Assembly: GCA_035653615.1 (NCBI GenBank)
Contig: DASRBN010000025.1
Location: forward strand, 1-64,000
Length of the DNA: 64,000 nucleotides
Direction of reading: 5' to 3'
Origin: Ktedonobacteraceae bacterium
GTDB lineage: Bacteria > Chloroflexota > Ktedonobacteria > Ktedonobacterales > Ktedonobacteraceae
Below are positions 1 through 64,000 of the stretch, one piece after another. The translations under genes and the position numbers were made by a program. Below the pieces are notes generated by a model, which had not been told where the DNA came from, made no database searches, and worked only from the letters and a program-made list of their open reading frames with translations. The first letter of the stretch is position 1, and the number at the start of each line of letters is the position of its first letter.

Positions 1-2415
1 GGAGAGGCAGGCGGCGACGTATTCGCCCAGGCTGTAACCGATCATAGCCTGGGGACGCACTCCCCACTGCATCAACAACTGTGCCAGGGCGTACTCGATC
101 ACAAACATCAGCGGCTGCGCATAGCGCGTCTGCTTGAGCCGGTTTGCGGGTGAAGATTCGATATGGGAAGAATGGGCAGGAGATTTGGAGTGTCCATTGT
201 TTCCATGACGCCTTAACAACACCTGTAAATCATATGTTCCCTGTGATGTGCTATGCCCGTTGGAATTTCCATTCAGGTGCGTGTGGTTCTGTTCTGGCTT
301 TGTGTAGATGAGTTCTCTCAAGTCCAGGCCCAGCAAAGGTTCGAGGATGGCAGCACAGCGATCAATCGTCTCGCGGAAGGTCGCTTCCTGCTCGTACAAT
401 TCCGCGGTCATGCCCGCGTATTGCTCTCCCACGCCTGAGAACATGAACGCAATCTTCCCCGGGTTCGATTGCGCACTGCCCGTTTGTACGTGCTGCCCGC
501 CAGGTGTTTCAAGCGTTGTAATGGCATCCTGGATGTCGCGGCAGACGACAAAGCGCCTTTGTTGAAAGGCAGTTCGTCCGAGTGCCGTTGTATATGCGAT
601 ATCGGCCAGTTGCTCGTCAGTGTGGTTCCTGAGATACGCCTGTAAGTTACTCGTCGCCTTATCCAGTGCCTCTATGGTTTTTGCTGAGAGCAGCAGCAAC
701 TGGTAGGGACGAGATGAAGAGGTTGATGTAGTAGGAATGGCCTCTTCTAGCACTACGTGGGCGTTCGTGCCTGACCAGCCAAAAGAACTGACTCCGGCGA
801 TACGGGTTTGTTCCTGCGATGGCCACGGAAGCAGCGTTGCCGGAATTCGCACCGGATTCTCTTCCCAACGAATATGGGGATTAGGGGTTTTCAAGTTCAG
901 GTGCGGCGGAATCGTGCGGTGTTGTAGGGCCAGCACGGTTTTCATCAGGCCGGCAATGCCCGCGGCGCCCGCCAGGTGGCCGATGTTGGTCTTGACCGTA
1001 CCGACAAATACCGGCGCGTCCTGTGAATGTCCCTCAGCAAGTGCTGCCGATAGCGCATCTATCTCGATGGGATCTCCCAGCGCCGTCCCTGAGCCGTGCG
1101 CCTCGACATAGCTGACACGCCGCGGCTCGATACCGGCTATTGCCAGTGCTTTACGTATCACCGCTTCCTGCGCCAGTTTATTGGGGGCCGTAATGCCATT
1201 GCTGCGTCCATCCTGGTTAACCGCCGAGCCGCGAATAATAGCCAGAATATTATCTCCATCGGCCTGCGCATCGCTGAGCCTTTTCAGCACGACGATGCCG
1301 CATCCCTCACCCAGGGCGAAGCCGTCCGCGTCCGCGTCGAAGGTCTTGCAGCGCCCATCCGCGGCCAGCATGCCCATCTTGCAGGCATTCACCATATGTT
1401 CCGGCAGCAGCATGGCGTTGACACTGCCCACCAGTGCCAGCCTGCATTCAGCGTTGCGCAGGCTCTGGCAGGCCAGGTGAACGGCGACCAGCGAAGAGGA
1501 ACAGGCCGTATCGATGGTCATTGCCGGCCCTTGCAGGTCAAACAGATAGGCCAGCCGACCCGCGGCGATGCTTGAGGCACTGCCGACGCCGAAATATGGA
1601 TCATCCAGGTAGGACGTATCGCCCGTCTCGTAGCCAAATTTTGCCTGTAGTTGGGAGTATTCCGTGTTACTCATCATGCCGATGAAGACGCCTGTCGAAC
1701 TGCCCCCGATTTTGCTCAAGGATTGCCCGGCATCCTCAAGAGCTTCCCAGGCTACTTCTAACAACAGGCGCTGTTGTGGGTCCATACGCGTGGCTTCGTG
1801 AGGGGAAATGCCGAAGAATTGGGCGTCAAAGGCCGCGATATGTTCGAGAAATCCACCCTTGCGCGTGTACATCTTCCCCTCGGCAGTGCGGTCCGGGTCA
1901 AAAAAGGCATCGACATCCCAGCGCCCGGCAGGAATGTCACGAATGGCATCGCTCCCGCTGCTCAACAATTGCCAGAACGCCTCGGGCGAATCGGCTCCGC
2001 CAGGAAAACGACACCCCATACCGATGATGGCAATTGGTTCGTCGGGTGTTCCAGGACAGGCACCAGGCACTGTCCCTACAGCAGTATCGCGTCCCGCAAG
2101 CAGTTTCTCTCCGGCAAGGTGGCCGGCCAGCGCAACGATAGTAGGATAGTCATAGAAGAGTGTAGGCGCCAGTTCGCGTCCTAGCCAGTCCTCGAGATCG
2201 CCGGATAGCCCGACTGCCGCTACCGAGTCCATGCCATAACTCGCCAGCGGCTCATGTATATCAAGCGCAGTCGGCTCAAGCGAAAGCTCAGCGGAGATGT
2301 GAGCGATCAGCCAATCTTGAATAGCTTCGCGGCTCCATGCCTGCCCGTGTGCTTTGCCTTCACCATGTCGCTCTTCAGAAGCGTCGTTGTTCTTTTCAAA
2401 ATCGGAGAAACTCAT
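1..2415 (-). CDS. Type I polyketide synthase, ACP-KS-AT (C-terminus beyond window)
   Basis: Open frame of 805 codons running off the left edge. An N-terminal carrier domain has the phosphopantetheine serine in GMDS (Ser64). A ketosynthase follows from about residue 125 with the nucleophile in DTACSSSL and the two histidines in EAHGSGT and KTNIGHL, so it should be active. An acyltransferase starts near residue 650; its GYSLGEY nucleophile motif lies at the window edge. The AT contains an approximately 65-residue Asn/His/Ser-rich insertion before the GxSxG motif. It starts 27 bp after the fatty-acyl-AMP ligase with GGAG 9 nt upstream of ATG. An N-terminal ACP next to a FAAL fits direct loading of an activated fatty acid, making a lipidic polyketide. 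Product unknown. Confidence 0.95.
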   Translation of the reverse strand, partial: MSFSDFEKNNDASEERHGEGKAHGQAWSREAIQDWLIAHISAELSLEPTALDIHEPLASYGMDSVAAVGLSGDLEDWLGRELAPTLFYDYPTIVALAGHLAGEKLLAGRDTAVGTVPGACPGTPDEPIAIIGMGCRFPGGADSPEAFWQLLSSGSDAIRDIPAGRWDVDAFFDPDRTAEGKMYTRKGGFLEHIAAFDAQFFGISPHEATRMDPQQRLLLEVAWEALEDAGQSLSKIGGSSTGVFIGMMSNTEYSQLQAKFGYETGDTSYLDDPYFGVGSASSIAAGRLAYLFDLQGPAMTIDTACSSSLVAVHLACQSLRNAECRLALVGSVNAMLLPEHMVNACKMGMLAADGRCKTFDADADGFALGEGCGIVVLKRLSDAQADGDNILAIIRGSAVNQDGRSNGITAPNKLAQEAVIRKALAIAGIEPRRVSYVEAHGSGTALGDPIEIDALSAALAEGHSQDAPVFVGTVKTNIGHLAGAAGIAGLMKTVLALQHRTIPPHLNLKTPNPHIRWEENPVRIPATLLPWPSQEQTRIAGVSSFGWSGTNAHVVLEEAIPTTSTSSSRPYQLLLLSAKTIEALDKATSNLQAYLRNHTDEQLADIAYTTALGRTAFQQRRFVVCRDIQDAITTLETPGGQHVQTGSAQSNPGKIAFMFSGVGEQYAGMTAELYEQEATFRETIDRCAAILEPLLGLDLRELIYTKPEQNHTHLNGNSNGHSTSQGTYDLQVLLRRHGNNGHSKSPAHSSHIESSPANRLKQTRYAQPLMFVIEYALAQLLMQWGVRPQAMIGYSLGEYVAACLS
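2051..2080 (-). repeat. Dispersed repeat end embedded in the PKS ACP-KS linker
   Basis: These 30 bases match 57472-57501 at 26 positions and end in the same CTGTCCCTACA terminus. Here the repeat is read in frame as part of the interdomain linker (about residues 112-122), between the carrier protein and the ketosynthase. It leaves both domains intact. Confidence 0.6.
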
Positions 2416-2442
2416 GTCAAATTACTCCGTTATACACGTCTT

Positions 2443-4230
2443 CTATTCATCCCACATGCTCAGCTCACCGTTTAAGAAGGCGGCACGACATGCGCGCCGT
2501 TGAACTTTGCCGCTCGATGTCTTGAGGATCGCCCCGGTTTTCAGCAGCGCGACTTTGTAGACCTGCAGGTCGTGTTCCTCGGCTATCTCGCGCCGGATCG
2601 TTTTGATCAGTTCCTGGCCGTCCAATGGCTTGCGATGGGCTTCGCTTGCCTGCGGAGTCCCTGCTGCTTCATGCGCCGGTAAATAGCGCGCCTCTATTTC
2701 GGCCAGTACGACAAGTTCCTCTCGCCCATCGACATCGATTGAGAAAACGGCGCAGCAGGATTTGCGAATCGCCGGATGGCACTGTTCTACCGTTAGTTCG
2801 ATATCCTGCGGATAGTAATTGCGCCCACGTATGACGATCAAGTCTTTGAGACGGCCTGTGACAAATAACGCCCCTTCATGCAGAAAGCCCAGGTCTCCGG
2901 TGCGCAGGAAAGGACCCTCACCGGTAGTGGCAATGTAGGCGTTGAAGGTGCGCCCTGTCTCTTCGGCTTTTTGCCAGTATCCAGCGGCCCTGCTGGGGCC
3001 GGAAGTCCAGATTTCTCCGACTTCATCATCCGCGCATGGCGTCAAGGTTTCAGGGTGAACAATCACTACTTTTTGCTCTTGTAGAAAATGGTCGTATCCC
3101 ACCATATTTCTGCTAGTGCCGGTGTCACTGGGAGCGCGAACATATCCCTGTTCGAGGGCGGCTTTATCGAGGGCCAGTACAAGTGGCAGGTCATTTTTAC
3201 CGCCACTTGCCACCAGTAACGTTGCTTCTGCCAGGCCATAACCGGGGAAGAAGGCGCGGCGACGAAAACCGCAGCTGGCAAAGGTTTCCGCGAATTGATC
3301 GAGTGTTTCGCTGCGGATAGGCTCGGAGCCGAGGGCCGCGACCTCCCAGTTGCTCAAATCAAGCGTTGCCTTCTGTTCAGCCGTGAGCTTGCGGATGCAG
3401 AGATCATAGCCAAAATTCGGGCTGATGCTGATGGTAGCCCGAGTGCGAGAAACTGCCTGCAACCAGCGATAGGGGCGCTGCAAAAAGGCAAACGGCGACA
3501 TCATCGTCGATGGATAGCCGCCATACATTGGAAAGAGAATGCCGCCGATAAGTCCCATATCGTGATACGGCGGCAGCCATGTCACCATATGGCTGGCGTT
3601 TTCAAACCTTTGCTCGCAGTACTGTACGAGCCATTCCAGATTGTGCAAAAGATTGCTGTGCGTGACCATCACCCCTTTAGGCGTAGAGGTGGAACCGGAT
3701 GTGTATTGCAGGAAGGCGAGCGAATCGGCAGTAAGCAGTGGTTCTTCCCACTCTTGCGCCAGGGAAGCAGGGATGGTATCGGTCGCAATCCATTCCAGGT
3801 GCTGCAGGTCTGGCACATGTGTAAAGTAACGTTGCAGGTCAGAGAGGAGATTGCTGGTTGTAAGCACGATGGCGGCCTGCGTGTCCTCAACAATGGCCTG
3901 GATGCGCGGCATCATGCGTGCCGAAGCAGGTGGATAGGCAGGTACGGCGATTGCTCCAGCATAGAGACAACCAAAAAAGGAGCTGACGTAAGCCGTACCC
4001 GGCGCGTGCAGCAAGAGTATCGGTTTAGCTGTAGCGCCCTTCTGTTGTAGTAGCGAGGCAATTGTTCGAGCTTCGCGGTCCAGATCTCCGTAAGTCAGGC
4101 GCGAATCAACAGTTTCCCCTTGCCTCAGAAAGGTGTAGGCATGTCGTTCTGGGTGGTGAAGCGACCTCCAACGCAGCAGTTCGACAAGGGTCGTAGCTTC
4201 CACCGTCTTAGTGGCCAGTGTATAACTCAT
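2443..4230 (-). CDS. Fatty-acyl-AMP ligase (FAAL)
   Basis: A 595-residue member of the ANL adenylating superfamily. Visible motifs are the P-loop-like YTSGSTSTPKGV (about residues 176-187), WLPPYHDMGLIGG, the GYGLAE adenine motif, RTGDLG, and the C-terminal GRLKDLIVIRGRNYYPQDIE. This last form, and the N-terminal AVPAYPP, are typical of FAAL enzymes rather than acyl-CoA synthetases. The family activates fatty acids as acyl-adenylates and passes them to an acyl carrier protein. GGAG lies 7 nt before ATG. It is the first gene of a two-gene unit with the ACP-KS-AT protein, which supplies the likely acceptor ACP. The chain length used cannot be read from sequence. Confidence 0.93.
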   Translation of the reverse strand: MSYTLATKTVEATTLVELLRWRSLHHPERHAYTFLRQGETVDSRLTYGDLDREARTIASLLQQKGATAKPILLLHAPGTAYVSSFFGCLYAGAIAVPAYPPASARMMPRIQAIVEDTQAAIVLTTSNLLSDLQRYFTHVPDLQHLEWIATDTIPASLAQEWEEPLLTADSLAFLQYTSGSTSTPKGVMVTHSNLLHNLEWLVQYCEQRFENASHMVTWLPPYHDMGLIGGILFPMYGGYPSTMMSPFAFLQRPYRWLQAVSRTRATISISPNFGYDLCIRKLTAEQKATLDLSNWEVAALGSEPIRSETLDQFAETFASCGFRRRAFFPGYGLAEATLLVASGGKNDLPLVLALDKAALEQGYVRAPSDTGTSRNMVGYDHFLQEQKVVIVHPETLTPCADDEVGEIWTSGPSRAAGYWQKAEETGRTFNAYIATTGEGPFLRTGDLGFLHEGALFVTGRLKDLIVIRGRNYYPQDIELTVEQCHPAIRKSCCAVFSIDVDGREELVVLAEIEARYLPAHEAAGTPQASEAHRKPLDGQELIKTIRREIAEEHDLQVYKVALLKTGAILKTSSGKVQRRACRAAFLNGELSMWDE

Positions 4231-4439
4231 CTTTCAACTCCACGCTAGCAGTGTGATGCTCCTACAGGTGTGTTTCTAACTTCTGAAGCAAGGATACGTT
4301 ACAAAAGTCACGCTGTCGTGCCTCTCAAACAGTATTTTTTTTACGCCTGCTTGAGAATGAGTGCTGGCCGGTGAATATTGCGGGTGTAAGGGCTAGATGA
4401 TGCAGTTTGACAAATTGCTGCGGTAATCGCGCGAGGGCC

Positions 4440-4670
4440 GATCATGGTTGTTTACAACGTCTTCCGGCAAGGGACGCGGGGCCGATGAATCGGCGGTGGG
4501 CGCGATGAATCGGCCCCTACGGCAGAGCCGTGAGGCCAATAAATGTTCACAACCAAATCGGCTTACTGTGCTCAGAATGACACGGATAGCTATGCCTCCC
4601 GATTTTGATGGTGAATGTTCATCATCGGCCCCGCGTTCCTTGCTGAACTATCTTGTTTCAACTACATGAT
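4440..4670. repeat. Long imperfect inverted repeat, MITE-like, in the FAAL upstream region
   Basis: The arm at 4440-4490 and the reverse complement of 4621-4670 align over about 50 bases, sharing GGCAAGGGACGCGGGGCCGAT against AGCAAGGAACGCGGGGCCGAT within them. A related copy lies at 59569-59620. A short GATGAATCGGC unit is also repeated in direct orientation at about 4482 and 4503. No reading frame fits, so this 480-bp gap between the FAAL and the LuxR gene is mostly repeat material. A partial GCTCAGAATGACA motif at about 4569 recalls the palindromes at 13.7 and 50.8 kb. Confidence 0.6.
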
Positions 4671-4709
4671 CGCGCCTGGGCTGGGGCTACCAGGTATGCT
4701 ATAGAGGAG

Positions 4710-5390
4710 CTAGCCGGCGATATCTTCAATCAAAGAAAAGAGGCCGCTGTGATAGGCGGCAAGGAGCGCGTCTCGTTCGCAATGCACTCCTAATTGCTCG
4801 TAAATGTGTTGTCGGTGCTTGCCTACTGTGGCGGGCGCGATGTGCAGGTGTTGCGCGATGGCCTCCTGATTGTAGCCGCGACACATCAGCGAAAGCACTT
4901 CCTGCTCGCGCCTGGTCAAAGGCCCATTCATCTGGTAGTCAAGATGCTGGCATTGACCCTGCACAAAAGCTGATTGTTCAAATGTAAACAATAACCAGCT
5001 GCATGCTTGAGCCAGAAGTTGCGCAACAGGCCGAGCGATTGAAGGCTGCTCAGGATTCAAAGGATCGGAAGTAATACATAGTACACCATATACATGGTGC
5101 TTGAATTGCACCGGAAACGTGGCTATAGTGGTGGCGGGAAGCTGTACCCGTTTCAGCGCTTTTTGCCGGCTAAGGAAGAGTTGCGCGCGTTCCTGTGTCA
5201 TGGACTGGATTTCAAAACACAGGCGGCTCACCCCTCCTTGCAACTGGCCGCACAAAAGCTGGCCTAGATTGAGAAGGGACGTGATCTGCTGCATATCCCG
5301 GAGGTCCCCCAAATCGATCTCTTTGACTTTATGGTTCTGAGATGGTAAAGGGAGACGCGCGGAACCAGAGGTAACGGGCTGTGTACTCAT
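4710..5390 (-). CDS. LuxR-family transcriptional regulator with N-terminal sensor-like domain
   Basis: A protein of 226 residues. The C-terminal part, from about residue 147, is a clear LuxR/FixJ helix-turn-helix with LTRREQEVLSLMCRGYNQ and the recognition helix region APATVGKHRQHIYEQLGV. The N-terminal 140 residues look like a compact GAF-type ligand domain but carry no diagnostic motif. There is no receiver aspartate pattern, so it is probably not a response regulator. GGAGG lies 10 nt before ATG. It sits upstream of the FAAL-PKS genes in the same orientation, 480 bp away, so it may control them; this is only positional inference. Confidence 0.85.
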   Translation of the reverse strand: MSTQPVTSGSARLPLPSQNHKVKEIDLGDLRDMQQITSLLNLGQLLCGQLQGGVSRLCFEIQSMTQERAQLFLSRQKALKRVQLPATTIATFPVQFKHHVYGVLCITSDPLNPEQPSIARPVAQLLAQACSWLLFTFEQSAFVQGQCQHLDYQMNGPLTRREQEVLSLMCRGYNQEAIAQHLHIAPATVGKHRQHIYEQLGVHCERDALLAAYHSGLFSLIEDIAG

Positions 5391-5496
5391 GAATTTGTTC
5401 CTCCATCAATGAAATCATTACCAATTTTTATCAATACATCCCGGAAAGCAAGCGCATCCGAGTGATAACGATCTTCCCCGTCGCTTATTATAAGCA

Positions 5497-6624
5497 CTAC
5501 AGACAGGAGCGATTACGACTGCGGTCCGCGTGGCGTTCTATTGCCAGCTCGATCAGGCGATCCAACAATTGTGGGTAAGGTAACCCGCTAGCCGCGCACA
5601 ATTTTGGATACATGCACTGTGGCGTGAAGCTGGGCAGCGTATTGACCTCATTGATGTAGACTTGCCCGCTCTCTCTTTGTAAGAAGAAATCCACACGCGC
5701 CAGGCCGCTTAGATCAAGCGCGAGAAACGCCTGCACAGACATCCTCTGAACCTCTTCTGCCGTACCAGCTGGAATGTCTGCCGGAACGGCGGTATATGAC
5801 GAGTTATCCAGATACTTTGCCTCGTAGTCGTAAAATTCGTGCTGCATCATGACTTCGCCTACAACAGATGCAACCGGCTCACTATTCCCTAACACCGAGC
5901 ATTCTAACTCGCGGCAATCGACAGATTGCTCCACGATAATTTTGCCGTTATATTGAGCGGCCAGCTGCATGGCCTGCTCCAGTTCAACACGGCTACTCGC
6001 TTTGCTTACGCCAATGCTCGACCCCTGGTTGGCAGGTTTCACGAAACAGGGGTATCCCAGGCGAGCCTCAATCCTATCCAGAATGCGCTCGGGTGTGCGA
6101 TCCCAATCCAGGCGGCGAAAGGTCAACGAATCTACGACAGGAAGATCGGCGGAGCGAAATAACATCTTCATTTTGTCTTTATCCATCCCTGCCGCAGAAC
6201 CAAATACTCCGCATCCGACATAGGGAATGTCTACCATCTCAAGCAATCCTTGCAACGTGCCATCCTCGCCATACGTACCATGTATGACTGGAAAGGCAAC
6301 GTCTGGTCTTTCCTCTAGAGGGATAAGCCGATCACCGCCCAGGTGCGTTCGCTTATCACTGCGAGTAGCAATATCCTGAGCAGTGCGCTCTTCTTTCTGC
6401 TGCGCGCTACACGGCTGTTCGCGTTGTTCCGCCGTGAGCAGTGCCGCGGGCGCAATACCGGGCAGCCAGGCGCCTTCTCTGGAAATAGCGATGGGCAATA
6501 CCTCGTATTTGTCCGGGTCAAGGTAAGCCATAACAGAGAGCGCCGAGGCGAGAGAAACCTCGTGTTCGCAAGAACGTCCCCCGAAAATGAGTGCCACGCG
6601 TAGCTTTCTTGTGGTTGAGGTCAT
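5497..6624 (-). CDS. ddl: D-alanine--D-alanine ligase
   Basis: ATP-grasp enzyme joining two D-alanines for peptidoglycan precursor synthesis in the cytoplasm. Visible signatures are FGGRSCEHEVSL at the N-terminus, HGTYGEDGTLQG, the ATP-grasp FVKPANQGSSIGVSKA and the metal-binding INEVNTLPSFTPQCMYPKL near the C-terminus. About 375 residues, normal for the family. The ATG at 6624 is preferred because AAGGAG lies 6 nt before it; the in-frame ATG six bases upstream touches the ribosome site. It follows no obvious mur operon here and appears to be transcribed alone. Confidence 0.95.
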   Translation of the reverse strand: MTSTTRKLRVALIFGGRSCEHEVSLASALSVMAYLDPDKYEVLPIAISREGAWLPGIAPAALLTAEQREQPCSAQQKEERTAQDIATRSDKRTHLGGDRLIPLEERPDVAFPVIHGTYGEDGTLQGLLEMVDIPYVGCGVFGSAAGMDKDKMKMLFRSADLPVVDSLTFRRLDWDRTPERILDRIEARLGYPCFVKPANQGSSIGVSKASSRVELEQAMQLAAQYNGKIIVEQSVDCRELECSVLGNSEPVASVVGEVMMQHEFYDYEAKYLDNSSYTAVPADIPAGTAEEVQRMSVQAFLALDLSGLARVDFFLQRESGQVYINEVNTLPSFTPQCMYPKLCAASGLPYPQLLDRLIELAIERHADRSRNRSCL

Positions 6625-6952
6625 GAGCATCTCCTTTGACTTTGAAGACTATCAAATGACGGAAAAGCAGCACTACTATTTTGAATTTGCCCCCACAAAA
6701 CTTTCGTAAAAACGCTTTAAGTAAAAGGTAATCCATGGCCGAAAGGAGAAACTGAATGGATATGCACCCGGCATTGCATCAAAGTGTGAAAGGCCTACAA
6801 GGTAGCCAGGAGTATCTTTGTGCAACGAGTATCCAAAAGTTTCAAAAGTTTCTATAGTTAAATATAGCTCATAAATTTCTTCTTGTCAATACCTCTACCA
6901 AAAATTGCGAATATTTCTTTCTATTTCATAGGGATTACAAAACTACAAAAAA

Positions 6953-6963
6953 TATGATATAGT
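6953..6963 (+). promoter_or_regulatory. Shared TATGATATAGT box upstream of the first HTH-GNAT gene
   Basis: An 11-base string identical to one at 7878-7888 before the paralogue. It lies 21 bp ahead of the GTG start and resembles a -10 box, but no good -35 is seen at 17 bp. The preceding 330 bp after ddl are AT-rich and hold no gene. Confidence 0.45.
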
Positions 6964-6983
6964 CTCAAAAATGGAGGAAATCC

Positions 6984-7769
6984 GTGAATAACCAGGGATC
7001 ACAATACTATACAGCGAGCGAGGCTCAGGCGAAACTTGGATTATCCAAAGCGCAGTTCCACCAGAAGGTGCGGCAAGGATTGATTCCAAAGGTAATCATG
7101 CCCGGAAGGAAACAGGGAATGTATCCCAGGCGAGATATAGATGCGCTGGCCCTGTCGATGACTTCTCAGACAGAGGCGTATGTCTTCTCGCGGTCGACCC
7201 CCGCCGACCAGGTTGAGGAAATGGCTATTGATATTCGCTACTGGGGGCGTGATTTTGTAATTTCGCTGGCTGAACGCATTGCATTTCAGCAAAAGTGTTC
7301 GTTTACGTTCCATTCGTTCAAGGTACGCGACAAGGTCGTGGGCTATGTTTCCATGTTTCGTTTACCGGATAGTTTTCTCGATGCCTTGCTGACTGGCCAG
7401 AAGATTGAGCGAGACATTACCTTGCGAGAGGTATTGCCATTTGTGCGCCTGGAGCCTTTTGCTATCTTTCTTGATAGGATCGTTGTGGACTCTGGACTTT
7501 CCACTCATCTGAGGCGTCTCTATGCCGGCACGATGATCTTCCACTTTATTAGCGTACTTTCTTATCTCCTGGCAAATGATTATCAGATCACTCACCTCTA
7601 TGCTATTTCCACAACGCAGCAGGTCAGTAACCTGCTAAAGAGGCTGGGCTTTCAGCAAATGACAGGAAAATCTCTCGTTCCTGGTCGTCTGGCCTTCGAA
7701 TATACCCTTGACGATGCGGGACTGGCTCATCTTCAAGCTCTACAACAGGAATTTCGTCATCGCCTTTAA
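6984..7769 (+). CDS. Excisionase-like HTH protein with GNAT-like C-terminal domain, copy 1
   Basis: A protein of 261 residues. Residues 8-59 form a MerR/excisionase-like DNA-binding domain (YYTASEAQAKLGLSKAQF, then YPRRDIDALALSM). The rest, from about residue 70, resembles a GNAT fold: a beta-rich core with VRDKVVGYVSMFRL, an acceptor region with VVDSGLSTHLRRLYAGTMI, and the terminal LLKRLGFQQMTGKS typical of the last GNAT helix-strand. The canonical acetyl-CoA loop Q/RxxGxG/A is not clear, so catalysis is uncertain. The GTG start is set by GGAGG 6 nt upstream. A tandem paralogue follows. Function not known; DNA binding is inferred from the fold. Confidence 0.75.
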   Translation: MNNQGSQYYTASEAQAKLGLSKAQFHQKVRQGLIPKVIMPGRKQGMYPRRDIDALALSMTSQTEAYVFSRSTPADQVEEMAIDIRYWGRDFVISLAERIAFQQKCSFTFHSFKVRDKVVGYVSMFRLPDSFLDALLTGQKIERDITLREVLPFVRLEPFAIFLDRIVVDSGLSTHLRRLYAGTMIFHFISVLSYLLANDYQITHLYAISTTQQVSNLLKRLGFQQMTGKSLVPGRLAFEYTLDDAGLAHLQALQQEFRHRL

Positions 7770-7877
7770 TCGTTATCCTTCTTAAAGCATGAGTAAGCTA
7801 CTTGTTCAAGTGTAATCGCTCTCCAGTACTTTTACGTAGTATTAAGTAGTACCAGCCAGTACACAAAGTTTATAAAG

Positions 7878-7888
7878 TATGATATAGT
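7878..7888 (+). promoter_or_regulatory. Shared TATGATATAGT box upstream of the second HTH-GNAT gene
   Basis: Identical to 6953-6963. Just upstream, 7825-7862 holds three AGTAC units, which could be operator half-sites. Those units are absent before copy 1, so the conserved part is only the box. Confidence 0.4.
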
Positions 7889-7985
7889 TCCTCACATGAC
7901 AAAGGCTGAAGTACAGGCAGCTTTTCTCAAGGGGTCGTAAGCTGTAGTGCAGGGATTTCGTAAAGCTTCATTGTAGGGTAAATAG

Positions 7986-8762
7986 ATGGCGATTCATAGT
8001 AATTATTACACGGCCAGCGAAGCGCAGGCCAGGCTTGGCTTATCGAAAGCCATGTTTTTCCGCAAAGTCAGCCAGGGAGTCATTCCCAAAGTGGTGTTGC
8101 CAGGGATGAAACAGGGAGTGTATCCCAGGAGAGATATCGATGCCCTCGCGCTCTCCATGAATATGCTTTTTGAACAATACGACAGAATTATTTTTTCCCG
8201 CTCGACTCCTGCCGATCAGCTAGAAGAGATGAACATTGGTATCAGGTGTTTTGGCAGCGATTTTATCACCCCTCTGGCAGAACGTATTGCTTTCCAGCAG
8301 AAGTCTGAATTTACATTCTACTCACTCAAAGTTGATGGTGAGGTTGTCGGCTACATCTCAATGTTCCGTTTGTCCGAGAACCTTCTTGAGGATCTCCTTA
8401 CCGGTCGTAAGATTGAGCGTGAGATCTCTGTAAAAGAGATGCTACCATTTGTGCGATTAGAACCATTCAGCATCTATATCGATGTCATTGCCATCGATCC
8501 CCATCTGACTGCCCATAAACGGCATCTCTATGCCGGTCTTATCGTCTCGCGCTTCATCGACCTGCTCCTGAATCTGCTGGCGAATGGCTATCAGATTACC
8601 CGTATTTACACGGTGACGGCCACGGTGGAGGGGGATAACCTGGTGAGAAAACTGGGTTTCCGGCACTTAGACGGCAAATCGCTTGCCCCTGGCCGCAACG
8701 CGTATGAGTATGTACTTGACCAGGCAGGCATCAAAAGGTTGCGCGATTTTAGCCACCGCTGA
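7986..8762 (+). CDS. Excisionase-like HTH protein with GNAT-like C-terminal domain, copy 2
   Basis: Tandem paralogue of the preceding gene, 258 residues and alignable end to end. In the HTH block 42 of 52 residues are identical. The GNAT-like half keeps AERIAFQQKSEFTFYSLK, FVRLEPFSIYIDVIAIDP and LVRKLGFRHLDGKSLAPGR. A two-residue length difference lies around residue 60 between the domains. The ATG at 7986 has only a weak ribosome site (AGGGTAAATAG). The pair probably arose by local duplication. Whether each copy has its own DNA target cannot be told from sequence. Confidence 0.75.
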   Translation: MAIHSNYYTASEAQARLGLSKAMFFRKVSQGVIPKVVLPGMKQGVYPRRDIDALALSMNMLFEQYDRIIFSRSTPADQLEEMNIGIRCFGSDFITPLAERIAFQQKSEFTFYSLKVDGEVVGYISMFRLSENLLEDLLTGRKIEREISVKEMLPFVRLEPFSIYIDVIAIDPHLTAHKRHLYAGLIVSRFIDLLLNLLANGYQITRIYTVTATVEGDNLVRKLGFRHLDGKSLAPGRNAYEYVLDQAGIKRLRDFSHR

Positions 8763-8827
8763 AAAACGAGCTTCTGTGTTGTTCCCAATGGACATAGCAT
8801 GGGATTATATAGAGATGATGCATTGAA

Positions 8828-8843
8828 GAGAGCGGGAGACGGG
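8828..8843. repeat. Putative distal attachment site matching the tRNA-Gly 3' end
   Basis: GAGAGCGGGAGACGGG here is identical to 13542-13557, which spans the 3' end of tRNA-Gly(CCC) plus three flanking bases. After the 16 exact bases both sites continue with related sequence (CTACGAAC against ACTCGAAC), as expected when a duplicated tRNA end has drifted. Same orientation as the tRNA copy. Confidence 0.65.
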
Positions 8844-8879
8844 CTACGAACTATCGGTCGCACCTATGCCCGACAACTA

Positions 8880-8916
8880 CAACGAACTCGGCAGCACAAT
8901 GCTGCCGAGTTCGTTG
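8880..8916. terminator. Perfect 16-bp hairpin inside the left end of the element
   Basis: CAACGAACTCGGCAGC and its exact complement flank a 5-base loop. It lies 118 bp after the second HTH-GNAT gene. No long T run follows on either strand, so it may act as a weak bidirectional terminator or as a structural site of the element. The rest of 8763-9230 holds no convincing gene. Confidence 0.5.
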
Positions 8917-9230
8917 CCTTTCAGATGAAACGAGCGACAAAGCCATCAGGGATCGCCGAGACCACGAGGTTCCACCAACAATCGGGTGCTAAGCTGCCCT
9001 CAGCCTGAGTGCTATGAGGGGGTCCTTTCTGAGACGCACACACCCTCAAGAGATCATTCATGTTGGCGCTTCCTTATACCACGACGTAGGTAGAGCGCAA
9101 GCAGTCGGTTTAACATTGCCGTTTTTGTCTGCTTCAGAGGGAACTATTTTCTATAGTGTCTATATGGGACAAGTCGTGGTTGGAGCCTACATGAGATGAA
9201 CCGCTCCAGCATTCTGAATGTCGAGTTGCT

Positions 9231-10661
9231 ATGATCAAGCGAGAAACATACTCTTCTCTCCTGACTCCTCATCCAACATATGGCGTTCTTTCAGACCATG
9301 AAGTACTCCTGCTTGAGGTAATCCAGGGCAAGCGGGTCCTTGGCACGCGCTTGCTTTCACCTGAGATGCGCGACCTGGGCGGGCTGTTGGACTTCCTCTG
9401 GACCGTTGGATTGCACTCGGTCTGGGTGATTCCTTTAGCTACGCTCTCACGAACGGTGACCTGTAGCGATTTCGAGCACCTGCGAGAGCGCTGGTCCGTC
9501 CTCGTGCATGCCGATGCACATGATTCGAGCAGACCCAGCAGCGTGCTACTCTGGCCTAAGGGGAGTGGCCAGGAGATGAGACGTCGATTGACCCTCTCCT
9601 TTCCAGCGCATGCTGGTTGGCAGTGGAACCTTCCCGATGCCAGAAGCCTGCTCGCAACCGTGACGTACCTGGACCAGGTCCTGGGCAGGCCGGTGACGGA
9701 TGCCCTCGATCGGGTCGCCCAGCAGTTCCTCGCCGACTGCACCCTCGACCAGTCCATTGCGTCGTTACGCGCTTTGCCTCTTGATCTGCGTACCCTGACC
9801 ACTGCTGAGGGACAACCCATTCCTTTCACCGAGTGCGTGCATCCTGTCGCCTGGAAGCGTGCTTTGACCGTGGTGGAGCAACGGCAGCGGTACGTCCACA
9901 AATATCTCCACTGCTCCCATTTGCTCCAGGGGAGCCTGAGCGTTCAACTGGGAACAGGAGCGCCCGACTATTCTGTGCGTGGGCGAGCCTACGATGGCAT
10001 ACGTCCCGGTATCTGGCGCGTCAACGCGGAGACCTCCGGTTCGGTGTTCGATGGCAAACGCTTGCCGAGCGCTCTTGGGAATGCCTGGATGAGTACGCCG
10101 CAGATCAACGGGTGTCGTACCATCGGCTATCAGGTACAGGTGGAGGAAGGCGTCTTCTGGACCCACGCGCAAGCCGTACTCAAACGGTGGGCCACCACGC
10201 TCTGGCAGGCTGCGGCGTCTTTGCAGACGCATCCTGATCGCTACCGGCATGCGGTGGGGAGAGCCAATGCCCTGCACACCATTACCTTGCTTGCGCAGCG
10301 CGGCATCTCCCTGCTGGCCGGGGAGCAGCAGGCTGGAGGGTGGGAGCGACCCGACTGGTTGGCGCAGGTGCTGGGCAGTGAGCAGGTGAACCTGTTTGGG
10401 CACCTGGTCGGACTGGTGAGAAAGGGCATCATGCCGTTGCTGCTTCATGGAGATGGGCTCTGGGTGGTCTCCGATGACCCCAACCCTCTCACGGCCGTGC
10501 CTGGTCTGGTAACGGCGTCACCTTTCTGGCGTGGGTATAGCGTTGGCTATGAGGTTCCACTTCCTCTCTCGCGCGAAGTTCGCGAGATGTTCAGGACCGG
10601 AGCATCGGTGACGCAGTTGGCAAGGGAACTTGATAGTGTGGCAAGTGAGGCCTCCTCCTAA
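9231..10661 (+). CDS. Unrecognised 476-residue protein of the tRNA-Gly element
   Basis: I do not recognise a family. The frame is long, uninterrupted and has good codon structure, so the gene is probably real. The N-terminus (about residues 17-90) has alternating hydrophobic segments including EVLLLEVIQGKRVLGTRLL, which could be an RNase H-like strand order. The centre has AYDGIRPGIWRVNAETSG, FDGKRLPSALGNAWMSTP, GYQVQVEEGVFWT and LKRWATTLWQAA, a pattern with regularly spaced Gly, Pro and Trp that suggests a conserved enzyme core. It has no signal peptide or membrane segment. The ATG has GAG 5 nt upstream. As the largest gene of the putative element, a replication or DNA-processing role is possible, but this is conjecture. 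Confidence 0.7.
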   Translation: MIKRETYSSLLTPHPTYGVLSDHEVLLLEVIQGKRVLGTRLLSPEMRDLGGLLDFLWTVGLHSVWVIPLATLSRTVTCSDFEHLRERWSVLVHADAHDSSRPSSVLLWPKGSGQEMRRRLTLSFPAHAGWQWNLPDARSLLATVTYLDQVLGRPVTDALDRVAQQFLADCTLDQSIASLRALPLDLRTLTTAEGQPIPFTECVHPVAWKRALTVVEQRQRYVHKYLHCSHLLQGSLSVQLGTGAPDYSVRGRAYDGIRPGIWRVNAETSGSVFDGKRLPSALGNAWMSTPQINGCRTIGYQVQVEEGVFWTHAQAVLKRWATTLWQAAASLQTHPDRYRHAVGRANALHTITLLAQRGISLLAGEQQAGGWERPDWLAQVLGSEQVNLFGHLVGLVRKGIMPLLLHGDGLWVVSDDPNPLTAVPGLVTASPFWRGYSVGYEVPLPLSREVREMFRTGASVTQLARELDSVASEASS

Positions 10662-10803
10662 GGGCTCCGAATGTGCTGCTTCATTGCTCGTCCTTGCAGG
10701 ACTGCGTGCGGTCGCGAGGCGGGAGCTGAATTCATCCAGCTCCACTTGCTCTTCGACGATATTGAGCAGATGGAACGGCTGGCTACTGAAGCCATTGCCG
10801 CGC

Positions 10804-11280
10804 TCACCTTTCCCTGGACCCGGTCCGCGACTGCGTCGCCTGCATCCGTTCAACGTCTCGGCTTCCCGGGTCAGCATCTGTGGCATCCAGCACAATTTCA
10901 TACACCGCCGTTTTCTCCCCCGGATATTTCAGATCAAAGAGGACCCCAAAAAAATGGCCCACGATGCCCACGCGCAGTAGCTTTCGTGCCTGCCTGGCTT
11001 CTGCATCGTAGAGGCGACGCGCGGTGCCTTCAATCGCCGGGCCAAGCGCTTCCCCTTTGCGGGTGCCAAGTGCCAGGGTGACGTGCGGATTGTGGGCGAG
11101 ACGCTTGACCTTCCAGGTCTCCGCCGCCGTCATAAAGTAGAGCTTGCCGCCCGAGGCGACCGTGCCTACCGGCGTGCCGACGCCCTGGCCGTTGCGGCGG
11201 AAGCTGGTCAGCAGGGTCATGTGGCCCTTGCCGGGAGTGGTTAGGTACGCCCGAGAGGTGTGTGTTGTGTTTTCGCTCAT
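10804..11280 (-). CDS. PPOX-class, probably F420-dependent, oxidoreductase
   Basis: A protein of 158 residues with the split beta-barrel pattern of the pyridoxamine-phosphate-oxidase-like superfamily: an N-terminal strand pair with TLLTSFRRNGQGVGTPVG, then GKLYFMTAAETWKVKRLAHNP and VTLALGTRKGEALGP. The TWKVKRL.HNP block is typical of F420-binding PPOX proteins of actinobacteria and Chloroflexi. The family uses reduced deazaflavin to reduce varied small molecules; the substrate is not predictable. The ATG at 11280 overlaps the stop of the upstream dehalogenase remnant (ATGA), and only a GAGAG-type ribosome site is seen, so translation may depend on coupling. The C-terminal tail is Ser/Arg rich. 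Confidence 0.8.
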   Translation of the reverse strand: MSENTTHTSRAYLTTPGKGHMTLLTSFRRNGQGVGTPVGTVASGGKLYFMTAAETWKVKRLAHNPHVTLALGTRKGEALGPAIEGTARRLYDAEARQARKLLRVGIVGHFFGVLFDLKYPGEKTAVYEIVLDATDADPGSRDVERMQATQSRTGSRER

Positions 11281-11498
11281 GTTCTCTCTCTTTCTTGTAC
11301 TCGTCTGCTCGGAGTTTCCTGCTCGTTTCCAGGTAACTCCGAGCAGCATATATCGCTAGGCCAGGGCGCACAGCCGGTGCGGCAGAACGCCCGCACTGCC
11401 GGTGTCGCCGTTCCTGGATCGTTGTTGATGTACAACTTGGGGACATCGTTCTGGGCCAGCCAGGCGCCATAGGCTGTGACCACCTCACGCAGCGCTGA
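11277..11498 (-). pseudogene. C-terminal remnant of a haloalkane-dehalogenase-like alpha/beta hydrolase
   Basis: The frame after the stop at 11499 reads LREVVTAYGAWLAQNDVPKL and then YINNDPGTATPAVRAF. This resembles the conserved region near the C-terminus of haloalkane dehalogenases, before the catalytic histidine, where the family has a WL..s.vPKL..n..PG pattern. The nucleophile elbow and catalytic residues are absent and no start of its own is evident. The frame is continuous with the small ORF upstream except for one TGA, and it ends in a 4-bp overlap with the oxidoreductase gene. Confidence 0.45.
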
Positions 11499-11663
11499 TC
11501 ATCTTGCTTGCTCCTTTCGGTCAGCAAAGGTTGCGTCCAACCCAGGGAGGGCGGAGAGCTCAATCATCACCGCGTGCTCATCGAGGTACTGCTGAACATA
11601 TGCTGCAACGGTTTCTATAGACTTTCCCTTGTGTGCAAAGATTTCGGTTAACGTCATCATCAA
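11499..11663 (-). CDS. Small protein of unknown function upstream of the dehalogenase remnant
   Basis: A 54-residue frame beginning MMTLTEIFAHKGKSIETVAA with AAGGAG 8 nt before the ATG, a good ribosome site. Predicted mostly helical, no membrane segment. It ends at a TGA that separates it in the same frame from the dehalogenase-like remnant, so it may be the 5' part of a former fusion created by deletion. An upstream in-frame start at 11738 exists but lacks a ribosome site. No family recognised. Confidence 0.4.
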   Translation of the reverse strand: MMMTLTEIFAHKGKSIETVAAYVQQYLDEHAVMIELSALPGLDATFADRKEQAR

Positions 11664-11801
11664 TGTGACTCCTTCTTGCTCAGCTCTGCCAGGGGGCACC
11701 AACCGCTCTCGGTAAAGTACGTGCTGTCGTCCGTTCATCAGGTTGGCTGTTTCAATGAATACTCACACTCCCTCAAGGTGCTTTTGTCCTCGTGCTGCCA
11801 G

Positions 11802-12392
11802 TCAGGAAGGCTGGAGACCGGCAAGCAGCCCCTGCACCAGTGCCTCGGCAAATTGTTGATCCGTCTGGCCGAACGGGTCAACACCCAGGAACTGCAAGTT
11901 GAACGCGCGCTGAAAACAGGGGCCCAGCAGCATCGTTGCCATGCTCAACGCCGAGAGATGCTTTCCGAGCCGTCCCAGGCGCTGTTCCTCCTCAAAGTAC
12001 ATTGCTAACCGCTCAAAGACATTGTGCGGACCCATGCCCAGCGGCTGGATTGTGGCCCGAAACTGCGCCAGCAGATCCTTGTCTGCCAGGAAGGAGACGC
12101 CCATCGGGAGGATGTGCTCATAGTAGTGCAGCGCCGCCAGAGCGAGCGCGACCAGATTCTCGCTGATGGTTGCGGTCCCTGCCTGGTGCGTCTGAAATGC
12201 CTCGTGAAAGGCAGGCAGATGCTCGGCCATCAGCGCGAAGAAGATCTCCTCTTTATGGTCGAAATGCCGATAGAGCGCGCTTTCCGATAGCCCGACTGCG
12301 CGCGCGATCTCCTTGGTAGTCAGATGTGCCGACCCTTTCAAAAGCAGTAGCTTCTCAGCAGCTTCCAGTATTCTGTCTCGTGTGCTTGCCAT
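11802..12392 (-). CDS. TetR-family transcriptional repressor
   Basis: A protein of 196 residues. Residues 5-50 are a standard TetR helix-turn-helix: RDRILEAAEKLLLLKG, then TKEIARAVGLSESALYRHF. The remaining helices would form the ligand/dimer domain. The ATG has GGAGAGG 5 nt upstream. A consensus promoter and clustered GTGAA/TTCAC half-sites lie directly upstream, so autoregulation is likely. The genes transcribed downstream in the same direction (small ORF, dehalogenase remnant, F420/PPOX protein) are plausible targets. The inducer is unknown. Confidence 0.93.
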   Translation of the reverse strand: MASTRDRILEAAEKLLLLKGSAHLTTKEIARAVGLSESALYRHFDHKEEIFFALMAEHLPAFHEAFQTHQAGTATISENLVALALAALHYYEHILPMGVSFLADKDLLAQFRATIQPLGMGPHNVFERLAMYFEEEQRLGRLGKHLSALSMATMLLGPCFQRAFNLQFLGVDPFGQTDQQFAEALVQGLLAGLQPS

Positions 12393-12411
12393 ACAATCCT
12401 CTCCAATGTGA

Positions 12412-12458
12412 GTGAATGTTCACACACATAGTATAGTGAACCCACGACGCTTTGTCAA
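12412..12458 (-). promoter_or_regulatory. Sigma-70 promoter and operator of the TetR gene
   Basis: On the minus strand TTGACA (12458-12453), a 17-bp spacer and TATACT (12435-12430) make a near-perfect promoter. GTGAA-N2-TTCAC lies at 12412-12423 around the expected start of transcription, and another GTTCAC half-site at 12441-12436 abuts the -10 box. Together they look like a TetR operator positioned to block polymerase. Confidence 0.75.
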
Positions 12459-12499
12459 GGGTCATATCGGAGAGTCCAGGGCTTGTGAATGATTGCAGA

Positions 12500-12566
12500 G
12501 AGAGGCTTCTCACGAGAGAGAAGATAGCGATATCCAATCCATCTTCTCTCAAGGAGAAGCTTCTCA
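12500..12566. repeat. Imperfect inverted repeat, about 26-bp arms
   Basis: The arm 12500-12525 and the reverse complement of 12541-12566 share CTTCTC and GAGAGAAGAT blocks with a few mismatches; the loop is 15 bases. It is located between the TetR promoter and the non-coding part of the element. It could fold in RNA or be a vestigial mobile-element end. Confidence 0.4.
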
Positions 12567-13040
12567 TGTAGTGTATCGCACTCCAGTGTGTCCTCCCTGC
12601 TCTCAGCAGCGAGCAAGCGGATGGTTTGCTCACCCAAGCCGGCTTGCATAGCCTGGCGAAATTGTTGGCAGCCGTGCCTGATCCACGCGGCAGGCATGGC
12701 TCCATCAGAGCATCGCAGCGACCCACCGCCATTTCGCTTCCTGTGCTCAGCAAGCCCTTGCCCTCCTTTCTCAGAAGAGTGGAGGCCAGCAATAATTCAC
12801 AGACCCTGACAGACAAATCAGGCTCCCATTCTAAATAAGCTAAGCAATGAGAGGCGCAAAGGACGATCTGCATCCTTTTTGAAATGCGAGTGAGAACTCG
12901 CATTTCCCTTTTTTCGGGAGGCTAGCAGGCCACATAGCAGCATTGTCGAAGCATTCAGAGCCATTGCGGGACCTCTTCCCCTGCCCTTCTGCGTCGAGAA
13001 GAGGGAGAGGGAGCTAGAGGCTCTGACGTCTGGGTATGGA
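12567..13040. other. Stretch without a convincing gene
   Basis: Several short overlapping frames occur on both strands, none with a family signature or a good ribosome site. Given the truncated integrase at its right edge, this is probably decayed DNA of the element, including the lost recombinase catalytic domain. Confidence 0.5.
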
Positions 13041-13364
13041 CTATCCCCCAATTTTTCCTATCGACCCAGGTTCAGAAGCCGACACCGTGAGCCAGGAGAG
13101 CAGGTGTACGCGCTCAATATCCTCAATGTAGGTAACGCCCTGCTTTTCAAGGAAGACGGCCAGCTTGCCCAATGCGAGCGTATGCCACTCAATAGTTTTA
13201 GGGCTATGATTCTGGCTCTGGTGATCAAGGATGTATTCGTTGATAGATGCACGAAGAGAACACTTTATGCGGCGAGTGAACTTTTGCTTGCTTGCGATTG
13301 TGACGCAGATTGATTGTGCTTGTTGCGAGACGACACAGGAATACCTCCAATTTGCTTGAGGCAT
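13041..13364 (-). pseudogene. N-terminal fragment of a tyrosine recombinase/integrase
   Basis: The frame contains INEYILDHQSQNHSPKTIEW, then ALGKLAVFLEKQGVTYIEDI, the SAM-like core-binding domain found at the N-terminus of XerC/phage-type integrases. It ends in SEPGSIGKIGG and a stop; the catalytic domain with the R-H-R-Y residues is not found downstream. No secure start exists: the frame upstream of about 13290 is unrelated. It sits 180 bp from the tRNA-Gly 3' end, the standard integrase position, which supports its role in insertion of the 8.83-13.56 kb element. Confidence 0.65.
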
Positions 13365-13544
13365 TCATAGCAAGAGGCAGATACGCCTATCCTGTTCATG
13401 CAATGTTTATGAGCATGAAAAGCAGGAACTCGTGGCTTTACGAGGCAGGTACTCAGGAAACGCTTTCTGCATACCCGAATCAAAAAAGCCAGTACTGCAC
13501 GCTTGCTATGAACGCGCTCTAGAACTGACTTCCTGTGCGATGAG

Positions 13545-13616
13545 AGCGGGAGACGGGACTCGAACCCGCGACAGCCTGCTTGGGAAGCAGGAACTCTACC
13601 ACTGAGCTACTCCCGC
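13545..13616 (-). tRNA. tRNA-Gly (anticodon CCC)
   Basis: Cloverleaf is readable on the minus strand: acceptor GCGGGAG paired with CTCCCGC, D-arm GCTCAGTGGTAGAGT, anticodon stem CCTGC/GCAGG around the loop TTCCCAA giving anticodon CCC, and T-arm GCGGGTTCGAGTCCCGT. The discriminator base is U, normal for glycine. CCA is not encoded. Its 3' end is duplicated at 8828-8843. Confidence 0.95.
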
Positions 13617-13686
13617 ATGTGTTTTTATGCTACCATACCTTCGTAATGTTGTCAATCCCATTTTTCTGGTGATTACCCATAAGTGT

Positions 13687-13781
13687 GCGAGAGATTCTTC
13701 GCTGCGCTCAGAATGACATGACCCCGGAGTTACAATGACTCCGGGGTCATGTCATTCTGAGCGCAGCGAAGAATCTCTCGC
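13687..13781. repeat. Perfect 44-bp palindromic repeat with 7-base loop
   Basis: Arms 13687-13730 and 13738-13781 are exact complements. The arm contains GCTGCGCTCAGAATGACATG, a motif related to the palindrome at 50832-50894. It lies in the 270-bp gap between tRNA-Gly and the end of the MFS gene and may also end transcription there. The gap holds no gene. Confidence 0.85.
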
Positions 13782-13884
13782 GCCCACCTGAGGCCCCGTC
13801 TGCTCATCTCGTGCTGGAGACTGCCGGACAATCATCAACGTTTCTCTCTGAAGAAGGTTCCTTTTCTTTTGTAATTGATGAAAC

Positions 13885-15219
13885 CTATCTTGCCCTCAAT
13901 TGTTCCTGCATGCGGCGCATGTCGCTGGCAACTGTTTTCACGCCGATGAGGGAAACCAGACCGGCCAGGAAAAGAAAGAGTGGAGCGGTTACCAGCAGCG
14001 CTGTTCCTAACGAAGATATGTCCGAAATGAAACCGATCACCGTTGGGGCAGCTGCATCACCCAGCAAATGTGCCAGCAACAGAGCAAGGCCGACGGCAGT
14101 GGCACGCATATCAGGAGCAATCACATCCTGAATCACCGCATTCAAGGGTCCCGTACAGAAATTCAGGGAGATGGCTGCTACGACGAATACTCCTATGAAT
14201 ACTGGAAAGATGTGAATGCTGAGAGCCACAAGTACCAACGGCGCGCCGAGCAGGAAACCGAGGACAGATGTAATCATGCGGCCCTGGGGTCGTCGACTCT
14301 GTAAAAAGTCCGCTAACCAGCCGCCGATAATTGTCCCGGTCAGGCCGGTGACTATCAACACGATTCCAGAGACTGAGCCGGCCTCCGTTAACGAGAGCGA
14401 AAAAGCACGCGTGAGGTAGGTCGTCAACCAGAAAGATGTACCACCAATCGTGAAGAAGCTGAAAGTGAGCGCACCCAGCAGCACCCAGTAAGTTGGAATC
14501 CTGAGAAGCGCTCTCGCTGTACCCCAGAAGTTCTGGTCGATTTTACCATGCGCAGTCGAGGTATCCGCGGCATTTTCACCTGATTCGCCTTCTTCGGTGT
14601 CAAAAACACCTCGTTTGGGTTCCTTTATGCGCCATGCTAGAAATGCCGCGATCAGGCCGGGTATGCCGACGATATAGAATGCCCAGCGCCATCCCAATGT
14701 ATCGGCAATGCGTCCGCCAACCGATACTCCAATCGCCGCACCAATCAGGGTGCCGATTGACCAGAAGGAAAGGATGCGGCCGCGATGGGTTTTGGAGAAA
14801 AAGTCGCCGAGCAGTGATAGCGAGGCGGGAGCGTAGCCGGCCTCTCCGATGCCCAGAATTGAACGCATACTGAACAACTGAAAAAGGTTACGCGTAAAGC
14901 CGGCGAAAGTTGTTGCCACACTCCAGACACCAACACAAATTGCTACGATATTTTTGCGTATGCCCCGGTCTGCCCAGATGCCAATTGGAAGTGTTGTCAC
15001 CGCATACACAATAAGGAACGAAGAAATGAGCAACCCTCCCTGAAAATCCGTCATATTGAACTCGTGTTTGATTTGAGGGAGAACCGCGGAAAGTACATAA
15101 CGGTCAGCATAATTGAGTATATTGATGATCAGTAGAATGGTAAAAGCAAATCGCGCCTGACCTCTCGATGGTTTGATCAGGCGCTTTTTTTGCGTTTCTG
15201 TCACAGGAGTTGTCGTCAT
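13885..15219 (-). CDS. Major facilitator superfamily transporter (Spinster/ACS-like)
   Basis: About 444 residues with twelve predicted membrane segments in two halves. The first segment carries NYADRYVLSAVLPQIKHEF, the cytoplasmic loop 2-3 motif is GIWADRGIRKN, and helix 4-5 has GIGEAGYAPASLSLLGDFF, all typical of the Spinster/anion:cation symporter branch. A charged loop with EEGESGENAAD separates the halves. The substrate cannot be assigned; relatives move organic anions or lipids. The start at 15219 gives a normal short N-tail; in-frame starts at 15279 and 15288 are possible and the 15279 ATG has AGGGAAG 9 nt upstream. It is divergent from the DedA gene. Confidence 0.88.
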   Translation of the reverse strand: MTTTPVTETQKKRLIKPSRGQARFAFTILLIINILNYADRYVLSAVLPQIKHEFNMTDFQGGLLISSFLIVYAVTTLPIGIWADRGIRKNIVAICVGVWSVATTFAGFTRNLFQLFSMRSILGIGEAGYAPASLSLLGDFFSKTHRGRILSFWSIGTLIGAAIGVSVGGRIADTLGWRWAFYIVGIPGLIAAFLAWRIKEPKRGVFDTEEGESGENAADTSTAHGKIDQNFWGTARALLRIPTYWVLLGALTFSFFTIGGTSFWLTTYLTRAFSLSLTEAGSVSGIVLIVTGLTGTIIGGWLADFLQSRRPQGRMITSVLGFLLGAPLVLVALSIHIFPVFIGVFVVAAISLNFCTGPLNAVIQDVIAPDMRATAVGLALLLAHLLGDAAAPTVIGFISDISSLGTALLVTAPLFLFLAGLVSLIGVKTVASDMRRMQEQLRAR

Positions 15220-15447
15220 TTGTAATTCTTTCTGTTTGGTGTATCCAAATGTTTTTCTTGGCGTCAAATCTCTTCCCATTATAACCATCTTCCCTAATCA
15301 GTTCATACGTAATAGTGCCCAAAGAGGTTGGAACGGCTACTTCACATAGCCCTGATACGTCTTTATATACGCCAGAAGATAGGACTTTTGTCAGAGGTGT
15401 TATTTAGAAGAGTTGTTCGCCTCGAAAATAGGAAGCAGGTTATAGGC

Positions 15448-16128
15448 TTGGATTCTCTCATTCACGCTGTCCTCAACATCAGCCCACTCATCGTTTACCT
15501 CCTGCTTGCGCTGATTTTGTTGCTGGAAAGTACTGCCATTCCCCTGGCTAATAGCTCCCTCTTGCTGTTGACCGGGGCGCTGGCTTCTCTGGGCCACCTC
15601 AATATATATATCCTGGCGCTGGCCGCAATTCTTGGTAGCATCAGCGGCGCCTGCCTGGGCTATTGGCTCGGTATGAAAGGTGGCAGGCAGGTGTTGTTGC
15701 GCCTGGCAAGGAGATTCAGGATAGATCCGCGAAAGATCATAGCCGCCGAAAACTGGTTTCTGAAAGCTGGCATCTGGATGGTGTTTCTCTCGCGCATCAT
15801 ACCATACATCCGCCCATTTACCTGCATACCCTGCGGCATCTCCGATATGCCCTTTCGCCGCTTCCTGATCGCTGCTTCATCTGGTTCGGTACTCTGGTGT
15901 GTTGGTATTCTCTCTATTGGTTGGGCGCTTGGTCGTCGGTGCTTTCTCGCGCTTCACCTGATTCAATCATATACTGTTCCTGCGATCTGCGGGCTGCTTG
16001 TGCTTGTTGCCCTGACTTTCCTCATCCAATATCGAGTCAATCGCTTTATCCGTGCGAAACTCTTGTCCACGGCTCCCGCACAAGAACATCAGCAACAAGA
16101 GGAAAACTACGACCTCATCGAACTTTGA
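15448..16128 (+). CDS. DedA-family membrane protein
   Basis: DedA/VTT family proteins are polytopic and have been linked to lipid (undecaprenyl or phospholipid) transport across the membrane. The sequence has an N-terminal hydrophobic hairpin (VYLLLALILLLESTAIPLAN), the ALASLGHLN region, then GACLGYWLGMKGG, and the conserved FLSRIIPYIRPFTCIPCGI with arginines and prolines in the re-entrant loop, followed by F/L-rich C-terminal segments. A TTG start at 15448 is chosen because it places residue 1 just before the first membrane segment and has CAGG 8 nt upstream; the frame is open back to 15328 but that start lacks spacing from its purine tract. The C-terminal tail is Gln/Glu rich. Confidence 0.85.
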   Translation: MDSLIHAVLNISPLIVYLLLALILLLESTAIPLANSSLLLLTGALASLGHLNIYILALAAILGSISGACLGYWLGMKGGRQVLLRLARRFRIDPRKIIAAENWFLKAGIWMVFLSRIIPYIRPFTCIPCGISDMPFRRFLIAASSGSVLWCVGILSIGWALGRRCFLALHLIQSYTVPAICGLLVLVALTFLIQYRVNRFIRAKLLSTAPAQEHQQQEENYDLIEL

Positions 16129-16276
16129 GCTCAAGATATGAAAAACTCGCTCATCGGATTGCTGTGTTTGGCATGTTTCAAACGTTTCAATCCCCAGGCG
16201 TCTTCAATGCAGGCAACAAAGCCAGCGATGCTTTCGAAGTTTTCAGGTATTTCTTCCCCCAGAAAATAAGAAGAGA

Positions 16277-16296
16277 GGGCGCAAATCAATGCGCCC
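16277..16296 (-). terminator. Intrinsic terminator after serA
   Basis: GGGCGCA and TGCGCCC pair around a 6-base loop; on the minus strand the stem is followed by a pyrimidine-rich CTCTCTTCTTATTTT. It lies directly after the serA stop, between convergent serA and DedA genes. Confidence 0.7.
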
Positions 16297-16300
16297 CCGG

Positions 16301-17980
16301 TTATAGTTTGACCAGTGTCAACCCGAAGATCTCTCCCTCGGCGCCGATCTCTTCTAGCGCCCAATCAGGCACAGGCTCGTCTACGGAGATGATCATCAAC
16401 GCCGTATCGGTTGAGCGGTGCGCTTCTCTATGGCGGGGCATACGCGAACCTGGTCCGACATCCATGTGGCGAATATTGACGTTGGCTTTGCCCAGTACGG
16501 TGCCCACACGTCCGATCATGCCGGGCTGATCCGGGTTGCGGCAAAAGAGGATATATCCTTCAGGGATAAACTCTGTCCAATAGCGTCCTACCTGCACAAT
16601 GCGCGGTCCACCATGCATTACCGTACCGCTCAATACCTCCACGTGTTCATCGCCGGAGCCTGGTTTGCCCGCGAAGGAAGAGGTGTAGCCGTTGGCATTC
16701 AATACGCGCATCGTCACCAGGTTGGCGAATTCGGTCGGCATGGTTGATTTCTGCTCAATGATCTCCAGTCCCCACTGCTTTGCCAGCAACTGCGCGTTGA
16801 TCATGTTCACGTGGGCATCCGAAATGGATTCGAGTAGACCTTTGATCAGGGCCGCCTGCAATGGACGCAGGTCGTAACCGGCAATTTCTCCGCTGCACGA
16901 AAACTCGATCTTCTTGAGAGGACCGGGCTGCAATTGGGTATACAGGCGGCCCATTTGCTCTACCAGGTGCATATAGGGTTGCAGTATCTTCAGCGTTTCC
17001 GGCAATATGAGCGGCGCATTCACGGCAGCTCGCGGGAAACCGCCGCGTAGAACCGAGATTATTTGCTCCGCTACGTCGGTTGCCACACCCACCTGTGCCT
17101 CTTCCGTCGAGGCTCCAAGGTGCGGCGTGGCGATTACCTGCTCGTATGCCAGCAGTTGCTTCAACACCGCGTCATCACGTACCGGCTCCTGGCTAAATAC
17201 ATCGAGCGCGGCTCCGGCCAACCGATTCTCATCCAGCGCATTGAGCAATGCTTCCTCATCGATCAGACCACCGCGCGCGCAGTTGATCAGCCTGGCTCCA
17301 GGCTTCATCAAACTGAGTTCGCGCGCGCCTATCAGCCCACGCGTACCGTTGGGTCCGCTGGTAAGTGAGGTATGCAAGGTCACAAAATCCGCCCGTCGCA
17401 GCACTTCTTCCATATCGACCATCGACACACCTAGCTTGCGTGCCTGCTCCGGCGCGACGTAAGGATCGAAAGCGATGACCTGCATCTCCAGTCCCTGTGC
17501 GCGTCGTGCCACTTCCGTACCGACTTTGCCCAGGCCTATAATCCCCAGCACCTTGTTGCGTACCTCCACGCCAAGGAAACGGCTCTTTTCCCATTTGCCA
17601 CTTTTCATGCTGCTGTTGGCCGCGGGAATGTGACGTGCCATCGCCATCAACATGGCAATGGTATGTTCGGCGGCCGCTACGATATTGCCTGTGGGAGAGT
17701 TCACAACCATGATACCAAGCTGCGTAGCGGCATCGATATCAATATTGTCTACCCCTACTCCGGCGCGGCCTACGATCTTTAACTGGCCTGCCGCCCCCAG
17801 GATGTCCCGCGTCACCTGCGTTTCGCTGCGCACGATCAAAGCGCTATAATTGCCGATGATCTCTCGTAGTTGCTCAGGCTTCAGTCCGGTACGTACATCG
17901 ATCTCAACTTCTGGAAGCTCGGTACGCAGCAGGGCCAGACCCTCCTGCGCGATACGGTCGGCTACAAGTATTTTAAGCAT
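16301..17980 (-). CDS. serA: D-3-phosphoglycerate dehydrogenase, long form with ACT domain
   Basis: First committed enzyme of the phosphorylated serine pathway, oxidising 3-phosphoglycerate with NAD. The 559 residues show the substrate/NAD domains (GRAGVGVDNIDIDAA, NKVLGIIGLGKVGTEVARRA), catalytic Arg in NCARGGLIDEEAL, Glu in LDVFSQEP and His in TPHLGASTEEAQ. An intervening ASB domain and a C-terminal ACT domain (FCRNPDQPGMIGRVGTVLGK) follow; the ACT part holds an Arg/His-rich insertion (SRMPRHREAHRS). ACT domains in this family bind serine for feedback. The ATG at 17980 lies inside the end of the aminotransferase gene (8-bp overlap), so the two are translationally coupled. Confidence 0.96.
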   Translation of the reverse strand: MLKILVADRIAQEGLALLRTELPEVEIDVRTGLKPEQLREIIGNYSALIVRSETQVTRDILGAAGQLKIVGRAGVGVDNIDIDAATQLGIMVVNSPTGNIVAAAEHTIAMLMAMARHIPAANSSMKSGKWEKSRFLGVEVRNKVLGIIGLGKVGTEVARRAQGLEMQVIAFDPYVAPEQARKLGVSMVDMEEVLRRADFVTLHTSLTSGPNGTRGLIGARELSLMKPGARLINCARGGLIDEEALLNALDENRLAGAALDVFSQEPVRDDAVLKQLLAYEQVIATPHLGASTEEAQVGVATDVAEQIISVLRGGFPRAAVNAPLILPETLKILQPYMHLVEQMGRLYTQLQPGPLKKIEFSCSGEIAGYDLRPLQAALIKGLLESISDAHVNMINAQLLAKQWGLEIIEQKSTMPTEFANLVTMRVLNANGYTSSFAGKPGSGDEHVEVLSGTVMHGGPRIVQVGRYWTEFIPEGYILFCRNPDQPGMIGRVGTVLGKANVNIRHMDVGPGSRMPRHREAHRSTDTALMIISVDEPVPDWALEEIGAEGEIFGLTLVKL

Positions 17981-19130
17981 GGAATCCCATTTCCCCCAGA
18001 CGTAATTCCAATCTATCCATCGCTTCGGCCAGGTCGGCTTCTTCAAAGTAGCCCAGGTGACCAACGCGGAAAATCTTGCCATCCAGCTGTCCCTGCCCGC
18101 CGGCAAAAACCACCTGGTCTTCCTCGCGCAACTTCTTCAGCAGGGCCTTCGTATCAATACCCTGTGGTGAGAGTATCGCCGTCACGGTATTCGAGGCGTA
18201 TTCGTGATCGGCGAGTAACTGCAAGCCCATCTCTTTTGCGCGCCAGCGCACGTATTCACCCGTGCGCGCGTGCCGTTCAAAGATCGCTTCTCGTCCCTCT
18301 TCCAGCATCATTTCCAGTGCTACATCAATGGCATAGAAAATCGACACGGGTGGTGTTGTGGGATGCTGCCACTTCTCCAGATTTTTGCGCGCTAATTCCC
18401 AATCGAAGTAAAAACGCGGCGATGTAGCCGTCTTATTAGCTTCCCACGCACGCGGACTGGCGGCTATCATCATCAGGCCAGGCGGGGTCATCCAGCCCTT
18501 TTGCGAGCCGGTAAAGACAACATCAAGGTCCCAGGCATCCATTTCCAGCGGAATGCAGCCTAGCGAACTGACGGCATCGATAACGATCAGCGCGTCAGGG
18601 TTCGCCTGCCGTACCAGCCGGGCCAGCGCTTCAATATCGTTCGTAACGCCGGTTGATGTCTCGTTATGCGTCATCAATACCGCCTTATATGGCGCGCTCG
18701 ATTTCAAACGTTCTGCGACAACTTGCGGATCGGCGGCCTGTCCCCAGGGAAACTCGATGCGCGTTACGCGCACGCCGAACTTCTCGGCAATGGTGGCCAG
18801 GCGATTGCCAAAAGCGCCAATCGTAATCGCAATGGCGTGGTCGCCGGGTGAGAAAAGATTGGCGATTGCTGCTTCCTGCCCACCGGTGCCAGAAGCCGGG
18901 AATGTCATCAATGGCGAGGTCGTCTGGAAGAAATATTGCAATCGCTGTGTCACACGACGCAATATAGCCGCGAATTCGGGACCGCGATGATTAATCATAG
19001 GGCTATTCATCGCGTTCAGCACTGCTGCTGGGATGGGTGTTGGGCCAGGAACGCGCAAATTCTGCGTGGGAATAGGTCTGCGAGGTTCTACTTCTGGAAT
19101 GGGAATAGCTTTTCTTTCCGAAATTGTCAT
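17973..19130 (-). CDS. Class V PLP aminotransferase (serine-pyruvate / alanine-glyoxylate type)
   Basis: A protein of 385 residues of fold type I. It begins with the conserved LRVPGPTPIPAAVLNAMNSP and has the glycine-rich ASGTGGQEAAIANLF cofactor loop, VIDAVSSLG with the PLP-contacting aspartate, and FTGSQKGWMTPPGL with the Schiff-base lysine. Family members interconvert serine/pyruvate or alanine/glyoxylate; because it overlaps serA it probably serves as the transaminase step of serine synthesis in place of SerC. It has a strong promoter about 130 bp upstream and a hairpin in its leader. The N-terminal 20 residues before LRVPGP are charged and may be extra. Confidence 0.92.
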   Translation of the reverse strand: MTISERKAIPIPEVEPRRPIPTQNLRVPGPTPIPAAVLNAMNSPMINHRGPEFAAILRRVTQRLQYFFQTTSPLMTFPASGTGGQEAAIANLFSPGDHAIAITIGAFGNRLATIAEKFGVRVTRIEFPWGQAADPQVVAERLKSSAPYKAVLMTHNETSTGVTNDIEALARLVRQANPDALIVIDAVSSLGCIPLEMDAWDLDVVFTGSQKGWMTPPGLMMIAASPRAWEANKTATSPRFYFDWELARKNLEKWQHPTTPPVSIFYAIDVALEMMLEEGREAIFERHARTGEYVRWRAKEMGLQLLADHEYASNTVTAILSPQGIDTKALLKKLREEDQVVFAGGQGQLDGKIFRVGHLGYFEEADLAEAMDRLELRLGEMGFHA

Positions 19131-19178
19131 AGGGTTTCTCTCTCAATCTATCTCGGCTTTGCCCGCCGATCTTTTTCC

Positions 19179-19298
19179 ATGCTATACTGTCCTTGCTCCA
19201 TCGCGAATCAAATAAAAGCGGCGGACACATCTGTGTTATCCGCCGCATCGCTGATAACTTTACTGAGGACAGTATAGCATAGGGGAGGATGATGTCAA
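19179..19298 (-). promoter_or_regulatory. Promoter of the serine pair within a symmetric control region
   Basis: On the minus strand TTGACA (19298-19293), a 16-bp spacer and TATACT (19276-19271) form a strong promoter. The 15 bases around this -10 box (19266-19280) are repeated exactly, in inverse orientation, at 19179-19193, giving a matching plus-strand TATACT toward the hydrolase gene, though without a good -35. Between them a hairpin with GCGGCGGA/TCCGCCGC arms (about 19219-19246) would lie in the leader of either transcript. Confidence 0.7.
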
Positions 19299-19327
19299 AT
19301 TTATTTAAAGGATAAGGAGATGTTTTT

Positions 19328-20152
19328 GTGGTAGAACTACGTTCAGAAAGCGGCTTCCTCGATGTACAGGGAGCTCCACTCTATTATGCCGTCACCGGCC
19401 AGGGCCAACCCTTGCTCTTGATTCATGCTGGAATCGCGGACAGCCGTATGTGGGACGAACAGGTCCCTGTCTTTGCACCGCAATACCAGGTTATTCGCTA
19501 TGACCTGCGCGGTTTTGGTAAATCGCAGTTCCCGGCGGGATCTTTCGCTTCCTATGAAGACCCCGCGGCCCTGCTCCGTTACCTGCACATCGAAAAGGCG
19601 CATGTCGTTGGCGTATCTTTTGGCGGCAAGGTCGCAGTTGATTTTGCGCTGGTCCATCCTGAAATGGTCAATTCGCTGGTACTGGTCGCGCCGTCCATTG
19701 GGGGAGCGCCATCTTCAGAAGCGGTAAAGGGCTTTAATGAGGAAGAAGAGATGCATCTGGAGCGCGGCGACCTGGAAGCAGCGACCGATCTGAATGTACG
19801 TTTCTGGGTCGATGGGCCTCGACGTACACCTGACCAGGTGAATCCAGAAGTGCGACGGCGTGTCTACGAAATGCAATACCATGCATTTACCGTTCCCATA
19901 CCGGCAGAGGCGGAGGAAGTGGTGCTTGAACCACCGGCCATCAAGCGTCTTGCGGAAATTCGCGTGCCAACGCTCATTATTGTTGGGGATTGCGACCAGC
20001 CCGATAAAATTGCCCTGGCACAGCGACTCGCCGCGGAGATTCCCCAGGCGCGCCTGGAGATCATCAAAGGCGCCGCCCATATGGTGAGTATGGAGCAGCC
20101 GGAAGCGTTCAATCGCCTGGTGCAGGATTTCCTGAACCTCCACCGGAAATGA
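19328..20152 (+). CDS. Alpha/beta hydrolase
   Basis: A protein of 274 residues with the alpha/beta-hydrolase fold: oxyanion region LLLIHAGIADSRMWDEQ, nucleophile elbow GVSFGGK (Ser about 98), an acid in VGDCDQPD and the catalytic His in GAAHMVSMEQPEAF. A small lid domain with many charged residues lies between residues 130 and 200. The GTG start is supported by AAGGAG 8 nt upstream. Such enzymes include esterases, lactonases and perhydrolases; the sequence does not fix the substrate. Divergent from the serine-synthesis genes and followed closely by a DUF983 gene. Confidence 0.9.
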   Translation: MVELRSESGFLDVQGAPLYYAVTGQGQPLLLIHAGIADSRMWDEQVPVFAPQYQVIRYDLRGFGKSQFPAGSFASYEDPAALLRYLHIEKAHVVGVSFGGKVAVDFALVHPEMVNSLVLVAPSIGGAPSSEAVKGFNEEEEMHLERGDLEAATDLNVRFWVDGPRRTPDQVNPEVRRRVYEMQYHAFTVPIPAEAEEVVLEPPAIKRLAEIRVPTLIIVGDCDQPDKIALAQRLAAEIPQARLEIIKGAAHMVSMEQPEAFNRLVQDFLNLHRK

Positions 20153-20216
20153 AGAGCGTTAATTTCTTGTTCTCATAGATGAAAGCATTTTTTCTGACCG
20201 AGAGCGGATAAGAGTC

Positions 20217-20603
20217 ATGTCATTTTTTCTGAAGAAGGCGCGGGTACTATTGAGCCGTGGTTTGCGGTTAAGGTGTCCGGTATGTGGCGAAGGAAAGCTG
20301 TACCGGCACTGGTTCAAAATGCACCGCTACTGTCCGGCTTGCGAATTCGTCTACGCGCGCGAGCCGGGCTACTTCACTACCGCGGTTGCCCTGAATATAT
20401 TTGTGAGCGAATTGATCACGCTGCTAGTAATCATTCCCCTGGCAGCGAGCCAGTCCATCTCCTTCGTTTCGCTATTGTGCATCGGAGGCGCCATCGCATT
20501 CATTCTGCCCTTGCTCTTCTATCATCATGCCAGGAGCCTGTGGATGAGCATCGAGCATCTATTCCATCCGGTAAGCAATGAGCGCATCTTTTTCCCTGAA
20601 TGA
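20217..20603 (+). CDS. DUF983 membrane protein with zinc-ribbon start
   Basis: A protein of 128 residues. Near the N-terminus two CxxC pairs (RCPVCGEGKLY and YCPACEFVY) form a probable zinc ribbon, followed by the family signature REPGYFTTAVALN and two membrane segments. This is the typical architecture of DUF983, a widespread inner-membrane family whose role is not established. The ATG follows the hydrolase stop by 64 bp and both probably share a transcript. Length is normal. Confidence 0.85.
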   Translation: MSFFLKKARVLLSRGLRLRCPVCGEGKLYRHWFKMHRYCPACEFVYAREPGYFTTAVALNIFVSELITLLVIIPLAASQSISFVSLLCIGGAIAFILPLLFYHHARSLWMSIEHLFHPVSNERIFFPE

Positions 20604-21041
20604 ACGTGCCGGGAGAGCGTTCTCAGCTGGTGATGAGAGATAGCGGTGCAGAGGACAAGCAACCGGGATTGTCCTTCCCCCCTACACCTCTATGTCGAGA
20701 GAAAAGAGACATCCAGCAAGAAAACAAACAGTATCCTTTAAATAAAAAGGAATGCAGCTTCTTACTGATGCACCGGTACGCGCTATATAGAGGGGGTACG
20801 CAAATTCGTACCAGGGCATCGCTATGTCATCTCTTCTACGGATATCAACGAAGTAGTGCCGGGTTTGTATCGATCTTTGTAATGGTGAAGATAGATAACG
20901 AAGCTCGTCCTCTACCTGCCACAGAAAACCTTCCAGTATTGAGTTATAAAGAAAAGAGCAAGGAATTGACGTGATGGTTATATGTGCGCGAGGAGATATA
21001 AGGATATAATGGCATAGATACTTCAAGCGGAGGACGACTTC
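20604..21041. other. Intergenic stretch before pyk
   Basis: No convincing gene. A 124-codon frame at 20600 has no family features. A small hairpin GGTACG/CGTACC lies at about 20795-20812. TATAAT at 21005-21010, 32 bp before the pyk start, may be its -10 box, although no -35 lies at the right spacing. Confidence 0.4.
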
Positions 21042-22481
21042 ATGAGACGAACAAAAATTGTATGTACCATAGGTCCGGCAACGAACAGCGAAGCACAACT
21101 CGAGCAACTTATGCGAGCAGGCATGAACGTTGCTCGCCTCAACTTCTCACATGGCACCCAGGATGAACACGCAGTCATCATCCAACGAATACGAGCCGTT
21201 GCCGAACGCCTGGGATTTCCTATAGCCATCATGCAGGATTTGCAAGGGCCGAAGATACGTACAGGCTCATTGCAGGGTGGGCAGCCCGTGAGGCTGGGCG
21301 ATGGAGCAACGTTCACCATCACCACTCGTCCTGTCGAGGGAAATGCTCAGCTTGTCTCGACCACGTACCGGCAGTTGCCACAGGATGTGAAGGAGGGTGA
21401 TCGAATTTTATTAGATGATGGGCTGATGGAGCTGCGCGTGCTCGACGCCAATACGACCGATGTACGTTGTGTTGTAGTACATGGTGGTTTGTTGGACGAG
21501 CATAAGGGCATCAACCTGCCTGGGGTAGCAGTGAGCGCGCCCGCTTTGACGGAAAAAGACCGTGATGATCTGAAGTTCGGCATCTCGCACGATGTCGATT
21601 ATGTCGCGCTTAGTTTTGTGCGCAGGCCAGAGGATGTGCTGGAGGCAAAAGAACTCATCCGGCATGTGCAGGCGGAGAAAGGCGATAAGCATAGCGTGCC
21701 TACGCCATTGATCGCAAAATTGGAGAAGCCGGAGGCGGTGGCGCGACTGGATGACATCCTGGAGGTTGTCGATGGAGTCATGGTGGCGCGAGGCGATCTG
21801 GGCGTCGAGATGCCCCTGGAGAAAGTCCCGCTGATCCAGAAGCGTATTATCGATAAATGTAATGACCTCGGGTTGCCCGTCATTACGGCAACGCAGATGC
21901 TCGAATCGATGATCACCAATCCACGTCCAACGCGAGCCGAGGTAAGTGACGTTGCCAATGCTATTCTCGATGGAACCGATGCCATTATGCTGAGTGCTGA
22001 AACGGCCACCGGGGCCTATCCAATAGAAGCAGTGCAGGTAATGGTACGTATTGCGCTTGAGGCCGAAGTAAGCGACCGTACCGCGAAGCCGCCGCAGTGC
22101 AAGCGGCTTTCGCAGGCGCATGCTGTCAGCCATGCTGCTCGCGCGCTTACCGAAGAGGCCAGCGTCCAGTCTATCGTCGTTTTCACGCGCTCCGGTACAT
22201 CCGCGCATCTCATTTCTAAGGACCGTCCCCGCACACCCATCCTTGCCTACACGCCCTCTGAACGTGTCTATCGCCAGCTGGCGCTCTGGTGGGGGGTATG
22301 GCCGCACCGCATTGAAATGGTCGGCACGACCGAAGACCTGATAGCAGTCGTTGAGCAACGTTTGCTGGCTGACAACCTTGCTCAGCCAGGCGAGCATGTG
22401 GTGATTATGGGAGGATTACCGGTGGCAAGCCGGGCGCGTACCAATTTTGTGAAGCTGCATCGCATTGGGGATGGGTCGTAG
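21042..22481 (+). CDS. pyk: Pyruvate kinase
   Basis: Glycolytic enzyme converting phosphoenolpyruvate and ADP to pyruvate and ATP. The 479 residues begin with RRTKIVCTIGPATNSEAQLE and contain the substrate loop NFSHGTQDEHA, the catalytic lysine in LIAKLEKPEA, the metal site VMVARGDLGVEMP and the signature TATQMLESMITNPRPTRAEV. The C-terminal allosteric domain is complete (VVFTRSGTSAHLISKDRP). GGAGG lies 9 nt before the ATG. Monocistronic: the kinase gene downstream is convergent, only 33 bp away. Confidence 0.97.
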   Translation: MRRTKIVCTIGPATNSEAQLEQLMRAGMNVARLNFSHGTQDEHAVIIQRIRAVAERLGFPIAIMQDLQGPKIRTGSLQGGQPVRLGDGATFTITTRPVEGNAQLVSTTYRQLPQDVKEGDRILLDDGLMELRVLDANTTDVRCVVVHGGLLDEHKGINLPGVAVSAPALTEKDRDDLKFGISHDVDYVALSFVRRPEDVLEAKELIRHVQAEKGDKHSVPTPLIAKLEKPEAVARLDDILEVVDGVMVARGDLGVEMPLEKVPLIQKRIIDKCNDLGLPVITATQMLESMITNPRPTRAEVSDVANAILDGTDAIMLSAETATGAYPIEAVQVMVRIALEAEVSDRTAKPPQCKRLSQAHAVSHAARALTEEASVQSIVVFTRSGTSAHLISKDRPRTPILAYTPSERVYRQLALWWGVWPHRIEMVGTTEDLIAVVEQRLLADNLAQPGEHVVIMGGLPVASRARTNFVKLHRIGDGS

Positions 22482-22514
22482 GGGTATACCTTGTGATCGT
22501 CCGCCTTTCAGCGT

Positions 22515-24668
22515 TCATACCGCTTGCCAGATGCGCACAGTCGTATCATCGGCCCCGGAAGCAATACGCTGTCCATCGGGCGACCAGGCGATTGAATGCA
22601 CGGCACCGGTGTGGTCGCTATACGTATTCAATGTTTTCCCTGCCGGCAGAACCGGGTTCCATATCCGTACTTCCTGCCACGAACTGGAGGCGATGTGCTG
22701 CCCTTTTGGATGCCAGGCGATTGCATAGATGCCGCCTGTATGTTCAGTGTAAGTAAGTTGGCGCACTCCGGTGTTGGCATCCCATACCTGCACATTGCTT
22801 TCCGGCACATCACTGCCTGATGCAATCAACTTGCCGTCGGGAGACCATGCCACGGCTTTTACCGCTTGTTTGTGTCCATGATAGATGAAGGCATTACCCC
22901 CGCTGGTTGCATCCCATACCTGCACCGTCGTATCAACGTCCGCTGAGGCGAGACGCTGGCTATCCGGTGACCAGCTTACAGACCAGATCATGTTATGATG
23001 CCCCTTGTAGGTGAAAATGTGGGCGCCGGTCATAGCATCCCATACTTGTACTGTATTGTCGTCGCCTCCAGAGGCGATCATGCTTCCATCCGGTGACCAT
23101 GCTACTGTACGTACATTGTTAGAGTGCCCCTTGTAAACGAAGTCAATGCTGCCCGTCGTTGCCTGCCATACGCGCACGGTTGTATCTGAACTGGCGGACA
23201 CAATGGACTGCCCTCCAGGTGACCATGCCAGGCCATTCACGGAGCCTGAATGCTCGATGAACGTGTAGATATCTTTGCCGGTAGAGGAATTCCAGACGCG
23301 AGCTTTATCATCTTTTCCACCGGAAACGACGAATTGGCCTTGTCGTTGCCAGGCCACAGTATAGACCTGCTGCGTATGACCTTTATAAACGACGAACGTT
23401 GTCCCCGGTTCGGTTATGGGTGTCGGGGTCTGGCCCGGTTGAATAGCTGATGCCGCTCTATTTCTTTCTAACACAAGCCAGGTTCCTACTCCACCCCCGG
23501 CCAGGACACAACCCAGGCCGAGAATACCGACCAGAACAGCACGCCGCGAGTGACGCCTTTGGGGTTTTGGGCTGGATGTCCCTAAAGGGGGTGTGATTGG
23601 CTCGCCTGGAAATGATTCGCGTGCTGGGGCCGGTGGGGTCGTAGAAACTGTTTCAGGAAAGGCTGGAGTGAAACGAGCGGTGGGCATCTGCTCATATGCC
23701 GGTACTGAACGTGGTGTATTCGCAGGCGTAAACACCGGTGTGGGCAAGGTAGGTGCCTGCTCTTCTGGCTGTGTTGAATGAAAGGGCGCAGGCCAGAGGG
23801 CAGGTGCAGGATTGGCAGGTAACGTGAAGCCGGGCTGCGAGGAAGCAAGTGATTGTGGTGGCATGATAGCCTGTTCAAGGGCATGAGCGAATGCCGTGAC
23901 GTTGGCGAAACGGCGCTCCGGCTCCTTAGCAAGGGAGGTCATCACCACCAATTCCACATCGGATGGGATACCTGGAACCCAGGTACTCATTGGGGGTGGT
24001 GAAGTAAAGAGATGCTGGCCGGAGAGTTGTATAAACGTTCCTTCGAAAGGTGGCCTTCCACACAACCACTCGTAAACCATGATCCCCAGGCTATACTGAT
24101 CGCTTGCAGGAAGAGCCTTACCTCTCAGTTGCTCTGGCGCCATGTAGGTCAGGGTGCCTGCCATCTCTCTGGTGACAGGGTTATGAAGTGTTTGAATAAC
24201 CAGCGCGGTACCAAAATCGCTGAGCAGGACATCACCTGTAGGCCCCAGTAAGAGATTCTCCGGTTTGATATCGCGATGGATCAACTTTTGGTGGTGTACA
24301 TACTGCAATGCGGAGGCCACCTGCTTCACGTAAGACAGTACAAGATGAGCCGGTAACAGGACCCCTCTTGGATGTTGCTGGCGTAAACTACCGTTTGTGG
24401 CATATTCCATGACCAGGAAAGGAATAGTATCCTCCAGGCCAAATTCCAGGACGCGCAGGATATTTGGGTGCCTTAATCCTGCTATTGTACGCGCCTCATT
24501 CTGGAAAGCCTCCATCTCTTCCGCTACTAACCGCACGCTCAGTACCTTAATTGCGGCCTGTGTACCAAGAAACACATGCTCGCCCAGGTATACTTCAGAG
24601 AAACCGCCTTGCCCCAATAGGCGTAGCAGGCGATAGTTGCCAAGCCGCTGTCCAATACGATTGATCAT
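22515..24668 (-). CDS. Membrane serine/threonine protein kinase with seven WD40 repeats
   Basis: About 717 residues. The kinase domain (residues 9-265) has a glycine loop LLGQGGFSEVYLG, catalytic HRDIKPENLLL, DFGTAL in place of the commoner DFGxA, and GTLTYMAPEQL. A Pro-rich linker of 110 residues leads to one membrane segment (about 372-395, LVGILGLGCVLAGGGVGTWL). The extracytoplasmic C-terminus holds seven WD repeats, each with VAWSPDG- and VxVW-like blocks, enough for one closed beta-propeller sensor. ATG 24668 is chosen because AGGTGA is 5 nt before it; the in-frame GTG upstream is inside that site. PknB-like signalling is expected; ligand and substrates unknown. Confidence 0.95.
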   Translation of the reverse strand: MINRIGQRLGNYRLLRLLGQGGFSEVYLGEHVFLGTQAAIKVLSVRLVAEEMEAFQNEARTIAGLRHPNILRVLEFGLEDTIPFLVMEYATNGSLRQQHPRGVLLPAHLVLSYVKQVASALQYVHHQKLIHRDIKPENLLLGPTGDVLLSDFGTALVIQTLHNPVTREMAGTLTYMAPEQLRGKALPASDQYSLGIMVYEWLCGRPPFEGTFIQLSGQHLFTSPPPMSTWVPGIPSDVELVVMTSLAKEPERRFANVTAFAHALEQAIMPPQSLASSQPGFTLPANPAPALWPAPFHSTQPEEQAPTLPTPVFTPANTPRSVPAYEQMPTARFTPAFPETVSTTPPAPARESFPGEPITPPLGTSSPKPQRRHSRRAVLVGILGLGCVLAGGGVGTWLVLERNRAASAIQPGQTPTPITEPGTTFVVYKGHTQQVYTVAWQRQGQFVVSGGKDDKARVWNSSTGKDIYTFIEHSGSVNGLAWSPGGQSIVSASSDTTVRVWQATTGSIDFVYKGHSNNVRTVAWSPDGSMIASGGDDNTVQVWDAMTGAHIFTYKGHHNMIWSVSWSPDSQRLASADVDTTVQVWDATSGGNAFIYHGHKQAVKAVAWSPDGKLIASGSDVPESNVQVWDANTGVRQLTYTEHTGGIYAIAWHPKGQHIASSSWQEVRIWNPVLPAGKTLNTYSDHTGAVHSIAWSPDGQRIASGADDTTVRIWQAV

Positions 24669-24849
24669 AGTTATCACCTGGCCTACCTATTGTCAGTACG
24701 TGCCTGGCTATTCCTGGCACTTCTCCCCCGTGACAGGCCGTCCTCCTGCTCAAGTTTAAAGGAGTAGAAGAATCTCTTATAAAGAATTATATCACAGCTT
24801 TTTTGTAATACGAATGGATGCCTTCGCGAAAACTGCTTTTCGCCACAAG

Positions 24850-24878
24850 TTGATGCTTACCCACTTTGCTGCTATAAT
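24850..24878 (+). promoter_or_regulatory. Sigma-70 promoter of the polysaccharide cassette
   Basis: TTGATG (24850-24855), a 17-bp spacer and TATAAT (24873-24878). It lies 42 bp before the GH5-like start, in the divergent gap from the WD40 kinase. Confidence 0.75.
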
Positions 24879-24919
24879 TCTAATGGAAGAGCAGAGTAGC
24901 CATGAAAAGAGGAAATGAC

Positions 24920-26404
24920 ATGAAGGCGCTCAAGATTCCCACTCTCCTGGCCCGGTACTGGTCCATTATTCTCTTTCCCATTCTCATTTCACTTATTGTG
25001 CTTACTCTCGTTCTGACCCGACAGGTCGCTCGCCAGCCGACGCACGCAGTCTCAGCGCAGTTTATTCAACGTTCAGGCTCGCAGCTTCTCCTGGATGGCA
25101 GCGTTTTTCGCTTCTCCGGCGCCAATATTTATTGGCTTGGTTTAGACGAAAATGTGGGAGGTATCGATTACCCGACGGCATTCCGCGTCGATGATGTGCT
25201 GGCTACCGCCAGAGAGATGGGAGCTACCGTGGTGCGCTCACACACACTGGGCATCTCCGTCGGCTGTTCCCTCTGCATTGAACCGTCGCCGGGTATCTTT
25301 AACGAAATTGCTTTCCGGCATGTCGATTATGCTATTGCCGAGGCTAAGAAGTTCGGCCTGCACCTCATTATCCCACTCACCGATAATTTTCACTATTATC
25401 ATGGCGGTAAACACACGTTCACCGATTGGCGGGGTATTCGAGATGAGAATCAATTCTACACCAATCCGACCGTCATCAGCGATTTTGAAACCTATATCAA
25501 CCACATCCTGAACCGTGTGAATAGCTATACCGGTGTTGCATACAAGAATGATCCAACTATTCTCGGATGGGAGACCGGCAACGGCTTGCTTGCCCCGCGC
25601 TCGTGGGTGCAAACGATCTCCGCATACATCAAATCTATCGACAGCAACCACCTGGTCATCGACGGCAATACCGGGCAAAGTTATACCTCTTCTACCTTTG
25701 AGCAGGATCTGAATATCAGCAGCGTCGATATGTACGTGGGGCAGTACTATCCTATGTCGATTTCCGCCTTAAACACGCAGGCGGGGCTGGCACAACGCGC
25801 GAATAAAGTCTTTATCGCTGAAGAGTACGCATGGAACAATCGGGAAGGTGGTGATGCGCTTCCCAGCTTTTTAAACAATATCGAATCCAACTATGCTATC
25901 TCAGGCGATCTTTTCTGGTCGCTCTTCGGCCACAAGGATACTTCTGGTTATGAACAGCACAACGATGGCTATACCTTACACTATCCTGGTGATACCGGCG
26001 ACATGCGTATGCGCGCGCAGCTGTTGCGGGCGCACGCTTATCAGATGAGAGAAATGGCTGTCCCGCCGCCAGGTCTATTTGGCGCCCCGGTCATTACCGG
26101 CACTACTCGCGGCGGACTCGAATGGCGAGGCGTCGCGGGCGCCTATAAATATAGCGTTCAGCGCTCGACTGGAGGCCCGGATGGCCCCTGGAAGACGATT
26201 TGTTATCAATGTGCCACCGATAACAGTACCCCCTGGAGCGACCCAAAAAGACCCGCCGGAAAAGTCTGGTACAGAATCATGGCGTACAGCCTTTCGGAAA
26301 CCGCAATGAGTTACTCCCCCACTTATGAAGTGGATAGCCCTATGCCTGCAGATGATCCAGGCAGTTCGCTTTCGCATTCCCTCAAATCGGCCAGGGCACA
26401 GTGA
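24920..26404 (+). CDS. GH5-like (mannanase-type) membrane-anchored protein with altered acid/base site
   Basis: About 494 residues. A signal-anchor (residues 12-35) is followed by a TIM-barrel: FRFSGANIYWLGL at strand 1, VVRSHTL at strand 3, and NDPTILGWETGNGL where GH5_7 mannanases read ..W E x x N E P. Here the expected acid/base Glu is Gly (codon 25583-25585), while the nucleophile-like Glu is present in KVFIAEEYAW. A C-terminal domain of about 95 residues (EWRGVAGAYKYSVQRS) is FN3-like. Start 24920 has AGAGGA 7 nt upstream; ATG 24902 is possible. It heads a cluster with an Egghead-like GT2 and a GH113-like protein. It may bind or trim a beta-mannan-type glucan; loss of the acid/base makes normal hydrolysis doubtful. 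Confidence 0.82.
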   Translation: MKALKIPTLLARYWSIILFPILISLIVLTLVLTRQVARQPTHAVSAQFIQRSGSQLLLDGSVFRFSGANIYWLGLDENVGGIDYPTAFRVDDVLATAREMGATVVRSHTLGISVGCSLCIEPSPGIFNEIAFRHVDYAIAEAKKFGLHLIIPLTDNFHYYHGGKHTFTDWRGIRDENQFYTNPTVISDFETYINHILNRVNSYTGVAYKNDPTILGWETGNGLLAPRSWVQTISAYIKSIDSNHLVIDGNTGQSYTSSTFEQDLNISSVDMYVGQYYPMSISALNTQAGLAQRANKVFIAEEYAWNNREGGDALPSFLNNIESNYAISGDLFWSLFGHKDTSGYEQHNDGYTLHYPGDTGDMRMRAQLLRAHAYQMREMAVPPPGLFGAPVITGTTRGGLEWRGVAGAYKYSVQRSTGGPDGPWKTICYQCATDNSTPWSDPKRPAGKVWYRIMAYSLSETAMSYSPTYEVDSPMPADDPGSSLSHSLKSARAQ

Positions 26405-26737
26405 TCTTGTAAATGACTACCTCGCTCTCCATACTTGCACCGTATTGTTAAGGCTTCTGATGCTATGTGATTTCCATCATCATTTGCAGCATGTTTTGCA
26501 ATAGCAAGCATGCTTGCGGACCGGAAACATAGCAGTACTTTTTGGCACAGTGTGACCTCGCCCTACAAGAGGCGTTATACTGCTTGAAGGGGTTTACTAG
26601 TGCGTCATGTTTTACCGCGAGCTTTATTATGCTCATCAATATATCGCAAGCTTCAATATCGATGAGTTCGAATATATCTTTATTGGCTATTGCCCAACTG
26701 CAGGACGAGTACCAGGGGGGAACTAGAAAGGTCTTCT
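26405..26737. other. Gap within the polysaccharide cassette
   Basis: No gene seen in these 333 bp. A perfect 14-bp palindrome GCAAGCATGCTTGC lies at 26504-26517. No clear terminator or promoter, so read-through from the GH5-like gene to the GT2 gene is possible. Confidence 0.4.
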
Positions 26738-28705
26738 ATGCAGGTTGATGGTTCTGAGGAACGAGCAGCACGCCTGGCCCAACTGCGACAACAGCGACTC
26801 GCACAACCGCAGCTACCTACCCGTCCTCCCAGCGTCTCTTATACGGCTCATTACGCTCAGACAATGCAAAGAGACCGGGCGAATGGTTCTAGCATGATTG
26901 ACAGCGGTTCATTCCAGGCCAGGTCACGACCATCTCCGGTTCACACCGGCCCTCAGAGGCTCTACCGGGTATGCATCGCCCTGCTCTACCGTATCTGGCT
27001 CCTGGGTGCAACGATAGGGCTGACATATCTCTTGCTCCAGTTACAGTCCGTGCTGGATCGTATTCACGCGCAGCCTTCTATCTGGCGCGTGGGTGTGCGC
27101 TGGTTGGAACTGACGTGGCTTGCGCCGGTGCCGCTGGCGATCTTTCTCTGGCTGGGCTGGTTCATATTTGCGGAAGCAGTGCGCGCCCATCCTGAGCCAG
27201 TGGCTGTTCCCAGCGTTTTCCAGAGATCGGGCCTGTTTGCGTTTGCTCCTACCAGGAGACCGGTCCGGCTCATCTTCCGCTTTGTCACGCGTGGAGATAA
27301 CATCGATGTCCTTCGAGATAGTGTAATAGCCGTTCACAATGCTTTCGCGCGCTATCCGCACCCTGTTGGCCCATATTGTATAGAGATTATCAGCGAATGT
27401 GCCATCAATCTGAAAATGGGGCGCGATCCTCATACGCGCATCTACGTTGTGCCACCTGGTTATGTCACGCCCAATCGCTCGCGTTTTAAGGCGCGCGCCC
27501 TGACATACTTACAGCACGAAAGCCAGAAACATAGCCCCACGCAGGCAGAAGACTGGTATATCTATCTTGACGAAGAAAGCCTGGTCGATGAACATATGCT
27601 GGCCGGCCTCTATCGCTTCGTCTCGCGCGCCATTGAATTCGAGGCGCGCAAGCAAGAGGATAGGCACAAAGACCACATCCAGGGTTTGATCGGGCAGGGC
27701 GCTATACTCTATCAGGGCGGGAACTGGTTCTTTCGGGGGGCTGATGCCCTGCGCACCGCCGATGACCTCGGCAGATTTCGCCTGCAATATGCCCTGGGGA
27801 CGCCTATGTTTGGCATCCATGGCTCCTTTATCGTCGTGCGTGGACTGGATGATAAGCAGCTTTCGTTCGATGTTGGTAAAGCAAATTCTATAACAGAGGA
27901 TGCCGCCTGGGCCTTGCGAGCCTGGGCGCAGGGGTATCGCTTTGCCTGGGTAGACGGTTATCTGCACGAACAGCCCCCACAGCGCGTCAAAGATTTCGTG
28001 CGGCAGCGCAGCCGCTGGCTCTCAGGCATTCGAGCCGTGCTGCATGATAAACAGGTTCCTTTTATTTACAGAATGTGCCTGGGCATCTTTACCATTCTCT
28101 GGCAGCTTGCATTCCTGCCACTGCTAGTAGCGCTGCTGGCTTTATTCGTACATGCAAGTCCGTTTCGCTGGATGCGCATCCCGGCAGATTTCGCCTGGGC
28201 CACCTTTACCCTGGCATACTTACAAGGAATAGATGTGCAGGCGAAATGCCCGCACCCGTTCTTGAAAAAAGGGCGCGTTGAGTCGCTCTTGAAGCGAGTT
28301 GTCTCATGGCTACTGGTGTTGTGCAGCTTCTGGTTCGCATTATTGGAAGCGCTGGGTGTGCTGTATAGCTTGCGACCAAAGCAGGGCTTTTTCGTCATCT
28401 CCAAGCCTAGCCTGGCTGCAGAAAAAAATGGACACAAGCCAGCTCTCCCTGCTCCGGCGCCAGCAGGGTCTTTCATGCCAGGGCTGGCGGCCCCCTGGCA
28501 ACAGCAGTTGTCACCAACGCTTTCAGGAGAAAGTGATGCCATAGGTAGCTCTCCTATGGCGCAATATCGATTACAGGCGCAGAAAGTTCCCGGTCAATCG
28601 TCCCTGGGACGGCAAGACCTGCGGGCCAGAGAAGAGAAGAACAATAATGCCATACCCATGCCGTTCGAGGAAATCTGGAGCGGCGGTGGAGGACGAGGGC
28701 AGTGA
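26738..28705 (+). CDS. Membrane GT2 glycosyltransferase, Egghead-like (beta-mannosyltransferase type)
   Basis: A protein of 655 residues. Two membrane segments (about 80-105 and 125-150), a cytoplasmic GT2 domain and three or four C-terminal segments. The domain shows YIYLDEESLVDEH at the DxD position, GQGAILYQGGNWFFRGADAL, the DDLGR block, GIHGSFIVVR, the ITEDAAW acid site, WVDGYLHEQPPQ and the QRSRW acceptor motif. This order matches animal Egghead beta-1,4-mannosyltransferases and their bacterial relatives rather than cellulose synthases. N- and C-terminal tails are long and Gln/Pro rich. AAAGG precedes ATG 26738 by 8 nt. Its stop overlaps the next start by 4 bp. Probably a polysaccharide synthase; the sugar is inferred from the family. 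Confidence 0.85.
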   Translation: MQVDGSEERAARLAQLRQQRLAQPQLPTRPPSVSYTAHYAQTMQRDRANGSSMIDSGSFQARSRPSPVHTGPQRLYRVCIALLYRIWLLGATIGLTYLLLQLQSVLDRIHAQPSIWRVGVRWLELTWLAPVPLAIFLWLGWFIFAEAVRAHPEPVAVPSVFQRSGLFAFAPTRRPVRLIFRFVTRGDNIDVLRDSVIAVHNAFARYPHPVGPYCIEIISECAINLKMGRDPHTRIYVVPPGYVTPNRSRFKARALTYLQHESQKHSPTQAEDWYIYLDEESLVDEHMLAGLYRFVSRAIEFEARKQEDRHKDHIQGLIGQGAILYQGGNWFFRGADALRTADDLGRFRLQYALGTPMFGIHGSFIVVRGLDDKQLSFDVGKANSITEDAAWALRAWAQGYRFAWVDGYLHEQPPQRVKDFVRQRSRWLSGIRAVLHDKQVPFIYRMCLGIFTILWQLAFLPLLVALLALFVHASPFRWMRIPADFAWATFTLAYLQGIDVQAKCPHPFLKKGRVESLLKRVVSWLLVLCSFWFALLEALGVLYSLRPKQGFFVISKPSLAAEKNGHKPALPAPAPAGSFMPGLAAPWQQQLSPTLSGESDAIGSSPMAQYRLQAQKVPGQSSLGRQDLRAREEKNNNAIPMPFEEIWSGGGGRGQ

Positions 28706-29862
28706 AACGCTTTGCCTCCTATCGTGTCTTCATCGTCTCGTTTGTCTTGATGATCATAGGGGTACTCTTTCAGAGTCTCCTCCTAAGCGGGCATATACCT
28801 TTCCTGCATCTCTCGCTGCGCTCTCATACTACGGCGGCAACCATTCAACGGCAGATACTGAATGTGAGAGATCAAGGGAGCACCTTACAAGAGCGCTTCC
28901 ATAGACCCACATTCGAGACTGGCATCGTCTTTCCGCAATGGGGCACAACTGCCTATTCTGACAGCGACGCCAACTGGCGCATTGGTTTGAGTGATATACA
29001 AAAGCAGACGGCAGCTCAGTGGATCGAGATACCCGTTAACCTCTATCAAGCCTCGGTGTACTCCACGCAAGTTACTACGGCCAATTTCACGCCTACTCCG
29101 CAGGCTTTTGCGGCGGGTATACGTAGCGCCCATGCCATGCACTATCATGTATTTGTGGTACCGTTTGTATCGGCTAACGGTATCCTGACCTGGTCAGGGT
29201 CTATCCAGTTTGCCTCTCAACAAGAGACCCAGGCCTGGTTTGATAGCTATTGGCAGGCATATGAACCATTTGTACAGGCAGCTGCCCAGGCTCAGGCAGA
29301 GCAACTGGCCATCGGCACAGAGTTTGATAAACTTCAGATGGTTGCGCCATTCTTCTGGAACCAGCTAATTGATCGTATTCGTTCGATTTTTCATGGGAAA
29401 TTGACCTATGATATTAACTGGTCATCATTGTACAGTTCGCTTCCAACGTGGCTAAACAATCCCCATCTATCGGCTATCGGCGTTTCGGTCTATGTTCCTC
29501 TGGCGGATACACCGCAGCGGCTTAACCCTGCTACACTGCCTCGTCTCTGGAAAGAAAATATCAGCGTAGTGCTAGATTCACTTGCTAAGCAGACCGGCAA
29601 ACCGGTGTTGGTGTCAGAAATAGGGTATCGCGACAGCGCTTATGCCCTTTACCGTCCATGGCAGCGTGATGCTCAGGCCCAGGCAGAGCCGCCCGACCCC
29701 AATATGCAGGCCGCGGCCTACAACGCTGCCCTCGTAAACGTCCTGGCCGATTCTCATATCACCGGCATCTTTTTCTGGGCCTGGTCTGTCCCACTGTTTG
29801 AGCCAAACTGGAAGCCGGCGGCTAAGGTTCTTCACAAGTGGTACACGTCTCCGCAAGCTTGA
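28702..29862 (+). CDS. GH113-like glycoside hydrolase, membrane-anchored
   Basis: A protein of 386 residues. An N-terminal signal anchor (about residues 8-30) precedes a TIM-barrel resembling GH113 beta-1,4-mannanases and related GTA-type hydrolases. Candidate catalytic residues are the Glu in LAIGTEFDKLQ (acid/base) and the Glu in VLVSEIGYRDSA (nucleophile); FFWAWSVPLF near the end matches the conserved Trp-rich last strand. The GTG start overlaps the GT2 stop (GTGA), with GGAGG about 9 nt upstream, so it is coupled to the synthase. Synthase-dependent exopolysaccharide systems commonly pair a GT2 with such a hydrolase for trimming or release. Confidence 0.82.
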   Translation: MKRFASYRVFIVSFVLMIIGVLFQSLLLSGHIPFLHLSLRSHTTAATIQRQILNVRDQGSTLQERFHRPTFETGIVFPQWGTTAYSDSDANWRIGLSDIQKQTAAQWIEIPVNLYQASVYSTQVTTANFTPTPQAFAAGIRSAHAMHYHVFVVPFVSANGILTWSGSIQFASQQETQAWFDSYWQAYEPFVQAAAQAQAEQLAIGTEFDKLQMVAPFFWNQLIDRIRSIFHGKLTYDINWSSLYSSLPTWLNNPHLSAIGVSVYVPLADTPQRLNPATLPRLWKENISVVLDSLAKQTGKPVLVSEIGYRDSAYALYRPWQRDAQAQAEPPDPNMQAAAYNAALVNVLADSHITGIFFWAWSVPLFEPNWKPAAKVLHKWYTSPQA

Positions 29863-29874
29863 TCAGAATGATCA

Positions 29875-29903
29875 TTGACAATTCAAGCGCTCCGTGCTAT
29901 TCT
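29875..29903 (+). promoter_or_regulatory. Sigma-70 promoter of the rpsP operon
   Basis: TTGACA (29875-29880), 17-bp spacer, TATTCT (29898-29903), about 110 bp before rpsP. It starts only 13 bp after the GH113-like stop; no terminator is visible between them. Confidence 0.8.
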
Positions 29904-30014
29904 AGTGGGGCCGTAGTTCAGGAATTTCGTATTTGCTGCGCTGAAACGCGGCATTGCCATATATACAAAGAAATAACCCCATAACTGGTGGGGAAGAGGT
30001 GAGAAAAAGAACAC

Positions 30015-30314
30015 ATGTCTGTCAAAATTCGTTTAAAACGGGTGGGCAAGACCAAAGCCCCCAGCTACCGAGTGGTCGTCGCAGATGCGCGTTCGCCGCG
30101 TGATGGCCGCATTATCGAAAATATTGGTTGGTACAATCCCCTTGTCGAGCCGTCCGCGATTCATATCGACGAGGAGAAGGCCCTGGGCTGGCTCAAAAAT
30201 GGTGCCCAGCCGACCGATTCGGTCACCAGCCTGCTCAAACGCGCTGGCATACTGGATCGCTTCGAGCAGATGAAAAAAGCGACTGCCGCTCCAGCTTCTA
30301 CCGAGTCCGAATAA
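30015..30314 (+). CDS. rpsP: 30S ribosomal protein S16
   Basis: A protein of 99 residues with the complete S16 pattern: [20 protein letters not shown] at the N-terminus, [21 protein letters not shown], and the [12 protein letters not shown] block near the end. It assembles into the small ribosomal subunit. It is the first gene of rpsP-khpA-rimM with a consensus promoter and a leader of about 105 nt that has AGGTGAG 12 nt from the ATG. The usual later members trmD and rplS do not follow in this window. Confidence 0.98.
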
Positions 30315-30337
30315 ATAAGAGCAGATGAGGGTTGAAT

Positions 30338-30568
30338 ATGCGCAAACTCATCGAGTACATCGCGAAATCACTGGTTGATGATCCATCTGCCGTGCAGGTG
30401 CGCGAAGTTCGCAACGATCGCAATGCCCTGGTGCTGGAATTGCACGTCGCTCCTGATGATTATGGCAAGGTAATTGGCCGCCAGGGGCGAGTCGCCAAGG
30501 CAATGCGCGCGCTTTTGCGCGCGGGCGGCGCGCGTGAGGGTCGTCATACTTCGCTAGAGATTCAATAA
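30338..30568 (+). CDS. khpA: KH-domain RNA-binding protein KhpA
   Basis: A protein of 76 residues, a single KH domain. It starts MRKLIEYIAKSLVDDPSAVQ and has the RNA-binding GxxG loop in VIGRQGRVAKAMRALLRA. KhpA proteins act as RNA chaperones in Gram-positives and relatives, often with KhpB. ATG 30338 has GAGGG 6 nt upstream; a TTG two codons earlier is less likely. Located between rpsP and rimM as in most bacteria. Confidence 0.95.
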   Translation: MRKLIEYIAKSLVDDPSAVQVREVRNDRNALVLELHVAPDDYGKVIGRQGRVAKAMRALLRAGGAREGRHTSLEIQ

Positions 30569-30579
30569 AAGAGGGCAAT

Positions 30580-31140
30580 GTGCCGGGACAGAATAACACT
30601 GAATGGGCTACTATCGGGAACGTGGTAGCTCTTTTTGGCATTCACGGCGAACTCAAAGTACGCCTGCTGACGGATATACCCGACCGTTTTGTAGAGCTTG
30701 ACGCGGTTTATGCCGGTTCGGAACATATCCGCTATCACATTCAGAGCGTGCGGCCTTACAAGGGTGAAATGATCGTGTTGAAATTGGAGGGCATCAATGA
30801 TGCGAATGCTGCCGAGTCACTGCGTGGCATCAACTTGCAAATTCCAGAAAGTAAGATGGCGAAACTTCCACCTGGTTCTTACTATCAGCATGATATTTTG
30901 GGCCTGCATGTCTTTACCGTAAACGGTCGTGACCTGGGCCGGGTCGTTGATATTATTGTCACCGGTAGCAACGATGTCTATGCCATTAAAACTCCTCAAG
31001 GAAAACAAGTAATGATTCCGGCGATCAAAGATGTTATCAAACAAATAGATGTGATCCGCGGTACCATGTATATCGATCCGCTTCCAGGCCTGTTAGATGA
31101 AGATCAGTCAGAAGAGGAGGATAAAGACTTCGAAGAATAA
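30580..31140 (+). CDS. rimM: Ribosome maturation factor RimM
   Basis: A protein of 186 residues. The N-terminal RimM domain (WATIGNVVALFGIHGELKV) and the C-terminal PRC-barrel (YYQHDILGLHVFTVNGRDLG, then VMIPAIKDVIKQIDV) are both present. RimM binds S19 and supports 16S processing and 30S head assembly. The GTG start has GAGGG 4 nt upstream; an overlapping ATG at 30578 is out of frame. The acidic C-terminal tail (EDQSEEEDKDFEE) is longer than usual. 11 bp after khpA, same operon. Confidence 0.95.
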   Translation: MPGQNNTEWATIGNVVALFGIHGELKVRLLTDIPDRFVELDAVYAGSEHIRYHIQSVRPYKGEMIVLKLEGINDANAAESLRGINLQIPESKMAKLPPGSYYQHDILGLHVFTVNGRDLGRVVDIIVTGSNDVYAIKTPQGKQVMIPAIKDVIKQIDVIRGTMYIDPLPGLLDEDQSEEEDKDFEE

Positions 31141-31300
31141 AGCAGACGGAATAAAAAACCTGCGCCGGGTGTTCTCTCGGGTAAAGTGGAAAGGAAGGAT
31201 GAAACCCAGGAGTAGGTACGAACGTATCTCAAGTAAGAGGATGAAGTTACTCACAGACGGCTCATCCGATCGATAGTTACAGTTTTGTAGGGGGTGTTTC

Positions 31301-31528
31301 ATGACTGACCGTGTTCCAACGTTTGCCGACCTCTGTAGCGCGCTTGCTGAAGGCAGAATCCCCGCAACCGTGGATGGATCGATGTATTCGGTCAATGCAT
31401 TAGAACTGCGCCGTTATCTCAACAAGTTTCGCTCGCTGCCAACTATTTCATATACATACGGCGATGCTCCGATATCGATCCTGCATAAGGAGTCAAGTAA
31501 CTGGTCGTCCTCTACGCAGACTCACTAG
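31301..31528 (+). CDS. Small hypothetical protein
   Basis: A 75-residue frame with a good ribosome site (AGGGGG, 8 nt from ATG) and an intrinsic terminator right after the stop, so it looks like a genuine short gene. No membrane segment or family recognised. The middle (TVDGSMYSVNALELRRYLNK) resembles the helix pair of small excisionase/MerR-type DNA-binding proteins, a tentative resemblance only. It follows rimM by 160 bp and could be the last gene of that transcript. Confidence 0.55.
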   Translation: MTDRVPTFADLCSALAEGRIPATVDGSMYSVNALELRRYLNKFRSLPTISYTYGDAPISILHKESSNWSSSTQTH

Positions 31529-31531
31529 GTA

Positions 31532-31553
31532 GGCCCGGCAGGGCCATTTTTTA
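31532..31553 (+). terminator. Intrinsic terminator
   Basis: GGCCC-GGCA-GGGCC followed by ATTTTTT, directly after the 75-residue gene. Ends the rpsP-side transcript. Confidence 0.8.
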
Positions 31554-31751
31554 TGGCATTTTTTTGCTGCTAACGGTTGCGTTCAACACTCATTAGGACT
31601 ATAATAGTCCCTGAGATGGATTGCCCGTCTTCATGCAAGTACCGGCATGTTCGCGGGTTGTTTTCCATCTTAACAGAGGAGTTGTCGATTCGTTTATTGT
31701 ACGTGCGGGAACAGGTATTGTACTAACCCCGGCGATATAGAAAGGTTCTCT

Positions 31752-32006
31752 ATGGAGCCACTCGATACAGATATCACCTATGCGGGCAGCGAGCCGCGCC
31801 CATCAAAACCCGGTTCACGCCTGAATGTGATGTTAATTCTCCCTATCATCGGAGCCTTGATAGTACTGCTCTTTATCGCGGCAGCCGTTTTCCAATTCGA
31901 TCTTTCAGACGTGGTAGATGACCTGGTGGGACTGATGCTCTTGCTGTTCATAGTAGCTATCGTCCTGCTCTTCTGGGGCCTTGCGCCAAGATCGAACAAT
32001 CCCTGA
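31752..32006 (+). CDS. Small membrane protein of unknown function
   Basis: A protein of 84 residues with two hydrophobic segments (about 26-47 and 58-78) separated by the acidic FDLSDVVDDL. AAAGG lies 7 nt before the ATG. Polar N-terminus with several prolines. No recognised family. Bounded by a terminator on each side, so transcribed alone. Confidence 0.6.
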   Translation: MEPLDTDITYAGSEPRPSKPGSRLNVMLILPIIGALIVLLFIAAAVFQFDLSDVVDDLVGLMLLLFIVAIVLLFWGLAPRSNNP

Positions 32007-32037
32007 TCTATTTCTCAGTCCGCGATACTGCATTACC

Positions 32038-32067
32038 GGGGCAATCTAAGCATGTTCAGATTGCCCC
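32038..32067. terminator. Bidirectional terminator between convergent genes
   Basis: GGGGCAATCT and AGATTGCCCC flank a 10-base loop; GTTTCATT follows on the plus strand. It separates the small membrane-protein gene from the cobalamin-binding gene. Confidence 0.7.
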
Positions 32068-32082
32068 GTTTCATTCATCAAG

Positions 32083-33072
32083 CTACAATTGCTTCCAGGC
32101 GCTGCTATCAACCTCAATTCCCAATTGCTCTCCCCAGATCACCCGCGCCAGCAATTGCGCCGATTCCACTAAACGCGGCCCCGAACGATTGATATACGCA
32201 TTGCCATCAATCGCATAGACGCGCCCATTCCTTACAGCGCTCAGGCTCTGCCACACAGCATGCCTTTGCAATACCGGCACGTCCAACAGCGTACGCTCAA
32301 TCGTATAGCCGCACGGTGAAAGCACCAGCACATCTGGATCGGCTGCCTGCAATTCTTCCCACGAAATCCAGGGAGAATGCTGCCCGACCTCGCCAAAAAC
32401 ATGCTCGCCGCCGGCATAAGCAACCAGTTCGGGCGTCCAGTTACCGGCGCCCATTAATGGATCGAGCCACTCGAGTACCGCAACGCGCGGTTTGCCGGAT
32501 AACCCGGCTTTTGTCGCGGTAATCTCTTGTAGGCTGGCCAGACGCTGCTTATAACCCTCAACCAGCGCCCTGGCCTGTTCGCGTTTCCCTAGCGCAGCAC
32601 CGACACGCAAAACATCCTCCCACACATCGCTTAGGCGGTATGGCGACAGCGAGATAACTCGCGGCTCCATCCCTGTCAACTGCTGCACGGCACGAGTGAC
32701 ATCGCGTTCGCTCACAGCACAAACTTCGCACTGCGTCTGCGTTAAGATCACATCCGGTCGCAGCTTCTGAAGTTGCGCGATATCGATGGCATAAATACTC
32801 AAGGCTTTGAAAGCGGCCTCATCGCCAGGCGCGAGAGCAATGCTGGATTGGGTGTTGGTGGCATTCATACGTTGTGCCTCGGCCAGAGCTTTAATCTGGG
32901 CATCGATTTCCGCGCTGCTCCCCTCAATATTGATCTGTACCCTGCTCACCACGGGCAGTTCCAGCACCTCTGGCGGATAATCACACTCATGAGAGCGCCC
33001 GACCAGTTGATCCAGGCATCCCAGCGCCGCGACCATCTCCGTGGCGCTTGCCAGTAAAGAAACTATGCGCAC
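32083..33072 (-). CDS. Cobalamin-binding (BtuF-like) protein, no signal peptide
   Basis: A protein of 329 residues with the class III periplasmic-binding fold: MRIVSLLASATEMVAALGC and LVGRSHECDYPPEV at the start, LRPDVILTQTQCEVCAVSE for the central loop, LEWLDPLMGAGNWTPEL and then DVLVLSPCGY. This is the BtuF-like subgroup often annotated as cobalamin-binding. It begins with strand 1 and has no export signal or lipobox, so it may work in the cytoplasm or be a repurposed binding protein. No BtuCD partners are nearby. The cysteine-rich QTQCEVCAVSE loop could contact a metal centre. Divergent from the YbjQ gene. Confidence 0.85.
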   Translation of the reverse strand: MRIVSLLASATEMVAALGCLDQLVGRSHECDYPPEVLELPVVSRVQINIEGSSAEIDAQIKALAEAQRMNATNTQSSIALAPGDEAAFKALSIYAIDIAQLQKLRPDVILTQTQCEVCAVSERDVTRAVQQLTGMEPRVISLSPYRLSDVWEDVLRVGAALGKREQARALVEGYKQRLASLQEITATKAGLSGKPRVAVLEWLDPLMGAGNWTPELVAYAGGEHVFGEVGQHSPWISWEELQAADPDVLVLSPCGYTIERTLLDVPVLQRHAVWQSLSAVRNGRVYAIDGNAYINRSGPRLVESAQLLARVIWGEQLGIEVDSSAWKQL

Positions 33073-33279
33073 GTGTTCTCCTTCCGCTCATGATTTCGCC
33101 TCTCTACTAGAATTGTATCATCGTTTTCATATCTCTGCCTGCTTGACTTCTGAGCTTTTTTGCGCTATCATTTCAATGCATGTTGAAATATTGAAATCAA
33201 AACGCTCTATCCATTGAGTTCTGCCGGCAGAGAAGGAGCGCTTCGCATGCAGGCAACGAGGGAGAAGCGAAAGGAGAAG

Positions 33280-33606
33280 ATGATGCTGATCGTCACAACA
33301 GAAGGGATTGCCCAACATCGCATTGTGGAAACCAGGGGACAGGTTTTTGGAGTCGTAGTGCGCAGCCGGGGCCTGGGAGGCAATATCATGGCCGGTCTAC
33401 GCTCTCTGGCAGGCGGCGAGATCAAAGAATATACCTCCCTACTCGAGGATGCACGCAGGCATGCCATTGACCGGATGGTTCAGAACGCTACCGCGATGGG
33501 TGCGAATGCGGTGGTGCGGATGCAGTTTGACTCTTCAGAGATTGGCAGCACGATGAGCGAAATCGTAGCATATGGCACGGCAGTGGTGATCGAGCCGGAG
33601 GGGTAG
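33280..33606 (+). CDS. YbjQ/UPF0145 family protein
   Basis: A protein of 108 residues matching the heavy-metal-binding-like YbjQ family: VTTEGIAQHRIVETRGQVFG, then RSLAGGEIKEYTSLLEDAR, and MGANAVVRMQFDSSEI. These proteins form pentameric rings and their role is unclear. Start 33280 is set by AAAGGAG, with a second ATG in the next codon; the frame is open back to 33214 but that part is Arg/Lys rich and not family-like. The next gene follows after 8 bp and is co-transcribed. Confidence 0.85.
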   Translation: MMLIVTTEGIAQHRIVETRGQVFGVVVRSRGLGGNIMAGLRSLAGGEIKEYTSLLEDARRHAIDRMVQNATAMGANAVVRMQFDSSEIGSTMSEIVAYGTAVVIEPEG

Positions 33607-33614
33607 GGAGAGCT

Positions 33615-33920
33615 ATGCTACGGGGAGTAATCCTTGGCTATGGTCTGCTCTCTTTAGCCGGCGCGGCGGTGTTACTGTTCATCGTCCACGCTGCGCTCTG
33701 GCTGGTCGTGTATCTGGCAGTGAACGGCTTCATCCTGGTGAGTGCTATGCTCCTGGAGCGCAAACGATACCGTGCGCAGGTGGATCGAACCCGGGGGCAC
33801 TGGCGACCCACCGGAGAGCGTTTCGTTGATCCGGCGACCGAACGGCTCATGGAAGTGTTCTACAATAGAGCAACGGGTGAGCGCGATTATCGAGAAGTGC
33901 CCAACCAGGGAGAATCTTAG
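33615..33920 (+). CDS. Small two-segment membrane protein next to ybjQ
   Basis: A protein of 101 residues. Two hydrophobic segments (about 4-28 and 30-47) are followed by a soluble tail with RTRGHWRPTGERFVDPATER and EVFYNRATGERDYREVP. GGGAG is 4 nt before the ATG. The tail motif with conserved Asp-Pro and Arg suggests a definite fold but I recognise no family. Probably acts at the membrane together with the YbjQ protein. Confidence 0.7.
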   Translation: MLRGVILGYGLLSLAGAAVLLFIVHAALWLVVYLAVNGFILVSAMLLERKRYRAQVDRTRGHWRPTGERFVDPATERLMEVFYNRATGERDYREVPNQGES

Positions 33921-33945
33921 CTGCTTCGAAAGGATAGTGCGTGGA

Positions 33946-34656
33946 TCAGCGAAGCACGCCGATATATAATCCTCTTCCCATCAACTTATCAGGAGCCTCG
34001 TCAAATACCGCATCCAATTCGCTGGCCCGAAATGCGCTCATGTATTCTTCGTGTGTAAAAAGTCCCATTTCGTGTCGCTCGGTAAAATGCTCAATCCCTT
34101 GGGGAGTCGCCACAAGGTAGTGAAAGTCCATAATTGAGATGCCATCTTCCACTTCCGTAGTATTCATGCGCGCAATCTTCAAATCAGGTTCATTCACGAA
34201 GACGGTTCCGATGTGACCAGGTTTAAATCTCTGAGGAGTCAGCCATGGCTCAATAATCACGACTCCGCCTGGAAGGAGATGGCGGCGCATCGTTTGCAGC
34301 GTCTGATACAATCTCGGAACCGTCTTGACATAACCAATTGAACTGAACATGCAGATGATGGCATCAAACTGGCGCCCTAATGCAAAGTCGATCATGTCAG
34401 CATGATGAAAAATCACGCCTGGGTTGCGCTGGCGAGCAATTGCCAGCATCTGTTCGTCCAGGTCAAGCCCCTCAACCGAGTAATGTTCTTGCAAGAAAGG
34501 GAGATGCCCACCGGTTCCGCAGGCGATATCGAGCAATCTGTTTCCGGCAGATTGCTTATACTGTTGGATTAAGGCGTGGATTTGCTCTGCCTCCTTGGCA
34601 TAATCCTTCATGGTGCTATAGATGGCGTCGTAGATCGCTTCAGATTTGGTAAACAT
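33946..34656 (-). CDS. Class I SAM-dependent methyltransferase
   Basis: A protein of 236 residues with the Rossmann methyltransferase fold: motif I LLDIACGTGGHLPFL, the acidic VEGLDLDEQML after strand 2, HHADMIDFALGRQFDAIICMF and post-I motif RRHLLPGGVVIIEPWL. Overall it resembles small-molecule methyltransferases of the DesVI/TylM1 type (aminosugar N-methylation), but no sugar pathway is next to it. Start ATG 34656 fits the typical N-terminus (SEAIYDAIYS). Substrate not assignable. Confidence 0.85.
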   Translation of the reverse strand: MFTKSEAIYDAIYSTMKDYAKEAEQIHALIQQYKQSAGNRLLDIACGTGGHLPFLQEHYSVEGLDLDEQMLAIARQRNPGVIFHHADMIDFALGRQFDAIICMFSSIGYVKTVPRLYQTLQTMRRHLLPGGVVIIEPWLTPQRFKPGHIGTVFVNEPDLKIARMNTTEVEDGISIMDFHYLVATPQGIEHFTERHEMGLFTHEEYMSAFRASELDAVFDEAPDKLMGRGLYIGVLR

Positions 34657-34886
34657 AGCGATTCTCCTAAATATTAGGATGTAAGTCGAAGGTAAGTCAG
34701 GAATTAATGATAGCAGATGCAGGGTCTTTTGTCATTTCGGATTCTTTACCCCTTGTACTTCATTCCTCTAATCATTATACTTGCATCATGGGGTTATTTC
34801 ATTGCCCGAACTGCACAGCCCTTTTACTGGTTCGTAAGTCGTTCCTCGTAGATGTATCTTCCTCATGAGCTAAAAGGAGTCCTTTC

Positions 34887-35300
34887 TTGCCCAACAATGA
34901 AGAACGCCAGGTCACGCCAGAGCAGGTCTTTGAGGTCTTGCAAACATGCTATGACCCGTGCTGCAAAGAGCGTGCAGTCAGCGTCGTTGAGCTGGGGCTG
35001 ATCCAGGATGTGAAGGTAGCAGAAAATGGGCACGATGTGCGCGTCGAACTGCTGCTCACTTCTGGCTGGTGCCCGTTTTCAACCCATTTGTTGCAGATGA
35101 TTGACCAGAATGTGCGTGCCATCGAGGGAGTGGGAGAGGTGGACACCGAAATCGTCTGGAACACCGTCTGGACGCCCGAACGCATGACTGCCAGTGCGCG
35201 CGAAAAGCTCACCCTGCCGATGGCAAAACTGCTACCCTTGCGCCAGCGTCGACTTGAACGTGAGGCTCAATCCTCTGCCTCTCAGGCAACAGCTTCATGA
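34887..35300 (+). CDS. MIP18/DUF59-type iron-sulfur assembly-like protein
   Basis: A protein of 137 residues. The MIP18 domain (about residues 8-90) has YDPCCKERAVSVVELGLIQD and SGWCPFSTHLLQ. Family members take part in iron-sulfur cluster delivery or in multi-subunit oxygenases (PaaD). The CC and WCP cysteines could bind a metal. The TTG start is supported by AAGGAG 8 nt upstream. The amidohydrolase gene starts 17 bp downstream, so the two form an operon; the protein may mature or assist that enzyme. Confidence 0.85.
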   Translation: MPNNEERQVTPEQVFEVLQTCYDPCCKERAVSVVELGLIQDVKVAENGHDVRVELLLTSGWCPFSTHLLQMIDQNVRAIEGVGEVDTEIVWNTVWTPERMTASAREKLTLPMAKLLPLRQRRLEREAQSSASQATAS

Positions 35301-35316
35301 AAGGAGCGATTCGTCC

Positions 35317-36318
35317 ATGCTAGACAATGATGCCTTTGTATTTGACTGCGTCTGTCATGTCTTTAATTTCGACTTGACCAATGCCTTTGGCAAGCCGGGG
35401 CAGATGTTCATTAATCACCTGTACGCCTTCCACCAGGTGCTGACGCCTCCAGGGGAGCGCCTGCTCAGCCCAGAAGAGTTTCTGCGTGAATGGAATATCG
35501 ACGAGATTGCTCAGATGGTCTTTGAGGAGTCGGGCACTGACATGATTGTAGCCCAGCCTCTGCCGCTCACCGACCTCTTCTATGATGGTCTATCGCAGTG
35601 GGAGAAATGCGCGGCTATGGCTCAGAAATATCCTGATCGTGCCGTCTTTTGGGGCAGTGTCAATCCATTGGAGGGCAAGAAAGCCCTCGATTTGATGGAG
35701 CGGCAGGTCAAAGAGTATGGAGCGAAAGGTTTCAAGTTCTACAATGTGCGCTATGATTATGGAGAGCCGTTCCCCTGGCGCATGGATGATCCACGTGTGG
35801 CTTTCCCGGTATTTGAAAAGGCCCTCGAACTCGGTGTGACCACCATTGGTGTGCATAAAGGCGTGCCGCTTGGCCCGCAGCCTATCGAGCATACACAGGC
35901 CTGGGATATGGACGGAGCCGCCGCTAACTTCCCGGACCTCAACTTCATCATTTTCCACGTGGGCCTGCCGTTCATCGATGAGATTTGCTGGCAGCTGGTG
36001 CGCTATCCCAACCTGTATGCCTCGATAGCGGCAACCTTGAATTTCGTCGTGCGCGCGCCTCGTGTTTTCGCCGAAAATATGGGCAAGCTGATGTTCTGGT
36101 GTGGCGAGGACAAGATACTCTATGGCGGTGAGACGCCCATCTGGCACCCGCGCTGGGCGCTCGACGCCTTCTGGAACTTTGAACTGCCCGAAGACCTCGT
36201 GTCCGGCTACGGCTACCCACAATTGACCACCCAGGCCAAAAAGAAGATTCTCGGCGGCAACCTTGCCCGCTTGATGGGGATCGATGTCGAGCAGAAAGTG
36301 GCTCAATTGAAAGGATGA
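35317..36318 (+). CDS. Amidohydrolase-2 family protein with unusual metal ligands
   Basis: A protein of 333 residues with a TIM-barrel of the amidohydrolase-2 type (decarboxylases and hydrolases acting on aromatic or carboxylated compounds). The strand-1 motif is FDCVCHVFN, giving CxH instead of the common HxH. The strand-5 and strand-6 histidines appear in TTIGVHKGVP and IIFHVGLP. The strand-8 position reads YGGETPIWHP with Glu where many members have Asp. ATG 35317 has AAGGAG 11 nt upstream. Co-transcribed with a DUF59 protein, which hints at a metal-cofactor link. A strong terminator follows. Confidence 0.83.
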   Translation: MLDNDAFVFDCVCHVFNFDLTNAFGKPGQMFINHLYAFHQVLTPPGERLLSPEEFLREWNIDEIAQMVFEESGTDMIVAQPLPLTDLFYDGLSQWEKCAAMAQKYPDRAVFWGSVNPLEGKKALDLMERQVKEYGAKGFKFYNVRYDYGEPFPWRMDDPRVAFPVFEKALELGVTTIGVHKGVPLGPQPIEHTQAWDMDGAAANFPDLNFIIFHVGLPFIDEICWQLVRYPNLYASIAATLNFVVRAPRVFAENMGKLMFWCGEDKILYGGETPIWHPRWALDAFWNFELPEDLVSGYGYPQLTTQAKKKILGGNLARLMGIDVEQKVAQLKG

Positions 36319-36323
36319 AAAGG

Positions 36324-36362
36324 AAAGAGAACGCTCAGAACTTGACGCTGAGCGTTCTCTTT
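36324..36362 (+). terminator. Intrinsic terminator of the DUF59-amidohydrolase operon
   Basis: A 15-bp perfect stem AAAGAGAACGCTCAG/CTGAGCGTTCTCTTT with a 9-base loop, running into CTTTACG. The same AGAGAACGCTC arms recur in the terminator at 55917-55955. Confidence 0.85.
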
Positions 36363-37030
36363 CTTTACGTATGGGCATCGGCAAAAGATGCCCTTGGAGA
36401 GCCGGATATTCGCTTGTCCGTGCTGTGGGTTGCATCTCGATCGAGACCTCAATGCTGCTTTGAATATTCTGGCCTTGGGACGACAAGGCCTGGGTTTAGC
36501 CCGAGAAGCCGCCGCGCTTTAGCCGGGGAAGTCGTCATTGATATATACCCCAACCGTATGGTACACTATCTCCATGAATATTCTTTACTTGAGAGGGGAC
36601 ATGAAAATCCCTGGATGGATGATCCATCGCAACCGCAACCGTAACACGAGCGCCTTCGCCGTATAAGCCCCGGCACAAGATCGGCTTATACGGCGAGATA
36701 TGGGTGCCATGCTTCCTCATGACCTCAGTTGAGATGTCAACTGGGTATCGTGTGTTGGGCACACTTTCTCCCCTCGTTTCTTTCCTCGTCGCCGGGTAGC
36801 GCACCATCTCTTTGCTCGCTCACCTGGCTTGATGCAGATTGCTTCTTCCCTGCTTTTGCCGATGTTACCGCAATGAGGTGGTATCTATCTGCGCATTTGT
36901 TATCCATATGAAAGCAGGTGAAACGATGTATTGACGGCAATAGCGCAAGCTCTGATCGCGAGAAATCCCGCCGATCAGCCACAGAAAGCATTCAATAACA
37001 CAGCAATCAGAAAAACAAGGAGATAGACAC
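36363..37030. other. 670-bp intergenic stretch with a perfect hairpin
   Basis: No gene found. A 13-bp perfect stem CGCCGTATAAGCC (36657-36669) and its complement (36683-36695) surround a 13-base loop; no T tract follows. Short frames on both strands lack ribosome sites or family features. Confidence 0.5.
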
Positions 37031-38002
37031 ATGAACACAGCACAGAAGCTTGCTCGTAATGGCGGGCCAGCTCTTCTAGAAGCCATGAAATTTGTCACCA
37101 TCTGTCGCTCACGCGATCCACAGGCCGATTATCCGCACATTGGCGACCTGCAATGGTGGTGCCGGGATGGTTCGCTTGACGATCAGCAGAACTGGCATTT
37201 CTGGTATCAAGAAAATGGTGAGGCGCTTGCTCTCGGGATCGTTAACGGGAATGAGATCGTCTGCCTGCTTCATCCCGACTTCCGCACGCACGAGCGCTAT
37301 CTTATGGTACGCCAGTGGGGAGTGCAGCGCATAAAAGAGCGCGCTCTAGAACAGGGCGAGAACCAGTATGAGATATGGGAACAAGCCTGGGGTTTAGCCT
37401 CCGACGATGATCTGGGGATGGCAAGTTTTCTTGAACATGAAGGATATGAGCGCCAGGAAAAGTACTATCATTGCTACCGCCGACCGCTGATCGAGCCTGT
37501 GCCAGCACCCGTTTTGCCAGCAGGATTCACGCTTCGCCCGATTGCTGGAGAGGCTGAAGCGGAGATGCGGGCTGCGCTGCAACGTGATGCTTTTTTCCCA
37601 CGGGGGAGCAAGACCTACAAGGAAGCAACCTTGCGCCAATTGGCAGTGATGCAGATGCCCCAATACGATCCTCAACTCGATCTGATGATCCTGGCCCCTG
37701 ATGGCACACCGGCAGCGGGCTGCATTTGCTGGGTGGACCCGGTGAACCGCGTGGGCCTGTTTGAACCGGTGGGAACGCGCCCACAATTTCGTCGTCAAGG
37801 ATTGGCAACGGCGCTGATGCTTGGCGGGTTACAGCGTTTACGCGAACGAGGCATGCAGGCGGCACTGGTGACAGGCGAACATCCCGGAAAGGAGGAGAAG
37901 AATACGGAGTTTACTTCCTCGCGTTTCATTTATGAAGCCGTCGGCTTTCAATTGCTGTGCCGGGTATACATGTATCACAAGGTTTTTGCCATGACCGCCT
38001 GA
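37031..38002 (+). CDS. Tandem-GNAT N-acetyltransferase
   Basis: A protein of 323 residues, likely two GNAT domains. The C-terminal one is canonical: VGLFEPVGTRPQFRRQGLAT contains the R/QxxGxA acetyl-CoA loop, followed by LMLGGLQRLRERG and a final FYEAVGF-like FIYEAVGFQLL. The N-terminal half (about residues 40-150) keeps the shape, ending in FLEHEGYERQEKYYHCYR, but lacks a clear cofactor loop. AAGGAG lies 8 nt before the ATG. Acceptor unknown. Monocistronic with a strong terminator. Confidence 0.85.
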   Translation: MNTAQKLARNGGPALLEAMKFVTICRSRDPQADYPHIGDLQWWCRDGSLDDQQNWHFWYQENGEALALGIVNGNEIVCLLHPDFRTHERYLMVRQWGVQRIKERALEQGENQYEIWEQAWGLASDDDLGMASFLEHEGYERQEKYYHCYRRPLIEPVPAPVLPAGFTLRPIAGEAEAEMRAALQRDAFFPRGSKTYKEATLRQLAVMQMPQYDPQLDLMILAPDGTPAAGCICWVDPVNRVGLFEPVGTRPQFRRQGLATALMLGGLQRLRERGMQAALVTGEHPGKEEKNTEFTSSRFIYEAVGFQLLCRVYMYHKVFAMTA

Positions 38003-38031
38003 ACGTTTTTCCATCGCTTGTTTCGCAGAGA

Positions 38032-38071
38032 AAGGGATGGAAGAGAGTTCATAAGCTCTCTTCCATCCCTT
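38032..38071. terminator. Intrinsic terminator, 16-bp perfect stem
   Basis: AAGGGATGGAAGAGAG pairs with CTCTCTTCCATCCCTT around an 8-base loop, between the acetyltransferase gene and the convergent SBP56 gene. Confidence 0.75.
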
Positions 38072-38142
38072 GCCCAAATCTGGAGATATTCTTCTGTCAG
38101 AAGATTCCCCAGCGTTATTTCTCGACCGGTTCTCTAGATGCG

Positions 38143-39522
38143 TTAGACCCAGATATCCGAGGTGCAGTCGCCGCCAGGGTAGCGCATCTCATGGGCGCGA
38201 GCCGGGCCTGCCGGTTCCTTGCCGAAATCAACGTAGAAATTTTCGTTGATACGCATGCCACCCTTATTGGTGTCACAGTCGATTTGCAAAATATACGAGC
38301 CGGTTTTCGCGAGCTCAGGATAAAACTGGTTGTCCCAGGTGCTGTAGAGCGAGTTGGTCACATACAACCGCTTGCCATCAAGGCTCAATTGGAGCATCTG
38401 AGGACCACCTTCGAGTTTGTGTCCCTGTACTGGCCCGCTTTTCCCCAGCAAACCGCCGCACCACACCTGGCCGGTCAATTTGGGATGCGAGCGATCGCTG
38501 ATATCGTACTGGCGAATATCGCCATGCAGCCAGTTCGACAGGTAGAGGAACCGGTCGTCCATCGAAATCAAGAAATCGGTGATCAAGGACGGCACCGGAA
38601 TCGGCCAGCCCTCTAGCTCAACGGATGGGATATCGATGACCTTTTCAACCTGCCACTTGCCGTCGGACTTGTGCCAGTGCCACATATTGCTGCTGAGCGC
38701 GGCCCCAACATAACCATGCGTGCTATCAGGATTGTGGACGAAACGTACCTCGAGCGGGATTAATCCATCCTCGCCCAGATCAACGCTCTGAACGATTTCG
38801 TGCTTCTCCCAATCCCAGAAGTGCAGCCCGCGCCCGTACTTACCGGCAGCGACATCTTCCAGGTTGAACCCTTTGGTATAGGTATTGGGCGCGCCCCATT
38901 CGCTGCTAACCATAACGTTATGGCGCGGCTGGTACCAGAAGTCGTAGTTGAAGCGCATGCCATGGGCCTTGTTTTCCCAGCGCCCTGCGATGTTAAAATC
39001 CTCATCGAGCAGTAGGAAGCCACCGGGAGCCTCGCCCTGGCTATCGCCAAGCATAGAGATCATCACGTGACCATCCGCCAGGCAATGGACGGTGTGAGGA
39101 GCAGTCAGATTCACCTTCTCCTTTACCTCTTCAGGCTCGATGACCTTGTGCAGTTTAGGCGCTTTGGGGTCAGAGACATCCACAACGTGAATGCGGCTGG
39201 ATAAATTGCCCGGAATAATGAGAAAGTTTCGCGACTTACTTGCATCCGTATGACAGGAACTACAGGCGTTCCAGCCGAAATGATGAAGTTCGTCTCCAAC
39301 GTTCGGCATGGGAGTTCGATAAATTACCTGCGAGTAGGTAGGGGATGCAGGGTCAACATCAATAGTAGCGAGATAATCAGGTTCATTGATCCCTGTTCCC
39401 TCGTATAACGCGATGCTGTAGAGCACCTTTTCAGGTTCGGCCTTCATCGCTTCTTCGGGCGAAGCGTAACCAGGTCCGCAGCAAGAATCATCCTCATGAT
39501 GCATTGCATGTTCATCTGCCAC
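38143..39522 (-). CDS. Selenium-binding protein SBP56 family / methanethiol oxidase-like
   Basis: About 459 residues, close to the family length. The signature [10 protein letters not shown] with the metal/selenium-linked Cxx[46 protein letters not shown] and [17 protein letters not shown] identify the SELENBP1/MtoX family, a seven-bladed propeller that in some bacteria and humans oxidises methanethiol to formaldehyde, sulfide and peroxide. The GTG start at 39522 is chosen from AAAGGAG 10 nt upstream. The N-terminus carries [12 protein letters not shown], an additional Cys/His cluster. No copper chaperone gene is adjacent. Confidence 0.92.
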
Positions 39523-39690
39523 AGGTACAAATCTCCTTTCGTCGCAGAAGAGGAATGTTGCTGTATCATCCCTCTCACAAATGACCATCATGCGTACACT
39601 CTTCAACAAAGAAGAGCGATTTCATTATGTCTTACCTATGAGTGGCTGTCAATTGACCAAAGTACGGATATGCTACCTGCCGGTAGGCTC

Positions 39691-40914
39691 TTACTGGGCA
39701 ACGAGGCACTTTGCAGCGCTAACCACATCCTCATAAACATTCATCATCTGACCGGCCACATGCTTCCAGCTGTATTGAATGACAGACGGGCGAGCGGCTG
39801 CCCGCAACTGCGCGAGTATTTCTGGGTGTTGCAGCAGGAAATCGAGACGTTCCGCGAAAAAGCCGGGGCAGCGTTGAACAAGATAGCCTGTTTCGCCATG
39901 ATGCACGACTGTCATTAATCCACCCGCGCGAGTCGCTACGACCGGCGTGCCGCATGCCAACGATTCCACTGCGGCCAGCCCGAAGCTCTCATGATAAGAC
40001 GGAACGACGGTAACGTCGGCGGTGCTATAGATCACCGGTAATTCGTGCTGTGGGCGAGCGCCAAGAAAATGGACGCGCTGGCTTATCTGAAGTTTTCGCG
40101 CCAGTTCGCGTAGTCGATCTAGCTCTCTGTCTCCTGATAGCTTTCCTCCGACGATCAGAATCTCTGCCCTTTCTTTCATCAAGGCAGCGGCTTGCAACAA
40201 GAGATCAGGCCCTTTGAAAGGATCGAGTCTGCCTACGTAGAGCAGAGTGGGTGTGTGTTGTTTCAGTCCGAGTTTTTCGCGTGTCTGCTTGCGATCATAT
40301 GGAAAAAAAAGTTCGAGATTGACGCCGCAGGGAATAACCTCTACCTGGCCGGGTGTCGCTCCACAATGGCGAATGATTTGCTGCCGCTCATCAAAAGTGG
40401 AAGCGATGATGCGGTCGGCATGCTGAATAAGCTGGCGTTCCATTTCCAACCGTAAGAGCGGTTCCGATGCGTTGGGATTTGCCAGTTGTTTCAGATGGCC
40501 CAGGGTATGAAACATTGTAACATGCGGAATATCCCAGCACCGTGCAAGTGGCATCGCGACCATGCCCGAAAGCCAGTAATGGCTATGTAGCACATCGTAG
40601 GGTTTCCCATTTCTGTGTCTGAATGCTTCGATATGGTGACGAAATTCAGGCAGGTAGTGGTGAAGATCGTGCTTGGAAATGGGGGATGTAGGCCCCGCTT
40701 TCACATGGATGACCCGTACATTGGGTGTGAGTTGAACGATTGATGACTGGTTTGGGCGGGTCTGGCGGGTAAAGATATCGACCGTCACCTGAGAACGGCC
40801 CAGTTCGCGTGCGAGTTCGCGTATATATACATTCATGCCCCCAGCATCCTTGTTGCGTCCCGGTATATCGAGCGGAGACGTGTGGACGCTGATCATGGCA
40901 ACAGAATAACTCAT
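39691..40914 (-). CDS. GT4 glycosyltransferase, MshA/sucrose-phosphate-synthase-like
   Basis: A protein of 407 residues with a GT-B fold. The N-terminus has SVHTSPLDIPGRNKDAGGMN, the acceptor loop typical of MshA-type enzymes, and DVLHSHYWLSG. The C-terminal nucleotide-sugar site has LYVGRLDPFKGPDLLLQA and VVPSYHESFGLAAVESLACG with the ExxFGxxxxE pattern. ATG 40914 has GGAG upstream. It resembles D-inositol-3-phosphate glycosyltransferases but no mycothiol genes are nearby, so the acceptor is open. Transcribed alone. Confidence 0.88.
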   Translation of the reverse strand: MSYSVAMISVHTSPLDIPGRNKDAGGMNVYIRELARELGRSQVTVDIFTRQTRPNQSSIVQLTPNVRVIHVKAGPTSPISKHDLHHYLPEFRHHIEAFRHRNGKPYDVLHSHYWLSGMVAMPLARCWDIPHVTMFHTLGHLKQLANPNASEPLLRLEMERQLIQHADRIIASTFDERQQIIRHCGATPGQVEVIPCGVNLELFFPYDRKQTREKLGLKQHTPTLLYVGRLDPFKGPDLLLQAAALMKERAEILIVGGKLSGDRELDRLRELARKLQISQRVHFLGARPQHELPVIYSTADVTVVPSYHESFGLAAVESLACGTPVVATRAGGLMTVVHHGETGYLVQRCPGFFAERLDFLLQHPEILAQLRAAARPSVIQYSWKHVAGQMMNVYEDVVSAAKCLVAQ

Positions 40915-41095
40915 ATTGAGTATGCTCCTCTCCTGGATAGTACAGTTAATCAATTATTGCAGATGCGTGGCCAGCGTCCTTCGCTTTGTAATTGCTTGTG
41001 ACTCAGCATGGCTTGCCTCCTTTCTTCGTATTGTCCTCTAACTTACTGGAACAATTACAGCGAGAAAATAATTCTCCTGGATAGGAATCGGCCAA

Positions 41096-41929
41096 TTAAT
41101 CGCCTTTCCTCAGTTCTTCAATGACGCTGTACATCTCATTCATATCGATACCCTGGCCTTGAGAGACTTCTTCCAGGCAATCGATGCGGCGCTGGAGCGC
41201 GGTTGAGAACTCTGAACCTGTCATGCCGGACCAATTTGCCAGGTCGTCGAGGATGGATGAATCAGCATGTTCAAAGGTGTCATCGAATTTGTTCCACAGG
41301 GAGAGTGGAATGGGTATGACGACATCGGGGCGCTTAGGATCGGCATGGGGCTGCAGGAAGTGTGTGGTGAGCCAGCGCCGGCGCAACGGATAAACGCGAC
41401 CAACGACGCCAATGTTAATAACCAGCCCTAAACGACGAATATCCTGTACAGGTACGCGCAGGTCATGCTGGTACATGTAAATCACATCGTCGATGGTATC
41501 GGCATGCACGCTCGTTGCGATATGATATCCTTTCGCGGGCAAGGTCAGGTAGCGGCGCGCGACGCGTCCCCACATGTAGATGGGCAGGTGGTCGCTGACC
41601 TCGTTACAGAGGGCATAGGTTTTCGCCGGGTCAATATCGGGCAATTGTGTGAACGCAAAATTCTCGTACATGCCAGACATATAGGCCAGGGCTGTTCCCT
41701 CCGGCAAAAACTGTAGCAGCGCGTTCAGCGTGGTGGTTTTGCCAATGCCCGGCTGCGGATCGGTTGGGCCTGCTACGGTTAATGATGCCCCATGTTCCAG
41801 CAGCAACCAGATGAGCGCCACCGTTTCGGTATCGACGCTTTTCAATGCGATAATTTGTGCCATCGAGAGTGGGCGTCTCGAATCGTAGTGCCACCAATAG
41901 CGTTCATAAGGATCACGCGGATCAAACAT
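41096..41929 (-). CDS. VirB11/CpaF-like secretion ATPase, short form
   Basis: A protein of 277 residues. Walker A is GPTDPQPGIGKTT (about residue 55); after it comes ALCNEVSDHLPIYMWGRVAR as the Walker B/Asp-box region and HIATSVHADTIDDVIYM, the His box typical of type II/IV secretion ATPases. The usual N-terminal domain is almost absent, replaced by about 35 residues rich in Tyr, Trp and Arg. No pilus or secretion partner genes surround it. It could be a stand-alone ATPase with a different role. Start ATG 41929 has GGAAGGGA about 8 nt upstream. Confidence 0.75.
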   Translation of the reverse strand: MFDPRDPYERYWWHYDSRRPLSMAQIIALKSVDTETVALIWLLLEHGASLTVAGPTDPQPGIGKTTTLNALLQFLPEGTALAYMSGMYENFAFTQLPDIDPAKTYALCNEVSDHLPIYMWGRVARRYLTLPAKGYHIATSVHADTIDDVIYMYQHDLRVPVQDIRRLGLVINIGVVGRVYPLRRRWLTTHFLQPHADPKRPDVVIPIPLSLWNKFDDTFEHADSSILDDLANWSGMTGSEFSTALQRRIDCLEEVSQGQGIDMNEMYSVIEELRKGD

Positions 41930-42026
41930 ACTGTAGTTCCCTTCCACGTTTTATGTTTGCGCCAGGATACCTGCATTGCGAGAGGTATCGTTGGCATAAC
42001 GCGGCTTTTTAAGATTGGGCAGATGA

Positions 42027-42872
42027 TCAGGTTTTCTGCTCGCCCTCCTGTTGTCCCTCGGCTTTGGGCTTCTCGGGCTCAGAAGAGGGCGGTTTCAGCC
42101 AGCCAGGATGAGGATTCCAGCCGACGGCGACGACGCGTGGCCGGTGTTCTCCCTCCACTTCGACAATACTGACAGAAGCATTATCGATGGACAGGGACCC
42201 TGCGCGTGCCGTTTCCAGGCCGGTATAGTGTGCGAGCAGCAACTTGATGATATCAGCATGGGCTACAAACGCCGGGTAGTTGCCGGTTGAATCGTGTTCA
42301 AGCCAGCGATTGACGGCAGCCACGACGCGCTGTTGTACCTGGGGAAAGGTCTCGACGTCCTCCGGTCCTTTCGTTGGGTCGCGCACGAACGCTTTCCACG
42401 CCGGATCATTTTTAGAGAGTTCGTCGAAGACCTGCCCTGCCCAGTGACCAACATTTGTGTCCATCAGGCCAGGCTCAAGTTGTACGGTCAGGCCGCGTGG
42501 CTGCGCCAGAATTTCGGCGGTCTCACGTGCCCGCTCCAGGGGACTGGTGATAATTGCGCTGATCGGTAACACTGAAAGCGCGTCCGCGAGCCGCGCGGCC
42601 TGTTGTCGTCCTATATCATTCAACTCTATTCCTGGCAGTTGTCCAGGGAGACGGTGTTCAACATTCCATGTCGTTTGCCCATGCCGGATAAAGAGCAGGG
42701 TTTTTTTCGTAGCAGCCTGTGTACTTTCACTTTCCGCCATATACGTTTGCCTGTACCATAATTGAATACGCCAGCGGCAAAAGCGCCAGCCGGCACTCAA
42801 GTAAATCCACAAGACAAAAAGCCAGCCCCGTACAACGCTGCTCAACCACTTCAGGTAGGCTTTTATCGACAT
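42027..42872 (-). CDS. Histidine phosphatase (phosphoglycerate-mutase-like), membrane-anchored
   Basis: A protein of about 281 residues. A membrane segment lies near residues 14-30 (GWLFVLWIYLSAGWRF) and the catalytic domain starts at LLFIRHGQTTWNVEHRLPGQ with the phospho-accepting His. The second catalytic parts are ITSPLERARETAEIL, a Glu-containing LMDTNVGHWAGQ region and PAFVAHADIIKLLL. The C-terminus is a Lys/Glu-rich tail. Membrane anchoring is unusual and suggests action on a membrane-linked or envelope phosphoester rather than glycolytic phosphoglycerate. ATG 42872 has AGG 9 nt upstream. Confidence 0.85.
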   Translation of the reverse strand: MSIKAYLKWLSSVVRGWLFVLWIYLSAGWRFCRWRIQLWYRQTYMAESESTQAATKKTLLFIRHGQTTWNVEHRLPGQLPGIELNDIGRQQAARLADALSVLPISAIITSPLERARETAEILAQPRGLTVQLEPGLMDTNVGHWAGQVFDELSKNDPAWKAFVRDPTKGPEDVETFPQVQQRVVAAVNRWLEHDSTGNYPAFVAHADIIKLLLAHYTGLETARAGSLSIDNASVSIVEVEGEHRPRVVAVGWNPHPGWLKPPSSEPEKPKAEGQQEGEQKT

Positions 42873-43039
42873 CGATTTACCTGGTCTCAAACATTTCTAA
42901 GACCGGCGCACGTTGTACATGAGTCCGGATTCTTGTAGGGGCTCTCCTGGGAGATGCTCGACCAAACAATGTGTTCTTATTGTATAGCGCAAACGTTTCA
43001 GGCGCAAGCGCGGATTGCCTGGCAGTGGTTGCTGGTGTA

Positions 43040-43444
43040 TTATCCTGGCGAGGAAAGGTAGTAGAGCAGCACTAATACGACGATAGCTATCAACAGCAGC
43101 AGAGCACATCCCATAAGCGACTCGCCTAAGCCGGGTTCTCTATGCCTGGTAGTGCGTGGGATATAAAGCATACGCGGACTCAAAGTGGTACCGGTATTTC
43201 TGGGGGAGAGTGTTCGTGTTGCCGGGGAGCTTAGAGACGCTACTGGCGGAGTGTCTGGTAGCCGGGTTTGAAATGGTGAGTATGGTAGTAAACCGGGACG
43301 TGGTGTCACAGGCATTGGCTGCACAGTATAGCGTGTCAATACAGGTCTGGCATATTTTTGTCGTCTTGTCGCGACCTGCTGTGGGGGAATTTGTGGCAGG
43401 CGTACCATGGGGGCAGGCGGAAAAACTGGCTGTTCGTTATTCAT
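43040..43444 (-). CDS. Proline/arginine-rich protein with C-terminal membrane segment
   Basis: A protein of 134 residues. Residues 1-105 are low in hydrophobics and rich in Pro, Arg and Thr, with repeated PQIPP, VTPRPGLLPY and TLSPR; the last 25 residues form one membrane helix (ALLLLIAIVVLVLLYYL). This tail-anchored layout faces the disordered region to the cytoplasm. GAGGAGG lies 12 nt before the ATG. No family recognised; no sorting signal for the sortase at 51 kb is visible. Confidence 0.6.
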   Translation of the reverse strand: MNNEQPVFPPAPMVRLPQIPPQQVATRRQKYARPVLTRYTVQPMPVTPRPGLLPYSPFQTRLPDTPPVASLSSPATRTLSPRNTGTTLSPRMLYIPRTTRHREPGLGESLMGCALLLLIAIVVLVLLYYLSSPG

Positions 43445-43670
43445 GATATGTCTGATCCTCCTCATCCACTTCACTGCAATCCATTTATCTACATTCATTA
43501 TACCTGGGGCGACAAATTGGCCACGTGGTGTCAACACCGCCTCATAGGAAAAAATGCTCAGTTGCCCCTCTCAAGAGCTTCTTTACGCAACCTCAGCGTG
43601 TTATCATCACAGAAAAGATCAATCAAATAAAGTCTTTGCCTGGAACAGACGATAAGAGGAGATACATGTG

Positions 43671-44372
43671 ATGCAGTATTATACCCTGGTTGAAGATTGG
43701 CCTGGTGAGAGTATACTCTTTTTCCGCGACTTGCCCGGATGTTTTTCTTCCGCACCTACCTTTGAAGAGGCGCTGAAAAACGCGCCCAATGCGGTCTCTG
43801 CCTACCTGAACTGGCTAAAGAAAAATGATATAACCATCGTTGAAGACGACGGGAGCGATATCTCTGTGGTCGTCAAAGAGCGGTTAGCGGCCATCGATGG
43901 CAATAAGGGTCCTAGATTTGAGGCAGATTTGGTGCCACCTGATGATATGGAAATTGATAAGGCGCTGAATGTAGCCGCGGTGGCGCGTACCGAACTGCTT
44001 GAGTTGTATGAAGACGTACCAGAACACGATTGCGAGCGAGTGCTGCATCCCGGGGACTGGTCGCTGGCACAGCATATGGCGCATATCGTGAAGACCGAAG
44101 CCTGGTATGCATCCCGCTTGATGGATAATCCACCGGCAAACCCCGGCCCGGACCTGCAATCCGACATTGCGATGGCTCTATTCGATAATGCGATGGACGT
44201 TGAACTGCTGTTGCACGACCTGACGACAGAGCAGCGCACGCGCGTTTACCTGCACGATGGCGAGGAATGGACCGCGACTAAAGTCCTGCGCAGGATGACC
44301 CAGCACCTGCGCGAGCATTATCCCTGGATGCGGGAGATTGCCAGGAGCTTGAAGAGAGGGATGGCTATTTAG
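43671..44372 (+). CDS. HicB-like domain fused to a DinB/YfiT-like domain
   Basis: A protein of 233 residues. Residues 1-70 look like a HicB-type antitoxin domain (YYTLVEDWPGESILFFRDLPGCFSSAP opens with the family's strand and DLPGC motif). Residues 85-230 form a four-helix DinB fold with WSLAQHMAHIVKTEAWYASR, whose His residues belong to the metal triad, and RMTQHLREHYPWM later. AGGAG lies 9 nt before ATG; an adjacent GTG is an alternative start. No HicA partner is nearby. The HicB part may have become a stand-alone ligand domain. Thiol transferase-type chemistry is known for some DinB proteins but is not provable here. Confidence 0.8.
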   Translation: MQYYTLVEDWPGESILFFRDLPGCFSSAPTFEEALKNAPNAVSAYLNWLKKNDITIVEDDGSDISVVVKERLAAIDGNKGPRFEADLVPPDDMEIDKALNVAAVARTELLELYEDVPEHDCERVLHPGDWSLAQHMAHIVKTEAWYASRLMDNPPANPGPDLQSDIAMALFDNAMDVELLLHDLTTEQRTRVYLHDGEEWTATKVLRRMTQHLREHYPWMREIARSLKRGMAI

Positions 44373-44377
44373 CCTGA

Positions 44378-45589
44378 TCAGGCGGAGCAAACCATATCCA
44401 GTTCCGCGTTATGTTCCTCTTCAACAGGCTCATCAGGCCTCTCGTCATCCTCAAATGCTTCGGGATGCTCCAGCGCGGCATGAATGATGCGCTCAACGTC
44501 TGCCAGGCTGTTGATACGGACGAGGGCATGGCGTACCTGCTTGGCGCCGGGGAAGTGGCCTAAGTACCAACCCAGATGCTTGCGCATTTCGACATAATGG
44601 TCTTCGCCCTTGAGTCTGGCATGTACATGAGCATGTTCGAGTGCCATTCGCAGCCGCTCCTCGCGCGTCGGCATGACATCCGGCAGGTCATCGACAGTTG
44701 GATTAATGCCCGCGTTGAGCAGCACCTTCAGCTTCTCGCGGTTGCGGAAGAGCCAGGGATTGCCATATGTAGCGCGTCCGATTAATACACCATTGACGCC
44801 CGTGGTGCGGATGCGCTGCGCGGCCTCGTACAGGTTATGGATATCGCCGTTGCCGAAGATCAAGGTACCGGTTTTGCGCACGATTTCGGCGGCAGCTGCA
44901 ATGGCATCCCAGTTCGCTTCACCTTTATAGTGCTGCATAAGCGTGCGCCCATGCAGCGAAATGACGGCAGGCTCGAGTTCCAGCAGTTCCTGTACCCAGT
45001 CGGTAATCACAATGGAGTCGTAGCCCAGGCGCGTTTTGACCGAAACGGGCAGCAGGCGGCGCTCGACACGTGGAGTATCGCCCCAGATGCGCACCCGCTC
45101 TTCATTCATCTGGCGGATGCGCTGGATGCGCTGCGGTTCCATTTCCAGGTCTTCCAATGTTTGACCGTTGGCCCAGTCGCGCACGCCTTGCTGTGTTGCG
45201 CGGATGATAGCTTTGGCCGTTTCTGGCATGCGAATCAGCGCTGCTCCCCCACCTTTGTTGGCGACGGTGCGGGCGGGACAGCCCATATTGATATCGACGC
45301 CGTCGAAGCCCAGCTCACAGACGACGTGCGCGGCCTTGTAGAAGTATTCGGGGCGGCAACCAAAAATTTGCGCCACGACGGGCCGTTCCGCAGGCGTGTA
45401 TAAGAAGTCGCGGAAAATGCGGTCGCTGCCACGCCACAGGCCCTCGACGTTCGTGAACTCGGTCAGCACCACGTCAGGACGACCATAAAGGCCGTGCATC
45501 GTGCGGCATGGCGCGTCAGTAACGCCGTCCATGGGGGACAGTCCGATAATAGGTTGTTGCAGGGTATCCCAGAATGATGGATATTTCAT
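44378..45589 (-). CDS. dus: tRNA-dihydrouridine synthase
   Basis: A protein of 403 residues. FMN-dependent TIM-barrel that reduces uridines in tRNA. Visible motifs are LSPMDGVTDAPCRTM, VAQIFGCRPEYFYKAA, the catalytic cysteine in DINMGCPARTVANKGGGAA, VKTRLGY and VLIGRATYGNPWLF. It is longer than DusA/B/C because of an insertion around residues 135-160 (QTLEDLEMEPQRIQRIRQ) and an acidic C-terminal tail. ATG 45589 is the likely start, although its GAGG is only 2 nt away; a TTG 39 bp upstream has no ribosome site. Convergent with the HicB-DinB gene, 5 bp apart. Confidence 0.93.
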   Translation of the reverse strand: MKYPSFWDTLQQPIIGLSPMDGVTDAPCRTMHGLYGRPDVVLTEFTNVEGLWRGSDRIFRDFLYTPAERPVVAQIFGCRPEYFYKAAHVVCELGFDGVDINMGCPARTVANKGGGAALIRMPETAKAIIRATQQGVRDWANGQTLEDLEMEPQRIQRIRQMNEERVRIWGDTPRVERRLLPVSVKTRLGYDSIVITDWVQELLELEPAVISLHGRTLMQHYKGEANWDAIAAAAEIVRKTGTLIFGNGDIHNLYEAAQRIRTTGVNGVLIGRATYGNPWLFRNREKLKVLLNAGINPTVDDLPDVMPTREERLRMALEHAHVHARLKGEDHYVEMRKHLGWYLGHFPGAKQVRHALVRINSLADVERIIHAALEHPEAFEDDERPDEPVEEEHNAELDMVCSA

Positions 45590-45644
45590 AGCCTCACTAT
45601 CATACACTGTTTTGGGGAGAGTGGTCAATCGGTGCTGTTTAGCG

Positions 45645-46055
45645 TCACCATGGTTCCTTGACGTTCACGACATGCTCACGATCCCTTGGAGTAACGACAA
45701 AGCCGACGCAAAGAAATGGAATTTCTGGCTCGGGATTTACCGCGCGATGGATAACTCCAATTGGTTCCGCATAGGCATCCCCAGCCTGGTAATGGCGAGT
45801 CGAATCCTTAAATTCGATCGTGACTCTCCCCTGCAACACCAGGAAAAATCCTGCGCCATTGTGAAAGTGCCAGGAAGTTTGTCCTCCTGGAGCAATCTCC
45901 GACGTATAAACGCCTACTCGTACGCTCGCATCTTTGGGCAAGGACTCATACAGTTCTTCAAAACGCATGACACGGTTATGTATCATCCCCGGCTCAAGGA
46001 GACCCGATAGCTGGATGCGCAAATGTTCAGGAACGGTTGTCTCATCAAAAAGCAT
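45645..46055 (-). CDS. Small cupin-domain protein
   Basis: A protein of 136 residues with a single beta-barrel. The first cupin motif is present as SWHFHNGAGFFLVLQGRVTIE with the metal-binding HxH and Glu-equivalent, the second as GDAYAEPIGVIHRAVNPEPE with the last His. The rest is beta-rich. Such proteins may bind metal and act as isomerases, dioxygenases or binding proteins. Function not assignable. Just downstream of dus in the same direction, and divergent from the DUF4160 gene. Confidence 0.8.
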   Translation of the reverse strand: MLFDETTVPEHLRIQLSGLLEPGMIHNRVMRFEELYESLPKDASVRVGVYTSEIAPGGQTSWHFHNGAGFFLVLQGRVTIEFKDSTRHYQAGDAYAEPIGVIHRAVNPEPEIPFLCVGFVVTPRDREHVVNVKEPW

Positions 46056-46170
46056 GGTTTACCTCTCGAAATGGAAATAAGATACGCAATGGCTTGAGTG
46101 TATGATAGCATCTTTTCCTGCATCGGATACAGGTTGAGTAAGCTATGATACTGGTAAAGAGAATCTCTTA

Positions 46171-46199
46171 TTGACATTGCAAATTGATGAGGCTATAAT
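46171..46199 (+). promoter_or_regulatory. Consensus sigma-70 promoter of the DUF4160-DUF2442 pair
   Basis: TTGACA (46171-46176), 17-bp spacer, TATAAT (46194-46199): a perfect -35 and -10. It stands 56 bp before the first gene. Confidence 0.9.
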
Positions 46200-46212
46200 C
46201 TCACTCATAATA

Positions 46213-46244
46213 ATTAGCGCTTTCAATGAAGAAAAAACGCTAAT
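46213..46244 (+). promoter_or_regulatory. Inverted repeat in the leader of the DUF4160-DUF2442 pair
   Basis: ATTAGCG (46213-46219) and CGCTAAT (46238-46244) lie just after the transcription start and end beside the ribosome site. It could be an operator for autoregulation or an RNA hairpin hiding the AGGGGG site. Confidence 0.55.
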
Positions 46245-46254
46245 AGGGGGTACT

Positions 46255-46533
46255 ATGCCGCGTATCAGTCAGTTCTTTGGCATCCTGATCTATATGTATT
46301 ATAATGATCATATGCCACCGCATTTTCATGCGAAATGGGGTGAGTATGAGGCCATAATTTTGATCTTTTTAACAATTGCAGCGCCAAAAGTGCTTAAGGG
46401 ATATCTTCCTAAGTCACAACTTGACCTGGTTCTCAAGTGGACTGCGACACACAATAAGGAACTTATGGAAAATTGGGAATTGGCGAGGAAAGGCATGGCC
46501 CTTAAACAAATAGCTCCTTTATCTGAGAGGTAG
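46255..46533 (+). CDS. DUF4160 family protein, first gene of a toxin-antitoxin-like pair
   Basis: A protein of 92 residues with the DUF4160 signature: MPRISQFFGILIYMYYNDHM, then PPHFHAKWGEYEAIILI and a C-terminal helix with WTATHNKELMENWELA. The HFHAKWGE block is the family hallmark. Next to DUF2442 it makes a frequent two-gene cassette that has been proposed to be a toxin-antitoxin-like unit, mostly on genomic grounds. AGGGGG lies 4 nt before ATG. Its strong promoter and leader repeat fit tight self-control. Confidence 0.88.
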   Translation: MPRISQFFGILIYMYYNDHMPPHFHAKWGEYEAIILIFLTIAAPKVLKGYLPKSQLDLVLKWTATHNKELMENWELARKGMALKQIAPLSER

Positions 46534-46541
46534 AACGAGAT

Positions 46542-46835
46542 ATGACGAAGTCATTGGTTCGAGTTCAGAGTGCCGAACCCGTTGAGGGATTCACTGTCAA
46601 TGTGCTTTTTACTGATGGCTCAAGACGAGAAATAAATCTTGCTCCTTACCTTCATGGCCCCATCTTCGAGCCGATTCGGAACGATCTTTCTTTGTTTCAT
46701 GCCTTACAGGTTGAAGAAGGTACAATAGCATGGCCGAATGGAGCAGACATCGACCCTGATGTACTCTATTATGGCCTCACTCCAGCATGGGCTATTCAAG
46801 CTGATGCCTCTGATGAAAGCGGCCAGCTTGTCTAA
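46542..46835 (+). CDS. DUF2442 family protein, partner of DUF4160
   Basis: A protein of 97 residues. It has the DUF2442 layout: beta-rich VEGFTVNVLFTDGSRREINLA with a ligand-like acidic stretch, then FHALQVEEGTIAWPNGADIDPDVLYYG, whose WPNGADIDPDxLY ending is the signature. It starts 8 bp after the DUF4160 stop, so the two are co-translated. The order DUF4160 then DUF2442 is the common one. No DNA-binding motif is evident in either protein. Confidence 0.88.
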   Translation: MTKSLVRVQSAEPVEGFTVNVLFTDGSRREINLAPYLHGPIFEPIRNDLSLFHALQVEEGTIAWPNGADIDPDVLYYGLTPAWAIQADASDESGQLV

Positions 46836-46904
46836 TGTATGCATTTGCCCCTGACGTGTTCGGGTTTTGACCATTATACGCTCCTCACAGAGAAGTGGCA
46901 GGAA

Positions 46905-47771
46905 CTAAACCTTTTCCCGGCGAGGATTGAAATTACTTTGTCGCTGTCTCAGCCGCTTCTCGCTCCCCATAATCTTATCCATTGCCTCTCTGTTGCCCAC
47001 TTTTTTGAAGCATTCGAACAGGTTCAACCACTGTTCAAATGTTAGCGATGTTGGCGTTGCATCAAGGTCGATTTCCAGTTCTCTTCGTATGTGTTTGAGT
47101 TGCGGTCTCGTAAAAATGTCCTTGAGAATATGTCCCAGCGTTGGTTGCCATGCCGTAAAACTATGCACAACAAAATCGCGGAAACATTGCCTATCGGCGC
47201 GATTCACCAGGGGCGGACCCCTTTTTCGCAGGCGCAACATGACCACGTCAACATGTGGTGGAGGCGTAAAATCCTTGCGACGAAAACGATGCAGTAGTTC
47301 GACTTCAAACCAGGGTTTCAATAACACTGAGTAGAGCGATTCGTGCGGCTTACCAAGGAATCGCTCTGCGGCCTCTTTCTGCATTACAAGATAAGCATCT
47401 TCGGGCGGATTTTCCTCTAAGGTCAGCTTGGTTACGATAGCGGCAGTGATATTGAATGGAATATTCGCGAAGACTTTGTACGGCTTGCGAGGCAAATGAT
47501 ACTCCAGGAAATCGCCTTCGCGGATTATCACATCAGGCGTGCTCGCGAATCGCTGGCGAAGCATAGTTGTCAGGCAGGGGTCTATCTCGATGGCCACAAC
47601 CTGTTTGCAGCGTAAGGCAAGCTGCTCCGTAATAATGCCCTTGCCAGGACCAATTTCATACACGACATCATTGGAATTGATATCGCACCGGGCGAGCAGC
47701 GAGGTGACAAGACAGGAATCCTTCAAAAAATGTTGCGCGTAGGTGATACGCCGGTGAGAAGCAGATGACAT
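46905..47771 (-). CDS. Erm-like 23S rRNA adenine N6-methyltransferase
   Basis: A protein of 288 residues of the KsgA/Erm family. Motifs: YAQHFLKDSCLVTSLLA, motif I VYEIGPGKGIITEQLA, AIEIDP and the catalytic motif IV as FANIPFNITAAIVTKLT. The NIPFN form and the short C-terminal domain (FVVHSFTAWQPTLGHILKDI) are like actinobacterial Erm enzymes that dimethylate A2058 and give macrolide-lincosamide resistance; KsgA proteins usually have NLPYN. Activity as a resistance gene is inferred. ATG 47771 has AAGGA 7 nt upstream. It is controlled by a leader of about 250 nt with its own terminator. The C-terminus is strongly basic. Confidence 0.85.
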   Translation of the reverse strand: MSSASHRRITYAQHFLKDSCLVTSLLARCDINSNDVVYEIGPGKGIITEQLALRCKQVVAIEIDPCLTTMLRQRFASTPDVIIREGDFLEYHLPRKPYKVFANIPFNITAAIVTKLTLEENPPEDAYLVMQKEAAERFLGKPHESLYSVLLKPWFEVELLHRFRRKDFTPPPHVDVVMLRLRKRGPPLVNRADRQCFRDFVVHSFTAWQPTLGHILKDIFTRPQLKHIRRELEIDLDATPTSLTFEQWLNLFECFKKVGNREAMDKIMGSEKRLRQRQSNFNPRREKV

Positions 47772-47810
47772 CACACGTTCCTTTCAAGACGAGGGGCGAA
47801 CGACAGGCAC

Positions 47811-47841
47811 AAAAAAGCCGCAGAGCCATATAGCTCATGCG
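47811..47841 (-). terminator. Intrinsic terminator inside the erm leader (attenuator candidate)
   Basis: On the minus strand a stem of CGCA/TGCG and GAGC/GCTC with one bulged T and a 6-base loop is followed by GGC and TTTTTT (47816-47811). It lies 40 bp before the erm-like start and about 180 nt after the promoter, so it would stop transcription unless prevented. Confidence 0.7.
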
Positions 47842-48031
47842 ACTCGATGCGAAGCCCGATCTTGAAAAGATGGTGCGACAGGCAGGCAACACACAGCATC
47901 CGCGTTCATCAAAAGCGAGACGCGGAACGTGCATGTTCAAGCAGTAGACCCCAGATGGGCTCCGCTCAGACCTGCCGGATTCGTGTCATTCCAGTGAAAC
48001 CTTCCGAATAACATCCATTCATAATGGGCTT

Positions 48032-48060
48032 ATTATAGCGTATAGGATTGATGTTGTCCA
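48032..48060 (-). promoter_or_regulatory. Sigma-70 promoter of the erm-like gene
   Basis: TGGACA (48060-48055), 17-bp spacer, TATAAT (48037-48032) on the minus strand. The resulting leader of about 250 nt contains short peptide frames starting at 48022 (18 codons), 48018 (10 codons) and 47934. The divergent acyl-CoA dehydrogenase gene lies beyond it. Confidence 0.75.
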
Positions 48061-48288
48061 TTGATTTAACAAACAAAAAGCTCCATATTCTTTGACCTTG
48101 CCAGAAATGTATTGTACTGTTATCTCAGCGCGAGATCAAAGCAGAAGGGAAAGGAAGAGACTGCCAGATACCATCCTGAATCTGAGATATAATAATCAGC
48201 ATGGTAGTATGTTGCTCAACGAAGAGCATACATTTCCCTAATCGTCTAAAAACCCGTACTACCGTGCAAGAAAGGCAGTGATATATTT

Positions 48289-49482
48289 ATGGCAGAAACA
48301 AAAGTTGAACAACATGTTGAGTTGCCATCCGCAACCGATCTTTATTACATCGACCACCTGCTGAGTGAGGAAGAACGCCTGGTGCGCGATACCGTGCGCA
48401 AATTCGTGCAGGAGCGTGTTTTGCCCATCATTGGCGAGCATTTTGAGGCCGGCACGTTTCCGCGCGAACTCATCCCTGCGATTGCCGACCTTGGCCTGCT
48501 GGGCATGCATCTTGAAGGTTATGGATGCGCCGGATTGAATGCCGTTTGCTATGGCCTCGCCTGCCAGGAGTTGGAGGCCGGTGACAGCGGCCTGCGCTCG
48601 TTCGTCTCCGTGCAAGGCTCGCTGGCCATGTTTCCCATCTACGCTTTCGGTAGCGAGGAACAGAAGCAGCACTGGCTGCCGCGTATGGCGAGGGGCGAGG
48701 TGATTGGCTGTTTTGGGCTGACAGAACCGGATTCGGGTAGCGACCCTGGCAGCATGCGTACCAGCGCGCGCCGCGATGGCAACTCCTATGTTCTAAATGG
48801 TACGAAGATGTGGATTACCAATGGTGGCATGGCAGACCTGGCCGTTGTCTGGGCTAAAGCTGAGGATGGTATTCGTGGCTTCCTGGTCGAACGCGGCACG
48901 CCCGGCTTTTCGACCAGCGATATTCATCATAAGCTCTCACTGCGGGCTTCTGTTACCTCTGAGTTACACTTCGAGGATTGCCGCGTTCCTGTCGAGAATA
49001 TGCTGCCCAACATTCGTGGGCTGCGCGGCCCGCTGTCTTGCCTGGATGAGGCTCGCTACGGTATTGCCTGGGGGGCGAACGGCGCGGCCCGGGCCTGCTA
49101 CGAGGCTGCGCTGGATTACGCGAAGACACGCATCCAGTTCGGTCGCCCAATCGGCAGCTTCCAGCTCGTGCAGGAGAAACTGGCGGTCATGGCAACCGAA
49201 CTGGTTAAGGCGCAACTGCTTGCCCTGCAACTGGGTCGTCTTAAGGATGAGGGGTTGTTGCACCCGGTGCAGGTTTCGGTCGCGAAACGCAATAATGTGC
49301 GCGAGGCGCTCAAAACCGCGCGCGAGGCCCGTTCGGTGCTTGGCGCGAATGGCATCACGCTGGAATACCCCATCAGTCGTCACGAGAACAACCTGGAGTC
49401 GGTCTATACCTATGAGGGTACGGACGATATCCATACCCTGATCATTGGTCAGGCCATCACCGGACTGAATGCCTTCTCTTGA
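48289..49482 (+). CDS. gcdH: Acyl-CoA dehydrogenase, glutaryl-CoA dehydrogenase type
   Basis: A protein of 397 residues. FAD enzyme that oxidises (and in true GcdH decarboxylates) glutaryl-CoA in lysine/tryptophan breakdown. Diagnostic blocks include FVSVQGSLAMFPIYAFGSEE, GCFGLTEPDSGSDPGSM, MWITNGGMADLAVVWAK, and at the end SVYTYEGTDDIHTLIIGQAI with the catalytic Glu. The NLESVYTYEGT(D/H)DIHTLI ending is typical of GcdH. No other pathway genes are adjacent. The ATG is preceded by AAAGG at 13 nt; TATAAT at 48188 could be its -10. Confidence 0.9.
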   Translation: MAETKVEQHVELPSATDLYYIDHLLSEEERLVRDTVRKFVQERVLPIIGEHFEAGTFPRELIPAIADLGLLGMHLEGYGCAGLNAVCYGLACQELEAGDSGLRSFVSVQGSLAMFPIYAFGSEEQKQHWLPRMARGEVIGCFGLTEPDSGSDPGSMRTSARRDGNSYVLNGTKMWITNGGMADLAVVWAKAEDGIRGFLVERGTPGFSTSDIHHKLSLRASVTSELHFEDCRVPVENMLPNIRGLRGPLSCLDEARYGIAWGANGAARACYEAALDYAKTRIQFGRPIGSFQLVQEKLAVMATELVKAQLLALQLGRLKDEGLLHPVQVSVAKRNNVREALKTAREARSVLGANGITLEYPISRHENNLESVYTYEGTDDIHTLIIGQAITGLNAFS

Positions 49483-49589
49483 TCTGCTCTGCAAAAAAGT
49501 AACCTTCCTTTCGATTTTTGCCACTACTCTTTAGCAACGGAAAAGAGTAGTGGCATGCCGGTTTTCCTGGTGAGTGAGCAAAAACAGCC

Positions 49590-50777
49590 GTGGATGAGCA
49601 ATCTGATGCTGAGTTGGTAATCCTGGCGCGCGCAGGTGACAAGCGCGCTTTTGGCCAGCTTATCGAGCGTTATCAACCCATGGCCGAGCGTATTGCCATG
49701 GGTATGGTGACGAATGCCTTTATTGCCCAGGAACTGGCGCAGGAGGCCATCCTACAGGCGTATTTATCGCTCGATCATCTACGGGATAGCGACCGTTTCA
49801 GAAGCTGGCTCTATGGAATTACCTTGAATGTCTGCCGGGGCTACCTGCGCGACCAGAAGCTTGATTTCTACTCGCTGGAGGCGCTGATGGGCGGCATGAG
49901 CATCGACGCCACTACATTCTCCGGTGCGCTGCTGGACCCGCAGGCGTTCGTTGAAGAACACGAACTGCATCGCACCATGCTGCGTGCTGTGCAGGCGCTT
50001 TCGCCCAGGGAACGTGCCGCGACACTGCTGTTCTACTACGAGCAGTTCAGTTTACGTGAGGTAGCTGCGATCCTGGAAATTTCCGTTGTCGCTGTAAAGG
50101 GGCGATTGTACAAAGCCCGCAAACAGTTAAAAGAGCATCTTCTGGCGCTCCCCGATTGGGAGCCGGAGGATTCCTCGTTACGACAGAGGAGGCAAACAAT
50201 GATCAAGGTGACGGTTGTAGAAGCTGTAAGTTTCTTGAAACCAGGGACGAAAGAGCGCGATACTTCGATGGTCGTGTTGCTGGACGAAGCGGGTCGCAGG
50301 GTGCTTGGTATCTGGATCGGCCCGGCAGAGGCCGCTGCTATAGAAATGGGTTTGAGTAAATCTCAATTGGCGAGGCCCATGACGATGAACTTCATAGCCG
50401 GCGTATTGAAAGCCGCGGGAGCAACACTTGAAGAGGTACGCATTGAATCGCTCAAGGATGAGGTCTTCTATGCGATCGCGAAGATTCGCAGCGGCGACAC
50501 TGTGAATGAGGTCGATGCGCGTCCAAGCGATGCCCTTGCTCTTGCCGTCGTAACCGGCAGCCCTGTCTATGTCGCGGATGAGATCCTCGAAAAAGCCAGT
50601 GTCGCTTTGCCAGAAGGGAAGACGCTGCATCGCATAGAACCAGGTACGACTGCTATGCTAGAAGGAGATGAGTCGCAGGAATTACAACTCGCAACGCTCG
50701 ATCTTACCAGGCCTAAGTTGGCGGCGGAGGACTACGGCAGGCAGTTCCAACGCATATTACGGATATTGACGCAGTAA
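49590..50777 (+). CDS. ECF sigma factor fused to a bifunctional nuclease (DUF151) domain
   Basis: A protein of 395 residues. Residues 8-185 are an ECF sigma factor: region 2 with QLIERYQPMAERIAMG, AQEAILQAYLSLDHLRD and FRSWLYGITLNVCRGYLR, and region 4 with LSPRERAATLLFYYEQFSLR, IS-VVAVKGRLYKARKQL. Residues 204-340 are a BFN domain (KVTVVEAVSFL, LDEAGRRVLGIWIGPAEAAA, ARPMTMNFIAGVLKAAGA, VFYAIAKI, VDARPSDALALAV). No stop or frameshift separates them. AGAGGAGG sits 7 nt before an in-frame ATG at 50199, so the nuclease part may also be made alone. The GTG start at 49590 has no clear ribosome site. Confidence 0.88.
   Translation: MDEQSDAELVILARAGDKRAFGQLIERYQPMAERIAMGMVTNAFIAQELAQEAILQAYLSLDHLRDSDRFRSWLYGITLNVCRGYLRDQKLDFYSLEALMGGMSIDATTFSGALLDPQAFVEEHELHRTMLRAVQALSPRERAATLLFYYEQFSLREVAAILEISVVAVKGRLYKARKQLKEHLLALPDWEPEDSSLRQRRQTMIKVTVVEAVSFLKPGTKERDTSMVVLLDEAGRRVLGIWIGPAEAAAIEMGLSKSQLARPMTMNFIAGVLKAAGATLEEVRIESLKDEVFYAIAKIRSGDTVNEVDARPSDALALAVVTGSPVYVADEILEKASVALPEGKTLHRIEPGTTAMLEGDESQELQLATLDLTRPKLAAEDYGRQFQRILRILTQ
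50187..50201 (+). promoter_or_regulatory. Internal ribosome binding site and in-frame start for the BFN domain
   Basis: AGGAGG (50187-50192) with 6 nt spacing to ATG 50199, codon 204 of the fusion. It is better than the site of the full-length protein and falls exactly at the domain border. Confidence 0.7.
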
Positions 50778-50831
50778 CGAACTTCTAACAATACAGGTAT
50801 GGCCAAAAATAGCTTCCAAACAAACCGCCTC

Positions 50832-50894
50832 ATTCTGAGCGAAGTAAGCCGAAGCCCTGAGGAACGAAGGGCTTCGGCTTACTTCGCTCAGAAT
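50832..50894. repeat. Perfect 27-bp palindromic repeat with 9-base loop
   Basis: Arms 50832-50858 and 50868-50894 are exact complements and begin ATTCTGAGCGAAG, a variant of the 44-bp palindrome near 13.7 kb. It lies between the convergent sigma-BFN and sortase genes and could also terminate both. Confidence 0.85.
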
Positions 50895-50935
50895 GACATG
50901 GCTGGCCCGTTTTTTTATGACTTGCTGAGAAAGAA

Positions 50936-51523
50936 TCAATTCGTCTGCGTAGTGAAGACGACCAATCGCTGGTCGTACCCGTGACCCGTCCAGACACCGC
51001 TGCAGGTGATCAGATTGAGGTGGTGGGCCGTAGTGGGGCCAAATACCGCGTTGATTACATACTGGCTGGGCGCGTTCGCGGGATAACTGATGACGCGGTT
51101 CACTACGAAATGCAGCGTTTTTTTCTCCAAAGTAATCACTGAAAGCGTGTTGCCGGGTTCAAGGGCGCTGAGGGTCCAAAAGATAGCCGGGTCGCCGCCG
51201 ACGCGGTCAACATGCCCGGCGATGACCGCGTTGCCGGCCTGCCCGGGGGCCGGACCAACGTTATACCAGAAGACACTTGTCCAATAAGGCGAGTTGATGG
51301 CCTGGGATACCGGCGCATCCATTGCTCCTGAGGGCGTTTTACCGACGCTTAAAACCGGCGCATTGATATGCAGGCGTGGAATACTTAAACGGGCCGGCTG
51401 CCATGGCTCGGTCGGCGTCGAACTGCTGTTATTGATTGAGATAATGCTGTTGGCATAGTTATAGTATCCGACGGCAAGAACCACGAGCAGTACCAGGCCA
51501 AGGTAGAGTAACGCCTTCTTCAT
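50936..51523 (-). CDS. Sortase, class F-like
   Basis: A protein of 195 residues. One N-terminal membrane segment (residues 4-24) is followed by the sortase beta-barrel: RLSIPRLHINAPVLSVGKT, NAVIAGHVDRVGGDPAIFW with the catalytic His, LNLITCSGVW with the TLxTC-type cysteine, and YDQRLVVFTTQ with the catalytic Arg. Sortases attach surface proteins; class F/E types often stand alone. No protein with a sorting signal and no pilin genes are seen in this window. GGAG lies 10 nt upstream of ATG. The gene follows the transport operon in the same direction after about 120 bp. Confidence 0.92.
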   Translation of the reverse strand: MKKALLYLGLVLLVVLAVGYYNYANSIISINNSSSTPTEPWQPARLSIPRLHINAPVLSVGKTPSGAMDAPVSQAINSPYWTSVFWYNVGPAPGQAGNAVIAGHVDRVGGDPAIFWTLSALEPGNTLSVITLEKKTLHFVVNRVISYPANAPSQYVINAVFGPTTAHHLNLITCSGVWTGHGYDQRLVVFTTQTN

Positions 51524-51646
51524 GATTCAGCGACTCCAATGGGAATTACCGCGTTATTGCAGTATGAGTAGTCTAGCATAAGGATGCTGAATTACTCAAG
51601 AGCTTGCTACCATTTTCCCATTTATCCCTGATGTGATAAGCACGTG

Positions 51647-52540
51647 TCATGAAATCAGCGATATATTTGAGGTGCGCTGTTCGCGCATAAGCCAGACGTA
51701 GCCATCCTCCAGGCTTGGCTCTACCGGTATTGCTCCCGCACGCGGAGAAAGCTCGCCGACGACACGATATTGAATAGTGCTGCCCATATTGAGGGTGGAA
51801 ACAACGGTGAAGTTTCCTTCCGGCTTGATGCCTTGCGTGGTGATAATCCAGACCTTACCGCGTGTTTCCCCAACCAGTTCTGCCGTCGTACCCTGAAAAA
51901 CTACCTTGCCGCTCTTCATAATGGCGAGGTTGCGGCAGGTCTGCGCGATATCCTCGACGATGTGTGTTGAAAGTAGTACGGTACGATCTCCACCCAGTTC
52001 CGAAAGCAGGTTGCGGAAACGAATGCGCTCCTCGGGATCGAGTCCCGCGGTTGGCTCATCGACGATCAAGAGTTTGGGATCATTGAGCAGCGCCTGCGCA
52101 ATTCCGATGCGGCGTTTCATGCCGCCGGAATAGGTTTTGAGCTTGCGATTGGCAACGTTAGAAAGCGAGACAAGTTCAAGCAGCTCTTCGACACGCTGGC
52201 GGCGAATCCCGCGATTGTCCATCCCCTTGAGAATGCCCACGTAGTCGAGAAATTCGCGGGCGCTCAGGTCCGGGTACATGCCGAGGTCCTGGGGCAGATA
52301 GCCCAGCATGCGTTTGACCGCGGTGCGCCCGCGCTCGGTGCTGATATCGTATTCACCAATCTGGACGCTGCCAGCGGTTGGGCGTAGGATACCGGCCAGG
52401 ATGCGCATCAATGTTGTTTTGCCCGCGCCATTTGGACCCAGAAGTCCGAACATGCCGCCTGGAATGGTCATATCTATTGCATTAAGGGCCTGGACTCCGC
52501 CACGGTAAACTTTGCTCAAATTATTGATTTCGATGTTCAT
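51647..52540 (-). CDS. ABC transporter ATP-binding protein (ABC-2 type exporter)
   Basis: A protein of 297 residues. Walker A GLLGPNGAGKTTLMRIL (about residue 33), Q-loop YLPQDLGMYPDLSAREFLDY, signature YSGGMKRRIGIAQALL and Walker B LLIVDEPTAGLDPEERIRF are all intact; the switch His is in LLSTHIVEDIAQ. The 70-residue C-terminal extension is typical of DrrA/BcrA-like exporters. It follows two permease genes in the same operon. Substrate not predictable; the sigma/anti-sigma head of the operon suggests drug, lipid or envelope stress export. Confidence 0.95.
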   Translation of the reverse strand: MNIEINNLSKVYRGGVQALNAIDMTIPGGMFGLLGPNGAGKTTLMRILAGILRPTAGSVQIGEYDISTERGRTAVKRMLGYLPQDLGMYPDLSAREFLDYVGILKGMDNRGIRRQRVEELLELVSLSNVANRKLKTYSGGMKRRIGIAQALLNDPKLLIVDEPTAGLDPEERIRFRNLLSELGGDRTVLLSTHIVEDIAQTCRNLAIMKSGKVVFQGTTAELVGETRGKVWIITTQGIKPEGNFTVVSTLNMGSTIQYRVVGELSPRAGAIPVEPSLEDGYVWLMREQRTSNISLIS

Positions 52541-52597
52541 AATGAAAAATCCTCCTTAAATCGTGTCACATTAAAGATTTTCTCCGTCTAAAAATCG

Positions 52598-53371
52598 TCA
52601 TTGTCGCGCCTGCTCCCATCTCATCAACCACCAGAGTACAACCATTACGAGCAGTGCGATACCGAGTAGAAGCGAGAGGCTTTCCACCCCCTGCGTAATT
52701 GTAGCATTCTGGATGAGTTGATCGTTATCCCCAAAGAAGGCGGATGCCATGTATCCTCCCACCGGCGTCAAAAGGGTTCCACTTAACGTAGGAATACCAC
52801 TTCCTGGATTCAGGATGTTACCCCAGAACCAGTAGCCGACGAAGAGAAACTGGTAGAGCGGTACCCAGAGCAGGAACGGGCAGGCTATCGAAAATGCGCT
52901 GACAAACAGTATTCCGGGCAATATGATTGTCGCGAAGGCTTCAAGGGCATAGGGTATCGTTAACAAGTTATGGGTCTGATAGAGAATTGAGCCTGCGCCA
53001 ATACTGAAGAACAAGAAAATGGGTATGAGAGTAGCAAGCGTACTACCGGCATATTTCCCGGCCAGGCGTATGCTTAAAGCGCCTGGCGCAGAGGTAAAGA
53101 GTTCGTCGACTCGCGTCTTGCGGTCTCGTGCCAGGCGGTCGGCTAATAGGACTCCTGCCGCGATGGGCAGCAGAAAATTCAAGCTGCGAGCCCACTCGGC
53201 GACGAGGGGGAGCAGCGGCTGGTTCAGTGCGAAGACCAGAAGGAAACGGAATCCACCGCGCAGTAACAGCAATGCCGCGATGCCAAAAAACGTTATCCAG
53301 AGCGCAAGCCGCCGGAACTGCATGCGAAACTCATAGCTAAAAATGCCGGAGAATAGTGCTAACTGGTTCAT
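52598..53371 (-). CDS. ABC-2 type permease, subunit 1
   Basis: A protein of 257 residues with six predicted membrane segments and the loop DRKTRVDELFTSAPGALSIR after helix 2, the amphipathic region that in ABC-2 permeases contacts the ATPase. The last part carries LSLLLGIALLVMVVLWWLMRW. It starts 2 bp after the preceding permease gene. Loop composition resembles the ELxLTxP loop of the anti-sigma and the other permease. Confidence 0.85.
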   Translation of the reverse strand: MNQLALFSGIFSYEFRMQFRRLALWITFFGIAALLLLRGGFRFLLVFALNQPLLPLVAEWARSLNFLLPIAAGVLLADRLARDRKTRVDELFTSAPGALSIRLAGKYAGSTLATLIPIFLFFSIGAGSILYQTHNLLTIPYALEAFATIILPGILFVSAFSIACPFLLWVPLYQFLFVGYWFWGNILNPGSGIPTLSGTLLTPVGGYMASAFFGDNDQLIQNATITQGVESLSLLLGIALLVMVVLWWLMRWEQARQ

Positions 53372-53373
53372 GA

Positions 53374-54108
53374 TTATTCCTCACTCGCTGTTTTCAGTAA
53401 ACTCTCGGGATTGCGCAGCAGCAGCCAGCTGATACACAGAACTGCGAGCGCAGTTCCAATTAACTCCAGGCGGGTTGTCAACCAGATGTTGAAATAGGCC
53501 TGGGGAATGATTCCCACCAGCGGTATCAGCGTTGTTGGGAAGAGAAATACCGGGTGCAGCCAGTTGGTAGCGGCAATATAATCTTTGAAGATGATTTCAA
53601 AAATCCAGATGCCGCCTATCAATGCGCTGCTGGCCGGACGACTGCGCAACAGCAAAGCCAGGCATATTCCGATACTGATCAGCCAGAGCATGGGCGCAAG
53701 CCAGGTGAGTACCTGCGTGAGCAACTGCAAAATCACCGGTTCTGATGGTGACGATAGCGGTATGAACTTGAGATTGAGTGTGTAGAAGATGATGCCCGAA
53801 AGCAAGGCTATGCATGCGGTCCAGCCAAAGATAATGAGAAACCGGCGCAAAACTGTTCTATCGTACTTTTTAGGCATGGTAAGCTGTAATTCTATGGCAT
53901 TATCCTGGCTGGTGATCGTTGCTACAACTATACCCGCCGCCAGGGGTATGATTATTTCGAGGCTTGCCGACAATGTACGGGATGGGTCTACCGCTCTGGC
54001 GTGCAGGAACACTGCTATGAGGGCAAAGCCAAGCATCACCAGAATGGGGGTCAGGATGACCCGCTTACCCATCAGTTTTAATTCATAAGACAATCGATCA
54101 AGATACAT
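53374..54108 (-). CDS. ABC-2 type permease, subunit 2
   Basis: A protein of 244 residues with about six hydrophobic segments. A GGAGG 4 nt before ATG 54108 fixes the start, although the frame is open further up. The loop TSQDNAIELQLTMPKKYDRTV after helix 2 parallels DAGFELTLSTPTSIRIV in the anti-sigma protein, pointing to a common ancestor. Terminates one codon before the other permease starts. Expected to form the membrane channel with it. Confidence 0.85.
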   Translation of the reverse strand: MYLDRLSYELKLMGKRVILTPILVMLGFALIAVFLHARAVDPSRTLSASLEIIIPLAAGIVVATITSQDNAIELQLTMPKKYDRTVLRRFLIIFGWTACIALLSGIIFYTLNLKFIPLSSPSEPVILQLLTQVLTWLAPMLWLISIGICLALLLRSRPASSALIGGIWIFEIIFKDYIAATNWLHPVFLFPTTLIPLVGIIPQAYFNIWLTTRLELIGTALAVLCISWLLLRNPESLLKTASEE

Positions 54109-54236
54109 TTTGCCTCCATCTATGTAAATTCGTATGTGATTTTTGATGCTCAATTCTTTTCGAGCACGGCTCGTACTTTGCGCTGATCTGATGAGCAGTA
54201 GTATCTGGTCCCTCGTCCCTGGGCGAACTATTGCTA

Positions 54237-55160
54237 CTAACCCGATAATCTTGGTTGGCGCGGCGCATAGAGTATGGCAAACACAAAGAAGAGTACAGCC
54301 AGCAACAAGATGACGGGATTGGTTTGCCACAGGTTGGGGTGGGCGAGTTGCAGTCCTAGCAAGCCCTGCTCGATATTTGTGGGCAAGGCCTGTGTTGCCT
54401 CCAGAATAAGTGAGAACAGCAGGCCGATGACAGACCCAACCATCATTGAGAGCACCAGGCTGATGGAAGCCAGGAGCAGCATTGGCCCCAGCCAGAGTTG
54501 AATGATTTCCCAGGGGCCACCACCATAAGAAAGGGCCAGGATAGTTGATGCAAGCGCGGAGAGCAGTAAGTCATAGCCAACAACCAGGATCATGCGGCAG
54601 ATCATCACGATGCGAATAGATGTTGGAGTCGAGAGCGTCAATTCAAAGCCAGCATCATTTTCCGCTCCATAGATAAAGGCAACGCCAGATGCACCGATTA
54701 CAGAGGCGAAGAGCGCCAGCAATAATTGGGCCTCGTGTATATGGTTGTGATTGCCTGCAGTGGCGGCGAATATCAGGATGCAGCCAAAAGCCATTACCAT
54801 GGCCGAGACGATCCAGATGCTTTTATGAATGATGCCGATCTGTTTCCTGAAGACGAGCCAGAGGTGAGCCATCAGGTAACCAGGTAACCATCTCCGTGTT
54901 ACGACTTCTGGAGCCGGCGATGTATCAATTCTTGTCCAGACCTGATCCAAGATTTGTGCGGAAGGAAGCGGCGCGGATACCATAGCCAATTGAGCCGCGT
55001 CGCGGATTGCCTCCCAGCTTGCCAGTTCGAGCCGACATGCTTCGCACTCCGGTAAGTGGTCGCGTACAAGAATGGCGCTTGCCGCATCAAGGTTGCCACT
55101 AATATATGCTGGCAGCAGATCGACTACATGTTCGCGATCCTGTGGAAACTGGAACATCAT
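54237..55160 (-). CDS. Zinc-finger anti-sigma factor fused to an ABC-2 permease-like membrane domain
   Basis: A protein of 307 residues. Residues 1-75 form a zf-HC2 anti-sigma domain, with VVDLLPAYISGNLDA and the H-x3-C-x2-C zinc motif in RDHLPECEACRLELASWE. The rest has five or six membrane segments and a loop DAGFELTLSTPTSIRIVMIC shared with the neighbouring permeases. Its ATG overlaps the sigma stop by 4 bp (ATGA), so the pair is co-translated at matched amounts. It should hold the ECF sigma at the membrane; the permease-like half may sense the transported compound. Confidence 0.88.
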   Translation of the reverse strand: MMFQFPQDREHVVDLLPAYISGNLDAASAILVRDHLPECEACRLELASWEAIRDAAQLAMVSAPLPSAQILDQVWTRIDTSPAPEVVTRRWLPGYLMAHLWLVFRKQIGIIHKSIWIVSAMVMAFGCILIFAATAGNHNHIHEAQLLLALFASVIGASGVAFIYGAENDAGFELTLSTPTSIRIVMICRMILVVGYDLLLSALASTILALSYGGGPWEIIQLWLGPMLLLASISLVLSMMVGSVIGLLFSLILEATQALPTNIEQGLLGLQLAHPNLWQTNPVILLLAVLFFVFAILYAPRQPRLSG

Positions 55161-55726
55161 TTTTTCAACTCCTCTCTCGCGTCGAGTAGTGACCGCAGCG
55201 CGCGCCTGGCATTACTCAGGCGGCTCTTGACTGTGCCGACCGGTACTCCTAGAATAGTGGCCGCCTCCGCATAAGACAGTTCGTGTACGAAAATCAGCGC
55301 CAGGATTTCGCGATGGACTGGAGCAAGCTGCTTGAAAGCCGCGGCCAGTTCTTCGCGAGCGATAGTAGCGAGCGTAAAATCTCCCGATTCCGGTTCGATA
55401 TCCGCCATTGTTTCCATCTCTGACTCGTAGGTAAGCGGGATTTTGCGCTGGCGCAGTGTGTTATGCGCCTGCCGGCGAGCAATGCCGATCAGCCACGTCT
55501 GCACGCTTGATCTCTCTTCAAAGCTGTGCGCGCTTTTCCAGATGGCCACCAGTGTGTCCTGGAGCAACTCTTCCGCCAGCCCATAATCGGGTGTGAGTTG
55601 CAGCAAATAATTGAAGAGAGGACGCTGGTAGCGCGTATAAAGCTCCGAGAGCGCTTGCCTGCTACCTGCTGCGATATCCCTCAAGAGTTGTCTATCATCG
55701 GCGACTGGCTGCATGCTCATATCCAT
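55157..55726 (-). CDS. ECF RNA polymerase sigma factor
   Basis: A protein of 189 residues. Region 2 has ELYTRYQRPLFNYLLQLTPD, the ELLQDTLVAIWKSAHSFEE segment and WLIGIARRQAHNTLR; region 4 has LAPVHREILALIFVHELSYA and GVPVGTVKSRLSNARRALR. Both regions are complete and the linker is short. ATG 55726 gives the usual N-terminus; the frame is open to 55759. It is the first gene of a tightly spaced operon with its anti-sigma, two permeases and an ATPase, and probably drives that operon; the promoter signature was not identified. Confidence 0.93.
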   Translation of the reverse strand: MDMSMQPVADDRQLLRDIAAGSRQALSELYTRYQRPLFNYLLQLTPDYGLAEELLQDTLVAIWKSAHSFEERSSVQTWLIGIARRQAHNTLRQRKIPLTYESEMETMADIEPESGDFTLATIAREELAAAFKQLAPVHREILALIFVHELSYAEAATILGVPVGTVKSRLSNARRALRSLLDAREELKK

Positions 55727-55916
55727 CCAGTCGGTCTCTTGTACGGTAGTGTGAAACACGTCGCGTCGCTTTCTGTATCGATCTCATTGTCCCCTACTTT
55801 TTTCTTCTATGGTATTAGTAGCAATTCGCGGCCAGAGAGTTCACAGGGATTACGCTTCATGTATGGGGAAAGTTGGAATGGGTGAAAAAAGGTTGCCGAA
55901 TTGAGCAAGCGGAGAA

Positions 55917-55955
55917 AGAGAACGCTCATTAGAGCGTGTGAAAAGAGCGTTCTCT
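55917..55955 (-). terminator. Intrinsic terminator of the EPS-side gene
   Basis: AGAGAACGCTC and GAGCGTTCTCT form a perfect 11-bp stem with a 17-base loop; on the minus strand it is followed by TTCTCC. Same arms as the terminator at 36324-36362. It ends the minus-strand exopolysaccharide transcript. Confidence 0.65.
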
Positions 55956-55974
55956 ATTCCCTCGTATGTTTATA

Positions 55975-56643
55975 TTAGCTATTACAGGTGGGTAGACCCG
56001 GTGCCAGGTTATTGCCGCCGCCGTTAATGCCACCATAGTAGGTGATGTACCAGTTCCCGTAGTTGTCTTTGTGTAGCGTCAAGTGTAGCTGGTAGGACTT
56101 GCCTTTTGAACGTGTGACGGTGTAGGTGAAACTCTGCGTAAGATTGTCCGGCGACGTTGTCGCGCTGCCATTTACTTCTGAGTATGTTGTCACAGCGCCA
56201 TAACAGGTATCTTCTTGTTTAGCTTGAGCAACAAAATCATCAGGTGCTATCTGTAGTGTGATAGTGGCGTCAAGATCTTTGTATGCCTGGTTGTAGTCCT
56301 GGGTGGCAAGGCTGTTGAGAAAATCAGAAGCCGTACTCGCGGCTCCTGAACTGACCCCTATGCTCGTAAAATAGAAAACAGCCGCAGCGCCAATGATCGC
56401 TGCCAGCACTCCACATATAACAAATACCAGCAAAAGTACGAGCAGGCGTCGCCCTCTTTTGGGACGCGGGGTTTCACGCTGCGGTCTGCCCACACGAGGT
56501 GTCCGGGGCGGACGGTCTACACGGGGCATGTTGGAAGGGCGACGAGGAATGGCTCGTTGCTTACCGGTTCCATTTGTCGCGGCAAGCGGTCCGCTAGAAA
56601 ATCGATCCCAGGAGTCATTGCCCTGACTCTCTCGGCCTGGCAT
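55975..56643 (-). CDS. Single-pass membrane protein with basic N-tail and NTF2-like extracytoplasmic domain
   Basis: A protein of 222 residues. A cytoplasmic tail of 65 residues is rich in Arg and Pro (RPPRTPRVGRPQRETPRPKR), followed by a membrane helix (about 67-92) and a small outer domain with LNSLATQDYNQAYKDLDATI and a beta-sheet containing YQLHLTLHKDNYGNWYITYY. The fold pattern is like DUF4878/NTF2-type lipoproteins. Located 17 bp after the CpsD-like gene in the same direction, so it may belong to the exopolysaccharide operon. No catalytic motif seen. Confidence 0.7.
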   Translation of the reverse strand: MPGRESQGNDSWDRFSSGPLAATNGTGKQRAIPRRPSNMPRVDRPPRTPRVGRPQRETPRPKRGRRLLVLLLVFVICGVLAAIIGAAAVFYFTSIGVSSGAASTASDFLNSLATQDYNQAYKDLDATITLQIAPDDFVAQAKQEDTCYGAVTTYSEVNGSATTSPDNLTQSFTYTVTRSKGKSYQLHLTLHKDNYGNWYITYYGGINGGGNNLAPGLPTCNS

Positions 56644-56660
56644 ATTCTAACCCTCTCCTT

Positions 56661-57395
56661 TTATGGTTTCAGCATGACGATTCCAGACAGCCTGGCCTGG
56701 GCTTGCTGGAGTTGCTCCTGTGCCTGTTTTGCCTGAGCGCGAGTTGTGTTACCGATTACAATTGTCAACAAAGTCTGTTCGACGAGTGCCCCGATTAATG
56801 AGGCATCAGCGCCGGCTAGTACTGGCGCGCTATGAAAAATAACGATGCCTGGCCGGCTTTCTTCCGTTTCCCTGGCCAGAACGTTGCAAACACATAATAC
56901 TACATCCTGGAGTCTCGGCGAAAGTAGGAGCGACGAACCTTTTTCAGTTGATGTGCCCGCTCCGATAAGCTTCAAGCCAGACACGTATGTTGTTTGCAAA
57001 CAGGCGCTGATTCGCTCGGCAGTGACCGGTTCGTCTTCTTGTAATAAATCGCTCAATCCGGAATGCTGCCCGAGTCCGAAGCGCTTTTCCAGTTGTGGTC
57101 TCCGCACATCGGTATCCACCAGGATGGTTGGAGTGCCACTTTGAGCGGCGACAATTGCCAGGTTTGCGGCTACTGAAGCCTGCTCGCTGTAATTTGAGGG
57201 TGTGGCGATCAGTAATGTATGCACATTGCGAACAAGGAACTGTTCTGTCTTTTCGTTATTCCAGTGAAAGCGAATATTCGCGAACAGTGTATGAAAAGCT
57301 TCACTATAAGCAGTATTTGTATCATAATCTGTGAGCAGCGCGTGCTGTTCTTTTGCATTATTCCCCACGAGGCAAAGTCCTCCATTGTAGTTCAT
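56661..57395 (-). CDS. CpsD/Wzc-like ATPase with degenerate P-loop
   Basis: A protein of 244 residues. It aligns with the cytoplasmic BY-kinase domain: FHTLFANIRFHW, strand 1 LLIATPSNYSEQASVAANLA, the Walker A' block PTILVDTDVRRPQLEKRFGL and SGLSDLLQE. In active members the loop after strand 1 reads GxGKS/T; here it is SNYSEQAS with no lysine, so ATP hydrolysis or autophosphorylation is unlikely. It has no C-terminal tyrosine cluster. ATG 57395 is preferred because everything upstream in the open frame is translated dispersed repeat. It sits next to a Wzz-like gene, its normal partner. Confidence 0.8.
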   Translation of the reverse strand: MNYNGGLCLVGNNAKEQHALLTDYDTNTAYSEAFHTLFANIRFHWNNEKTEQFLVRNVHTLLIATPSNYSEQASVAANLAIVAAQSGTPTILVDTDVRRPQLEKRFGLGQHSGLSDLLQEDEPVTAERISACLQTTYVSGLKLIGAGTSTEKGSSLLLSPRLQDVVLCVCNVLARETEESRPGIVIFHSAPVLAGADASLIGALVEQTLLTIVIGNTTRAQAKQAQEQLQQAQARLSGIVMLKP

Positions 57396-57398
57396 TTC

Positions 57399-57501
57399 TG
57401 TAGGGACAGCGGCTTGTCTATCCAGGTTTCGCCTGTAGGGACAGCGGCTTGTCCCTGTGCCCGTATCCCGACCAGGACAGGAGCGCGGCACTGTCCCTAC
57501 A
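57399..57501. repeat. Short MITE-like repeat at the start of the CpsD-like gene
   Basis: TGTAGGGACAG occurs at 57399-57409 and 57434-57444, and its reverse complement CTGTCCCTACA ends the unit at 57491-57501. The right 30 bases match 2051-2080 in the PKS gene at 26 positions. The element lies 3 bp upstream of the chosen ATG and replaces the expected ribosome site. Confidence 0.65.
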
Positions 57502-57545
57502 GGATGACCCACTAGAAATCATCAGGATGAATATTCCGGCGGTGT

Positions 57546-58322
57546 TTATCGCTTCGTAACGGAGCGTCCCGGTGTTGGGGCGCGCGGCACTTCGGCAAAA
57601 ACAGGTAGTTCAAGCAGGTGTGCCACCTCATCTTTAGTGCGAATACGATCATCAAGATAATCGAGCAGGAAAGCCAGCGCGATACCAACAATCAAAGCTA
57701 CCAGCACCAGTAGTATCAGCAGCGTCACCCTGTTTGCAGATGTTCCTGGAACGGTGGCCGGGTCTGTTGCATGACTGACGATGTAAGCAGTAGCTGGTGG
57801 CTGGGCGGAATCCCCGGCAAGGTACACGCCGATTCTGGAGGCGCTCACTTCACCGACCGCGTTCGCTATAGCCCACGCGCCCGGTAATGTACTCCATGTT
57901 GCGGTGACAGTTACCAGGCTATGAACGCGTACTGCGTTCAATGCTCCTCCAATAGCTCCAGCGTTTTGCCAATCGCCAAGGTCGGGATTGTTGCCATAGC
58001 GCTGCGTGATCTCGGCCATGTCCTGCCCAATCTGGTTAGAAACATCCGTATCAAATTCATGTGAGGTCAGAATGGGGCCGGTAGCGAGTGAATCGGCCAG
58101 ATTCTCCGAAACGACGTCAATGCTTTCAGCGTTATTATTGTTATTCTGCGTATTTTGCAGGCCGATTTGCAGCGTGATACTCGAGCTATATGCTTTCAAA
58201 GCTCCTGGAGTTTTTCTCAGGTGATAGTATTGGTAAGCGGCGAATAATCCGACCACTATTACGATCAGCGCTACCAGCCAGATGCGCCGCCAGATTATCG
58301 TCCAGTAGGTCCGTAATTCCAC
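57546..58322 (-). CDS. Wzz-like polysaccharide chain-length/co-polymerase protein
   Basis: A protein of 258 residues. It begins ELRTYWTIIWRRIWLVALIV with the first membrane segment and ends with a second one (about 206-228, LILLVLVALIVGIALAFLL) followed by DYLDDRIRTKDEVAHLLELP, the conserved cytoplasmic ending of Wzz/CapA proteins. The extracytoplasmic part is helical and has an Asn run (QNNNNN). It controls chain length of exported polysaccharides with a CpsD-type partner, which follows immediately. Confidence 0.9.
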   Translation of the reverse strand: MELRTYWTIIWRRIWLVALIVIVVGLFAAYQYYHLRKTPGALKAYSSSITLQIGLQNTQNNNNNAESIDVVSENLADSLATGPILTSHEFDTDVSNQIGQDMAEITQRYGNNPDLGDWQNAGAIGGALNAVRVHSLVTVTATWSTLPGAWAIANAVGEVSASRIGVYLAGDSAQPPATAYIVSHATDPATVPGTSANRVTLLILLVLVALIVGIALAFLLDYLDDRIRTKDEVAHLLELPVFAEVPRAPTPGRSVTKR

Positions 58323-58350
58323 AGTCTCTCCTGCTCTTTCGTCTGTATTT

Positions 58351-59487
58351 TCATCGTACCAGTTCGTTGGTTGGAGTGCGCAGTGATGTCGGCTTTCCCT
58401 CGCTCATTTTCGCTTCAATGAACTGAAGGATGCGGCGATGGAAGCGCGGCTTATCAAATTCGAGCGCATGATTACGAATGGTCTGTGGATCAAATTGTCG
58501 TTCGTCGAATGAAGAGAGGGCGCTTGCCAGGCTCTCTACGGTTTGTTCATCGAAGAATGTGCCGGTCACCCCATCGATGATCGAAGCCAGAGCGCCGCCA
58601 GCGCCATAAGCGATGACGGGCCGACCGGAAGCTTGCGCCTCTAATGGCGTGATCCCAAAGTCCTCTTCTCCCGGTAGGAGAAGCGCGCGACAGCGCGCGT
58701 AGTAGTGCAACACCTCTGCATCTGAGAGGCTGCCCAGGAAACGAATCGTGGGTCCTGCCATTCTCTTCAAGCGGGGTTCATCACGTCCTTTGCCGATGAT
58801 CACCAGTGGCAATTGTAGCTGATTGCATGCTTGAATTGCAAGGTCGATACGCTTGTAGGGCATGAAGCGGCTGACGATCAGGAAGTAATCTTCCGGCTGT
58901 ATCGTGGGGTCGAAGATAAATCTGCTCACCTCTACAGGGGGCGGAATAACGACTGCATCGCGCCGGTAGTACTTTGCGATGCGTTGTGCCACGGCGGGCG
59001 AGTTGGCAATAAAATGATCGACCCGCATCGAGCTGGCCTGATCCCAGACACGCATGCTGGTAATGAGGAATGGCAAGATACTGCGTGCCACTTTGCCCAA
59101 TTGTTCCCGTTCGATATATTCATCGTAATTCCAGCACCAGCGCATGGGTGTATGACAGTAGCAGATATGTATGGTTTCCGGTTTGGTAATCACCCCTTTA
59201 CCGAAGGCGCTTGAACTGCTCAAGACGAGATCATAGCCGCGCAGGTCGAGTCGCTCCATGGCGAAAGGATAAAAAGGTAAGAACGGCTGGTGGTGCTTTT
59301 TGACCAGCGGCATCTTTTGCATAAAAGAGGTGCGTATATCTATTTTCTGGAAAGCCGGATCGACCCGCCGGGGATCATAAATCGACGTGTAAAGGGGCGC
59401 ATTCGGAAATAACTCGTGAAAAGCCAGAACAACGCGTTCAGCACCGCCCATCTGATTTAAATAATCATGCACCAGGGCTACTTTCAT
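58351..59487 (-). CDS. GT4 glycosyltransferase of the EPS cluster
   Basis: A protein of 378 residues. GT-B fold with an N-terminal VALVHDYLNQMGGAERVVLA and SSSSAFGKGV, ICYCHTPMRWCWNYDEYI, as in WbaZ-type mannosyltransferases. The donor site has IVSRFMPYKRIDLAIQACNQ and GEEDFGITPLEAQASG with the ExxFGxxxxE-like pattern. ATG 59487 follows GAGTGAG. It is followed by Wzz and CpsD-like genes and preceded by a dispersed repeat; the donor is probably GDP-mannose or a similar sugar, inferred from the family. Confidence 0.9.
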   Translation of the reverse strand: MKVALVHDYLNQMGGAERVVLAFHELFPNAPLYTSIYDPRRVDPAFQKIDIRTSFMQKMPLVKKHHQPFLPFYPFAMERLDLRGYDLVLSSSSAFGKGVITKPETIHICYCHTPMRWCWNYDEYIEREQLGKVARSILPFLITSMRVWDQASSMRVDHFIANSPAVAQRIAKYYRRDAVVIPPPVEVSRFIFDPTIQPEDYFLIVSRFMPYKRIDLAIQACNQLQLPLVIIGKGRDEPRLKRMAGPTIRFLGSLSDAEVLHYYARCRALLLPGEEDFGITPLEAQASGRPVIAYGAGGALASIIDGVTGTFFDEQTVESLASALSSFDERQFDPQTIRNHALEFDKPRFHRRILQFIEAKMSEGKPTSLRTPTNELVR

Positions 59488-59568
59488 TTTACTCACTCAT
59501 GTCTTATTTTTATGCACTTGAACAAGTTACACTGTATTATGCGGCTTAACAAAATAAACCAGCAACAG

Positions 59569-59620
59569 CGCGATGAATCGGCCCCGCATCCATTGCCGGA
59601 ATACGTTGGTAAAAACCATT
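59569..59620. repeat. Dispersed repeat, third copy of the 4.4-kb family
   Basis: Matches the reverse complement of 4443-4490 over about 50 bases (shared ATCGGCCCCGC, TTGCCGGAA, ACGTTG and AACCAT blocks). It runs to the stop codon of the sugar-phosphate transferase gene, in the 130-bp gap before the GT4 gene. Confidence 0.65.
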
Positions 59621-61310
59621 AATACGCTCCCCGGCGCCTGAGGACAGCCGGTATGGTACGTAACAGAATCTGGAAATACAGGCGTAACGACCAGTTTTCA
59701 ATATAATAGAGGTCCATCAACACGCCTTCGTCAAAAGTCAGGTCGCTACGGCCTCGCACTTGCCATAAGCCGGTCATGCCCGGTTTGACGGCCAACCGGC
59801 CCTTTTGCCATTCTTCGTACTGTGCTACCTCCTGGGGCAAAGGGGGTCTCGGCCCGACCAGGCTCATCTCGCCTCGAATGACATTGATCAACTGTGGGAT
59901 TTCGTCAAAGCTCGTGCGGCGCAGGAATTTCCCGACCGGCGTAATGCGAGGATCATCCCTCATTTTAAAGAGCGGCCCCTGGGCTTCATTGTACATCAGT
60001 AGATCGGACAACACACGGTCAGCGTCTTTATACATGGAGCGGAATTTATATACTTTGAAAGGCCGCCCATTCTTTCCTATACGCGTTTGCCTGTAAATCA
60101 CTTCTCCAGCAGAACTGAGCCGTATTGCCAGCGCAATACAGAGCCATAGAGGCAATCCCAGCGTCAGTATCAGCACCGATATCACAATATCAACCGTGCG
60201 CGTGACGGCGCTCTGAAGAGAATTGATCGACTCCTGGCGTATTCCCAGCAGCGGGATGCCCTCGATGGCCTCCATATCGATGCGGGAAAGACTTAGCTCG
60301 TAAAGATCGGGCACGAGTTTGAATGATGTACCGAGGCGCTCGCAAAGACGGACGCTACGGATTGACTGCTGGTGCAGGTTGGCTGGCAGCGCGATGATCA
60401 CTTCGTCAACCTGCATTGAACGGATGACCATGCCGAGATCATCCAATGTGCCCAGCATCTTGAAGCGCCCGAAGTCTCCTGGCGGCTCATTCAAATCATT
60501 CAAGAAGCCGATGATGGAGTAGCCCAGGCTGGGGTTGGCCGCGATATGCTGCATGATCATCTTGCCCAATCGTCCCGATCCAACGACAAGCAGGCGTGTT
60601 TCGCCCAGGCCGAGCCGGTAAAGCAGACCCATGGTGACCGAGACAATCAACCTTGCCAGGCATAAGATGAGAATAGCTACTGCCCAGACGAACAGCATCA
60701 GCAGGCGGGAGTTTGCGGCTGGTTGAAAGACAAAATAGTAGGTGATCAAAAAGGCCAGGCCGAGCGTAGCAGAAGTGATGACATTCCATACTTGTTTGAA
60801 CCAGGTGCCGGTCAGACGAATGCCATACAATCCGCGTATGGCAAAAATTAAGATCAGGCCAATGACAATGCCTACCTCAAGCCCGAAATAGCTGCTGAGT
60901 TTCGTATACTGATCTGCGCTGGTCAATGTGCTGTGTGTTGATGGATTATCGATCCTGGACAGATTATTGCGTATACTGGAAAGGACAGGACTATTGAACA
61001 ACACATAATAGCGCAGGTAGTGAGCAAGACGAAACGCAACGTCTATCAATACCGCGTCGAGGATAAGCATGGCTACGCATTCGAAGATGCGCCATTGCCT
61101 GCGGTGCGAACGCCGCTGGGAGATGGCTTTGGTGATAGGCCCTGTCGCGCCACTTGTACCGGTTTCTGTGCCCGCGCTTCCCACCATTTCGAATGTCCCT
61201 GTCTTATCTGTATCTCTATCGATACCGGTTATGTGTGATAATTCACTTTGCTTCACTGCTCCGGTCATTCCCTTTGTTACTTGTAACGAATAACGTAGCC
61301 AGTTTGTCAT
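59619..61310 (-). CDS. Polyprenyl-phosphate sugar-1-phosphate transferase (EPS initiating enzyme)
   Basis: A protein of 563 residues. Five membrane segments, a central Rossmann-like domain (TRLLVVGSGRLGKMIMQHI) and a C-terminal bacterial sugar transferase domain: RTVDIVISVLILTLGLPLWL, YRQTRIGKNGRPFKVYKFRS, and NVIRGEMSLVGPRPPLPQEV, KPGMTGLWQVRGRSDLTFDE. This is the WbaP/CpsE type that puts the first sugar-phosphate on undecaprenyl phosphate. The N-terminal 80 residues are polar and variable. Its ATG overlaps the stop of the upstream GT4 gene by 4 bp, so the two are coupled. Confidence 0.93.
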   Translation of the reverse strand: MTNWLRYSLQVTKGMTGAVKQSELSHITGIDRDTDKTGTFEMVGSAGTETGTSGATGPITKAISQRRSHRRQWRIFECVAMLILDAVLIDVAFRLAHYLRYYVLFNSPVLSSIRNNLSRIDNPSTHSTLTSADQYTKLSSYFGLEVGIVIGLILIFAIRGLYGIRLTGTWFKQVWNVITSATLGLAFLITYYFVFQPAANSRLLMLFVWAVAILILCLARLIVSVTMGLLYRLGLGETRLLVVGSGRLGKMIMQHIAANPSLGYSIIGFLNDLNEPPGDFGRFKMLGTLDDLGMVIRSMQVDEVIIALPANLHQQSIRSVRLCERLGTSFKLVPDLYELSLSRIDMEAIEGIPLLGIRQESINSLQSAVTRTVDIVISVLILTLGLPLWLCIALAIRLSSAGEVIYRQTRIGKNGRPFKVYKFRSMYKDADRVLSDLLMYNEAQGPLFKMRDDPRITPVGKFLRRTSFDEIPQLINVIRGEMSLVGPRPPLPQEVAQYEEWQKGRLAVKPGMTGLWQVRGRSDLTFDEGVLMDLYYIENWSLRLYFQILLRTIPAVLRRRGAY

Positions 61311-62506
61311 CTGGCGGTTGTATCAGACCTTGCCGCAAGCTTATGACTTGCCGCGTATGCCTGTTCATATACGTTGATGGTCTGCTCCACCATCGCCTGC
61401 GCAGAGAATCGCCGCGCAATCGAAGCCGCTTGCTCCCGGCAGCGCAGGCGAAGAGACGTATCGGTTAAGGCGGCATACAGAGCCTTACTCATAGCCTCTA
61501 CATCGTGCGGATCGACTGTCAAGGCCAGGCCCGCTCCTGCTTCCGGTAAGCTCGAGACATTCGAAGTGACCACCGGAACGCCGCATGCCAGGGCTTCCGC
61601 GACCGGCATACCAAATCCCTCGTACAGCGAGGGATACACAAAAGCCGATGCAGAGCTATACCAGAGCAGCTGGTCGGCATCCGCGACGAAGCCGGGGAAA
61701 AGCACCTCCGTCTCTAATCCAAGCTCGCGTACTTTGGCGAAAATAGCATCATAGAGCCAGCCCTTTGCGCCTGCCAGCACCAGTTTCTCCGTGCGCGTTG
61801 ACTCTTTACGCATCAGCGCATACGCTTTGAGCAGGGTTACAAGGTTTTTACGCGGCTCAAGCGTACCAAGATACAGGAGAAATCCATCTGCCAGTCCCTG
61901 CTTCTGGCGAAAGGCCTGTATCTCTTCCTCTTCTAGTAGAACGCCGGAAAAACGTCTATCGATGCATATATAGACGGTTGCTATTTTCGCTGCCGCAATG
62001 CCTGCCAGTTCGATGGCGTCTTGCCGGGTACTATTTGAATTGGCGATAATCTTCGTCGCGCGTTGCAGGCTGCGTATGGTAAATGTACGATGGTACGCCC
62101 GCTTTGAACGGGTTAGCACCTCTGGAAAGCGTAAAAATGCCAGGTCATGCAGGGTCACGACACCGGCGCAGCTCTGTGGCAAGAATTCAGGCAAAACGTT
62201 AGCCGGCGAATGCAGGACATCGATGCGCTTCTGGCGAAGGATTGATGGAAGGGTAAATTGTTCCCATGCCACTCGTGCTACCGGCTTTGATTCGGGCCAT
62301 GCTACAGGAATGTAGGTAATCTGGGGGTGAGCGGCCAGCTCTTTCAAACGCTCTACCACCGCCTGCCCGTTGACAAAAACAGTATATTCATGCTCGCCAG
62401 GCTGCCGCGCCAACTCTATCAACAGCGAACGGATGTAGCGGCTGATACCACCGTTACGATAGTTCTCGCTGAAAGATAGCAATTGAGCGTTAATACCGAT
62501 GCGCAT
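61307..62506 (-). CDS. GT4 glycosyltransferase, first gene of the EPS cluster
   Basis: A protein of 399 residues of the GT4 family: GINAQLLSFSENYRNGGISR, DVLHSPANVLPEF, TLHDLAFLRFPEVLTRSKRA, then the donor region LYLGTLEPRKNLVTLLKAYA and PSLYEGFGMPVAEALACG with the EGFGMPVAEA form typical of mannosyl/rhamnosyl-type enzymes. The C-terminus overlaps the sugar-phosphate transferase start. A short upstream gap of 130 bp separates it from the MBL gene; no obvious promoter is seen there. Confidence 0.9.
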   Translation of the reverse strand: MRIGINAQLLSFSENYRNGGISRYIRSLLIELARQPGEHEYTVFVNGQAVVERLKELAAHPQITYIPVAWPESKPVARVAWEQFTLPSILRQKRIDVLHSPANVLPEFLPQSCAGVVTLHDLAFLRFPEVLTRSKRAYHRTFTIRSLQRATKIIANSNSTRQDAIELAGIAAAKIATVYICIDRRFSGVLLEEEEIQAFRQKQGLADGFLLYLGTLEPRKNLVTLLKAYALMRKESTRTEKLVLAGAKGWLYDAIFAKVRELGLETEVLFPGFVADADQLLWYSSASAFVYPSLYEGFGMPVAEALACGVPVVTSNVSSLPEAGAGLALTVDPHDVEAMSKALYAALTDTSLRLRCREQAASIARRFSAQAMVEQTINVYEQAYAASHKLAARSDTTAR

Positions 62507-62634
62507 GTCTGACTTGTCTCCTCATGGCTGTATAACGTCCCTATAATTCGCTTGGTAACAGCGCTATGCCCTTCAGTTATGTGCTTATCTACCGGAATGA
62601 AACCGTTTGCGCAACCCTCTTTTTACTGTACGTG

Positions 62635-63552
62635 TCATTGTAAACGTCGCCATAAAAGCTGGTTCTCCTGGAAGACCGGGGCGATTTCATTGGCGGTATA
62701 CAGTGTACTCAAAGCTGATTGCAGCGTTGTGTTATATAACACGTACTGTGACAGAGTGCTGATTTCAGCCCCAAGAGCAGTAGCAACAGAACTCAAGATA
62801 GCGGCCCCTGTACGGGCATCTCCATTGCTCAAGGCGAAGCGTATCTGATCGAGAATGGCTTCCAGGCGAGCGGCCATGTAGTCGATGGCGTGATTGGCTT
62901 GCCCGGCAGATGTGGCGATGGCACCGTGTCCTGCAACTATTTGCTTAAACGATTCTACACGCGTTTTCAGCGTGGCCAGGGTCATAAGTCCTGCCTGTAC
63001 ATCTGTATAAAAGGGGATACGATGCTTATCGAGAATCTCAGGTATGAGAAAGGCATCGCCGGTGAACAGTGTTTCGCCGAAAGCTACGCCTACCTGTTCG
63101 GTGCTATGCCCCGGTAAAGAGATCACCTCTACGGGAATATCATCCACTACCTGTTCGTTGCCGGCAAGGATGACATCGGCAGGGCAAGGTTTGGCGAGCA
63201 GGAATTTATGTTGAAGTTCGCGCGGTGGCTGCGCGCCGCTGAAGAGATAGAGCGGCTCCAGGATTGGCCCGGCCATTACTGAGGCTTCCACACGAGTGGC
63301 ATAGACTTTGAGCCCGGTCTGCCGCACCAGGTAGTGCGCGCCTCCGAAGTGGTCAGCGTGCGCGTGTGTCACCAGTAGAGCGGTGGGCGTAAGATTGAGC
63401 CTCTTCAATTGATTCAAGATATCGCGGCCAGCATCCTTATCCATGCCGCTATCGATGACGAGGCAGCGTCCGTCGCGAACAATGACACCAATATTGGCTC
63501 CGCCTTGAATAACCCAGACGTTTTCGTGCAATTGTATGAGTTGTACTCCCAT
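62635..63552 (-). CDS. MBL-fold metallo-hydrolase
   Basis: A protein of 305 residues. The metallo-beta-lactamase fold is shown by VIDSGMDKDAGRDILNQL, the metal motif VTHAHADHFGGAHYLV (HxHxDH), SLPGHSTEQVG for the second His and TGDAFLIPE for the Asp, followed by VAGHGAI. The last 80 residues are an additional helical region with SAGQANHAIDYMAARLEAIL. General hydrolase; substrate could be a thioester or lactone. No partner gene adjacent. Confidence 0.88.
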   Translation of the reverse strand: MGVQLIQLHENVWVIQGGANIGVIVRDGRCLVIDSGMDKDAGRDILNQLKRLNLTPTALLVTHAHADHFGGAHYLVRQTGLKVYATRVEASVMAGPILEPLYLFSGAQPPRELQHKFLLAKPCPADVILAGNEQVVDDIPVEVISLPGHSTEQVGVAFGETLFTGDAFLIPEILDKHRIPFYTDVQAGLMTLATLKTRVESFKQIVAGHGAIATSAGQANHAIDYMAARLEAILDQIRFALSNGDARTGAAILSSVATALGAEISTLSQYVLYNTTLQSALSTLYTANEIAPVFQENQLLWRRLQ

Positions 63553-63765
63553 TTTTTACCAACTTCTAGCTGTATGAGTGCAGGTCTGCATGGTTCTTTG
63601 CATATTTTCCCTACTTTATCACATCCTCGCTTCCATTCCAGATTGCAGGCGCACCTTAGTAAGAGTTCGCTATCACATCTGGTATACTTCTCAGGAGAAG
63701 TGGAAAATGTGCTGGCTCTCGTCTTTTAAAGAGCGTGGCATCGTTCAACCAGGAGGTGAAAAGAT

Positions 63766-64000
63766 ATGTTACATTGTACGCCATTTCTGTTATTTGACGG
63801 CAACTGTGCAGAGGCAATGACCTTTTACCACCAGTGTCTTGGTGGAGAGTTAACGCTGACCAGGCTTGGCGATACTCCGATGAAAGACCAGTTCCCGCCA
63901 GAAAAGCACAACCGGATGATCAATGCGCATCTCAAAAGTGGCGCTCTTGAATTTTCTGCTACCGACTGGATGGCTTCTCCTACATTTGAACCAAAACAAG
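63766..64000 (+). CDS. PhnB-like VOC-fold protein (cut by window end)
   Basis: The first 78 residues are visible: LHCTPFLLFDGNCAEAMTFY, then CLGGELTLTRLGDTP and INAHLKSGALEFSATDWM. This is the N-terminal half of the PhnB/DUF1338-like branch of the vicinal-oxygen-chelate superfamily (glyoxalase/3-demethylubiquinone-type fold). AGGAGG lies 9 nt upstream of ATG. The C-terminal part with its metal-like site is outside the window. Not a phosphonate gene as such; function unknown. Confidence 0.85.
   Translation, partial: MLHCTPFLLFDGNCAEAMTFYHQCLGGELTLTRLGDTPMKDQFPPEKHNRMINAHLKSGALEFSATDWMASPTFEPKQ

Follow-up and report, generated by a model that had tools for sequence, protein, structure and literature searches.

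The animal Egghead enzyme adds one mannose to glucosylceramide, and we are aware of no demonstration of an Egghead-type beta-mannan synthase in bacteria. We likewise know of no GH113 protein encoded beside a GT2 gene that has been assigned a substrate to date. The gene pair itself was noted earlier: Bacteroidetes (clade 5) and Clostridia have loci in which GH113 lies beside a mannosyltransferase-related GT2, and the clade 5 catalytic residues are conserved (PMC9032380, PMC7710045). With the GT2-associated clade 5 GH113 enzymes, no activity was seen on any of the mannans tried (PMC9032380). In the cellulose operon of Komagataeibacter, the membrane GT2 synthase is flanked by hydrolases from two families, CMCax (GH8) and BglAx (GH3) (PMC6559022).

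Here we analysed a locus of a soil bacterium of the class Ktedonobacteria (Chloroflexota), which has a genome of 6.6 Mb and belongs to the same family as Ktedonosporobacter rubrisoli. Within the stretch of 64,000 nucleotides that was studied (the window), an Egghead-like GT2 gene lies between a GH5-type gene and a GH113 gene. A preliminary description of the window knew of no such layout; a claim that it has no precedent is not supported, given the Komagataeibacter operon (PMC6559022) and the GH113 genes found beside GT2 genes (PMC9032380, PMC7710045). The locus nevertheless differs from both. The hydrolases of Komagataeibacter belong to glucan rather than mannan-type families, are both active and are accompanied by further Bcs subunits; the Bacteroidetes and Clostridia loci are described without a GH5-type partner, and our locus further differs from them in its Egghead-like GT2 and its host, a member of the Ktedonobacteria; the polysaccharide is putative in both. 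Three features are new here: Egghead-like GT2s are constant partners of GH113 in Ktedonobacteria, a GH5-type protein joins them as a third partner, and this third partner has apparently lost catalysis.

Results

The ORF check located three same-strand genes between positions 24850 and 29862 in the order GH5-type, GT2 and GH113, in agreement with the preliminary description, and the GT2 and GH113 genes overlap by 4 bp (GTGA, 28702 to 28705). The set is flanked by a divergent kinase-WD40 gene (22515 to 24677) on the GH5 side and by rpsP (at 30015, recognised by eye) on the GH113 side. Using a consensus scan, which alone is no proof of function, a sigma-70-like promoter with an extended -10 (TG) element, TTGATG-17-TATAAT, was found at 24850 to 24878 on the forward strand (10/12), and a weaker promoter-like match (9/12) on the same strand at 26552 to 26581, in the gap before the GT2 gene. 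This gap measures 333 bp from the GH5 stop codon to the GT2 ATG at 26738, or 285 bp if the TTG at 26690 is the start. Of the earlier proposal that one strong promoter serves the whole set, the site before the GH5-type gene could be retained, whereas a single transcript for all three genes is not supported because of the 333-bp gap and the promoter-like match inside it. No exporter, c-di-GMP module or further polysaccharide gene was found near the three-gene set in the window, and no uptake genes adjoin it there; a mannan-utilisation locus was considered and dropped, since uptake genes are missing beside the window copy. Elsewhere in the window (6984 to 8762) lie two tandem paralogous ORFs that, by eye, begin like an excisionase/MerR protein and continue like an acetyltransferase.

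The GT2 gene (26738 to 28705, forward strand) encodes 655 aa from the ATG, which is preceded by AGAAAGG, or 671 aa from the TTG. The product matched Pfam Glyco_trans_2_3 (PF13632; E=1.5e-22, 80.9 bits, cut-off 27), and its GT-A domain, with the motifs TRGD, LDEES, TED and QRSRW, is preceded by about two predicted membrane stretches and followed by about three, judged by hydropathy; TRG, LDEES, TED and QRxRW are kept in all four aligned relatives. The sequence identifies a predicted integral-membrane enzyme with the TED and QxxRW motifs of processive GT2 enzymes. An NCBIfam search returned a weak CelA match only for the GT2; a PHROGs search gave no match. The AF2 model was poor (mean pLDDT 52), so its fold matches, in which the GT-A core resembles the mannosyltransferase 6yv7, hyaluronan synthase and BcsA and the best match is an archaeal mannosyltransferase, are of low confidence and back the GT-A assignment only. 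The GT2 is 32% identical over 337 aa to a Drosophila Egghead sequence, a match that is a lead and not a test because the sequence used for Egghead is not a database copy; no other GT2 of this genome matched it significantly. Drosophila Egghead and the nematode beta-1,4-mannosyltransferase BRE-3 are likewise GT2 proteins with N- and C-terminal membrane stretches and common motifs; unlike the window GT2, they are animal enzymes and are not known to have linked hydrolase genes. The motifs fit the Egghead group, and the Egghead label is used here as a lead. A literature search for bacterial Egghead homologues returned nothing to the point.

The GH113 gene (28702 to 29862, forward strand, GTG start) encodes 386 aa that matched PF22612 with 97.2 bits (cut-off 27) and carry an N-terminal membrane anchor at residues 9 to 27. 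The AF2 model forms a barrel with the acid/base Glu207 after strand 4 and the nucleophile Glu306 on strand 7, which is the clan GH-A pattern, and a Foldseek search with this predicted fold returned GH113 mannanase chains for all 15 of the top 15 PDB matches. In the PDB profile match, the Glu306 column aligned with the Glu of 5ylh that is mutated to Ala in 5yli, and the window protein deviates at none of 29 columns otherwise invariant among its relatives. The GH113 endo-beta-1,4-mannanases AaManA (3civ, 4cd6) and 5ylh have the same barrel fold and Glu/Glu catalytic pair, whereas the window protein is about 18-20% identical to them, anchored in the membrane and coupled to a GT2. Judged by sequence, it is predicted to be a membrane-anchored protein with an intact clan GH-A catalytic pair.

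The GH5-type gene (24902 to 26404, forward strand) encodes a 500-aa protein that matched the GH5 endo-mannanases 8gf3 (E=8e-34) and 1rh9 (E=2e-31) in a phmmer search of the PDB and has an N-terminal membrane anchor at residues 21 to 39 by hydropathy. In an alignment with 13 homologues, the nucleophile Glu308 on strand 7 and the fold motifs are kept; the catalytic acid/base position, after Asn on strand 4, is Gly228 (codon GGC) where all 13 homologues have Glu, and the active-site His position on strand 6 is Gln281 (CAG) where all 13 have His. With both the acid/base Glu and the active-site His lost, the protein is probably not a working mannanase, and we annotate it as a predicted pseudoenzyme. 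A sequencing error behind the Glu228-to-Gly change was considered and rejected, because GGC is at least two changes away from any Glu codon and the His at 281 is lost as well. The earlier family calls were upheld for the GH5 mannanase-type protein (8gf3, 1rh9), GH113 (PF22612) and GT2 (PF13632), with the Egghead grouping of the last as a lead; the assignment of two mannanases to the locus did not hold, given the residues missing from the GH5 copy.

The recurrence of this gene arrangement was examined in 47 genomes of the class, which contain 21 GH113 loci. The GT2 type of the window is present in four of the 47 genomes (the window genome, K. rubrisoli, the Ktedonobacterales MAG bin_006 and a MAG that is labelled Proteobacteria but falls in the same order), with GH113 directly downstream in all four. 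A public MAG contig (L069) titled 'Proteobacteria bacterium' (Centralia_MAG_377) groups with the order of the window's genome, and its label looks wrong. A second Egghead-like GT2 type shares similar motifs and 24-27% identity with the first; five of the 47 genomes have it, again with GH113 directly downstream in each (5/5). In three further loci, GH113 is followed directly by a third GT2 type, which in a fourth comes one gene later. Altogether, a GT2 adjoins GH113 in 12 of the 21 loci, far more than expected by chance; nine genera are represented, and the two genes often overlap by 4 bp or have almost no gap between them. Assuming 12 GT2 genes among 5,800 genes per genome, about 0.4% is expected per locus, giving p ~1e-23 for 12/21, a value to be read with related genomes not being independent. 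Outside the class, no GT2 was found near GH113 at 16 sampled loci of the phylum (mostly ~14 kb read), and a profile search across the phylum (400 genomes) added no close relatives of the GT2. A search of genome contigs gave no matches with the single GT2 sequence and the same three relatives only with the GT2 alignment; in plasmids, the GT2 had no matches and GH113 two weak ones.

Several GH113 loci of the class have features of their own. In six genomes of one genus, a GH113 relative lies in conserved synteny beside a topoisomerase-like gene, with no GT2 neighbour. In two others (G024 and G026), the second GT2 type is split into two frames, and the GH113 of G024 contains stop codons; these are apparent pseudogenes within one genus. 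At another locus (L063:5656-9012), a 1118-aa protein with a GT2 domain and a weak PMT_2-like (dolichyl-phosphate-mannose mannosyltransferase) membrane domain is encoded directly downstream of GH113.

The survey for the complete three-gene set that the preliminary description had proposed did find co-occurrence, and among the 47 class genomes all three genes lie within 8 kb elsewhere only in K. rubrisoli. The GH5 gene is beside GH113 or within 5 kb of it in three of the five genomes with close homologues of both, including one (G021) in which it is the divergent neighbour of GH113. These results indicated that the GT2-GH113 pair is well supported and that the three-gene set is real but rare. 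In K. rubrisoli, GH113 and the GH5 relative beyond it are 4.3 kb apart, with three sugar ABC-transporter genes on the opposite strand between them; the GH5 protein keeps the Glu acid/base, the His and the nucleophile. Reciprocally, the GT2-coupled GH113 of this species (L013:9462-10601) carries Ala (codon GCT) in place of the nucleophile Glu and also departs at five positions that are invariant in the other proteins, including two Trp. In the only two genomes found with a close three-gene set, the residue losses thus affect different partners, GH5 in the window and GH113 in K. rubrisoli, and the two proteins appear to have swapped roles, with GH5 apparently intact and GH113 apparently dead in K. 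rubrisoli.

Discussion

We tentatively interpret the locus, with limited confidence, as a minimal synthase-dependent module for a surface glycan, in which one of the two clan GH-A partners is catalytic and the other is not. In such a module, the GT2 would use GDP-mannose on the cytoplasmic side and build a beta-mannosyl chain that emerges at the outer face; the anchored GH113 would trim, release or re-ligate the nascent chain, and the GH5-type protein may bind or guide it without cutting. In favour of this reading are the recurrent GT2-GH113 coupling, the proximity of GH5 to GH113 in three of five genomes, the intact GH113 active site of the window and the residue losses on opposite partners in the two genomes. 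A GDP-mannose pyrophosphorylase is encoded in the genome, and several Ktedonobacteria are reported to contain mannose as a whole-cell sugar (PMC12453558), which fits a mannosyl product and proves nothing. Beta-mannan is a product that we infer, and it can be put no more firmly because the GT2-linked GH113 enzymes tested so far were inactive on mannans. Several observations speak against the module: no exporter, c-di-GMP module or further polysaccharide gene lies nearby, the GT2 has only about five membrane stretches and might add single sugars, the GT2-linked clade 5 enzymes cut none of the mannans tried, no GT2 was found near GH113 at the loci sampled outside the class, and six genomes of one genus have GH113 without a GT2 neighbour.

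The GT2 could instead act as animal Egghead does and transfer one beta-mannose onto a glycolipid or lipid-linked sugar at the cytoplasmic face, with GH113 as a transglycosidase or trimmer of that surface glycolipid and no polymer formed. We regard this as somewhat unlikely. With only about five membrane stretches in the GT2, addition of a single sugar is possible, and the top sequence lead is the non-processive mannosyltransferase Egghead; the nearest fold match, from the weak model, is an archaeal mannosyltransferase, no exporter lies near the locus, and unidentified glycolipids occur in Ktedonobacteria (PMC12453558). Set against these points, endo-acting partners of clan GH-A would be unexpected if one sugar were added, QxxRW is a motif typically found in processive enzymes, and one locus has two hydrolase-type partners.

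A second alternative keeps the synthase-hydrolase module and changes the sugar, for example to ManNAc, glucose or a mixed chain, with the GH113 specificity shifted. This proposal is strengthened by the clade 5 GH113 enzymes near GT2 genes, which have intact catalytic residues and cut none of the mannans tested (PMC9032380), and a UDP-GlcNAc 2-epimerase at a Clostridial GT2/GH113 locus (PMC7710045) and the pairing of GH113 with three different GT2 types in the class point the same way. It is rather doubtful all the same, since both partners, GH5 and GH113, are similar to enzymes that act on mannan, the genome encodes GDP-mannose pyrophosphorylase and the Egghead lead indicates mannose. That the genes are chance neighbours, with an unrelated GT2 beside GH5 and GH113 proteins that serve to take up and digest plant mannan, is very improbable: the sugar ABC-transporter set of K. 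rubrisoli would suit it, but those genes are on the opposite strand, no uptake genes adjoin the window set, the window GH5 has lost catalytic residues, and the GT2-GH113 adjacency recurs in nine genera, where the genes often overlap by 4 bp or almost touch.

Within the surface-glycan module that we favour, a stronger version would combine a bacterial Egghead-type beta-mannan synthase, GH5 and GH113 proteins that exchange the catalytic role between species and a pseudoenzyme in the synthase complex; this we consider unlikely. The reciprocal residue loss is the most interesting feature of the locus and was absent from the first reading. It was recognised post hoc in two genomes, and decay could also account for it. 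If the reciprocal loss is selected, it would mean that a mannanase fold has become a binding component of a synthase. K. rubrisoli is a named and completely sequenced species with the whole set, so the substrate question could be addressed there by deletion.
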